Source: Campylobacterota bacterium
Lineage (GTDB): Bacteria; Campylobacterota; Campylobacteria; Campylobacterales; JAJVLF01
Direction of reading: 5' to 3'
Length of the DNA: 45,567 nucleotides
Assembly: GCA_029255845.1 (NCBI GenBank)
Contig: JAJVLF010000015.1
Location: forward strand, 1 to 45,567
The position numbers and the translations under genes are program-made. This document shows, one piece after another, positions 1 through 45,567 of this stretch. Numbering within the stretch: the first letter of the stretch is position 1; every line of letters begins with the position of its first letter. The notes beneath the pieces were generated by a model. The model saw only the letters and a list, made by a program, of their open reading frames with translations. It was not told where the DNA came from and ran no database searches.

Positions 1-12
1 GTTCATTTATTG

Positions 13-876
13 TTAGTTTCTCCTTTTAAATTTATTTATCATTAAGTGCACAACTAATACAGCAATTAATGCTATGCCAACTCTAATTAAGAAAATACTT
101 AAAACATCTGCTCCAAAAAAAGCAAATATTAAAGTTTCTTCTACTAATCCGTGTGCCAACATTAAGAATACTAATAATAGTATTTTTTCTTTTGGTTTAA
201 CTTGTTTTATCTCTTGCAATAATATTCCTGCACCATAAGTAACTCCCAATAACCCACCTACACTTAGACTTGATACATATGAGTGTTTTTCTAAAAATAC
301 TTTAAACCATTTTAATGTTTTAAAGTATTCAAAAAAGAGAATTAAGCTTACAACCAAGAGTATAACTTTACTTGCTAATATTAAAGAATTATAAATTGAA
401 TTAAATACATAAGGTATAAACTCTTTTATTTGCTCTTGTGCTATAATTTCATTTTGTATTAAATGTAAATCAGATGAAGCAATATGCATAGCAATAAATG
501 CCCCAAAATAACCTAATATAAGTCTACTAATCCAGTGAATATGTATATTCATACCAACTTTTTTTAGCACAGCTACTTCTAGTGGCAAAGAATGACATAT
601 TGCCATAAATGTCCCCACTATAGTCCATTCATAAGCACTTAATCCAAGAGTAGACGCAACAGCAATTCCTGCATAAAGATTAAAGAAAATAACACTTGCA
701 AAACTTAATGCTACTCCAGTAGGTAAATCTAGACTACTTGTAAATGGCTCAAAAATAAATGATACTGACTCAATTAATCCAAAATATTGCAATAAATCAC
801 TCACAATACTAAAAGGTATTACAAGTTTTGCTATCATCCAAGAAGAATTCAATGCTTTTTTTAGGATTTTTTTCAT
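13..876 (-). CDS. Nucleoside recognition (Gate) domain-like membrane protein
   Basis: Multi-TM ORF; likely start at MKKILKKALNSSWMI; resembles nucleoside-recognition/spore-maturation-like membrane proteins. Confidence 0.65.
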   Translation of the reverse strand: MKKILKKALNSSWMIAKLVIPFSIVSDLLQYFGLIESVSFIFEPFTSSLDLPTGVALSFASVIFFNLYAGIAVASTLGLSAYEWTIVGTFMAICHSLPLEVAVLKKVGMNIHIHWISRLILGYFGAFIAMHIASSDLHLIQNEIIAQEQIKEFIPYVFNSIYNSLILASKVILLVVSLILFFEYFKTLKWFKVFLEKHSYVSSLSVGGLLGVTYGAGILLQEIKQVKPKEKILLLVFLMLAHGLVEETLIFAFFGADVLSIFLIRVGIALIAVLVVHLMINKFKRRN

Positions 877-883
877 TTTGTAT

Positions 884-1108
884 CTAATTCCATAATTCAC
901 AATTTAATATTGGCATATTTAGTATTGCACTTTTTCCAAAACTTATACATTGTATCGGTGGCACATCGTGCATTACCATTTCACCCTCAATATAGCAACT
1001 ATCCATAAAGTTATTAAATGTAAAAGAAATAATTTTTTCTTTATTAATTATCTGTGATATAAGAAAGTAATTCTCAATTCCATCATTTATTTGAATTAAT
1101 TGATTCAT
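884..1108 (-). CDS. Hypothetical protein, 74 aa
   Basis: ORF between the membrane protein and an AraC regulator, same strand; no recognised family. Confidence 0.45.
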   Translation of the reverse strand: MNQLIQINDGIENYFLISQIINKEKIISFTFNNFMDSCYIEGEMVMHDVPPIQCISFGKSAILNMPILNCELWN

Positions 1109-1161
1109 AGTTATTATTCCTTTAATTTTAAAATTAATGAAATAATAACTATTTTTAAAAC

Positions 1162-1959
1162 TTAATTATTGTATGATATTGACTTTTTGTGAATTTTAGG
1201 AGTAGTTGCAAATATTTTTTTAAAGTTTCTATTAAAATGACTTTGGTCATAAAATCCATTGTCATATGCAATAGTTGTTAAGTTTGTTTGTTCAAATTTA
1301 CTTAATTGTTTTTTTGCCATATTGATTCTTTTGTTAATAATAAAATTTTGAGGTGTCATTCCAGTTTCTTTTTTAAATAGCCTTATTAAATATGACTTAT
1401 TGTATCCCAAATCATTGGCTATATCATTGATGGATATTTTTAAATTTATATTAATATCAATATAATGCTTTATTTGATTGCATAAATTACAAATTTTATT
1501 TTTTTCTAAATTATTATATGAATAACTTAGAAAAATATTCTTAATTATGTCTATTAATTGTTCAGTGTATTGATACTCATTATCCGCATTTAGTATGTCT
1601 TTACATAATTTTAATATTTTATTATTATTTACTTTTGATGTTGATAAGGGAATAAAATTACTTGAATTTAAAAATAATTCAGATTGAATTTTTTTACACC
1701 AATCTATGTCTAAATATATGGTATAGTAGCCAGTAGCATTAATATTTCTTGTTTGATGAGGTTGGTATGGATTGAAAACAGCAATTGAATTAGGAGATAA
1801 TACTGCATTATCATTTTTATGTCTTATATTTAAAGAGCCTTTTTCAATAATCCCAAAACTTAACATATAATGAAAATGCATTTTATAATCAGTGAATATA
1901 TGTTTAACATATTTTATTTCACCAAATATTTCATTTTCTTTTGTGTATAAAATTTTCAT
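1162..1959 (-). CDS. AraC family transcriptional regulator
   Basis: C-terminal double HTH (INDIANDLGYNKSYLIRLFKKETGMTPQNFI...TTIAYDNGFYDQSHFNRNFKKIFATTP); N-terminal cupin-like sensor region. Confidence 0.93.
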   Translation of the reverse strand: MKILYTKENEIFGEIKYVKHIFTDYKMHFHYMLSFGIIEKGSLNIRHKNDNAVLSPNSIAVFNPYQPHQTRNINATGYYTIYLDIDWCKKIQSELFLNSSNFIPLSTSKVNNNKILKLCKDILNADNEYQYTEQLIDIIKNIFLSYSYNNLEKNKICNLCNQIKHYIDININLKISINDIANDLGYNKSYLIRLFKKETGMTPQNFIINKRINMAKKQLSKFEQTNLTTIAYDNGFYDQSHFNRNFKKIFATTPKIHKKSISYNN

Positions 1960-2173
1960 AATTTTTTTATACCCCTTTAGTAACTTTAAGGTTTAGCAAC
2001 ATATTGTAACTATTATTATATTATTTTTCTCATCAAAAATAAACATAAATTGCAGATTAGGGGTTTACCATTTAATGCAAAATTTACTTAACTTATTCTT
2101 TACTATACTTACTTGCCCTAGTTATAAATCATTAGCTAATATGTTAAATTAATATGAGAAAATCCATAATAAC

Positions 2174-3778
2174 CTAATACATCTTCTCTTTAGCCTCTAT
2201 CCCCATCATAGACAACCCTATCTTAATACTATTAGCAACTATAATTGATACCTTTAAATAATCTTTCTCATTTTCATTATCTATAAACTTATTAGCATTA
2301 TAAAAGCTATGAAATAGGGATGATAATTCGTATAAATAATCTGTTAGTTTATTTGGTGCTTTTTGATTAAAAGAATTTTCTATTGTTTCTGAAAGCATTA
2401 AGGCGAAAAGTAATAGATTTGATGATTCTTGGCTTAGGTTTTGGAAATTGTGGTTTTCTATGTCTTTTTTGCTAAATTGGCTTTTTTCTAGCAGTGAATT
2501 AATTCTTGCGTGGGCATAGTTTATGTAAAAAATAGGGTTTGATGAATTTTGCTCTTTTAGTTTGGATATGTCAAATTCTAAATGGGTGTCGAATTTCTTA
2601 GTTAAGAAAATGAATTTTAAGGCATCATTTCCTATTTCTTCCCTGACTTCCTCCATTAAGATAAAATTACCTTTTCTTTTACTCATCTTGTATGGTTTGC
2701 CGTCTTTAAGTAATGCCACCATTTGAGAAAGTAATATTTCTAATTTTTCTTCATTAAAGCCTAAAAATTTGATGGCGGATTTCACTCTATTTATATATCC
2801 GTGATGATCAGCACCCCATATATTTATATATGTGTCATAGTCTCTTTCAAATTTGTTTTTATGATATAGTATATCTCCAGCTAGATATGTCGGCACTCCA
2901 TCTTCTCTCACTACTACTCTATCTTTTTCATCACTTGCTTTTGTTGTCTCTAGCCATAATTTGCCGTCTTTTTTGTAGCAATAGTCTTTTATTATTTTTT
3001 CCGTGTCGTCCCATTTAGCATATAGGGATTTTTCACTTACAAAATAATCAAAATGAATGTCTATTTTTGATAAGTCATTTTTAATTAAATCTAATACTTT
3101 GCTTTTTGCTATATCTGCTATTTTTTTTAAGTCTTTATTAATTATAATATTTTTATCTTGCTCGTAAATATCATTAGCTATATCAAGGATATAATCCCCT
3201 CTATAATAATCCTCAGGAAATTCTACTTCCCTAGATAAGATACTCTCACAAGCTCGTAGCCATACAGATAATCCAAGCAAATCCATTTGTTTTCCCGCAT
3301 CATTTACATAATACTCTGTATCTATTTCATAACCTAAAAAACTTCCACATTTTTGTATATAATACCCACCAATAGCACCTCTAGCATGACCTATATGTAA
3401 TGGTCCTGTTGGGTTGGCTGATATATATTCTAAAAGTATTTTTTTGTTTTTCTTCTCTGCTTGGAAGCCATTTTTTAAATAATCATCACTAATTTCATTT
3501 AAAAATTCTTGTTTTAGAAATATATTTACAAAACCAGAAACAGCATTAGCTGATTCAATAAAATCTAGTTTTGAAATTATATCTGCATACTCAGTAGCGA
3601 TATGGACGGGGGATTTTTTCATTTCTTTTGCTAAAGAAAAGCAGAAATTAGTCGCAAAATGACCAAATTCTGGTTTTTTAGGTTTTTGAAGGATGATTTT
3701 ATTAAAAACAATACCATCAATATCGTTTAGTTTTTCGCTCACCATATCGGCGACTATATTACTTAAATGATTAAGCAT
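2174..3778 (-). CDS. argS: Arginyl-tRNA synthetase
   Basis: Class I signature SANPTGPLHIGHARGA, KMSKRKGN motif, DALRF-like anticodon-binding C-terminus. Confidence 0.97.
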   Translation of the reverse strand: MLNHLSNIVADMVSEKLNDIDGIVFNKIILQKPKKPEFGHFATNFCFSLAKEMKKSPVHIATEYADIISKLDFIESANAVSGFVNIFLKQEFLNEISDDYLKNGFQAEKKNKKILLEYISANPTGPLHIGHARGAIGGYYIQKCGSFLGYEIDTEYYVNDAGKQMDLLGLSVWLRACESILSREVEFPEDYYRGDYILDIANDIYEQDKNIIINKDLKKIADIAKSKVLDLIKNDLSKIDIHFDYFVSEKSLYAKWDDTEKIIKDYCYKKDGKLWLETTKASDEKDRVVVREDGVPTYLAGDILYHKNKFERDYDTYINIWGADHHGYINRVKSAIKFLGFNEEKLEILLSQMVALLKDGKPYKMSKRKGNFILMEEVREEIGNDALKFIFLTKKFDTHLEFDISKLKEQNSSNPIFYINYAHARINSLLEKSQFSKKDIENHNFQNLSQESSNLLLFALMLSETIENSFNQKAPNKLTDYLYELSSLFHSFYNANKFIDNENEKDYLKVSIIVANSIKIGLSMMGIEAKEKMY

Positions 3779-4029
3779 TAAGCTTTATTTGTGCTTTTAT
3801 CTGCCTCAATATTTTCGCTAGACTTTGTATCTTCTTTTTTAGTTTCACTACTAGCGACTTTTGTCTCTTCTTCTTTATTTTCTATTTTATCATCTTCTTT
3901 GACGGCTTTTTTAAAGTTTTTTATACCTTTACCAATACCACTTGCTAAATCTGGAATCTTTTTCGCACCAAATAATAAAACTACAATAGATAAAATAATC
4001 AATAATTCTGGCATACTAGGAACACCCAT
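3778..4029 (-). CDS. tatA: Sec-independent protein translocase TatA/E
   Basis: [38 protein letters not shown]. Confidence 0.93.
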
Positions 4030-4168
4030 AAATTCTCCTTTGAATTAAAAGTGTGGAATTATACCATCTTATGTTGAAAAACTATGATGGTTGCCTTAAG
4101 AAAATGTGGAAATATTTTTATATGTTTTCCTAAGTGATATTTGATATAATAAAAATAAAAGAGAAGAC

Positions 4169-4324
4169 TTGTTAAAAATATTTAATAACAAAAATAATCT
4201 TGTAGGTGATGATTTAAAGAAGCCTATTGAAAACAATATTAAGCTTAGTATTGTTTTTTCTATATTCTTAAGATATGTATTTTCGCCTCAATCTATGAGT
4301 AATAAAACAAGGATAAAAGGATGA
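4169..4324 (+). CDS. Candidate 51-aa upstream (leader) ORF with TTG start, overlapping the next CDS by ATGA
   Basis: TTG at 4169, stop TGA 4322-4324 overlaps ATG at 4321; TATAAT at about 4145; translation (M)LKIFNNKNNLVGDDLKKPIENNIKLSIVFSIFLRYVFSPQSMSNKTRIKG; below the ORF-track length cutoff. Confidence 0.4.
   Translation: MLKIFNNKNNLVGDDLKKPIENNIKLSIVFSIFLRYVFSPQSMSNKTRIKG
4230..4259 (+). terminator. Hairpin with T-tract (attenuator-like) inside the leader ORF
   Basis: aaaacaatattaagcttagtattgtttt: 28-nt palindrome centred on AAGCTT with one G.T pair, running into TTTTTT. Confidence 0.45.
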
Positions 4325-6489
4325 TTAATTCCATTAAAATCAATAATATTGCAAGCTACAAGTCAGCAACATCGTTAAAAACAGAGAAAAAGATAAATTT
4401 ACTATATGGGCTTAATGGAACAGGAAAAACTACATTATCTAATTTTTTACAAGATAAAGATAAAGTAGAATTTAAAGATTGCAGTATTATAGGTGGAGAG
4501 TCATCTAAAATACTTGTATATAATCAAAAATTTATTAATGATAATTTTTATGTAAAAGATAATTTGAAAGGTATATTTACAATATCTGAATCTAATGGGG
4601 CAGCTGAAGAAAATATTAAAAATGCAAAAACTGAAATTGAAGAAATAGATAATCAGAAACGAATAAAAGAAGATAAATTAAAAAAAATAGATGGTAGTAT
4701 AGAGAAGAAACTATTAACAGCCACTAATGAAATATGGAAAATAAAAACTATCTTTAGTGGTGGAGATAGAATTTTAGATTATTGTTTAGAAGGCATAAAG
4801 AGCAGCAAATCTTTATTATTTAAACATATCAAATCATTAGAAAAATCATCAATAAAACCTGCTAAAACAGTAGATGAACTAAAAAAGGAAATTTCACAAA
4901 TTGAAGGAGATAAGGCTATTGAAATCCCGATTTTACCAAAAGTAGAATTAAGTGGATTATCTGAAATTGAAATTGACACTATTTTTAATGAAGTTATTGT
5001 TGGAAATAAAGACAGTACAGTTTCTAATTTAATTGATAAATTTGAAAATTCAGATTGGGTAAAACTTGGGGTAACTTATTTACCAACTGAAATTGCTGGA
5101 ACTGAAATTTGCCCATTTTGTCAACAAAAAACAATTAATATGGATTTGGCTAATGAGTTAAAAAATTATTTTGATAAAACATATGAAGATAAACTTAGTA
5201 GATTAAGGCAATTAAAAGATATGTACCTTAACATAAAAAATAATATTCCCAATATGGATACCTTTTTAACAAATGAGTTTTCAAAAGCTAAAAAAATAGA
5301 ACTTGAAAATTCACATACTAAATTAATTAATATTTTAAATAAAAATATTAATGCTATAGATAGTAAAATAAAACTGCCAAGCAGTACAATTAATTTTAAA
5401 GATTATACTCAAGAAATTAGCAATTTCAATGAACTTATAGAAAGTATCAATCATTTAATTATTGGACATAATGAAAAAATAAAAAATAAACAAGCTGTCA
5501 AGGACATTATAAAAAAAGAATTTTGGGAAATAATGAGATGGGAATATGATAGCTATATATTAAGTTATGAAAAAGATTTAAAAGATTTAGAAAAAGACAA
5601 ATCAAGACTAAAAGAATCAATTAAAAAATTACTTGATGATATAAAAGCACAAAATGACATCATAAAAAAAAATCAGGGAAAAACAGCACATATTGAAGAA
5701 GCAATAAGAGCAATAAATTATCAGTTGATTTTGCTTGGATTGCATGGATTTGAAATCAAACAACATGAAAATAATTTTTATAGAATAATTAGAGAAAATG
5801 AAGATGAATCGCAATTTAAGTCATTAAGTGAAGGCGAAAAAATGATAATAAGCTTTCTTTATTTTATTGAATTATGTAAAGGTAAAGAAGATAAAGATGA
5901 AACTATTTTAAGCAAGATTATTGTTATTGATGACCCAATATCAAGCTTATCTCATAATTATATTTTTAATATTGCACAATTGATAAAAAGTTATTTTTTT
6001 GATAATTCAGACTATTCTCAAGTGTTTGTATTAACACATAGTATGTATTTTTTTCATGAACTTTGTAAATTGAAAAAACCTAAAACTAGAAAACTATTTA
6101 GAATTATTAAAAAATCAGATAAATCATCTAGTTTTTTAGAAATGAAAGAAGATGAAATTTTAAATGACTATCAAGCTTATTGGAAAATTATTAAAGACTA
6201 TGAAAATGGTAATGCTCCTGATAATATTATGGCAAATGCGATGAGAAATATTTTAGAGCATTTTTTTGCTTTTGTCTATAATGAGAAAATGAAAGAAGCT
6301 ATAAAAACAATCGATTCAAATAAATATGGTGCATTTTTAAGATATGTTGATAGAGAGTCACATTCTGACCAAACAAACATATCCGACATTAAAGAAATTG
6401 ATATAAGACTTTTTAAGAATGCTTTTAAAAAGGTTTTTGAAGATACAAAAAATATAAAACATTACAATAAAATGATGGATTTAGAATGA
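4321..6489 (+). CDS. RloC/PrrC-like anticodon nuclease (AAA_13-type ABC ATPase with CPxC zinc-hook-like motif)
   Basis: Walker A GLNGTGKTTLS; CPFC motif between coiled coils; signature LSEGEKMIISF; Walker B KIIVIDDPISSL; H-loop LTHS; C-terminal RNILE...RESH matches the R-x3-E...H triad of PrrC/RloC. Confidence 0.75.
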   Translation: MINSIKINNIASYKSATSLKTEKKINLLYGLNGTGKTTLSNFLQDKDKVEFKDCSIIGGESSKILVYNQKFINDNFYVKDNLKGIFTISESNGAAEENIKNAKTEIEEIDNQKRIKEDKLKKIDGSIEKKLLTATNEIWKIKTIFSGGDRILDYCLEGIKSSKSLLFKHIKSLEKSSIKPAKTVDELKKEISQIEGDKAIEIPILPKVELSGLSEIEIDTIFNEVIVGNKDSTVSNLIDKFENSDWVKLGVTYLPTEIAGTEICPFCQQKTINMDLANELKNYFDKTYEDKLSRLRQLKDMYLNIKNNIPNMDTFLTNEFSKAKKIELENSHTKLINILNKNINAIDSKIKLPSSTINFKDYTQEISNFNELIESINHLIIGHNEKIKNKQAVKDIIKKEFWEIMRWEYDSYILSYEKDLKDLEKDKSRLKESIKKLLDDIKAQNDIIKKNQGKTAHIEEAIRAINYQLILLGLHGFEIKQHENNFYRIIRENEDESQFKSLSEGEKMIISFLYFIELCKGKEDKDETILSKIIVIDDPISSLSHNYIFNIAQLIKSYFFDNSDYSQVFVLTHSMYFFHELCKLKKPKTRKLFRIIKKSDKSSSFLEMKEDEILNDYQAYWKIIKDYENGNAPDNIMANAMRNILEHFFAFVYNEKMKEAIKTIDSNKYGAFLRYVDRESHSDQTNISDIKEIDIRLFKNAFKKVFEDTKNIKHYNKMMDLE

Positions 6490-6535
6490 ATAAAATAGAA
6501 TTTTTACTTAATTATATAAAAATTAAAAACTAAGT

Positions 6536-7234
6536 ATGAGGCTTATAAAAAAAGATTTTGTAGATAAAAATGTTAAATCTATACTTGGATATCCACTGCC
6601 ATCAGGTAAAGCTTACTATATAGAAAATGATGTAGGTTTAATTGAATATGGGAGCGATTATTATATTAACAACAATAATTTTTCTAATGAAAAAAAAGAC
6701 ATTATAGATCTTACAAAAGGCCTACCTTCTAGCTTTAAATATAATACAACAGATAACAAGCAGTCTAATAATTTTAATAAACAATCTTTATTAAGTTCTA
6801 ATGAAAGAAATTATCAAAAAGCTTTACTTTATTTAACATTTAGCGAAGAAAAGATGAAGCCATTTGTTGGATATAAAAAATATAATAATAAGTTTTTATC
6901 AAGCATATATTCTTTTTATTTAAAAGAAGACTTTTTGTCTCTAAAACAAATAGAGACTATACTTAAAATAGAAAAAAATAGTCATAAAGATATTATTAAT
7001 AAATATGGTTATCATAGTATTTCATTGAAAAATTTAGAAACCTGTTATGCTTACGAATACAAAATAAAAAGAGCCATTGATAAATTAGAGGATAAGAAGT
7101 TTATGCAAGAAATACTGAAAACTTTATATCAATATTTATACCTAACTGATAAACAAATTGAAGCGATTAGAAAATGGTTTCAGTATTTACCAAAAGATTT
7201 ACAAGAAGCCAAATTAAGGTCTTTTGATGTATAA
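6536..7234 (+). CDS. Hypothetical protein, 232 aa, downstream of RloC-like gene
   Basis: Complete ORF 46 bp after the ATPase, same strand; no recognised domain. Confidence 0.65.
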   Translation: MRLIKKDFVDKNVKSILGYPLPSGKAYYIENDVGLIEYGSDYYINNNNFSNEKKDIIDLTKGLPSSFKYNTTDNKQSNNFNKQSLLSSNERNYQKALLYLTFSEEKMKPFVGYKKYNNKFLSSIYSFYLKEDFLSLKQIETILKIEKNSHKDIINKYGYHSISLKNLETCYAYEYKIKRAIDKLEDKKFMQEILKTLYQYLYLTDKQIEAIRKWFQYLPKDLQEAKLRSFDV

Positions 7235-7368
7235 AAATAAGCAAAATTTAAAAGTATTAAAAATACCACAAAGGCAAGTAATAACTAAGCTAGATATGAA
7301 AATAGTAAATTTCACTAATAAAAATATAGAGCAAACATTTAAGCACTCAAATAAGGAGCATGTAGATA

Positions 7369-8364
7369 ATGAGCGATATTGCAATATATGAAAATACTAA
7401 TGGAGACATAAAAGTAGATGTTACTTTTGAAGATGATAGTATTTGGCTTAATCAATCACAGATTTGTGAAGTGTTTGCTAAATCAAAATCTACTATAAGT
7501 GAGCATATAAGTAATATATTTGATGAAGAGGAATTAGAGCAATATTTAACTGTTCGGAAATTCCGAACAGTTCAAATGGAAGGAAATAGAGAAGTAGCAA
7601 GAGATGTTGATGTTTATAATCTTGATATGATAATCGCTATTGGCTTTAGAGTAAAATCTACTCAAGGGACAAAATTTAGACAATGGGCTACAAAAAAATT
7701 AAATGAATATATCACAAAAGGTTTTATGCTAGATGATGATAGATTTAAAAGTGGTAATTCTATGGAGTATTTTGATGAGTTGCAAGATAGGCTTAGAGAT
7801 ATACGGCTTTCAGAGCGATTTTTTTATCAAAAAATAAAAGATATTTACACTACAAGCTATGATTATAATCCTAAAAACATAAAAACAATAGAATTTTTTA
7901 AGATTGTTCAAAATAAATTATTATGGGCTATATCAGAGCAGACAGCCTCACAATTGGCTTATGAGAGGATAGACATAAATCTACCAAACCTTGGAATGAA
8001 CTCACTTGATAAAAAAGGTAAAAATATCACAAAAGCAGATGTAAGAATAGGTAAAAATTATTTAGATGAAAATGAGATAAAGCAATTAGCTCTTATAGTA
8101 GAGCAATATCTTGCATTTGCTGAGTCTATGGCTACACAAAAAACTAAAATGTTTATGGATGATTGGATTAAAAGACTTGATAGTATTATAAGTCTTAATG
8201 GAAAAGAGATATTAAATAGTGCTGGTAAAATTAGCCATAGTTCGATGATGGAAAAAACTTCAAAAATTTATGAAGAATATAAAAATCAAAAAAAACAAGA
8301 GGAAAAAAAGCAGAGCTTGAAAGAGCTTGAAGATGATATAAAAAATTTAGGGGTTTTAAAATGA
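7369..8364 (+). CDS. RhuM family protein
   Basis: IWLNQSQICEVFAKSKSTISEHISNIFDEEEL...TVRKFRTVQMEGNREVARDVDVYNLDMIIAIGFRVKSTQGTKFRQWATKKLNEYITKGF. Confidence 0.92.
   Translation: MSDIAIYENTNGDIKVDVTFEDDSIWLNQSQICEVFAKSKSTISEHISNIFDEEELEQYLTVRKFRTVQMEGNREVARDVDVYNLDMIIAIGFRVKSTQGTKFRQWATKKLNEYITKGFMLDDDRFKSGNSMEYFDELQDRLRDIRLSERFFYQKIKDIYTTSYDYNPKNIKTIEFFKIVQNKLLWAISEQTASQLAYERIDINLPNLGMNSLDKKGKNITKADVRIGKNYLDENEIKQLALIVEQYLAFAESMATQKTKMFMDDWIKRLDSIISLNGKEILNSAGKISHSSMMEKTSKIYEEYKNQKKQEEKKQSLKELEDDIKNLGVLK
7548..7572. repeat. Perfect 25-bp palindrome within the RhuM CDS
   Basis: aactgttcggaa-a-ttccgaacagtt; 12-bp arms, 1-nt centre. Confidence 0.9.
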
Positions 8365-8878
8365 ATATAAGATTTAAAATTCAAGAGTATCAAAGTAAGG
8401 CGGTAAATTCAAGTAGGCTAATCAATGAGCAAAAAGCAGTAACTTGACTTATGATAGTCTAAATGACACTCATAATATAGAAGATATTTTTACAATAAAT
8501 CAATAAAATATACATTTTAAAAATGCAAAAAAGTGTTAAGCATATATATTTTATAGCAGAAACAAAAGGAAGTATGTCTAGTATGGAATTAAGAGATACG
8601 GAAAAAGTAAAAATAAAATGTGCTGAAAAGTTTTTTAATAGACTTCTTTCAAAACCTATCAAATTGGATATATGAATTATAGTGCATTAATTTGTGAAAA
8701 TAAAAACTAAGTAATAGCCGTAGCTATTGCGAAGGTTTTATTTTTGCAAAGTGATGTGCTATAATTTATATAGCCTTTTGATAGGTTTTGAAAGAAGTCT
8801 AATACTATTAGCAATCGTGAAGTTGTTTATAAAAAAATTGATGGTTATGATGAGCTTATGAATATTGTAAGTTTGTAA
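8361..8878 (+). pseudogene. Remnant of type III restriction enzyme Res subunit (internal deletion plus MITE insertion)
   Basis: N-terminal MNIRFKIQEYQSKAVNS; C-terminal [35 protein letters not shown]...NREVVYKKIDGYDELMNIV; stop codons in between. Confidence 0.75.
8641..8799. mobile_element. MITE-like palindromic element with 22-bp perfect TIRs and 5-bp TSD (TAATA)
   Basis: gacttctttcaaaacctatcaa (8641-8662) / ttgataggttttgaaagaagtc (8778-8799); flanked by taata at 8636-8640 and 8800-8804; interior also largely self-complementary. Confidence 0.9.
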
Positions 8879-8932
8879 CCATTATGGGAATAGGGGTTGA
8901 GACAAATTAATTTAATTTATCGTAACATCTAT

Positions 8933-9448
8933 TTATAAATTAGCCACACATCGAATAAATGATTTTCTACTTTCTCTAATCCATATTTTAAAACCAGCTC
9001 TAAAATGAACTCCCCATATAGAAGATGTATTTCCAGAAAACTTAGTGCTTGAGAAATAAAATGCACCTCTGGTGTTTTTAAATGTCATATTAGTATGAGA
9101 ATTTTTTGATGAGTCTAAAATGATTGATGAAAGCTCCGTAATCGTAGGCAATCTCCAGTTTAGATTTAATGTATCTAAAGAGCTACAATATTCTTGTGAT
9201 TCTTGAAATGTTTTTGGTAGAGATATTACATCTTTATTATCTTGCCAAACTATCTTGCTATTATTATCTACAACTAGATTATTAATTTCATCTCTTGAAA
9301 ATCTAATGCTATCATCTACGATATAAGAATTTTGATTTATTATAATATCCGTATCTGTAAAACTAGCTGTATTTTCTAATTCCCCACAGCTATTAATAAG
9401 CATAATGACCGATACAGCCAATATTAACTTTAGTGAAATATGTCTCAT
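8933..9448 (-). CDS. DUF1566 (Lcl C-terminal-like) lipoprotein
   Basis: Lipobox-like LINSCGE; WRLPTITELSSI...FKNTRGAFYFSST...SFIRCV pattern. Confidence 0.75.
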   Translation of the reverse strand: MRHISLKLILAVSVIMLINSCGELENTASFTDTDIIINQNSYIVDDSIRFSRDEINNLVVDNNSKIVWQDNKDVISLPKTFQESQEYCSSLDTLNLNWRLPTITELSSIILDSSKNSHTNMTFKNTRGAFYFSSTKFSGNTSSIWGVHFRAGFKIWIRESRKSFIRCVANL

Positions 9449-9528
9449 CTAACCCTCCTTAGTTAAAACTTGCTTCCTGCAAATATATTACTAAATTCGG
9501 CAATTAGGCTCTTTTTTGTAGGGAAATA

Positions 9529-10932
9529 TTACCTTTTATTTACTTTTAGTTTTATGGCTATTATGAAATGGTATATAAAATACAAAGATATTATCCTTGA
9601 AATAAATGTTTGCACATAATAATCTATATGGAGATTATACTCTAAAATAAGCTCAAATGGATTAATCAAATGTATAAATACATCTACCCCTATATCCACA
9701 GGATAAAAAGCAGTAAATATGCTAGCACTTAATATAAGCCATACTAGTGGAAGTATATAGCTTTGCGAATAATGAGAAGTAAATTTATATGCTTTTAAAA
9801 CTATCCAATCTGTAATCTTACTGTAATCTTTTTTGCTTATTAAGGTTTTTTCTATTTTTTCTAATTCTATTGCATAGAATTTATTAATATCGCTTATATT
9901 ATTATTTTTCATTGCACAATTTTTAATAATTCTTGCTGTTTCTTTATTGGCTATATGAGATGAATCTAGGGGGATACTTTTCATAGCTTTAAATCCATAA
10001 AGACTATTAAATGTAGCATCTTTAAATATGCTTTTGTGAAAACTAAGGCTATAAAATGAGCTTTCTACAAAAGAGCCTCTTATAAATAAGACATAAGAAA
10101 AATCTGCTTCTTTTTTAAAAACACTAGAAGAAAATGACACATCTTCAAATTTGCTATTTTTAAAACTCGCCTTATCTGAAAATACAGCATTATTATAATT
10201 ACTAGTCCCAGAAAAGTGAATATCCCAAAAAAAGGCTTCTTGATTAAATTTAGTAGATGTAAATTCTGCCTTACCTTCACATATCGCACCCCAAAAATCT
10301 ACCTTTACTTTAAAGCTACTCGCCCAAAAATATAAATCCTGATTACATATCATCCTTCTAAAAGAAGCCTGAGCATAAAAAATTGAATTTCTAAAAGATG
10401 CTTGTTTTTTAAAATGTGTTCGATTAAAGTCTGACATTTTATGAAATTTACTAAATTGAAAATAAGAGTCTTCATTAAAAGTAGAGTTTTTAAAAGAGAC
10501 CTCTTCATAAAATTCTGATTTAATAAAGTTTGCTTCGCCTTTGAATTTGGCATTATCAAAAATAGCTTTTTCTTTAAATATGATATTAGAAAAATTAGCT
10601 TCCCCATAAAAGGTAGCTTCTATAAAAGATACATCATGCTCAAACATATTTTCATCAATTTTAAAAAAGAAATTATAATCTTTTAAATAGCGACCTTTTG
10701 AAAAATGTATTTCTTCAAATTTAGGAAATTCAACATAATCTAAATTTATATAAGCACTATGTTTTGAATCATAAGCGATAATTTTTCTTACTGCTTTCCA
10801 AAATAAAGTAATATTGCCATAGCTTTTAGCCCAATCTTGCTCACCATCTCTAATCATAAACCAATCTTGCTTAGAAGAATACAAAATATCTGTTTCTTCA
10901 ACTGAAAGTATTTTATTTACATCATCTCTCAT
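9529..10932 (-). CDS. Pentapeptide-repeat protein with C-terminal transmembrane segments
   Basis: Repeated A(D/N/S)F.(N/K)..F periodicity over about 250 aa; hydrophobic C-terminus. Confidence 0.85.
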   Translation of the reverse strand: MRDDVNKILSVEETDILYSSKQDWFMIRDGEQDWAKSYGNITLFWKAVRKIIAYDSKHSAYINLDYVEFPKFEEIHFSKGRYLKDYNFFFKIDENMFEHDVSFIEATFYGEANFSNIIFKEKAIFDNAKFKGEANFIKSEFYEEVSFKNSTFNEDSYFQFSKFHKMSDFNRTHFKKQASFRNSIFYAQASFRRMICNQDLYFWASSFKVKVDFWGAICEGKAEFTSTKFNQEAFFWDIHFSGTSNYNNAVFSDKASFKNSKFEDVSFSSSVFKKEADFSYVLFIRGSFVESSFYSLSFHKSIFKDATFNSLYGFKAMKSIPLDSSHIANKETARIIKNCAMKNNNISDINKFYAIELEKIEKTLISKKDYSKITDWIVLKAYKFTSHYSQSYILPLVWLILSASIFTAFYPVDIGVDVFIHLINPFELILEYNLHIDYYVQTFISRIISLYFIYHFIIAIKLKVNKR

Positions 10933-11131
10933 ATAATCACCTTAATAATGAATTAAACAATTTAACATTTAATGGTATTATATCTTATATAACCAAAAAA
11001 ACTTGTCAAGTTGCATAAAATTATAATAAACTGTATTATAAATATATATCTATCATTATTTTTATTTAAAAAGTTAATTTTAAGTAGATTAAAGATAAAA
11101 TAATAGCTTATCAAAATTAAAAAGGTTTAAA

Positions 11132-11707
11132 ATGTTTAAAAAATTATCTGTATTTACAGCTGTTTTCTTTTCTCTATTGTTTTTCGTTTCTTGTTCTTCT
11201 ACTCCTGGTATAGAAAATCCTAAAGGTGAATTATCTGATGCCCCTAAGTGGGTTCTTATGCCTTTTGTTGAGGGTTCTATGAGTGATATAGGTTCTGCTC
11301 CTGCTAATGCTGGTGGCGATGTTTCATTTCAAAGAAATCAAGCTATGGGCGATGCTAGAGATAATCTAGCTAGACAAATGGGCACAAAAGTAGGAAATAT
11401 GCTTAAAAGCTTTAAGGCTTCTACAGGAGCAAAATCTGATGCTACATTTGATCAATCTAGTGAGCAAGTAAGCAAGCAAATTGCTAGTCAAACTCTTATA
11501 GGTAGTAAAATAAAAGATATGTGGATTAGTGATAGTGGGACTATGTATGTGTTAGTTGTTTTAGATACTGAGGCTGTGATTGCTCAAATGGATAAAAATA
11601 TTAAAACATCTATGGGGAATGAAAAAGCTATGTATCAAAAGTTTTTAGCTAAAAAAGGTCAAGATGAGTTAGCTAAAGAGCTTGAAGCTTTTAAAAAAGA
11701 TAACTAG
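11132..11707 (+). CDS. LPP20-family lipoprotein
   Basis: Signal/lipobox LLFFVSCSS; PKWVLMPF...AMGDARDNLARQM. Confidence 0.8.
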   Translation: MFKKLSVFTAVFFSLLFFVSCSSTPGIENPKGELSDAPKWVLMPFVEGSMSDIGSAPANAGGDVSFQRNQAMGDARDNLARQMGTKVGNMLKSFKASTGAKSDATFDQSSEQVSKQIASQTLIGSKIKDMWISDSGTMYVLVVLDTEAVIAQMDKNIKTSMGNEKAMYQKFLAKKGQDELAKELEAFKKDN

Positions 11708-11719
11708 ACTTATAATAAA

Positions 11720-12127
11720 TTGATTTTAAAGATAGTATCATTTATATTGGTGTTTTTATTTATTATCGCTTCTTGTGCTACTAGCCTTAAAATGCCTAGT
11801 TCAGACAAGCCATCTTGGTTGATTAATCTTGGTGATTATGCTAATGGTGGTTTGGTTGCTACGGGATGTTCTGGTATGCACATTAAAGGTCTTGATGCCC
11901 AAAAAAAGCTAGCTGTTCAAAGAGCCGTTAGTTCTTTATCTATGCAAAAAAGCACTAAAGTGCAAACCATATCCAATACTAATGAGAAAAGAAATAGAGG
12001 TGTATTACAAAGCTCTAAATATAGTAGCTCATCGCAGTATCAAACAAATACTAATATTAGTTTTGAGATTAAAAAAGAATATTATGATAAATTAAATAAA
12101 GAATATTGTGTTCTTATTAAGGAATGA
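11720..12127 (+). CDS. LPP20-like lipoprotein, TTG start
   Basis: Lipobox FIIASCAT; KPSWLINL...AVQRAVSSL; stop overlaps the next ATG. Confidence 0.6.
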   Translation: MILKIVSFILVFLFIIASCATSLKMPSSDKPSWLINLGDYANGGLVATGCSGMHIKGLDAQKKLAVQRAVSSLSMQKSTKVQTISNTNEKRNRGVLQSSKYSSSSQYQTNTNISFEIKKEYYDKLNKEYCVLIKE

Positions 12128-13491
12128 TTATGAAAATATCTTTATTTATTTTATTTGCTTTTTCTTTTATTTATCCACAAAGCTTTGATGATTATCTAAA
12201 AGAACAACAACAAGATTTTAATTCTTATAAAACGGCTTTAGATAAAGAATGGAAACAATACAAATCTTTCATTAATGACTCTCCTTATAAAGTAAAAAAA
12301 CCTAAAAAGATACCTAAAGCTAAAAAGAAAGCACCTAAAAAAGACATTTCTAAAAAAGCTAAGATTTCTAAACCCATAAAAAAAAGAATTGAAAAAATAA
12401 AGATTGACACCCTTATTTTAGGCACAAGTATTGATTTTTCTTTTTTAAACTCAAAAGTTAATATCCCTTATGATAAAAGCATAAAAAAAAGTATCTCTAT
12501 CTTTAATAATAAATCAATTTCTAAATATCATAAATCAATGCAAAAAGCTAAATATAAAATGAGCATAGATTATATTAAAAAATACAAAAAAGCCAGAAGA
12601 CTAAGTGATTGGATGGCTGTATTGCTAGTAAGTGAATTTAGCGAAAACATCCATAAAAACAAAAACAAACAAAAACTATTGACTTGGTTTTTGCTCCTTG
12701 AATTAGGATATGATGTAAAAGTAGCAATTGCCAATAATGCCATCGTCCTTTTAGCAAATATGAAACATAGCCTTTATTCGACTTTATTTTTAAAAATCAA
12801 CAACAAAAACTACTATGCCATCTTCGGAGACAAAGCTAAAAAGCTAAAAACCTATTCTAGCAATATGAAAAACCTAAATGCTATGGACTTCACAAGCAAA
12901 AGAGCAGTCCTTGGCATAAATGACCATAAAAAGAAAAAACTAAGTTTTAAATATAAAAATAAACCCTATAATATAAATACCTTTTATAGCCCATCACTTA
13001 TAAAGACTTATAAAGATATGCCCCAATCTGACTATATATCATATTTCAATTCATTAATGGACAATAAAACAGAATATAATATGCTTAATGATTTATCTAA
13101 AATATTAAAAAATAAAAGTGAAATAGAAGCCATAAACATCTTACTTAGATTCGTGCAAAAATCTTTTAAATATAAAACAGATGATGATAATTTCGGATAC
13201 GAAAAAGTCTTATTTCCTGAAGAAACTATTTATTATAAATACTCTGATTGTGAAGATAGAAGCTTATTATTTGCATATTTAACAAGAAAATTATTAAAAA
13301 AAGATGTCATCTTATTAAAATACTCTGACCATCTAGCAACAGCAGTTAGGCTTGATACTCGTAATTCAAATGGGGATAGTATTAGATATAATGGTAAAGT
13401 GTATGCTATAGCTGACCCTACTTATATAAATGCTAATGTTTTTATGGCTATGCCAAAATATAAAAATGCTTCTTATAAAGTGATTAAATAA
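12124..13491 (+). CDS. Secreted transglutaminase-like protein
   Basis: Signal peptide; C-terminal YSDCEDRSLLFAYL...SDHLATAVRL...YAIADPTY matches a Cys-His-Asp arrangement. Confidence 0.6.
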   Translation: MIMKISLFILFAFSFIYPQSFDDYLKEQQQDFNSYKTALDKEWKQYKSFINDSPYKVKKPKKIPKAKKKAPKKDISKKAKISKPIKKRIEKIKIDTLILGTSIDFSFLNSKVNIPYDKSIKKSISIFNNKSISKYHKSMQKAKYKMSIDYIKKYKKARRLSDWMAVLLVSEFSENIHKNKNKQKLLTWFLLLELGYDVKVAIANNAIVLLANMKHSLYSTLFLKINNKNYYAIFGDKAKKLKTYSSNMKNLNAMDFTSKRAVLGINDHKKKKLSFKYKNKPYNINTFYSPSLIKTYKDMPQSDYISYFNSLMDNKTEYNMLNDLSKILKNKSEIEAINILLRFVQKSFKYKTDDDNFGYEKVLFPEETIYYKYSDCEDRSLLFAYLTRKLLKKDVILLKYSDHLATAVRLDTRNSNGDSIRYNGKVYAIADPTYINANVFMAMPKYKNASYKVIK

Positions 13492-13670
13492 AAAAAATAC
13501 CATTTTTTAATGGAGACTCTTTTAATGTGTAGTTTCATCTCTTCTATCTAGTTCCCATCTTGCATATTTATTTAGCATATTTAGTTTTATTGTAACCTAG
13601 CAAGATATATTCTCATCAGGAATAATTATGGAGGGAAGCAATGCCATTAAGACACTTAAACTCTTTTTTT

Positions 13671-13717
13671 CTGTAATCCGTAATCCGTAATCTGCCATTA
13701 AGTCTTAACTTAATGGC
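13671..13717. repeat. Dispersed intergenic repeat: TCCGTAATCCGTAATC plus GCCATTAAG hairpin (copy 1)
   Basis: ctgtaatccgtaatccgtaatctgccattaag-tcttaa-cttaatggc; 9-bp perfect stem. Confidence 0.7.
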
Positions 13718-13738
13718 AATAGTGGGAGATATGATAAA

Positions 13739-14194
13739 TTAAATTTTATCTAATAAGCCCTTGTTTCTTAAAATAATAATAATAGCAAAAAATATCCCCA
13801 TATTAATAAATATATCCGCCATATTAAATACAGCAAAATCAAAATAACATCTCCAAGCTATGAAATCTACAACTCCAATTCTATGAAATCTATCTATAAT
13901 GTTGCCTACTCCTCCAGCAAATATGAAGACTAGAGGTAGCTTAAAGTATATTTTTAATGCTTCATTTTTCCATACATAAATAGCTAAAAATATTAATACA
14001 GACATTTGTATGTATTTTAAATATTCTCCTAAAAACTCAAACATTGAGAATGCTATGCCTGTGTTATATACTAAATAAAAATAAATACAACCTATGTTAA
14101 AAGTTAATCCTTGAACAAAAATCCATTTTGTGTATTGGTCTATTAGGACTAAAAGGACGAAGATTGCTATATATATATAGTTTTTTTTAGCCAT
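13739..14194 (-). CDS. lspA: Lipoprotein signal peptidase
   Basis: VLIDQYTKW, YNTGIAFSMF, GGVGNIIDRFHRIGVVDFI, FNMADIFI. Confidence 0.96.
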   Translation of the reverse strand: MAKKNYIYIAIFVLLVLIDQYTKWIFVQGLTFNIGCIYFYLVYNTGIAFSMFEFLGEYLKYIQMSVLIFLAIYVWKNEALKIYFKLPLVFIFAGGVGNIIDRFHRIGVVDFIAWRCYFDFAVFNMADIFINMGIFFAIIIILRNKGLLDKI

Positions 14195-15527
14195 TTAATT
14201 TTTCTTTAAAAAATTCTTTTGCTTGTTCTAGTGATTTTATTAACACGGTTTCATTTTTGCTTTCTAAGAATACTCTTAAAAGTTTCTCTGTGCCTGAATA
14301 TCTTATAAGATGTCTCACTTTCGCTTTGTCTAATGAGGAGATTAAATCATCATATCCATTAAGTGATTTTAGAGGTATTTTTTTCTTTATTGGGATATTT
14401 AGGGTTTTGCTAGGGTATAATTTGAAGTTTCTTAGAGATTCACTTGCTGTTTTTTTGCTTTTTACTATGAGTGCCATTATTTGTAATGCGGATAAAATGC
14501 CATCTCCTGTTTTAGCAAATTCATTAAAGATTATATGACCACTTTCTTCACCGCCAAAATGGACATCTTTTTTTCTCATTAAGGCTGTTACTTTTTTATC
14601 TCCTATATCACTTTTGTAATTATTGATATTATTTTTCTTGCAAAATTCTTCTAAGGCACCATTGCTCATCTCTGTGCTTACTATGGCATTATTATTTAGC
14701 TTATTTTCACTTTTTAGGTATTTGGCTATAGAGGCTAGAGTGTTATCTCCATCTATCTTTTCTCCATTTTCATCTACTACAACTAATCTATCCGCATCTC
14801 CATCAAATGCAAAGCCTATATCGGCTCTTGATTCTACTACTTTTTTCGCTAAATCACTTATGTTTAATGCTCCACAATTATCATTTATATTATATCCATT
14901 TGGGTTATTGTGGATTGTAATCACTTCAGCGTCAAGCTCATCAAAAATAGTGGGAGCTACTTTATATGATGCTCCATTGGCTGTATCAAGCACTATCCTA
15001 TATCCTGTTAATGTATATTTTGAAGGAAATGAATTTTTTATTTGGACTATATATCTTCCTATTACATCATCTATTCTTTTTGAAGAGCCTATATTTTTAT
15101 TTGTTTGCATATATTTTGTAAAATCTTCATTAATATATATTTCTTCTATTTTCTTTTCTGCTTCATCTCTAAGCTTTCCACCATCATTATTGAAAAATTT
15201 AATGCCATTATCTTCATAAGGATTATGGCTAGCACTTATCATAATTCCCGCATCACATCTCATACTTTGAGTTAAAAATGCTACAGCAGGAGAGGGCATA
15301 GGACCAATTTGTATTACATTATATCCTATACTTGTGAGACCTGAAACTATGGCATTTTCTATCATATAGCCACTTTTTCTGGTGTCTTTTCCTATTAAGA
15401 TTTTATTGGTTTTAGAAATGCTCTTAAAGTATATCCCCATAGATAGAGCTACCTTTAAAGAAGTAAAAACATCTATCGTTTCTCCCGCCTTTCCTCTCAC
15501 ACCATCTGTGCCAAATAAATTGCCCAT
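14187..15527 (-). CDS. glmM: Phosphoglucosamine mutase
   Basis: MGNLFGTDGVRGKAG; MISASHNPYEDNGIKFF; FAFDGDADRL; IRYSGTEKLLRV. Confidence 0.97.
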   Translation of the reverse strand: MGNLFGTDGVRGKAGETIDVFTSLKVALSMGIYFKSISKTNKILIGKDTRKSGYMIENAIVSGLTSIGYNVIQIGPMPSPAVAFLTQSMRCDAGIMISASHNPYEDNGIKFFNNDGGKLRDEAEKKIEEIYINEDFTKYMQTNKNIGSSKRIDDVIGRYIVQIKNSFPSKYTLTGYRIVLDTANGASYKVAPTIFDELDAEVITIHNNPNGYNINDNCGALNISDLAKKVVESRADIGFAFDGDADRLVVVDENGEKIDGDNTLASIAKYLKSENKLNNNAIVSTEMSNGALEEFCKKNNINNYKSDIGDKKVTALMRKKDVHFGGEESGHIIFNEFAKTGDGILSALQIMALIVKSKKTASESLRNFKLYPSKTLNIPIKKKIPLKSLNGYDDLISSLDKAKVRHLIRYSGTEKLLRVFLESKNETVLIKSLEQAKEFFKEKLNG

Positions 15528-15558
15528 TGTTTTCCTTGTTTTTGCCCGTATTATATAA

Positions 15559-16602
15559 TTATTGTGTTATATAAAGAAGAGTTCTATGGCTTAAAGCATT
15601 TTCTTTTGCATGAAGAAAGTCTGTGGCTGTTTCTATTTTAATAGCAAATACATTCACTATGATTACCTTTTTCCCTACTGGAGGTTGCTCGAATTCTTTT
15701 TCATAAAAATCATTATCTAAAACCATAGCAGGTGCTGTTAATGTAGCACTAGAAATAGATGATGTGTTTTCATCCATAGGGATATTTATAGCCCTATATA
15801 ACACATTACTATATTTATCGTCTGAAGTATTTACTATTTCTACTGCGAGAGATCTCGTATGTAAAGGTAGATTAGCCCACCTTATATGAGGGAATCCTCC
15901 TGTAAATTCTGTGCCATCTTTAAAGTTTTTAGAATACAAAGCAAAAGATGGATAAATATTATCTCCTTTTGGCAAACTAGGGTCATTTGATGGTGTAGGA
16001 ATATCATAAGCATTTTTTATTATATCTATCGTATATCCATCATCACTTATTGTTACTTCATCAAAAACCTGACTAGCTCCAGGGAATCCATCAAAAGCAG
16101 ATGCATTATGGATTGGTCTCCATTTTCCTCCAGATGTGAATTGCCATATCCTCATACCTGTATCTTTACCTCTTCCTGATGCTAAAAATGGATATGAATT
16201 ACTTTCCCAAAAATACCAAACAATCTTAAATGTTTTATTTTTTAAGGTTTCTAAGAAATAATCAATAGCTATATTAGTGCTAATAGATTTACTTCCAAAA
16301 GTAATTTTATCTCCTGTTAAAGAAAAACTTATATTAGTAAAGTTCTTATTTGCTTTAACAAAACCATCAAAAGATGGTGCATTATGTATTGGTTTCCATT
16401 TTTTTTGTGCTGTAAAATTCCACACTCTGATATTATTAGTTTTTCGACCATTAGCAAGGTAATATAATGTATTATTACCTTCTTGAACTTCCCAAAAGTA
16501 CCAACCTATTTTATGAACCTTATTAACTAATGCTTGAGATGTAACATCTAAAGAAAAAGAAAAAGTTATTAAAGTAAATAAAAAAATTATAATTTTAAAC
16601 AT
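15559..16602 (-). CDS. Secreted protein: two WYFW/PIH-A-FDGF repeats plus PEBP (Raf kinase inhibitor-like) domain
   Basis: Repeats IGWYFWE...KKWKPIHNAPSFDGF and IVWYFWE...GKWRPIHNASAFDGF; C-terminal PEBP-like pattern. Confidence 0.65.
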   Translation of the reverse strand: MFKIIIFLFTLITFSFSLDVTSQALVNKVHKIGWYFWEVQEGNNTLYYLANGRKTNNIRVWNFTAQKKWKPIHNAPSFDGFVKANKNFTNISFSLTGDKITFGSKSISTNIAIDYFLETLKNKTFKIVWYFWESNSYPFLASGRGKDTGMRIWQFTSGGKWRPIHNASAFDGFPGASQVFDEVTISDDGYTIDIIKNAYDIPTPSNDPSLPKGDNIYPSFALYSKNFKDGTEFTGGFPHIRWANLPLHTRSLAVEIVNTSDDKYSNVLYRAINIPMDENTSSISSATLTAPAMVLDNDFYEKEFEQPPVGKKVIIVNVFAIKIETATDFLHAKENALSHRTLLYITQ

Positions 16603-17694
16603 TTATTTTCCTGTGTATTTAACTGTTATTGAAGATTTATAAATAGCATTATTATAGTCATTAGTCCCACTTATTTGGGAGGTAGCAAAAGCATAAACAG
16701 TAAATTTGTAGTTATGAGTTTCTCCAGCAGGAGGAAAAGGAGCTAAATAAGATGGAGTGCCAAAATCATTAGGTATATTTCTACTATTTTCATAATTAGA
16801 CAAAGGCCCTTTAGGAAGAGATGTAATACTCTTAGGTATATTTATAATATTCCAATGATATTTATCTACATCTAAATCTTTTAAAGATATTGCATAACTT
16901 TTGATAATATCTTTATCTTTAATATCACTCTGGACATCCCACGAAAAAGCAGGAGATAATGAAGAATATGCTTCGCTTAAAAACTCTCCTTCTTGCACAT
17001 CATTTGATTTTAATGTAATCCCTTTGGGTAAATCTGGTTTATTTTCTTTTGGTTGATTTCCATCTGATGTATCATTTGTATCTAATATAGATTTACCTAT
17101 CGTAAGCACCCCTGAAGATGCTTCAAATGATACATTTTCTAATGTGTTGTCAGCTTTATCAAAACCATCAAAAGCACCAGCATTATGGATTGGTTGCCAT
17201 TTTTTATCAGGAGTAAAATACCATATTGAAATTCCTTTACTTTTACTCTCACTAAATAAAAAAGCATCTCCAGTATTAACCCAAAAATACCAACCTATAT
17301 TAAAATCTTTACTTTCTAATAAGACAGCTTTTTGATTAGCTGTATCATCTGTGGGATTGTTTGTGATAGCACCAAAAGTGATAGCTTCTTTTATTTTATC
17401 TAGGCTTATATCATCAAAAACATTTTCTGCTTTAGGGAAGCCATCAAATGCATTTGCACTATGAATGGGTTGCCATTTTTTATCAAGAGTGAAATGCCAA
17501 ACTGCAAAACCACCACCTTCCTTGCTTTGAGTGAGATATGGGACATTTTTTGAGCTACTATCTTTAGCTACCCAAAATAGATATTGCATAGTAGGAGTTG
17601 AATTAGATATTTTTTCTACTAACTCATTAAAAGTTTTTGCATATAAATTATTAAAAATAAATGTATGCAAAAAAGCAATAAAAATCCATTTCAC
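16603..17694 (-). CDS. Tandem paralogue: two WYFW/PIH-A-FDGF repeats plus PEBP domain
   Basis: MQYLFWV...KKWQPIHSANAFDGF and IGWYFWV...KKWQPIHNAGAFDGF; C-terminal YLAPFPPAGETHNYKFTVYAF typical of PEBP. Confidence 0.7.
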   Translation of the reverse strand: MKWIFIAFLHTFIFNNLYAKTFNELVEKISNSTPTMQYLFWVAKDSSSKNVPYLTQSKEGGGFAVWHFTLDKKWQPIHSANAFDGFPKAENVFDDISLDKIKEAITFGAITNNPTDDTANQKAVLLESKDFNIGWYFWVNTGDAFLFSESKSKGISIWYFTPDKKWQPIHNAGAFDGFDKADNTLENVSFEASSGVLTIGKSILDTNDTSDGNQPKENKPDLPKGITLKSNDVQEGEFLSEAYSSLSPAFSWDVQSDIKDKDIIKSYAISLKDLDVDKYHWNIINIPKSITSLPKGPLSNYENSRNIPNDFGTPSYLAPFPPAGETHNYKFTVYAFATSQISGTNDYNNAIYKSSITVKYTGK

Positions 17695-17706
17695 ATTAAA
17701 CCTTTA

Positions 17707-18495
17707 CTATCTCTTTAATTGATTAACAGTCTGAAGCATTTCATCAGATGTGATGATGGCTTTAGAGTTTGCCTCATAAGCTCTTTGCCCTGCTATTAAA
17801 TCGGTCATTTCATTTACTAGCTTTACATTTGAAAGCTCAATAAACCCTTGTCTAGTTTGTCCTAATCCATTAATCCCTGCAATCCCTGCAATAGGAGCCC
17901 CACTAGATGCAGATTCTTGAAACATAGTTCCACCCATAGCATGTAGTCCTGCTTGATTTACAAAACTAGTAAGCAAAATCTGACCTACTTGTGCTGGAGC
18001 TCTATTATTGCCTTCAAGCACACTAACCATACCATCTTCACTAATATTAACATCTGTTACATTAGCAGGTATAGTTATTTGTGGGTTAAGCAAATATCCC
18101 TCAGATGTGGTAATATTACCATCTCCATTAATCTTAAAATTACCATTTTTAGTATAAGCTTCACTTCCATCAGGAAGAATAACAGAAAAAAATCCCTCTC
18201 CTGTAATAGCAATATCTAAATCATTTCCAGTTTCTTTTAAGCTACCAATTTCAAATATCTTAGCCGTAGAAGATAGCTTACTACCTAAACCAATTTGTAT
18301 CCCTGTAGGAGATATAGTTGTAGCAGAAGTAGAAGTTCCTGCATACTTCATAGTCTGATATATTAAATCTGTAAATTCTGCTCTGTTTTTCTTAAAACCA
18401 GAAGTATTTGCATTGGCGATATTATTGGAAATAGTATCAATATTTTTTTGCTGGGAAATCATCCCTGTGGCTGCCGAATAAAGAGATCGTATCAT
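17707..18495 (-). CDS. flgG: Flagellar distal rod protein FlgG
   Basis: MIRSLYSAATGMISQQKNIDTISNNIANANTSGFKKNRAEF; C-terminal SNVKLVNEMTDLIAGQRAYEANSKAI. Confidence 0.95.
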   Translation of the reverse strand: MIRSLYSAATGMISQQKNIDTISNNIANANTSGFKKNRAEFTDLIYQTMKYAGTSTSATTISPTGIQIGLGSKLSSTAKIFEIGSLKETGNDLDIAITGEGFFSVILPDGSEAYTKNGNFKINGDGNITTSEGYLLNPQITIPANVTDVNISEDGMVSVLEGNNRAPAQVGQILLTSFVNQAGLHAMGGTMFQESASSGAPIAGIAGINGLGQTRQGFIELSNVKLVNEMTDLIAGQRAYEANSKAIITSDEMLQTVNQLKR

Positions 18496-18509
18496 TTATT
18501 TACCTTTTA

Positions 18510-19304
18510 TTAATTTTTTACAACAGCTATTTTATTAATAGCTTCATTATTCATATCATCCATTTGTGTGGTCATAGCTTTTTGATTAAACTCTATTGAG
18601 CGATTTACGATTATTAAATTTGTCATAGCTATCACAGGGTTTACATTACTTCCCTCTAAAAATCCTTGCTGTAAGGCATTTGGATTATTTACAAGTGAAT
18701 ATATACCATTTTTTAATGGTTTATAAATCCCATCAGATTTTTTTTCTAAATATTTTAAATTATTAACTTCATATATTTGTATTTTATTTACAATCTCATT
18801 ACCTTGATATATATTTCCATCTGAGTCTATATGTGGAGATTGTCCAGTTAATATGATAGGTTTATCATTGGCACCCATTATAGGATTACCATTACTTTTA
18901 TTAACAAGCCTACTTTGAGAATCTATTGCTAAATTACCTTTTTTGCTTAAAAGCATATTGCCTTTCGCATCTTTTGTAGAAAAAAATAAATTATCTTTAT
19001 TTAAAACCAAATCTAGCTTATTATCAGTTTTTCTAAGAGTCCCCATAGAAAAATCAGTATATTCTTCAACTACTTGAGGAACCCTGTCCATAGTCCTATG
19101 TAAAAATTTAGCCCCTTCTTTAGTGTGATTACCTAAAGGAAGCTCTTTTCTTTTTTCATCATGGATTCTAATATAATCCCCAACAATAAGATTATCTTTT
19201 TTGAAAGAAGTAGTATTAACATTAGCGAGATTATTGGTAACCACATCAAGCCTATTAAAGCTAGTAACCATACCCCCTACTGCATTATAATAACCATTTT
19301 GCAT
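18510..19304 (-). CDS. flgF: Flagellar basal-body rod protein FlgF-like
   Basis: MQNGYYNAVGGMVTSFNRLDVVTNNLANVNTTSFKKD; GSNVNPVIAMTNLIIVNRSIEFNQKA. Confidence 0.85.
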   Translation of the reverse strand: MQNGYYNAVGGMVTSFNRLDVVTNNLANVNTTSFKKDNLIVGDYIRIHDEKRKELPLGNHTKEGAKFLHRTMDRVPQVVEEYTDFSMGTLRKTDNKLDLVLNKDNLFFSTKDAKGNMLLSKKGNLAIDSQSRLVNKSNGNPIMGANDKPIILTGQSPHIDSDGNIYQGNEIVNKIQIYEVNNLKYLEKKSDGIYKPLKNGIYSLVNNPNALQQGFLEGSNVNPVIAMTNLIIVNRSIEFNQKAMTTQMDDMNNEAINKIAVVKN

Positions 19305-19382
19305 ATCAAACCTTACTCTTTTTTATATCAAACTAAGGAAGCAATTAATATTCCAATAAGTTAAATTAGGTAATATATGGGC

Positions 19383-19459
19383 GACCTTATCGTCTAGCTG
19401 GCCAAGGACATTAGAGTTTCATTCTAAAAACGGAGGTTCAAATCCTTCTAGGGTCGCCA
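19383..19459 (+). tRNA. tRNA-Glu (anticodon TTC), CCA encoded
   Basis: Acceptor GACCTTA/TAGGGTC; D-arm GTCT..GGAC; anticodon stem-loop TTAGA-GTTTCAT-TCTAA; T-arm GGAGG-TTCAAAT-CCTTC; 3' GCCA. Confidence 0.92.
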
Positions 19460-19464
19460 ATATT

Positions 19465-19521
19465 GGCATTAAGCTTTGGCTTAATGACGATTACAGAGAA
19501 CGGATTACGGAGTACGGAGTA
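19465..19521. repeat. Dispersed intergenic repeat, inverted copy 2 (CATTAAGC hairpin plus CGGATTACGGAGTACGGAG)
   Basis: cattaagc-tttg-gcttaatg followed by gattacagagaacggattacggagtacggagta; reverse complement resembles 13671-13717. Confidence 0.65.
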
Positions 19522-19578
19522 AAGCATTTAAGTTTATTTTTAATTTATATTTTTATTAAAAAAAACGATTGTAGTATT

Positions 19579-19926
19579 ATGGAATACAAAACAAAAATAG
19601 AACAATTATCAAACAAATTAGATATAAATCTTCAAAGTTTATTATATGAAAACTCTAACTACCTTCCTACTATAACATCAACCTTTAAATGCATAGAAAA
19701 TAGTTCTGAGCCTTTTAAGAGGCTATTAAGACATGATCTTGAGTTAGAGCATAATGTAAAATTAAAAATAGGCAAAGCATTACATTTTCATTATAATTTA
19801 GACAAATCTCTTAAGCCACCATATACGAAGTATTTTAACTATATATTAATATCTTTACTTGAAGAAAAATCTAATAATACTTTTGAAGAATTAGAAGAAA
19901 AGAGTCCTTACATCAATCACCATTAA
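19579..19926 (+). CDS. Hypothetical protein, 115 aa
   Basis: Isolated ORF; no recognised family. Confidence 0.55.
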   Translation: MEYKTKIEQLSNKLDINLQSLLYENSNYLPTITSTFKCIENSSEPFKRLLRHDLELEHNVKLKIGKALHFHYNLDKSLKPPYTKYFNYILISLLEEKSNNTFEELEEKSPYINHH

Positions 19927-19947
19927 AACTATTAATAGTTAGTATTA

Positions 19948-20679
19948 TTAGAGATTTTCTTGGGCTTTTAGCTCTTCATTTTTTACATCTTCAACTTGCT
20001 GTAAATAAAAATCAAAATTATCTGGTGCATTAGAATTGACTTTATCTATTAAAGTTGCGAAATTATTTCCACTTAGGACTATATATCTCGTATCATTAAG
20101 CTCAAATACTATTAATTTTGTTTTTAAGTCAATTTGTCGGACAAATATTAATTTATAACCTTTTAAGTTATTTAGCTTTAGTGATTCATTTGTTTTTCTT
20201 TTTATCATGAAATAAAATATTAATAGTATAGATATAATTGAGAGCATTAAAATATAAGAGCCTATACCGATAGTTGGTGCTGGATTGCTCCTTAAAGGCT
20301 CACTACTAGCAAATAAAGAACCTGCTATATTTTTTCTAATAGATATTTTTATATTTTTACCATCAAAGCTTTTTTCTACTTCTATTAAAAAATTTTTTGC
20401 TTTTAATATTTTTATTTGTGAGTGATTTTTATAATATGCAAATTCTATAGCAGGGATTATACTATTTTGGATATTTATTATTTTATCTTTTATGGATAAT
20501 TTATCATCAATTCTAATAATGATGTCTTCATTAATTGCACTTTTAGAGATATTTCCATCAAAGGATTTATTTAAATATAATGATAAGGTTATCTTATTAA
20601 GATTTTTTATTAACTTATAAGAAGTAATTTGAGAATATAAAGAAGAAGCTAAAATAAAAATAAAAAATAAAAATTTCAT
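19948..20679 (-). CDS. FliO-like flagellar biosynthesis membrane protein
   Basis: Signal peptide, single TM, then KGYKLIFVRQIDLKTKLIVFELNDTRYIVLSG; adjacent to fliN. Confidence 0.55.
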   Translation of the reverse strand: MKFLFFIFILASSLYSQITSYKLIKNLNKITLSLYLNKSFDGNISKSAINEDIIIRIDDKLSIKDKIINIQNSIIPAIEFAYYKNHSQIKILKAKNFLIEVEKSFDGKNIKISIRKNIAGSLFASSEPLRSNPAPTIGIGSYILMLSIISILLIFYFMIKRKTNESLKLNNLKGYKLIFVRQIDLKTKLIVFELNDTRYIVLSGNNFATLIDKVNSNAPDNFDFYLQQVEDVKNEELKAQENL

Positions 20680-21009
20680 TTAATCATAATTACTAACAAC
20701 ATTTTTAGAATCTAAGATTTCATTAACCCTTATCGCTAGATTTTTTTCATAAACCATAACATCACCTTTGCCAAACATTTTATTATTTATATATAAAGCT
20801 ACACTTTCTCCTGCGGCTTTATTTAAATCAATAACATATTCTTTTTTCATTTTAATAAATTCAAGCAATGGTAAAACGGTTTGCCCTAAATCAGCATGAA
20901 TACTGATTTCCATATCAAGCATACTTCCATAATCTACTTTTGTCGATGATATGGTTGATTCTAGCTCACCTATAATTTTTTTTAAATTTTCAATATTAAC
21001 ATCATCCAT
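20680..21009 (-). CDS. fliN: Flagellar motor switch protein FliN
   Basis: MLDMEISIHADLGQTVLPLLEFIKMKKEYVIDLNKAAGESVALYINNKMFGKGDVMVYEKNLAIRV. Confidence 0.92.
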   Translation of the reverse strand: MDDVNIENLKKIIGELESTISSTKVDYGSMLDMEISIHADLGQTVLPLLEFIKMKKEYVIDLNKAAGESVALYINNKMFGKGDVMVYEKNLAIRVNEILDSKNVVSNYD

Positions 21010-21022
21010 CTCAATCCTTTAA

Positions 21023-21433
21023 TTAATATGCGAGCAAAATATAAGTTTCTTCAACTTTAAAGTATTTTTTTATGTAATTATCCATATTTTTGGGTTGTAT
21101 TATCTCTGGCACCTTCAATTTGGCATCTTTATTTGAATCTGATAAAGCCCATTTTAATTTCCCTACAATTAAATTTGATAATTCTTTGATAAAATCCTCT
21201 AGTTCTTCATCTTCTAAGTCTTCTTTAAGCCCAGAATATATGCCACTAAGAAAAACTAATCCTTCTTTTGACATTCCTATAATTATTTCTTTATTTTTAT
21301 TATTATCTATAATATTTATTTTAGCATAAAGCAATGAGCTTTTATTTTCTGGCGGTTTAGCTATGGCTTGAATGGTGATATCAAAAGCTTCTTGAAAAAC
21401 TTTATATATGGATTGCAATAAATAATGTGTCAT
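21023..21433 (-). CDS. CheX/CheC-like protein
   Basis: Length and ELSNLIVGKLKWAL-type helix; gene order with fliN. Confidence 0.5.
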   Translation of the reverse strand: MTHYLLQSIYKVFQEAFDITIQAIAKPPENKSSLLYAKINIIDNNKNKEIIIGMSKEGLVFLSGIYSGLKEDLEDEELEDFIKELSNLIVGKLKWALSDSNKDAKLKVPEIIQPKNMDNYIKKYFKVEETYILLAY

Positions 21434-21446
21434 AATTACCTTGTTT

Positions 21447-22466
21447 TTAAAATTCTTCGCTCATATCAAGACCACCTTTTTTATAATTAGTGACATTTCC
21501 TTCAAAAAAATTAACCTTTTGTGCATTAAAATCATTATAGGTATCAATCCAAGTAATAGGGTTCTTTGAGTTATAAATCGGTTTTAATCCACAAGTTCTC
21601 AATCTTTTATCGCATAAATACTGGATATATTCTTTTATTATATTATTGGTTAGCCCTAATATCTGACCACTAGTAATATATTGACCCCAAGATACTTCAA
21701 GCTCACATGCTTTTTTAAACATCCCATATACTTTTTCATCTAATTCTTTAGTGAAAAGCTCAGGTCTTTCAACTCTCATAGTTTTAATCATATGCTGATA
21801 TAAGCTTAGATGAGTATTTTCATCTCTTTGTATAAATTTAATCATCTGTGTGGTGCCTCGCATTTTTCCAGATCTACTAAGAGCATAAAAATAAGTAAAA
21901 CCACTATAAAAATATATCCCCTCAAGCATTACATTTGCAAACATAGATAATAATATATTCTCATCTGTAGGATTATCTGCAAGTTCTGTATATACTTGAG
22001 CTATTTCATCATTTTTTGCTTTTAGTTTATCATCTTTTCTCCATAATTCATATATATCATCTGAATTATCAGCAATACCATCCACTAAAACAGCATAACT
22101 TTGTGAATGCAAGGCCTCTTCAAAAGCTTGTCTTGCTAAAAGAATATTAACTTCAGGGGCTGTAATATATGGATTTAGATTATCCATAATTTGATTTGTT
22201 TGCACTGAATCCATAAAAATTAATTGACTAAGAGCCTTATCATAAGCATATCTTTCATTATAGCTAAGAGTTTTATATTCTTTAATATCATCATTTAATG
22301 TAACTTCACTAACCATCCAAGTATTAGCAAGCATTACATCCCAAAGCTTATATGCCCATTCATATTTGATATTATTCATATTAATAATACCTGATGGTTT
22401 TCCTCCAATTAGCTTAGTGCTATTTCCATCCGAGCCTTCTGGGTCATATATTTTTTTCCTACTCAT
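21447..22466 (-). CDS. nrdB: Ribonucleotide-diphosphate reductase beta subunit (class Ia)
   Basis: QAFEEALHSQSYAVLVD; FIQRDENTHLSLYQHMI; NPITWIDTYNDFNAQKVNFFEGNVTNYKKG. Confidence 0.95.
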   Translation of the reverse strand: MSRKKIYDPEGSDGNSTKLIGGKPSGIINMNNIKYEWAYKLWDVMLANTWMVSEVTLNDDIKEYKTLSYNERYAYDKALSQLIFMDSVQTNQIMDNLNPYITAPEVNILLARQAFEEALHSQSYAVLVDGIADNSDDIYELWRKDDKLKAKNDEIAQVYTELADNPTDENILLSMFANVMLEGIYFYSGFTYFYALSRSGKMRGTTQMIKFIQRDENTHLSLYQHMIKTMRVERPELFTKELDEKVYGMFKKACELEVSWGQYITSGQILGLTNNIIKEYIQYLCDKRLRTCGLKPIYNSKNPITWIDTYNDFNAQKVNFFEGNVTNYKKGGLDMSEEF

Positions 22467-22502
22467 TTCTTTCCTTGCTTTTATCTTTTCGATATTCTAG
22501 CA

Positions 22503-24200
22503 TTACTTTCTTTCATTTACAATTTCACCATTTTCTAATTTATATATTGTCTCACATCTATCAAGTGTGCTAAGTCTATGGGCAATCATAATTAAAGTTT
22601 TATCATTGCTTAAATCATATATTTCATTCATAATTTGCTTTTCTGTTTCATCATCTAAAGCTGATGTGGCTTCATCTAAAACTAGTATTTCAGGGTCTAT
22701 ATATAATGCTCTTGCAATAGCTATTCTTTGTTTTTGTCCACCACTAAGCATGACTCCACCTTCTCCTACTTTTGTCTTTTGACCTTGCTTGGTTGATAAG
22801 AAGTCGTATATCTTAGCTTTTTTTAGCACATCATCAATTTTTTCCTCATCATAAGGAGAGCTAAATGCTACATTTTCTCCCACAGTTCCATCGAAAAGAT
22901 ATACATCTTGAGGTATGTATCCTACTTTTGACCTCCATGATTTTATATTTGAATCACTTATTTCTTTTTCATCTGAATGTATAGTGCCTTCTTTTGGCTT
23001 ATAAAGACCTATAATAATATCTACGATGGTAGATTTACCGCTACCACTTTCTCCTATAAATGCTATGCTTGAGCCTTTTTTTATAGTTAGATTTATATTT
23101 TTTAGGACTTTGTCTCCCTCATTATATTCAAAATCTAAGTTTTTTATATAAATATTATTTTTAAACTCTATTGGCTCATTGCCTAAATCTTCATTATCAT
23201 ACATCAAATCATTATGCACTATATTTAATGATGCATAATTAAACATTATTGTATTATATCCACTCATAACTCTATTAGCTGATGGCATTAAACGATAAAG
23301 AGCAAGAACAAACATAGTTATAGTAGGTAAAAAACTAGATACATCTCCATTGTATTTCCATATCAAATATGTAATCAAAGAAACAATAACACTAAATCCA
23401 ACTGCTTCTAAGAATAATCTTGGAATGCTATTTAAAGTTGCATTAGTGGTACTTGCTTGTGCAAGAGCTTGGCTGGATTCTCCAAATGTAGTTAATATGT
23501 CTTTATCATTTGATTGCAATTTTATAAGCTTGAAATTCCCAAAACTTTTATTGATAATTTCATAAAATTTTTCTTGCACTTTAGCTCTTATTGCACCTAC
23601 TTTTTTGATTTTAGCAGATATAGTTTTTATCATTAAAATGGCATTTATCACTAAAAAACAAGTTAAGGCAATCGTAATTTTCCAATTTACAAGTATCATC
23701 ATAATATATATAAATATAATTATAAAAACTTCACTCATCATAAACAAAGTAGCAGACATTAATAATGTCATATTTGATGCCTCAGTAATGATAGACTTTG
23801 TCATATTCGATGAATTTCGATTAATAAATTCTTTATAAGGCAAACCCATATAATTCTCAAAAAGCCTATAAGCAAGTAAATGATACCTACTATTAGAAAA
23901 TCTATTTAGCATATAAGTATAAAATAAATTTATAGCACTTCTAAATATATAAAAAAACACCAGCAATACACCAAATGCAACAATAAAAGAAACTTCATCT
24001 TTAAAACCAAATAAATTAAATACTTTACTATAATATTCATTTGAATGTATCACAGTAAAATCCGTAGATACAGCGATAAAAGGCATAATTGCCGAAATAC
24101 CAACAACCTCTATGATGGATATAATTATGGAAAAAAAGAATAATCCTAAAAGAAATTGCCTATCTCTTCTTGTAAGAATTGAGTTAAGTTTTTGTATCAA
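22503..24200 (-). CDS. ABC transporter, PglK/MsbA-like lipid(-oligosaccharide) flippase
   Basis: N-terminal TM domain; GESGSGKST, LSGGQKQRIAIARAL, LVLDEATSALD. Confidence 0.9.
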   Translation of the reverse strand: MIQKLNSILTRRDRQFLLGLFFFSIIISIIEVVGISAIMPFIAVSTDFTVIHSNEYYSKVFNLFGFKDEVSFIVAFGVLLVFFYIFRSAINLFYTYMLNRFSNSRYHLLAYRLFENYMGLPYKEFINRNSSNMTKSIITEASNMTLLMSATLFMMSEVFIIIFIYIMMILVNWKITIALTCFLVINAILMIKTISAKIKKVGAIRAKVQEKFYEIINKSFGNFKLIKLQSNDKDILTTFGESSQALAQASTTNATLNSIPRLFLEAVGFSVIVSLITYLIWKYNGDVSSFLPTITMFVLALYRLMPSANRVMSGYNTIMFNYASLNIVHNDLMYDNEDLGNEPIEFKNNIYIKNLDFEYNEGDKVLKNINLTIKKGSSIAFIGESGSGKSTIVDIIIGLYKPKEGTIHSDEKEISDSNIKSWRSKVGYIPQDVYLFDGTVGENVAFSSPYDEEKIDDVLKKAKIYDFLSTKQGQKTKVGEGGVMLSGGQKQRIAIARALYIDPEILVLDEATSALDDETEKQIMNEIYDLSNDKTLIMIAHRLSTLDRCETIYKLENGEIVNERK

Positions 24201-24293
24201 TGCAGTTTCCTAATGACGAATTGAAAGTATTTTATTGTTTTTTTGATTAAAGTTTGATTATTCTAATAATATATTAATATAATAATGGCTTAT

Positions 24294-24355
24294 GGGAACT
24301 TCTATTAATACAAAATAAATAGCTAATATTATATTTTGTATTAATAGAGGTTCCC
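24294..24355. repeat. Long inverted repeat, 24-nt arms, 14-nt loop
   Basis: gggaacttctattaatacaaaata (24294-24317) / tattttgtattaatagaggttccc (24332-24355); one mismatched position (G.T). Confidence 0.9.
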
Positions 24356-24379
24356 TTATCTAAATTTAAGGACAAATTA

Positions 24380-24514
24380 GTGAAACGAACTTATCAACCA
24401 CATAATACACCAAGAAAAAGAACTCATGGTTTTAGACTTAGAATGAAGACTAAAAATGGTAGAAGATTAATTAATAGAAGAAGAGCTAAGGGCAGAGCAA
24501 GATTGGCAGTTTAA
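24380..24514 (+). CDS. rpmH: 50S ribosomal protein L34 (GTG start)
   Basis: [44 protein letters not shown]. Confidence 0.97.
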
Positions 24515-24855
24515 AGGACTTTGATAGCATTAAAACTCATAATGAGTTTGGTGTTGTTTATAAAAAAGGTGTTAAGCTAAATACGAAAACAGTTATTGTG
24601 TATTATCTAAATGGAAATATCAAAAATGTTGGCTTTACTGCTAGTAAAAAAATAGGCATAGCAGTTGTAAGAAACAGGGCTAAAAGACTTTTAAGAGCTG
24701 TATTTTTACAAAATATAGATAGGCTTCAAATTGGCAGTTTTGTTTTTGTGGCTAAACATAATCTTGTAGAATGTGGATTTCATCAAGTGAATAAAGATAT
24801 ATATTGGGCATTAAATAAATTAAATGTTATCAAAAAAAAGCCCAATAAAATATAA
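24502..24855 (+). CDS. rnpA: Ribonuclease P protein component; non-canonical start (ATT 24502 or further downstream)
   Basis: ...[23 protein letters not shown]...[27 protein letters not shown]; overlaps rpmH. Confidence 0.85.
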
Positions 24856-25189
24856 TATTTTTATTTTTTTAATAAAATTTTATCAAAAATATCTATCTAT
24901 ACTATTTGGCTATGGGTGCTGTAGGTATTATCCTACTTGCTCTGAATATGCCTTGATGAATTTTAAGCATAATAATATATTTGTAGCTAGTTTTAAAACT
25001 ATTATTAGGATATTAAAATGCAATCCCATTTTTGATAGTGGGTTTGATTATCCCATAGTGAATCATAAACAAAAAAGTATTTTAAATACATATAAAAGAA
25101 ATAAAAAAATTATTTTTTTTCTAGTCCCTATAAATGACAATATAAGTGGCAATAAAAGAAATAAATTTTACATAATAAAGGGAATATAA
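24824..25189 (+). CDS. yidD: Membrane protein insertion efficiency factor YidD
   Basis: IKFYQKYLSILFGYGCCRYYPTCSEYALMNF. Confidence 0.93.
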   Translation: MLSKKSPIKYNIFIFLIKFYQKYLSILFGYGCCRYYPTCSEYALMNFKHNNIFVASFKTIIRILKCNPIFDSGFDYPIVNHKQKSILNTYKRNKKIIFFLVPINDNISGNKRNKFYIIKGI

Positions 25190-26769
25190 TGGATAATCTA
25201 TCAATGCAAACGAGAGTTATGATAGCTGCTATTTTATCATTTGGATTTTTTATTTTGTTTGATACATATTATGTCCAAGACATAAGAAAACAACAAAAAA
25301 AAGAGCAAATAGAGAAAAAAATAAACACAGAAAACCAAGCACCCTCTATGGCAGAAAGCTCTCTAGTTGCCCCAGAAGATGATGAAAGCATTGATTTATC
25401 TGTAAGTATTGAAAATGATAAAAACATCATTAGCACTATTTATTCAAAAGATTTTAATGTTTATATAGATGACAAAGGAAGAATAGGAAATGTTAAGCTA
25501 AAAGGCGATAAATTTGGTCAAGATGGTTTAAATATGTTTTCTGATGATGTAGTAAAACCTTTAGAGATTAGATTTTCTGATAAAGCTATCAATCAAGAAG
25601 CATTTAATACGAAATATACTAGCAAAAAAAAGACTCATAATTTAGACAATAAAACAATAATTACTCTAACTCAAAAACTTAAAGATTTAACAATCACAAA
25701 ATACATCACATTTTTCCCAAATGGCTCTTATCTTTTTAAAGTAGTTACTAGTAAAGATGTTAAAATGTTTGTTACTTTAGGATATAGACCTAGCGGGGAA
25801 GTTGATGGATTTGTATTTAATGGTGCTATTGTTAAAGAATTTGATAATACATTAAGCCTATATGAGGATGGTGATGTAGTTAGTAATACTAATTTTTCTA
25901 AAGCAAGCATAGTATCATCTTCTGATAAATACTATGTCCATTTATTGTATGATATGGATAATAATTTAAAAGGAGTTGTATCAAAATATAAAGATGATGA
26001 CCCTTTGCTTTTTGTGAATATATTAAATAAGCAAACTCTTAATGGATATGTAGGCGAGAAAAATTTCAAAAAACTACAAGACATAGATCCTGCATTAACA
26101 GACATAGTAGAGTATGGATTTATTACATTTTTCGCAAAACCTCTTTTTGCTTTTTTAATTTATATTAATTCTTATTTTGATAATTGGGGATGGTCTATTA
26201 TAATTTTAACTATTATAATTAAAATTCTTGTGTTTCCTTTGACTTACAAAGGAATGATGTCTATGGGAAGATTAAAAGAATTAACCCCTCAAGTAAAAGA
26301 GCTACAAGCCAAACACAAAGGTGATCCTGCCAAATCAGGAGCTGCGATGATGGCTCTATATAAAAAACACAACGCCTCTCCTATGGGTGGGTGCTTGCCT
26401 ATATTGCTTCAAATACCTGTATTTTTTGCAATATATAGAGTTTTACTAAATGCTGTCGAGCTTAAAGGAGCTGAATGGACTTTATGGATAAATGATTTAT
26501 CATTGCATGACCCTTATTTTGTCTTACCAATCTTAATGGGTGGAAGTATGTTTGTGCAACAATTAATAACTCCTACTACTGTAACAGACCCAACTCAGCA
26601 AAAGATATTTAAGTTTTTGCCTGTTGTATTTACTATATTTTTCTTGACATTTCCTGCTGGATTAGTTCTTTATTGGATTGTTAATAATGTCCTTTCTATT
26701 GTGCAACAATACTATATAAATAAAAAACTAGAATGGAAAAGAATGGAAAAAGAAAGTCATCAAAAATGA
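25189..26769 (+). CDS. yidC: Membrane protein insertase YidC
   Basis: MQTRVMIAAILSFGFFILFD; NWGWSIIILTIIIKILVFPLTYKGMMSMGRLKELTPQVKELQAKHKGDP; GGCLPILLQIPVFFAIYRVL. Confidence 0.97.
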   Translation: MDNLSMQTRVMIAAILSFGFFILFDTYYVQDIRKQQKKEQIEKKINTENQAPSMAESSLVAPEDDESIDLSVSIENDKNIISTIYSKDFNVYIDDKGRIGNVKLKGDKFGQDGLNMFSDDVVKPLEIRFSDKAINQEAFNTKYTSKKKTHNLDNKTIITLTQKLKDLTITKYITFFPNGSYLFKVVTSKDVKMFVTLGYRPSGEVDGFVFNGAIVKEFDNTLSLYEDGDVVSNTNFSKASIVSSSDKYYVHLLYDMDNNLKGVVSKYKDDDPLLFVNILNKQTLNGYVGEKNFKKLQDIDPALTDIVEYGFITFFAKPLFAFLIYINSYFDNWGWSIIILTIIIKILVFPLTYKGMMSMGRLKELTPQVKELQAKHKGDPAKSGAAMMALYKKHNASPMGGCLPILLQIPVFFAIYRVLLNAVELKGAEWTLWINDLSLHDPYFVLPILMGGSMFVQQLITPTTVTDPTQQKIFKFLPVVFTIFFLTFPAGLVLYWIVNNVLSIVQQYYINKKLEWKRMEKESHQK

Positions 26770-27566
26770 TTAAAATAGAAGCAGATACTTTAGAAGAATT
26801 ATATGAAAAATCATCCAAAGAACTTGCTTGTTCTGTTGTTGATTTAGATATTGACATTATACAACAACCATCTAGCTTTATAGGTCTTTTTAAGAAAAAA
26901 GCAATAGCTATTGTGGGCATTAAAGAAGGTGCTACGATTGATAAAAGATATATAGAAGAGGATGTCAAGGAAACGGTAGAAAAAAAAGAAATCATAAAAC
27001 CAATAAAGAAAAACAAAGCCCCTAAGATAAATAAGAAAGATAGCAATTCTCCAGAAGCAAAAACTGAAAAATATGCTTTAAAAAATGGAGTAAAAAAGAA
27101 TGAAGATGATACTAATGACACAATAGAAGAAATTTATTATTCTATAAAAAAGCTCATCGATGAAACACCTTTTGATATTGATATAATAGAAATTAAAATG
27201 GTCGAGAAAAAAGTAATTTACATCAAGCTAGATGGAGATGACTCATCTTTACTTATAGGCAAGGACGCTTACAGATATAAAGCATTCTCTTATATGCTTT
27301 ATACTTGGATTCATACTAGATATGATTTTCTTATCAAGCTTGAGATTTCTAATTTCCTAGCAAATCAAGAAAAAAATATTACAACTTATTTAGATGGCAT
27401 AGCAGAAAAAATAAATGAAGATGGAGCAGGCACTACAAAGCCTTTTGATGGTGTGTTTATGCATATAGCAGTATCTTATTTAAGAGATTTATTTCCAAAT
27501 AAAAATGTAGCAATCCTCTCTAATAAAAACGGAGATAAATACATAAAAGTTCATCGCGATAGATAG
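26766..27566 (+). CDS. Jag/KhpB-like RNA-binding protein (KH-R3H type)
   Basis: MIKIEADTLEELYEKSSKEL (Jag-N like); LIGKDAYRYKAFSYML; located between yidC and mnmE. Confidence 0.8.
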   Translation: MIKIEADTLEELYEKSSKELACSVVDLDIDIIQQPSSFIGLFKKKAIAIVGIKEGATIDKRYIEEDVKETVEKKEIIKPIKKNKAPKINKKDSNSPEAKTEKYALKNGVKKNEDDTNDTIEEIYYSIKKLIDETPFDIDIIEIKMVEKKVIYIKLDGDDSSLLIGKDAYRYKAFSYMLYTWIHTRYDFLIKLEISNFLANQEKNITTYLDGIAEKINEDGAGTTKPFDGVFMHIAVSYLRDLFPNKNVAILSNKNGDKYIKVHRDR

Positions 27567-28899
27567 CATAGTAGCCATAAGCACCGCTTATGGAATAGGA
27601 GCCATAAGCATAGTGCGAGTAAGTGGCGATCTTGCTTTAAGCATAGCGAAAAAAATAACAAAACAAAACAACTTCACCCCAAGATATGCTAATCTACACA
27701 AGCTTTATTTTAAAGATGGGCAAATCATAGATGAAGCCATAGTGATATATTTCAAATCCCCAAAAAGCTTCACAGGAGAAGATATAGTAGAGTTCCAATC
27801 CCACGGTGGAATAGCCATAGCAAATATCATATTAGAAGAATGCATTAATAACGGAGCAAGAATAGCCAATGGCGGAGAATTTTCAAAAAGAGCTTTATTA
27901 AATAATAAAATGCCAATAGAGAAAATAGAAACCATAGCTAAAATGATAGAAAGTAAAAATAAAAAAAGCATTCAAATATTAACAAAAAACCTAAGTGGTC
28001 ATTTGCAAAATTTTTTAAATGAGATAAGACAATCACTAGTTTTATTATTAGCCCATAGTGAGGTCAGCATAGATTATGGCGAAGAAGATTTACCTAGCAA
28101 TTTAATAAGCGATATTTCAAATAAAATAGACGAAATAATACATAAATTCAATCAGGTATTAAAAAACACATCTTACTCAAAAAAAATAATAGAAGGAAAC
28201 TCCATAAGCATAATAGGCAAACCAAATGTAGGAAAAAGCTCCCTATTAAACACAATCCTAGGCACAAACAGAGCCATCATAAGCCCTACAGCAGGAACCA
28301 CAAGAGACACCATAGAAGAATTAATAGAAATAAAAAACCATTTAGTAAAAATAATAGACACCGCAGGAATAAGAGACACAAATAACGACATAGAATCCAT
28401 AGGCATAGAAAAAAGCCTAGAATCCATAAAAAAAGCAGACACAATCCTAGCCCTTTTTGACATATCCAAGCCATTAGATGAAGATGATTTCAAAGTTTTA
28501 AATGCAATAAAAGATAAAAATAAACAAAGCATTATTATATTAAACAAACAAGATTTAGGAAAAAACATAAACATAAAAGAATTTGAAAACTTCCCCCATC
28601 AAGTAACCATATCCGCTAAAAATAAAGAAATAGATAATTTAATAAACTCCTTAGTAAAAATACTCAATCAAAACACTTTAACAAATGATTTATCTTTAAG
28701 CTCGAAAAGGCAAGAGGATTTAATAGAGAAAACAAAAGAAAATCTTTTATTAGCAAAAGAAAATATAAAAAATGAGGATTTGGAAATATTTTCTTATAAC
28801 ATTACGGAGTCTTTGGAATTAATATCACAGGTAACTAGTAATTATGATTATAGTGAGCTTTTAGATACTATGTTTGAGGGGTTTTGTTTGGGCAAATGA
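27559..28899 (+). CDS. mnmE: tRNA uridine-5-carboxymethylaminomethyl GTPase MnmE; no canonical start codon at the conserved N-terminus
   Basis: DSIVAISTAYGIGAISIVRVSG precedes the first GTG (27613); GKPNVGKSSLLN, DTAGIRDT, C-terminal FCLGK. Confidence 0.93.
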   Translation: MDSIVAISTAYGIGAISIVRVSGDLALSIAKKITKQNNFTPRYANLHKLYFKDGQIIDEAIVIYFKSPKSFTGEDIVEFQSHGGIAIANIILEECINNGARIANGGEFSKRALLNNKMPIEKIETIAKMIESKNKKSIQILTKNLSGHLQNFLNEIRQSLVLLLAHSEVSIDYGEEDLPSNLISDISNKIDEIIHKFNQVLKNTSYSKKIIEGNSISIIGKPNVGKSSLLNTILGTNRAIISPTAGTTRDTIEELIEIKNHLVKIIDTAGIRDTNNDIESIGIEKSLESIKKADTILALFDISKPLDEDDFKVLNAIKDKNKQSIIILNKQDLGKNINIKEFENFPHQVTISAKNKEIDNLINSLVKILNQNTLTNDLSLSSKRQEDLIEKTKENLLLAKENIKNEDLEIFSYNITESLELISQVTSNYDYSELLDTMFEGFCLGK

Positions 28900-29224
28900 T
28901 ACTAACACCTACTTTGCAAGATTGTAAAATATCTGGTTTAGTGATTTGAATATTTATATTTTTAATAGTTTTATATTTTTTTTGCATTTTATTTTTAATG
29001 TCCATTAAGGCATCTTCGATTAAAAAGTATTTATTCTTTTTAATCATTTTTTTAATCTTTTTAGCTACATATCCATAATCAATAAACTCTATATTTTTAT
29101 CATAAGTAGATGAAAAATCCACAATGATTTTTTGTTTTTTAACTCGCTCAAAATCTAAAATGCCAATAATGGCTTTAAAAGATAAGCTATTTATATGTAT
29201 ATTATATAACTGCTTTTTCTTCAT
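28868..29224 (-). CDS. folB: Dihydroneopterin aldolase-like protein
   Basis: INSLSFKAIIGILDFERVKKQKIIVDFSSTYD...DYGYVAKKIKKMI...FLIEDALMDI. Confidence 0.8.
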   Translation of the reverse strand: MKKKQLYNIHINSLSFKAIIGILDFERVKKQKIIVDFSSTYDKNIEFIDYGYVAKKIKKMIKKNKYFLIEDALMDIKNKMQKKYKTIKNINIQITKPDILQSCKVGVSIICPNKTPQT

Positions 29225-29822
29225 TATTAAATAATCTCATAATATTTGGAATATGCTTGCCAAATATAATAGCATAGATTAAAACCATAGGAACTAAACT
29301 AGAAATATTTGAAAAATTAAAAAAGTATAAAAGCAATAAAATAGAGCCTACACTAAGCAAAGAAGATATAGAAGATATTTTAAGAGTTTTCGCTAATACT
29401 CCCCATACTACAAGACCTACAATAGTTTCTATTGGCATCATAAAGATAGAAATTCCAAAAAAAGTAGCAACTCCTTTTCCACCCTCAAAAGATAAAAATA
29501 TAGAATAACAATGCCCTAAGATAGCTATAAAAGACATAAACCATAAAGCATTTTCACCAAGATTAAAGCCATATTTAGCTACTATTAGCAATATAAGAAT
29601 TTTTAGTAAATCAGAAGCTAGAGTTAAAGCTCCTAACTTTTTAGCTAAGGGGTGATTATCTTGCTTTAAAACACGAAGCACATTAGTAGCCCCAATGCTT
29701 CCGCTTCCAAGAGAAAGCAAATCCACATCGGTAAAAGCTTTTGTGTAAACAAGCCCAAAAGGGATAGAGCAAATTAGATAAGTTATAATATAGAAAATTA
29801 TATTAGTGTGTTCGATAAACAT
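29202..29822 (-). CDS. plsY: Glycerol-3-phosphate acyltransferase PlsY
   Basis: CSIPFGLVYTKAF, LGSGSIGATNVLRVL, LGHCYSIFLSFEGGKGVAT. Confidence 0.95.
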   Translation of the reverse strand: MFIEHTNIIFYIITYLICSIPFGLVYTKAFTDVDLLSLGSGSIGATNVLRVLKQDNHPLAKKLGALTLASDLLKILILLIVAKYGFNLGENALWFMSFIAILGHCYSIFLSFEGGKGVATFFGISIFMMPIETIVGLVVWGVLAKTLKISSISSLLSVGSILLLLYFFNFSNISSLVPMVLIYAIIFGKHIPNIMRLFNNEEKAVI

Positions 29823-29951
29823 TTATATAAGACCTTTTTTTAAATATAGCCATATTATATCTTTTGCACTCTTAAGAAAACCTCTATTAATCCAAAATAA
29901 TACCAATCCTAATAGTTAAGAAGCAACAAGCTTAATATTTTTATAATAATT

Positions 29952-29971
29952 TTATGTTATGTTATGTTATA
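29952..29971 (+). repeat. Short tandem repeat (TTATG)3-TTATA in the aceA promoter region
   Basis: ttatgttatgttatgttata overlapping a TATAAT -10-like hexamer. Confidence 0.6.
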
Positions 29972-30016
29972 ATTATGCACCATTAAAGAAGATGAGAATA
30001 TATAATAAGGTGCAAA

Positions 30017-31336
30017 ATGAGTATCAATGAAGATGTAGCAAGTAGAATTAAAGCATTAGAAAATGATTGGAAGACCAACCCAAGATGGGTAGATGTTAAA
30101 AGAACATATAGTGCAAAAGATGTTGTGAAATTACAAGGCTCTATTAAAATAGAACATACCTTAGCGACAAGAGGGGCTAATAGATTATGGGACCTTATAA
30201 GAGGTGGTGCTTCTAAAAAAGGATATGTTAATTGTCTTGGAGCTCTTACAGGTGGTCAAGCAATGCAACAAGTAAAGGCTGGTATTGAAGCTATTTATTT
30301 ATCAGGATGGCAAATAGCAGCAGATGGAAATACATCTAAGACTATGTATCCAGATCAATCTTTATATGCTTATGATTCTGTTCCTACTATGGTGCAGAGA
30401 ATTAATAATTCACTTAAAAGAGCTGATGAAATTCAGCATACAAAGGGAATATATAAAGGAGATAAAGGATTTATAGATTTTTTTGCTCCCATTGTAGCTG
30501 ATGCTGAAGCTGGTTTTGGCGGAGTTTTAAATTCTTATGAATTAACAAAAAATATGATAGAAGCAGGAGCTGCTGGTATTCATTTAGAAGATCAATTAGC
30601 TGCTGTAAAAAAATGTGGTCATATGGGTGGAAAAGTTTTAGTTCCAACACAAGAAGCGATACAAAAGCTAATCTCTGCTAGACTAGCATCAGATGTCATG
30701 GGAGTTCCTACTTTTGTATTAGCTAGAACAGATGCCGAAGCTGCCAATTTATTAACTAGCGATGTTGATGAATATGATAAGCCTTTTTTAACAGGAAAAA
30801 GAACATCTGAAGGTTTTTATGAAGTAAAAGCTGGAAAAGAACAAGCAATAGCAAGAGGTTTAGCTTATGCTCCTTATGCTGATTTAGTATGGTGTGAAAC
30901 TGCTACTCCTGATTTAGGTTTTGCTAAAGAATTTGCAGATGAGCTTAAAAAACAAAACCCTAATCAATTACTAGCATATAATTGTTCTCCATCATTTAAT
31001 TGGAAGAAAAATTTAGATGATGCAACAATTGCAAAGTTTCAAGATAAATTAAGTGAATATGGATTTAAGTATCAGTTTGTTACTTTAGCTGGTATTCATA
31101 GTATGTGGTATAATATGTTTGATTTAGCTAATGAATATGCTAATGGAGAAGGTATGAAGCATTATGTAAATAAAGTTCAAGAAGAAGAATTTAAAGCCGT
31201 ATCAAAAGGATATACTTTTGCTTCTCATCAGCAAGAAGTTGGAGCTGGATATTTTGATGATGTTACAACAATTATACAAGGTGAAAAATCTTCTGTAACT
31301 GCTCTTACAGGCTCCACCGAAGAAGATCAATTCTAA
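30017..31336 (+). CDS. aceA: Isocitrate lyase
   Basis: [53 protein letters not shown]. Confidence 0.97.
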
Positions 31337-31809
31337 TGATAGCTACTGCTGATTTAATGGATGACTACCCAGATTTACAAGTAGTTTCGCCAATTTTTAA
31401 AAGCTTTGGCAAGAAAGATAGTTTTTATGGCAAAATAAAAACTATCTCTTGCTTTGAAGATAATACAAAAGTTAGAGAAAGACTAGAAAGTGAAAATGGA
31501 AAAAATTGTGTTTTAGTAGTAGATGGGGCATCTTCTTTAAGATGTGCCTTACTTGGAGATAATTTAGCTCAATTAGCTATTGATAATAATTGGGAAGGTA
31601 TCATCATTAATGGCTGTATTAGAGATAGCTCAATTATAAACACAATGGATATAGGAGTAAAAGCCTTAGCAACTAATCCTAGAAAAAGCCTTAAAGAAAA
31701 TAAAGGTATTCTTGATGTCCAAGTATCTTTTGGAGATGCAAAATTTATCCCTGATGAATATATTTATTGTGATGGTGATGGGATAGTTATTGCTCCATCT
31801 AAAGTTTAG
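31336..31809 (+). CDS. rraA: RraA family protein (regulator of RNase E activity / HMG aldolase-like)
   Basis: LLGDNLAQLAIDNNWEGIIINGCIRDSSIINTMDIGVKALATNPRKS; start overlaps aceA stop (TAATG). Confidence 0.9.
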   Translation: MIATADLMDDYPDLQVVSPIFKSFGKKDSFYGKIKTISCFEDNTKVRERLESENGKNCVLVVDGASSLRCALLGDNLAQLAIDNNWEGIIINGCIRDSSIINTMDIGVKALATNPRKSLKENKGILDVQVSFGDAKFIPDEYIYCDGDGIVIAPSKV

Positions 31810-31851
31810 CTCATTTGATTACTAAGTAAAAGTATTAAGATGTCTAAGCCT

Positions 31852-33345
31852 TTAAATAATACCAATTTTTTTCCATATAGGTAGGACTTCTTTATTCCAT
31901 AACTCAAATCTTTGTTCTAAGTATTCTTTAGTGCTACCTACTGAATTATTTTGTATTTCCATATTGGTTTCTTTTTTTAAGTGGTCATCTATCTTATCAA
32001 CCATCTTAGACATATTTTTTTCATCATAAAATTTATAAAATAATCTATCAAAAAAATCTGCTATAAAAGCACTCTTTATATTAAAAGCACTAAGATATTC
32101 TGATTTATTAGATGACATATATTCATTACAAAAGGCTTTATTTAGATTATGTTTTTTATTAGTTTCATCATTTGCTATTATAGCAACTAGTGAAGATGAG
32201 ACAAAAAGAGATATGTAAAAAAGTGTTGTTCTTGTGTCGTTGTTATATATTAATTCATCAAAAAAACTTCCCTTAGAGAGCTTTTTCGTAAAATGCTTAA
32301 TTACATCATCGCTTATTTTTATATTTACTGATTCATAATCAATACTCTCATTTATTTGTTGATTAGGACTTATAAATAAAAATTTGTATTTGCTTAGTAT
32401 TTTTTTTATTTCATATAATGAATGTTTTTTAATCCCTTTAATGTATAAATCTTTCCTAAAAGAAGTGCCTAAAAAATGGTCTTTAAAATGCTCAAATATA
32501 GGAGTTCCAGCAGTGAAGTATTTGGTTAAAAATGTATTAATTTCTGCTGGTAATGTAAATGAGCTAAATGCATTAGTAGGTGAGCAAGTGCCTACAAAAT
32601 CAAATCCTTTTTTAGAGAATTTTTTTTCAATATCTATAAAATAACAAGATTTCCATCCTATATTTAGATACTCATGAGGCAAATAATTTCTATCTTGTTT
32701 TTTAGCTAAATCTAGGCTTTTTTTTAAATTTTTATGTCCAGCCATAAGGGGTTGTTCTAAAAATTCGTCTACGATTTTTATACTATGATCCATCCTAATA
32801 TCACTTCGACTAGTGCTAGTATGAGATGCTTCTAAAAGAAGTTTTTGTAATTGGCTTCTATATAATGAGCCAGGTAAGGCATTATAGCTATTATACACGA
32901 CTCCACCATTTTTAATCATTTTATCACAAAACTTTATCATATCTTTTCTGACTTGACTAGAAACCCATGAATAAACACCATGAAAGATGATATAATCAAA
33001 TTTAGGAAATTGCTTTTTCTCTTTAAGTGCTTGAGAAAAGGGCATATTATAAAAATGAATATTAGTTAAATTCCCTTTTTTTGCCATATACTCACCATAT
33101 TTCACATGAGCAGGATTAAAATCAATCCCATAAAACTCCCCATCTGGGAAATTTTCAGCCATAGAAAGTAAAGTCGTCCCTTTCCCAAAACCAAGCTCAC
33201 AATAAGTAAATTTACCCTCAATAGATGGAGGCTCAATCAGATTTGATAATAAACAGAAATTTATAAATAAAGGAGATAAATCACTATAATATTGATTTGT
33301 GTATTCTATATCAACTACATATTTGTCTTTGTATTGTTCGCTCAT
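31852..33345 (-). CDS. Class I SAM-dependent methyltransferase with methyltransferase regulatory domain
   Basis: YCELGFGKGTTLLSMAENFPDGEFYGIDFNPAHV; HFLGTSFRKDLYIKG. Confidence 0.85.
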   Translation of the reverse strand: MSEQYKDKYVVDIEYTNQYYSDLSPLFINFCLLSNLIEPPSIEGKFTYCELGFGKGTTLLSMAENFPDGEFYGIDFNPAHVKYGEYMAKKGNLTNIHFYNMPFSQALKEKKQFPKFDYIIFHGVYSWVSSQVRKDMIKFCDKMIKNGGVVYNSYNALPGSLYRSQLQKLLLEASHTSTSRSDIRMDHSIKIVDEFLEQPLMAGHKNLKKSLDLAKKQDRNYLPHEYLNIGWKSCYFIDIEKKFSKKGFDFVGTCSPTNAFSSFTLPAEINTFLTKYFTAGTPIFEHFKDHFLGTSFRKDLYIKGIKKHSLYEIKKILSKYKFLFISPNQQINESIDYESVNIKISDDVIKHFTKKLSKGSFFDELIYNNDTRTTLFYISLFVSSSLVAIIANDETNKKHNLNKAFCNEYMSSNKSEYLSAFNIKSAFIADFFDRLFYKFYDEKNMSKMVDKIDDHLKKETNMEIQNNSVGSTKEYLEQRFELWNKEVLPIWKKIGII

Positions 33346-33523
33346 TGTTTTTGCCTATATTAAAAGATGTAATGTTAGTGTATTTTTATAAAAGTGAGGT
33401 TAAAGTTGGAAAAACACTCATCACTTTTAAAGTTTCTTAAGTTATGTTCGTTAAAATAAAAGAAGTAAATATTTTTATTTTTAAGAACTACAGACAATAT
33501 TATAAACTCAAGGCTAATTATTA

Positions 33524-36052
33524 ATGAATATTAGAAAAGATTTCATCGAATTTTTCACATCAAAAAAACATCAATTATATAAATCATCGCCACTTATACC
33601 AGATGATGAAAGCTTAATGTTTATTAATGCAGGAATGGTTCCTTTTAAGGATATTTTTACAGGAAAAATACCTACTCCAAACCCTGATATGGCTACTAGC
33701 TGTCAGTTATGCTTAAGAACTGGTGGTAAGCATAATGACTTAGAAAATGTGGGTTATACTAATAGACATCATACTTTATTTGAAATGCTTGGGAATTTTT
33801 CTTTTGGTTCTTATTTTAAAAAAGAAGCTATTGAATACTCTTATGAGTTTTTAACTCAAACATTAAAGCTTGATTTAGATAAATTATGGTTTACTGTGTA
33901 TGATGATGATGATGAAGCATTTAATTTATGGGCAGATATAGTTCCTAAGGATAGAATAAAAAGACTTGGGAAAAAAGATAATTTTTGGCAAATGGGTAAT
34001 AGTGGTCCTTGTGGTCCTTGTAGTGAGATTTTTTATGATCAAGGGGATAAATTTAATTCTAGTGAAGACTATCTTGGAGGAGAGGGAGATAGGTTTTTAG
34101 AGATTTGGAATTTGGTTTTTATGCAATACGAAATGCACCCAAATGGGGGTTTGACACCATTAAAGAAGCCTTATATAGATACGGGTATGGGACTAGAGAG
34201 AGTTTATGCTATTATGGAAAATGTCCATAGTAATTTTGAGTCTTCTTTATTTATGCCAATTATCAAGCATATTGAAAAACTATCTAATGTCGAATATATT
34301 TATGATAAAGGAAGTAGTTTTCGTGTTATAGCTGACCATATAAGGGCTATTTGCTTTATGCTTAGTGAGGGTATTACTTTTGATAAAGACGGGCGAGGGT
34401 ATGTTTTAAGAAGACTTCTAAGAAGAGCCGTTCGGCATGGGTATTTGCTTGGATTTAGAGAAAGTTTTTTATTTTTATTGGTGGATGATGTCATAGCTAT
34501 TATGGGTGATACTTATGAGTCTTTAGAAGAAAAAGAAAAGTTTTTAAAAGAGAATATTAAGCTAGAAGAAGAAAGATTTTTTGCTACTATTGAAAATGGA
34601 ATGAAGCTTTTTAATAAAGAGCTAGAAACAACAAAAGATATTTTCTCTGGAGAAGTCGCATTTAAGCTGTATGACACTTATGGTTTCCCTCTTGATTTGA
34701 CTGAAGATATGCTAATTAAAAATAATATCAAAATAGATATAGAAGCTTATGATAAAGCTATGCAAAATCAAAAAGAAAAAGCTAGAGCTAATTGGAGTGG
34801 CAGTGGTGAGGCTTCTAAGAGTGCTAATTTTAAAGAAATAATTGATAGTTTTGGCATAAATGAATTTATAGGTTATGAAAATAATACAAGCACTTCAAAA
34901 ATCATATCTCTATATGATAATGAATTTAATTCTGTAAATTCTCTAGCTATCGATGGATGGGTGCTTTTAGATAAAACACCATTTTATGCTGAAAGTGGTG
35001 GTCAAGTTGGTGATAAGGGAAGCATTAATGATATTGAAGTGATAGATACAAAAAAGTTTTTTGAATTAAATTTATCGCAAGTTAGAATAAATAATGCGAA
35101 ATTAGAGCTTCAAGATACTGCAATATGCAAAGTGGAACAAAGAGATGAAGTTAAAAAACATCACTCTGCAACTCATTTATTACAAAGTGCATTAAGAGAA
35201 ATTTTAGGAGATGGAGTCCATCAAGCAGGAAGCTATAATGATGCGAATAGATTAAGATTTGATTTTACTTATCCAAAAGCTATCGAAAATCAAGAATTGC
35301 AACAAATAGAAAATATAGTAAATGAAAATATCTTCAAGTCCATTGATTTATCGACAGAAGAGCTTAGTATAGACGAAGCAAAGAAAAAAGGTGCCATTGC
35401 TATGTTTGGCGAAAAGTATGGAGATATGGTGCGAGTTGTTTCTTTTGATAAAGAAAGCATAGAATTTTGTGGAGGAACTCATATAGAAAATACTTCAAAA
35501 ATAGGAAGTTTTATCATCACAAAACAATCATCAGTAAGTAGTGGAGTGAGAAGAATTGAGGCTATTTGTGGCAAAAGTGCTAATGCATATATGAAAGATG
35601 TTTTAAATAAATACCAAGAAGCAAAATTTGAATTAAAAAATGAAAATATCATCGAGGGCATTTTAAAATTAAAAGAAAATATCAAAGAACTTAAAACAAA
35701 ACTAAAAAATAACAACAGCACTAAAGAATTAAAAGTATCTAAAATAAAAGACTTAAATATAATAATAGAACAAATAGATGATGGCAATATAAAAGAAATA
35801 ATAGACATTCAAAAAAATAAATACGAAAATATAGTCATAGTGATATTTCAAGTAGAAAAAGAAAAAGCAAAAATATTTTGCTCATGCAAAAACACAAATA
35901 TAAAAGCAAACTCCCTAGTGAAAGAAATATCCCCAATCCTAAATGCAAGAGGCGGAGGAAAAGATAGTTTTGCTACTGCTGGTGGAGGAGATGTGGATAA
36001 GATAAATGATGCTAAAATGGAAGTGATTAAGTATATAGAAAGTAATAGCTAA
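33524..36052 (+). CDS. alaS: Alanyl-tRNA synthetase
   Basis: PLIPDDESLMFINAGMVPFKDIFTG; HSATHLLQSALREILG; EFCGGTHIENTSKIG. Confidence 0.97.
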   Translation: MNIRKDFIEFFTSKKHQLYKSSPLIPDDESLMFINAGMVPFKDIFTGKIPTPNPDMATSCQLCLRTGGKHNDLENVGYTNRHHTLFEMLGNFSFGSYFKKEAIEYSYEFLTQTLKLDLDKLWFTVYDDDDEAFNLWADIVPKDRIKRLGKKDNFWQMGNSGPCGPCSEIFYDQGDKFNSSEDYLGGEGDRFLEIWNLVFMQYEMHPNGGLTPLKKPYIDTGMGLERVYAIMENVHSNFESSLFMPIIKHIEKLSNVEYIYDKGSSFRVIADHIRAICFMLSEGITFDKDGRGYVLRRLLRRAVRHGYLLGFRESFLFLLVDDVIAIMGDTYESLEEKEKFLKENIKLEEERFFATIENGMKLFNKELETTKDIFSGEVAFKLYDTYGFPLDLTEDMLIKNNIKIDIEAYDKAMQNQKEKARANWSGSGEASKSANFKEIIDSFGINEFIGYENNTSTSKIISLYDNEFNSVNSLAIDGWVLLDKTPFYAESGGQVGDKGSINDIEVIDTKKFFELNLSQVRINNAKLELQDTAICKVEQRDEVKKHHSATHLLQSALREILGDGVHQAGSYNDANRLRFDFTYPKAIENQELQQIENIVNENIFKSIDLSTEELSIDEAKKKGAIAMFGEKYGDMVRVVSFDKESIEFCGGTHIENTSKIGSFIITKQSSVSSGVRRIEAICGKSANAYMKDVLNKYQEAKFELKNENIIEGILKLKENIKELKTKLKNNNSTKELKVSKIKDLNIIIEQIDDGNIKEIIDIQKNKYENIVIVIFQVEKEKAKIFCSCKNTNIKANSLVKEISPILNARGGGKDSFATAGGGDVDKINDAKMEVIKYIESNS

Positions 36053-36131
36053 ATGTATAAGCTAGTCTTTTTAGTTTTATATATCCCATTTATGGAGAAA
36101 ATAAGAGCGAAAAAGACATAAGGAAGCTTCT

Positions 36132-37283
36132 ATTAATAAAACAAAACCTCTCAAACTACTAATAGCACCTGATTCTTTTAAAGAGAGCTTGAGTGCCTCA
36201 CAAGTTTGCGATATTATAAGTAATGCCTTTATAGATAAGCTAGGCAAAGAAAATGTTGAAATCACTACTATGCCTTTATCAGATGGAGGAGAGGGCATAG
36301 TAGAAGTGCTTGAAAAATCTATTAATAAAAATATCATTCGTAAGTATGCAGTAGTAAGTGATGTTTTTGGAAATAAGATTAAAGCTAAATATTTGATTGT
36401 TGATAACAAGATAGCTATTTTAGAAATGGCTAATGTAGTCGGATTGCATTTATTAAATGAAAATCAAAAAAATCCTATGAAGACATCTACCCTAGGAATG
36501 GGGGAATTAATAAAAAATGCCTTAGATAATAATATAAAAGATTTTATCATAGGAGTTGGTGGGACTTCCACAAATGAGGCTGGTTTTGGAATGCTTCAAG
36601 CATTAGGAGTTTTATTTTTTGATAAACAAGGTAATTTAATCACTAAAAGCACTCCTAAAGACTTGATGAATTTAAACAGTATAGATATTAGTAATATTGA
36701 CTCTAGGTTAAAAAAATGTAGCTTTACAATAGCATGTGATGTCAGTAATCCTCTTTGTGGCTTAAATGGAGCTAGTCATATTTTTGCACCTCAAAAAGGT
36801 GCTAATAAAGATATGGTTTTAAAGCTTGATGAGATTATTTCTAATTTCGCTAAAGTAGTTGAAACTTCTTTAAATATAAACGAACAAGAAAAAGAAGGGG
36901 CTGGAGCAGGTGGAGGAATTGGTTTTGCATTTTTATCCTTTTTAAATGCAAATCTAAAATCAGGTATTAATATCATTATGGATATGAGTAATTTTTCAAA
37001 AGAAGTAAAAAAAACAGACATAATCATAACAGGAGAGGGGCGAACAGACTCTCAAAGCCTAAATGGAAAAGTAGTCTCTGGCATTGGAAAGATTGCTAAA
37101 AAACATAACAAAAAAGCAATCATCATAAGTGGCTCTTTACAATCAGGCTTTGAGCCACTCTATGATAATGGCATTACTTCTATATTTAGCACCATATCAG
37201 AGATAGGGACTTTGGAAAATGCTTTAAATAATGCGGATAAGAATTTATATAATGTATCTTATTCTGTGGCTAGTTTGATTTGA
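36132..37283 (+). CDS. Glycerate kinase (GlxK/GarK family), apparent ATT start
   Basis: LLIAPDSFKESLSASQV N-terminus starts upstream of the first TTG; PLSDGGEGIVEVL; GVGGTSTNEAGFGMLQALGV; ITGEGRTDSQSLNGKV; AAGGAAG 5 nt before ATT. Confidence 0.88.
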   Translation: MNKTKPLKLLIAPDSFKESLSASQVCDIISNAFIDKLGKENVEITTMPLSDGGEGIVEVLEKSINKNIIRKYAVVSDVFGNKIKAKYLIVDNKIAILEMANVVGLHLLNENQKNPMKTSTLGMGELIKNALDNNIKDFIIGVGGTSTNEAGFGMLQALGVLFFDKQGNLITKSTPKDLMNLNSIDISNIDSRLKKCSFTIACDVSNPLCGLNGASHIFAPQKGANKDMVLKLDEIISNFAKVVETSLNINEQEKEGAGAGGGIGFAFLSFLNANLKSGINIIMDMSNFSKEVKKTDIIITGEGRTDSQSLNGKVVSGIGKIAKKHNKKAIIISGSLQSGFEPLYDNGITSIFSTISEIGTLENALNNADKNLYNVSYSVASLI

Positions 37284-37448
37284 TTGAGTAGGAAATTGTA
37301 ATTATTTAAAGAAGTCTACTAGATAATTTCTATATTGGTATCGAAAATAAAGCAATATTTTAGAGCAAAAGAATATAATGCTATATTTACTTTCTTTTAA
37401 TGTGCATTTTAAGAAAGATAGTTTAGTAAAAAACACAAGGATTTATCA

Positions 37449-38558
37449 TTGAGTGAAAATAATCATTTTATAAAAGACATAGAAATTAAAAAATTTAAAT
37501 GTTTTAATTCTTTTAAAACTGGTAAATTTAAAAGAGTTAATCTTATTGGAGGAAAAAATAATATAGGGAAGACAGCCTTTATGGAGGCTATATATTTATA
37601 TACTTCAACAAGTATGACAATGGCATATCAAAGACTATTGATTTTAAAAACATATAGAAATATGCAAGAAATGCTTCTTTCAAATGATTCAGATGAAGAT
37701 ATTTTAAAGTCTTTAATTTTGGAAAATCAAGATATCAATATTGGGATTGAGAAACAGGGGGATCGTACAAATGATGATGTTGGTGAAGAATATATATCAG
37801 AAGGTATATTCAATATAGAAAAAGATAAAGATGATGGGTTATTTTCTATTAGGGTTAAAAGTGAATTTGTGACTATAAATGAAGGTGTGTATATGCATAG
37901 GGATTCAGATGGTGACATAGAAGAAGAAGAAGAATATTATAAAACAAGTTCTCATAAATACTCATTATCTAAATTAATAACTTTCCTACATTCAAATATG
38001 TCTAATGCTAAATATAGCACAAGTAAAATATTTATAGGAACAAATCTAAATGACAATAATTTACTAGAAGAAATCATCGGAAACCTAAAACTAAACAATA
38101 AATATAATTCTTTCAATCAACACTTAAATAAATTATTTAAAATTGAAAATATTGACTTCATAAATAGAAAACCTATGGTCAAAATAAATAATCAATATCA
38201 AAATATAACTACTTTAGGAGATGGAATAAGGTCTATAATATTTTATCTTGGCTCATTACTAACCTTAAATGATGATTACATATTCATAGATGAAATAGAA
38301 AATGGAATTCATTATTCAAAACTAGATGATGTGTGGAAATTAATATTAACTATCTCAAAAGAGCAAAATGTTCAGGTTTTTGCTACTACTCACTCAAAAG
38401 AATGTATAGAATCTTATGCTAGAGTAGCTAAAAAATTAGAAGATGACAATATAGGTTTTATCAGTATGTATAAAAATAAAGAAAATGAATTAAAATCTAT
38501 TACATTTGATTATGAAAGTATCCAAAATAGAGGAGAGCTTGAATTGGATAATAGATAA
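37449..38558 (+). CDS. AAA family ATPase (OLD-like), TTG start
   Basis: GGKNNIGKTAFMEAI; DDYIFIDEIENGIHY; VFATTHSKECI. Confidence 0.85.
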   Translation: MSENNHFIKDIEIKKFKCFNSFKTGKFKRVNLIGGKNNIGKTAFMEAIYLYTSTSMTMAYQRLLILKTYRNMQEMLLSNDSDEDILKSLILENQDINIGIEKQGDRTNDDVGEEYISEGIFNIEKDKDDGLFSIRVKSEFVTINEGVYMHRDSDGDIEEEEEYYKTSSHKYSLSKLITFLHSNMSNAKYSTSKIFIGTNLNDNNLLEEIIGNLKLNNKYNSFNQHLNKLFKIENIDFINRKPMVKINNQYQNITTLGDGIRSIIFYLGSLLTLNDDYIFIDEIENGIHYSKLDDVWKLILTISKEQNVQVFATTHSKECIESYARVAKKLEDDNIGFISMYKNKENELKSITFDYESIQNRGELELDNR

Positions 38559-39109
38559 TGATTTATTTTATAGTCGAGGGACAAACTGACAAAGCACTTA
38601 TTGAAAATATTTTACATACTTTAGGAATAGATAATGACTTTAAATTTGCAGGACTTAAAGGTGATGGAAGTGTTAAAAGATATATTGAAAACCTAACAGA
38701 CCATGAATTATCTGAAAATACATATTTTGCGATTATTGATGCTGATAATTCATTTTCTGATAGTGAAAAGAAATTACAAAAATGTATAGGAGATAAAAAA
38801 ATTTATTTTTTTATCTTTCCAGACCATAAAAATAGTGGAGAACTAGAAGACTTGATTTTATCTAGTATTGATATTGATAATAAAGATGAAGTTATAAAAT
38901 GTTTTAATAACTATAAACAATGTATCAAAGATAGTATCAATAAAGATATTGAAAATAAGCACAAGCTATATGCATACACAACATTGCAACATAATCAAAA
39001 ACCAGAAGAGTATATAAAAACCTTAGATATTAAAGATAATTTTGAAGAATTAAAACAAAAAATAAAAGAATTATTTGAAAACCTTTTATACCGTGAAGAC
39101 CCCACTTAA
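38558..39109 (+). CDS. Toprim-like (DUF3226-type) protein paired with the ATPase
   Basis: FIVEGQTDKALIENIL; YFAIIDADNSF; PDHKNSGELEDLIL; start overlaps the ATPase stop (TAATG). Confidence 0.7.
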   Translation: MIYFIVEGQTDKALIENILHTLGIDNDFKFAGLKGDGSVKRYIENLTDHELSENTYFAIIDADNSFSDSEKKLQKCIGDKKIYFFIFPDHKNSGELEDLILSSIDIDNKDEVIKCFNNYKQCIKDSINKDIENKHKLYAYTTLQHNQKPEEYIKTLDIKDNFEELKQKIKELFENLLYREDPT

Positions 39110-39517
39110 AGCATTAATGCCAGCTTGAGATACTTCTGTGTCCTGCTCAGGTGAGCCAGAGCTACAGCCTATGCCTCCTAATATTTGATTGTCATTAGTA
39201 AATATTGGTAAGCCTCCTCCCACTACACAAAATCTTCCTTGATTAGATGTGTGTATCCCAAAAACTGGTCCATTATTTTTGATTAAATCTCCATAAAACT
39301 TGGTTGATCTTCTTGCTCCACCTGCTGTGAATGCTTTATCTATCGCTATGCTTATGCTTGTTATTCTTGCATTATCCATTCTTTGGAAAAGCATTAGGTT
39401 TCCGCCGTCATCTACTATGGCTATATCCATATCTATGCCGATTTCTTTTGCTTTTGCTTCAGCTCCTGCCATCATTGTTTTGGCATCTTCTAATGTTAAT
39501 TTTGCTACTTGTTTCAC
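39086..39517 (-). CDS. GlcG/HbpS family protein
   Basis: LTLEDAKTMMAGAEAKAKEIGIDMDIAIVDDGGNLMLFQRMD; GGLPIFTNDNQILGGIGCSSGSPEQDTEVSQAG. Confidence 0.9.
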   Translation of the reverse strand: MKQVAKLTLEDAKTMMAGAEAKAKEIGIDMDIAIVDDGGNLMLFQRMDNARITSISIAIDKAFTAGGARRSTKFYGDLIKNNGPVFGIHTSNQGRFCVVGGGLPIFTNDNQILGGIGCSSGSPEQDTEVSQAGINALSGVFTV

Positions 39518-41658
39518 TTCATTTCACTTTTTTTATTATTTCTTTGCTTGTGTAAAATTGGCTCTGTGTATCCATTAGGACATTCTTTGCCTGATGTTAC
39601 TAATTCACATGCTGTTTTAAATGCAATATTGTCAAAATTATCTGATATATTCTCATATTCGTTATCATTTTTATTTTGCTCATCCACTATCTTTGCCATT
39701 TTTTTCATAGCATTCATAAATTGCTCATTCGTTATGACTTTATGCTCTAGCCAATTACATAAATGCTGAGATGATATTCTTAATGTAGCCCTATCTTCCA
39801 TTAATGCTACATCACTAATATCAGGGACTTTAGAGCAACCTATCCCTTGGTTAATCCACCTTGATACATAACCCAAAATTCCTTGAGCATTATTTTCTAT
39901 CTCTTTTGTGATTATCTCATCGCTCCAATTAGGGTCTCTAATTATAGGAACTTCTAAAATATCCTCTTTTTTAGTTCTATCTCTATTTTTTAATGTTTTA
40001 TGCAAATCAAGGACATCTACTTGATGATAATGCATTGAGTGAAGTGTCCCAGCGGTAGGAGAAGGAACCCATGCACAATTACCCCCTGCTTTTAGGTGGG
40101 CAATCTTAGTTTCCATCATACTTTTCATATCATCAGGCTGAGCATACATACCTTTGCCTATTTGTGCTTTTCCACTAAAGCCACATAAAAGAGCTACATC
40201 CACATTGTAGTTTTCATAAGAAAGTAGCCATTTTTTTGTCTTCATATTTGCTTTTAAGTCCATTATCCCAGCTTGCATAGAAGTATGCATTTCATCACCT
40301 GTTCTATCTAAAAACCCTGTATTTACAAAAAATACTCTGTCCTCAGCTGACCTTATACATTCTTTTAGATTAAGAGTCGTTCTTCTCTCTTCATCCATAA
40401 TCCCCATTTTAAATGTCAAATTATCTAAACCTAAAGTCTTTTCTATTTGAGCAAACATATCAGAAGCAAAAGCTACTTCTTGTGATCCATGCATTTTAGG
40501 TTTTACTATATAAATGCTTTTCTTTTTAGAATTTTGATAAACAACTTTATTTTGTTTTTCATATACAGCTATAATACCCATCATCATACCATCAAGCATA
40601 TTTTCAAATACTTCTTCGCCTTTATATAAAACGGCTGAATTTTTCATCAAAAGCCCCACATTTCTACATAAGAGCAATGAGCGACCACTTAAGCTAAATT
40701 CATCACCATCTAAGCCTTTATACACTCTATTAGCATTTAGTTTCCTTTCAATTATTTTGCCATTTTTATTCAATGAAGCACTTAAGCTACCATTAGCAAG
40801 ATTAAACCAATTACTATATACTAATGTCTTATCTTCACCATCCACAGCCGTTACCGAATCTTCAAAATCCACAATAGTGCTAATAGCTGATTCTAAAATA
40901 ATATCTTTAATGCCAGCCTTATTTAGCTTACCAGCAGGAGAGTTTGGATTAATAACAATCTCTATATGAAGATTATTATTTTCAAATAAAATACTATTTA
41001 GATTAGTCTTATCTCCTACATATCCCTTAAGTTGCCCATTATTTTTTAAGTTTATTTTTTTACCATTAATCATTGCTTCAAAAATTTTATCACTAATACT
41101 AAAACTCTCCACATCATTATAAGAGCCACTTTCAAGGGGGATAGACTTATCTAAAAAATAATTCGCATATTTGATAACTTCTTTCGCTCTAATAGGACAA
41201 AGACCACCTTGTTCTGCTTTAGTATCTATAATATTTGAGCCATATAAAGCATCATACAAGCTCCCCCATCTAGCATTAGCTGCATTTAGAGCATATCTAG
41301 CATTATTTGCAGGAACCACTAGCTGAGGACCACAAATTTTGGATATTTCATCATCTATATTAGATGTAGATATATTAAAATCTTCTTTTTCTTCTACTAA
41401 ATATCCTATTTCATTTAAAAATGATTTATATTTTTCTATATCTAAAACATCATTGTTTTTTGAGTATGTATCTATCTTCTCTTGAAGCTCATCTCTTATT
41501 GAAAGTAATTTTTCATTTTCATCACTATTATTTGCTACAAATTCTTCAAACTTTCCCCAAAATACATCATTTTCCATATCGATATTTTTAATGATTTTAT
41601 TTTGAACAAAATCATATAAATGATTATCAATCTCTAAATTACCAACTTTTTTATACAT
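39514..41658 (-). CDS. glcB: Malate synthase G
   Basis: GPQLVVPANNARYALNAANARWGSLYDALYG; KMGIMDEERRTTLNLKECI; GCSKVPDISDVALMEDRATLRISSQHL. Confidence 0.97.
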   Translation of the reverse strand: MYKKVGNLEIDNHLYDFVQNKIIKNIDMENDVFWGKFEEFVANNSDENEKLLSIRDELQEKIDTYSKNNDVLDIEKYKSFLNEIGYLVEEKEDFNISTSNIDDEISKICGPQLVVPANNARYALNAANARWGSLYDALYGSNIIDTKAEQGGLCPIRAKEVIKYANYFLDKSIPLESGSYNDVESFSISDKIFEAMINGKKINLKNNGQLKGYVGDKTNLNSILFENNNLHIEIVINPNSPAGKLNKAGIKDIILESAISTIVDFEDSVTAVDGEDKTLVYSNWFNLANGSLSASLNKNGKIIERKLNANRVYKGLDGDEFSLSGRSLLLCRNVGLLMKNSAVLYKGEEVFENMLDGMMMGIIAVYEKQNKVVYQNSKKKSIYIVKPKMHGSQEVAFASDMFAQIEKTLGLDNLTFKMGIMDEERRTTLNLKECIRSAEDRVFFVNTGFLDRTGDEMHTSMQAGIMDLKANMKTKKWLLSYENYNVDVALLCGFSGKAQIGKGMYAQPDDMKSMMETKIAHLKAGGNCAWVPSPTAGTLHSMHYHQVDVLDLHKTLKNRDRTKKEDILEVPIIRDPNWSDEIITKEIENNAQGILGYVSRWINQGIGCSKVPDISDVALMEDRATLRISSQHLCNWLEHKVITNEQFMNAMKKMAKIVDEQNKNDNEYENISDNFDNIAFKTACELVTSGKECPNGYTEPILHKQRNNKKSEMK

Positions 41659-44479
41659 ATTCTTCCTTTACTTTTGAGCATTTATCTAATAAATAAAAGA
41701 TAGAACTATAATTTTTCTTAGAATACTCACTAAGCCCTATCTCACAAGTGATACTAGTGCAATACCCACTATCACAGCCATTAGTTTGATTTTCTAATGT
41801 TTTTAAAGCAGATTCATTAAGCTCAGGATAAGTAAATCCCCTATCCCCAGCAAAACCACAACAAGCAATTTGGCTAGGAGAGACTACATCATCACTTAGC
41901 TTATTAGCAATTTCAATAAAATCACTACCTAGACCCATTTTAGATGAGCTACAAGTAGTATGTATCGCGATTTTATCATTACTTTTTTCAAGCTCTAATT
42001 TATCCAATAAAAACTTTTTAATAAATGTAATAGGCTCATAAATCTCCATATCCATATTAGATTTAATTTCTTCATGTATTTTACTCACACAAGGAGAAGT
42101 GTCTATTAATATAGGATATTTCCCATTTCCACTTGCCTTTAAAAGCTCATCTTTAAGCTCTTGATGTTTTAATTCAGATTCTTTATTAAAGCCTTTAGAT
42201 GAAAACGGCATACCACAACAAAGTCCTCCTATATTCTCTGGATAAATCACATCATAATCTGCTTTTTCTAAGACATTCGTAATAACCTCAAAAAGTGCTT
42301 TATCTTCACCTAAACTAGACATATTTCTTGATATACAGCTTGGAAAATATACTACCCTATTTTTAGATGTTTTTGTTTTGACTGCTTTGAAAGATACTCT
42401 TTTTGGAAAACTTTTTTGCATTATAGGAGTATTTAATTTTTTATTTAGCCATATCGAGCCTTTTCGCATTATATTTTTGCCTATAACTTTCTCTAATACT
42501 TCTTTACTTAAAAGCATAATAGAAGAGCTTTTCATAGCAAATGAAAAATTATTAGCCACAAAACTAGCAATCTTATTTTGGAAATAGCTTTTATTTTCAG
42601 CTCTTAAATATTTAGTCAATTTACCAGTATCTATCGACACAGGACAAGCTAAAGAACACATCGAGCAAGTGGCACAAGTATTATTTCCATCATATTCATA
42701 AATCTTACTAAGCTCTTTTAATCTCTCATCATCACTTTTGCTTCTTTGTAATTCACTAATCTCACGACTAATCACAATCCTTTGTCTAGGAGTAATGCTT
42801 AAATCTCTTGATGGACATTCACTTTCACAAAACCCACATTCTATACATTTATCTACAAGAGGATTAGTAGCAGGTATTTTTTTAAGATTTTTAATATGTA
42901 TCTTTTTATCATCATTTATCAAAACACCTGGATTTAAGATATTATGAGGGTCAAAGACATTTTTAACTCTTTTCATTAATAAAAATGCCTCATTGCCCCA
43001 CTCTGCCTCCACAAAAGGAGCTACATTTCTTCCTGTTCCATGCTCTGCTTTTAGAGAGCCATTATATAGACGGATTGTTTTATCGCAAATCTCTTGCATA
43101 AGTAAATCATATGTTTTAACATCTTCCTCGCTATCAAATGTCTGCGAAAAAACCAAATGCAAATTCCCCTCTAATGCATGACCCATAATAATTATATCTT
43201 CATAATTATATTTTTTAAATATCTCCTGCATATCCACGGTAGCTTTAGCTAAATGCTCGATAGGAAATGCCACATCTTCGATAATCACAGTGCTTCCTGT
43301 CTCTCTAAGCTCCCCTAAAGATGGAATAAGACCTTTTCGCAAATTCCAATAAACAGAATAAATAGCCTCATCATCAAAAAACTCTATAGGTTTTATAGTG
43401 GCGATAGACTTAATTCCATCGCTAATAATTTTGATATTTTCCTTTAGCTCATCATCATCAAACCCTCTAGTCTCCACCAAAATAGAACAAGCATTTTCAT
43501 CTAATGTCTTCATAATTTCTGGAGCGATTTCTTTATTTTCCACTGATTTAATAGCAGCTCTATCAAAAAGCTCCGCAGCAAAAATATATTTAGTTAAAGT
43601 AGTCTTCATAATCTCCACAGCCGTGCAAGCAGAATATATATCATCATAATAAATCATAGCACTAGCTTTTTTAGGATGCTCCACCACAGTTTTTAAAATC
43701 ACATCCAAAAGAATAGCCAAAGTCCCCTCACTACCTATAATAATATGAGAAAGTATATCTATAGGGTCATCATAATCACTAAAAGCATTAAGGCTATATC
43801 CCGTAGTATTTTTAATTTTATATTTTTCTTTTATTTTATCGCTAAGAGCCTTATTATTTTTAATACTAGTTGAAATATCACTAAGCTCATCTAATAAATC
43901 CTTATGAGTTTTCTTAAAAGAGATTATACTATCCTTATCACCCGTATCAAGAATAGTCCCATCATAAAGCATAATTCGCATAGAATCCATAGTCTGATAA
44001 GAATTTTCACTAATCCCACAACACATCCCACTAGAATTATTATTAATAATCCCACCAATCATAGCAGACTCAATAGAAGCAGGGTCAGGACCTATTTTTT
44101 TATCAAAAGGTTTTAATTGTTGATTTATAAAACCAGCAATCAACCCTGGCTGAAGCTTAATCTTCTGAGCATTATCCAATATCTCAAATTCCCTAAACCC
44201 CCAATTAAGAGCCACCAAAATAGAATCACTAGAGGATTGCCCACTAAGAGAAGTCCCCGCCGTCCTAAATGTAATAGGAAGCTTAAGCCTATAAGCAAGA
44301 GCCATACAATCAGAAAGCTCCCCCTCACTCAAAGCCTTAATAACAATCTTAGGATTAAGCCTATACAAAGAAGCATCTGTCCCATAAGCCAATGTATGCA
44401 AAGCATCAGTAAAGACTCTATTTTCAGGGATTTTAGTAATTATTTGATTATAAAAATTTTGGTACTTAGTATCTAGCAT
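41651..44479 (-). CDS. FAD-binding and (Fe-S)-binding 2-hydroxyacid dehydrogenase (D-lactate/glycolate type)
   Basis: FRTAGTSLSGQSSSDSILV FAD domain; KAEHGTGRNVAPFVE; CIECGFCESECPSRD and CATCSMCSLACP clusters; C-terminal CCG domains. Confidence 0.9.
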   Translation of the reverse strand: MLDTKYQNFYNQIITKIPENRVFTDALHTLAYGTDASLYRLNPKIVIKALSEGELSDCMALAYRLKLPITFRTAGTSLSGQSSSDSILVALNWGFREFEILDNAQKIKLQPGLIAGFINQQLKPFDKKIGPDPASIESAMIGGIINNNSSGMCCGISENSYQTMDSMRIMLYDGTILDTGDKDSIISFKKTHKDLLDELSDISTSIKNNKALSDKIKEKYKIKNTTGYSLNAFSDYDDPIDILSHIIIGSEGTLAILLDVILKTVVEHPKKASAMIYYDDIYSACTAVEIMKTTLTKYIFAAELFDRAAIKSVENKEIAPEIMKTLDENACSILVETRGFDDDELKENIKIISDGIKSIATIKPIEFFDDEAIYSVYWNLRKGLIPSLGELRETGSTVIIEDVAFPIEHLAKATVDMQEIFKKYNYEDIIIMGHALEGNLHLVFSQTFDSEEDVKTYDLLMQEICDKTIRLYNGSLKAEHGTGRNVAPFVEAEWGNEAFLLMKRVKNVFDPHNILNPGVLINDDKKIHIKNLKKIPATNPLVDKCIECGFCESECPSRDLSITPRQRIVISREISELQRSKSDDERLKELSKIYEYDGNNTCATCSMCSLACPVSIDTGKLTKYLRAENKSYFQNKIASFVANNFSFAMKSSSIMLLSKEVLEKVIGKNIMRKGSIWLNKKLNTPIMQKSFPKRVSFKAVKTKTSKNRVVYFPSCISRNMSSLGEDKALFEVITNVLEKADYDVIYPENIGGLCCGMPFSSKGFNKESELKHQELKDELLKASGNGKYPILIDTSPCVSKIHEEIKSNMDMEIYEPITFIKKFLLDKLELEKSNDKIAIHTTCSSSKMGLGSDFIEIANKLSDDVVSPSQIACCGFAGDRGFTYPELNESALKTLENQTNGCDSGYCTSITCEIGLSEYSKKNYSSIFYLLDKCSKVKEEYV

Positions 44480-44497
44480 ATTTCACCTTTTGTAGTT

Positions 44498-44713
44498 TTA
44501 AAATATAAAGCATATTTTTAGAGGTTCCCTTAATTGTTGATTATCTATTCTAATAGATTTTAATTCATCTAAAATATATCTTTCTACAAGTGGAATGTAA
44601 AGTGGCTTTTTAGCTTGTTTGATACTTTTTTCTGCCTTTTGATGTTTAATATCATCTTGCAATGCAAAAAGCACACCTATAAATAAGACATTTACCACAA
44701 TTTTTTTAAACAT
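44498..44713 (-). CDS. Small exported hypothetical protein, 71 aa
   Basis: Signal-peptide-like N-terminus MFKKIVVNVLFIGVLFAL. Confidence 0.5.
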   Translation of the reverse strand: MFKKIVVNVLFIGVLFALQDDIKHQKAEKSIKQAKKPLYIPLVERYILDELKSIRIDNQQLREPLKICFIF

Positions 44714-44736
44714 TTCACTACCTAATATACTTCTTC

Positions 44737-44770
44737 GTAGTATATCATTTTAATTAAAAAGATATACTAC
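44737..44770. promoter_or_regulatory. Operator-like inverted repeat GTAGTATATC-N14-GATATACTAC in a divergent intergenic region
   Basis: 10-bp perfect arms at 44737-44746 and 44761-44770; a degenerate further half-site (taatatactt) just upstream. Confidence 0.5.
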
Positions 44771-44935
44771 AATAATAACTAAGAATTTTTCATATGAATT
44801 GATAAGTTTTTGATGGATATAATATCAAATCTTTCCCGATTATAATTGCTTGTTCATTTTGCATATAATGTTATCATATGGATAAATTATAAATCTTAAT
44901 TAGAACGATAGATATTTCAAAAAAAGGAGATTTAT

Positions 44936-45526
44936 ATTATAAAAAAAGAAATACTTTTAGTAGGTGGTGGTGGGCATTGTAATTCTGTAATTGATGTTGT
45001 TGAATTAGAAAATAAATATAGTATTGCTGGCATTATTGATGATGATAAAAACTTAATAAATCAAGAAATATTAGGTTATGAGGTAATTGGGTGTGGAGAT
45101 GACTTAGAAAAATTATTTTCAAAATACAAGTATGCATTAATTACTATAGGGCAAATAAAATCTAATAAACCAAGGGTCAAGTTTTATAATTTATTGAAAA
45201 AAATAGGATATATTTTACCAACTATAATATCTCCATTATCTTATGTGTCTAAGCATTCTAAAATAGATGAAGCAACTATTATAATGCATCATGCTTTAGT
45301 AAATACTAATGCAATAATTGGTAAAAACTGTATAATAAACTCAAAAGCTTTAATAGAGCATGATGCTATTATAGAAGATAATTGCCATATAAGCACAAGC
45401 TCTATAATTAATGGTGGGGTAATAGTGAGAGAAAATACATTTTTTGGAAGTAATGCTATGAGTAAAGAATGTATAGAAATTAAAGCTAACTCTATTATAG
45501 GTGGAGGTGAGAATATATTAAGCTAA
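44936..45526 (+). CDS. PglD/NeuD-like sugar O/N-acyltransferase, apparent ATT start
   Basis: IKKEILLVGGGGHCNSVIDVVELENKYSIAGIIDDD N-terminal Rossmann-like part; C-terminal left-handed beta-helix hexapeptides; AAGGAG 6 nt before ATT at 44936. Confidence 0.82.
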   Translation: MIKKEILLVGGGGHCNSVIDVVELENKYSIAGIIDDDKNLINQEILGYEVIGCGDDLEKLFSKYKYALITIGQIKSNKPRVKFYNLLKKIGYILPTIISPLSYVSKHSKIDEATIIMHHALVNTNAIIGKNCIINSKALIEHDAIIEDNCHISTSSIINGGVIVRENTFFGSNAMSKECIEIKANSIIGGGENILS

Positions 45527-45567
45527 TTGCCAAAAATGCTTAACAATCAACATAACTCCCCCAAATG

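Follow-up and report, generated by a model that had tools for sequence, protein, structure and literature searches.

ERIC sequences are spread over many genera of a lineage, are structured when transcribed and carry a TA motif, while the Correia elements of Neisseria are inverted-repeat units of ~100-160 bp that are dispersed between genes and have a TA target. Bacterial MITEs have been reviewed (PMC2229807, PMC10969869), and one of them, RUP of Streptococcus pneumoniae, was linked to IS630-Spn1 by shared ends and target preference (PMC2229807). In the present study, we analysed a window of 45,567 nucleotides, contig 57 of the 2.2 Mb draft genome of a Campylobacterota bacterium that is the sole member of its genus among the genomes compared. 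The 161-bp element described here is a copy of a previously undescribed MITE family that occurs in several Campylobacterales families; a search of the literature readable without subscription found no MITE described for this order. Like ERIC, the family consists of dispersed palindromic repeats of <200 bp (a class described in PMC2229807), extends across many genera of one lineage and would be structured if transcribed. However, it has a 3-bp ANT duplication instead of the TA motif, an autonomous partner with the same ends has been identified for it, and its hosts are Campylobacterales rather than enterobacterial or Vibrio species, which places it outside ERIC. Correia elements resemble the window MITE in size, inverted-repeat structure and dispersal between genes, yet the latter has other ends and an ANT rather than a TA target. 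To our knowledge, ERIC and the window family are unrelated in sequence, and it is by their descriptions that we set them apart. As with RUP, the window MITE is non-autonomous and tied to an insertion sequence (IS) by its ends and target preference, but the partner belongs to the IS5 rather than the IS630 family, and the MITE forms a long, full-length hairpin with a conserved core. With the IS5 family itself (NF033581, transpos_IS5_4) it has the ends AGACTTCTTKCAWAAC and the ANT duplication in common, yet it is non-coding. A widespread ERIC-like repeat family is hereby added to the Campylobacterales, together with a plausible IS5-type partner of the kind that is often missing for such repeats.

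The mobile element runs from AGACTTC to GAAGTCT and is displayed on the + strand, the one on which the imperfections of its hairpin are G-U pairs. Its features are as follows:

8640..8800, + strand: MITE, 161 bp, from 12 full-length genomic copies, 3-bp duplications, a hairpin z of -16 and covariance model R1
8640..8663, + strand: left terminal inverted repeat AGACTTCTTTCAAAACCTATCAAA, which agrees with the reverse complement of 8777-8800 at 24/24 positions
8777..8800, - strand: right terminal inverted repeat, 24/24 against the left repeat, and from the comparison of IS ends
8637..8639, no strand: left copy of the target duplication AAT, from the register test
8801..8803, no strand: right copy of the target duplication AAT, from the register test
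8681..8761, + strand: conserved core hairpin (alignment columns 44-125), from identity profile and covariation
8709..8732, + strand: apical motif AAGTAATAGCCGTAGCTATTGCGA, also present in larger cloverleaf elements whose arms differ, from BLAST and folding

The element is thus short (below ~200 bp), non-coding and bounded by terminal inverted repeats. A sequence-only reading of the same DNA had described it as a non-autonomous palindrome of 159 bp with terminal repeats identical at 22/22 positions. At least 22 positions are indeed identical, or 24 if counted from 8640, and no transposase gene lies inside the 161-bp element; the length, by contrast, had to be corrected to 161 bp by the register test of the duplication. 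The loop, the complementary halves and the whole-element hairpin were likewise found as described: single-stranded DNA of 8641-8799 folds into a single hairpin of -51.9 kcal/mol, against a mean of -10.2 for 200 dinucleotide shuffles, none of which was as stable (0/200, z = -16.3). For + strand RNA of 8640-8800, the fold comprises 71 pairs and has an energy of -86.1 kcal/mol. Signals for a promoter or terminator in the element were no higher than in shuffles.

The sequence-only reading had made the case for a multi-copy mobile element depend on further genomic copies, and these exist. Twelve full-length copies, each at a different site and with different flanking sequence, are 92-100% identical to the window copy (100% for the one on contig 90) and measure 158-159 bp between GAC and GTC. 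Besides, the source genome holds four internally deleted derivatives (108, 70, 70 and 68 bp) whose centre is missing and ~12 half copies at contig ends with breaks near the hairpin middle, as expected of an assembler that meets a repeated palindrome. The MITE repeats also account for assembly breaks, many contigs of this genome ending mid-hairpin.

A BLAST search of 399 genomes of the order with the window copy as query retrieved full-length relatives, 72-80% identical, from the families labelled f7, f20 and f6, of which f20 (genus g20) is Sulfurospirillum by name (S. diekertiae, S. cavolei, strain SCADC and metagenome bins). A covariance model added families f8, f10 and f16 and, at E <= 1e-4, matched 29/397 genomes of the phylum, all within the same order. 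No fewer than six other Campylobacterales families hence contain related elements of 159-164 bp; these are most prominent in Sulfurospirillum, whose complete genomes carry several copies apiece; a plasmid collection yielded no match to the element. At one orthologous site, the element is present in genome G171 and absent from G138 and G257; at another, it is present in G019 and G257 and absent from G138, G171, G193 and G149. Because the flanks at the empty sites are diverged, presence and absence can be read there, but not the length of the duplication. Minimal hairpins of ~33 bp that comprise two MITE ends only are common in Sulfurospirillum (L093-L096, L098-L101, L103) and probably arose by deletion across the palindrome. 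Three Sulfurospirillum genomes (G064, G051, G160; L143-L149, L155-L161) also hold another dispersed repeat, of ~138 bp, with the hairpin TAGACTTCTTGCAAAACTCATTTTGCAAGAAG at one end and the palindrome AAGAGTTCTGCAAGAACTCTT at the other.

The centre of the element is better kept than the linkers beside it. Among the source genome, f7 and Sulfurospirillum, the central ~80 columns are 81-86% identical, compared with 75-83% for the terminal repeats and 36-54% for the linkers (in the single f6 copy, core identity is lower, at 60-63%), and a middle that is more conserved than the neighbouring linkers is not what neutral drift of the element as a whole would produce. Base pairs are formed by 97.4% of the cells in the alignment, as opposed to 50% or lower with the register slid, and double changes affect 25/58 pairs, against 14.2 in shuffles and 5-10 with a slid register. 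Besides, the structure has a polarity. The consensus folds at -63.7 kcal/mol on the window + strand versus -38.2 on the opposite one, all 26 of 26 elements fold better on the strand equal to window +, and covariance model R1 scores the window copy at 168 bits on + and 108 bits on -; what is a G-U pair on the window + strand is an A-C mismatch on the other. In a strand-neutral register, where G-U and A-C were given equal score so that neither strand was favoured, derived states at Watson-Crick pairs comprised 27 G-U versus 11 A-C (P about 0.007, for tree-related and hence not independent sequences). Several G-U pairs occur in every lineage, and since the polarity is in part shared ancestry, it is suggestive, not proof, of selection at the RNA level. 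Together, these comparisons suggest that the core hairpin is constrained as RNA.

The conserved core flanked by variable linkers, the covariation and the strand polarity also speak for a family that is primarily a host-kept structured RNA or regulatory hairpin and mobile only secondarily, as does the location of the elements between genes, with few between convergent pairs: for the 40 full-length elements with neighbours on both sides, 26 sites are tandem, 12 divergent and 2 convergent (2/40). Yet the insertions show no clear and consistent orientation toward neighbouring genes (co-directional with the left gene in 15 cases and opposed in 26, co-directional with the right gene in 25 and opposed in 16), presence and absence differ among close relatives, and Rfam 15 at gathering score has no family for the window element or for any of nine related loci. 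We consider this alternative improbable. For the window element, Rfam gave only miRNA-type hairpins below threshold; among these, the model MIR6140 was set aside at 47 bits (cut-off 140), as a long A+U-rich hairpin scores there on pairing and not on homology.

The tip of the hairpin recurs outside the family. Weak BLAST matches to the apex pointed to elements 264-267 bp long (L059, L277, L080, L283), which share the ends of the MITE but differ from it in their arms; they fold as cloverleaves of -110 to -146 kcal/mol, their hairpin 1 being capped by GAGTMATAGCYNNAGCTATKGCGA; these cloverleaf repeats have no Rfam match. Related repeats (L278, L279, L280, L282) also bear the tip motif, and no MITE ends were found there. 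It is conceivable, if rather speculative, that the core with its tip GAGTMATAGCYNNAGCTATKGCGA constitutes an RNA module common to several Campylobacterales mobile elements, with the 161-bp MITE, the 264-267 bp cloverleaf elements and the further repeats without these ends as its carriers. On this view, the arms would be exchanged and the base pairing, the G-U polarity and the tip retained, so that selection would act on the hairpin RNA itself, e.g. through an RNA-binding protein encoded by the host or the transposon.

How the element inserts was read from its flanks, which resemble TANTA on either side of the copies. Left and right flanks were compared under several registers against shuffled pairings (2000 shuffles). 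In the register NNN / A...T / NNN, the triplets match in 12/16 copies of the source genome (shuffled mean 5.8), 21/36 relatives (9.3) and 17/20 copies of the partner IS (8.8), counts reached by 0/2000 shuffles in each of the three sets; two source-genome copies with unusual triplets match on both sides as well (TTT/TTT and AAA/AAA). The target duplication is thus 3 bp, ANT (AAT here), a much closer fit than either 5 bp or 2 bp, and the element accordingly extends from the A at 8640 to the T at 8800. The TAATA reported on both flanks is present in the sequence, but it decomposes into T, AAT and A, one outer base per side belonging to the element, and the 5-bp duplication proposed earlier gives way to 3 bp (over 16 own copies, 36 relatives and 20 IS copies). 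The predicted empty site is identical under both readings.

The same flanks bear on whether the element could instead be an IS630/Tc1-mariner-type MITE, RUP-like, that inserts at TA and duplicates it. Directly outside GAC/GTC, 14/16 own copies and 32/36 relatives have TA, and dispersed hairpins of the same size class are described for RUP, ERIC and Correia-type elements (PMC2229807). A 2-bp TA duplication had in fact first been inferred from the flanks, but was rejected by the register test: the TA match is explained by the consensus alone, since shuffles yield an equal count, whereas no shuffle attains the count of the 3-bp register, which also accounts for the copies without TA. Moreover, IS5-type elements with the ends of the MITE exist, while the only IS630-type genes of the source genome (DDE_3) have no such ends. 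With neither a duplicated TA nor an IS630-type partner found, we regard this origin as very unlikely. As to a local inverted duplication or rearrangement that is not mobile, the palindrome itself is all that favours it, and near-identical copies at many sites with unrelated flanks, along with relatives in several families, remove this explanation for practical purposes.

A candidate partner emerged from a scan of the DDE_Tnp_1 loci of the order for inverted AGACTTC-type ends, which uncovered an IS in S. diekertiae and a relative with 914 bp between GAC and GTC. A homologue search then found four IS copies in G193 (905 bp) whose ends, AGACTTCTTTCATAACCC, are those of Sulfurospirillum MITEs, as well as homologues ending in AGACTTCTTGCATAACCC (G276) and, at one end, in AGACTTCTTGCAAAACTC (G389). 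The partner IS measures ~905-919 bp and encodes a DDE transposase of the IS5 family in two overlapping reading frames with HTH_Tnp_4 and DDE_Tnp_4 (Pfam domains PF13359 and PF13613); the best NCBIfam match is transpos_IS5_4 (NF033581), whose whole-protein cut-off neither half reaches alone, the gene being divided between two frames. The left terminal repeat of the window element aligns with the right end of the G193 IS (Sulfurospirillum) at 23/25 identical bases (92%). The similarity is limited to the ends, the interiors being unrelated, and the MITE is therefore not a simple internal deletion of known IS copies. An IS with matching ends, which the sequence-only reading had proposed to look for, was thus found in the IS5 family, with near-identical ends and the same ANT duplication. 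No intact partner IS was found in the source genome, which retains a decayed transposase fragment of 51 residues with a stop (C35:55884-56039). The IS5- and IS630-type transposases of that genome were discarded as partners for their non-matching ends, and its solo terminal repeats were dismissed as ends of a full IS, with no transposase between them. In Sulfurospirillum, complete genomes hold MITEs alongside intact copies of the partner IS, so both trans-mobilisation and the suspected RNA role are testable there.

The window copy has perfect 24-bp terminal repeats, and its family is dispersed in multiple copies, with ANT duplications and presence or absence at orthologous sites. Judging from the sequence comparisons, the window feature very probably (about 0.87) belongs to a MITE family that is mobilised in trans by a cut-and-paste mechanism. 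An IS5-type transposase would bind the shared ends AGACTTCTTKCAWAAC, excise the element and insert it at TANTA-like sites, and we infer that it is the transposase of the partner IS that moves the MITE. In the source genome, this partner would have been lost or have decayed, so the copies there may now be immobile, the window copy having presumably inserted into a type III res gene of which a remnant is left. Less certainly, the core, if transcribed from the window + strand, would give a long hairpin RNA whose structure may be under selection, e.g. as an mRNA-stability or processing element or as an aid to the spread of the element.

The res remnants around the insertion are the following:

8444..8551, + strand: additional piece of res in a different frame, Res residues 877-912 (tblastn, weak, E 9e-4)
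8526..8639, + strand: 3' remnant of type III res before the element (tblastn with intact Res, 52-63% identity)
8804..8878, + strand: remnant of the Res C-terminus after the element, ending in ISNREVVYKKIDGYDELMNIVSL*; 8792-8875 corresponds to residues 31-58 of the joined peptide

With intact Res proteins as tblastn queries, residues ~950 to 1012 match at 8523-8672. In-silico removal of the element and one TAATA joins ...KCAEKFFN to TISNREVVYKKIDGYDELMNIVSL*, a Res-like C-terminus as the sequence-only reading had it, and its length equals that of intact relatives: 10 residues separate FF/HF from the conserved Y in the excised reading and in four intact Res proteins (L232, L235, L237, L242), while a 2-bp duplication gives 11. 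This spacing supports the predicted empty site over that of a 2-bp duplication. The further claim that excision restores a type III res frame holds for a C-terminal fragment of the right length and not for a working gene, since only the last part, ~150 recognisable codons, of a protein of ~1,000 residues is present and the remnant is frameshifted upstream of the element. The weak match at 8444..8551 (E 9e-4) hints that the res gene may have been disrupted independently of the insertion. On its upstream side are a PrrC/AAA_13-like gene (4321-6489) and a RhuM-family gene (7369-8364), PADLOC candidate defence genes PDC-S06 and PDC-S05, respectively; given these neighbours, 4321-8364 together with the res remnant is probably a decayed defence locus.

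Finally, the exact pattern of the window element's own end, searched in genomes and viral contigs, matched only in the source genome, and terminal-repeat matches in viral contigs were rejected as chance, a second end or MITE being absent alongside. Solo MITE ends for which no second end was found lie beside genes at L034:1858, L035:1684 and L032:3346 and are relics. Another repeat family, which starts with AGGGAACCTCTATTAA (L028, L029, L030), has a truncated MITE copy at its junction, and a near match to it lies in the window at 24341 on the minus strand.
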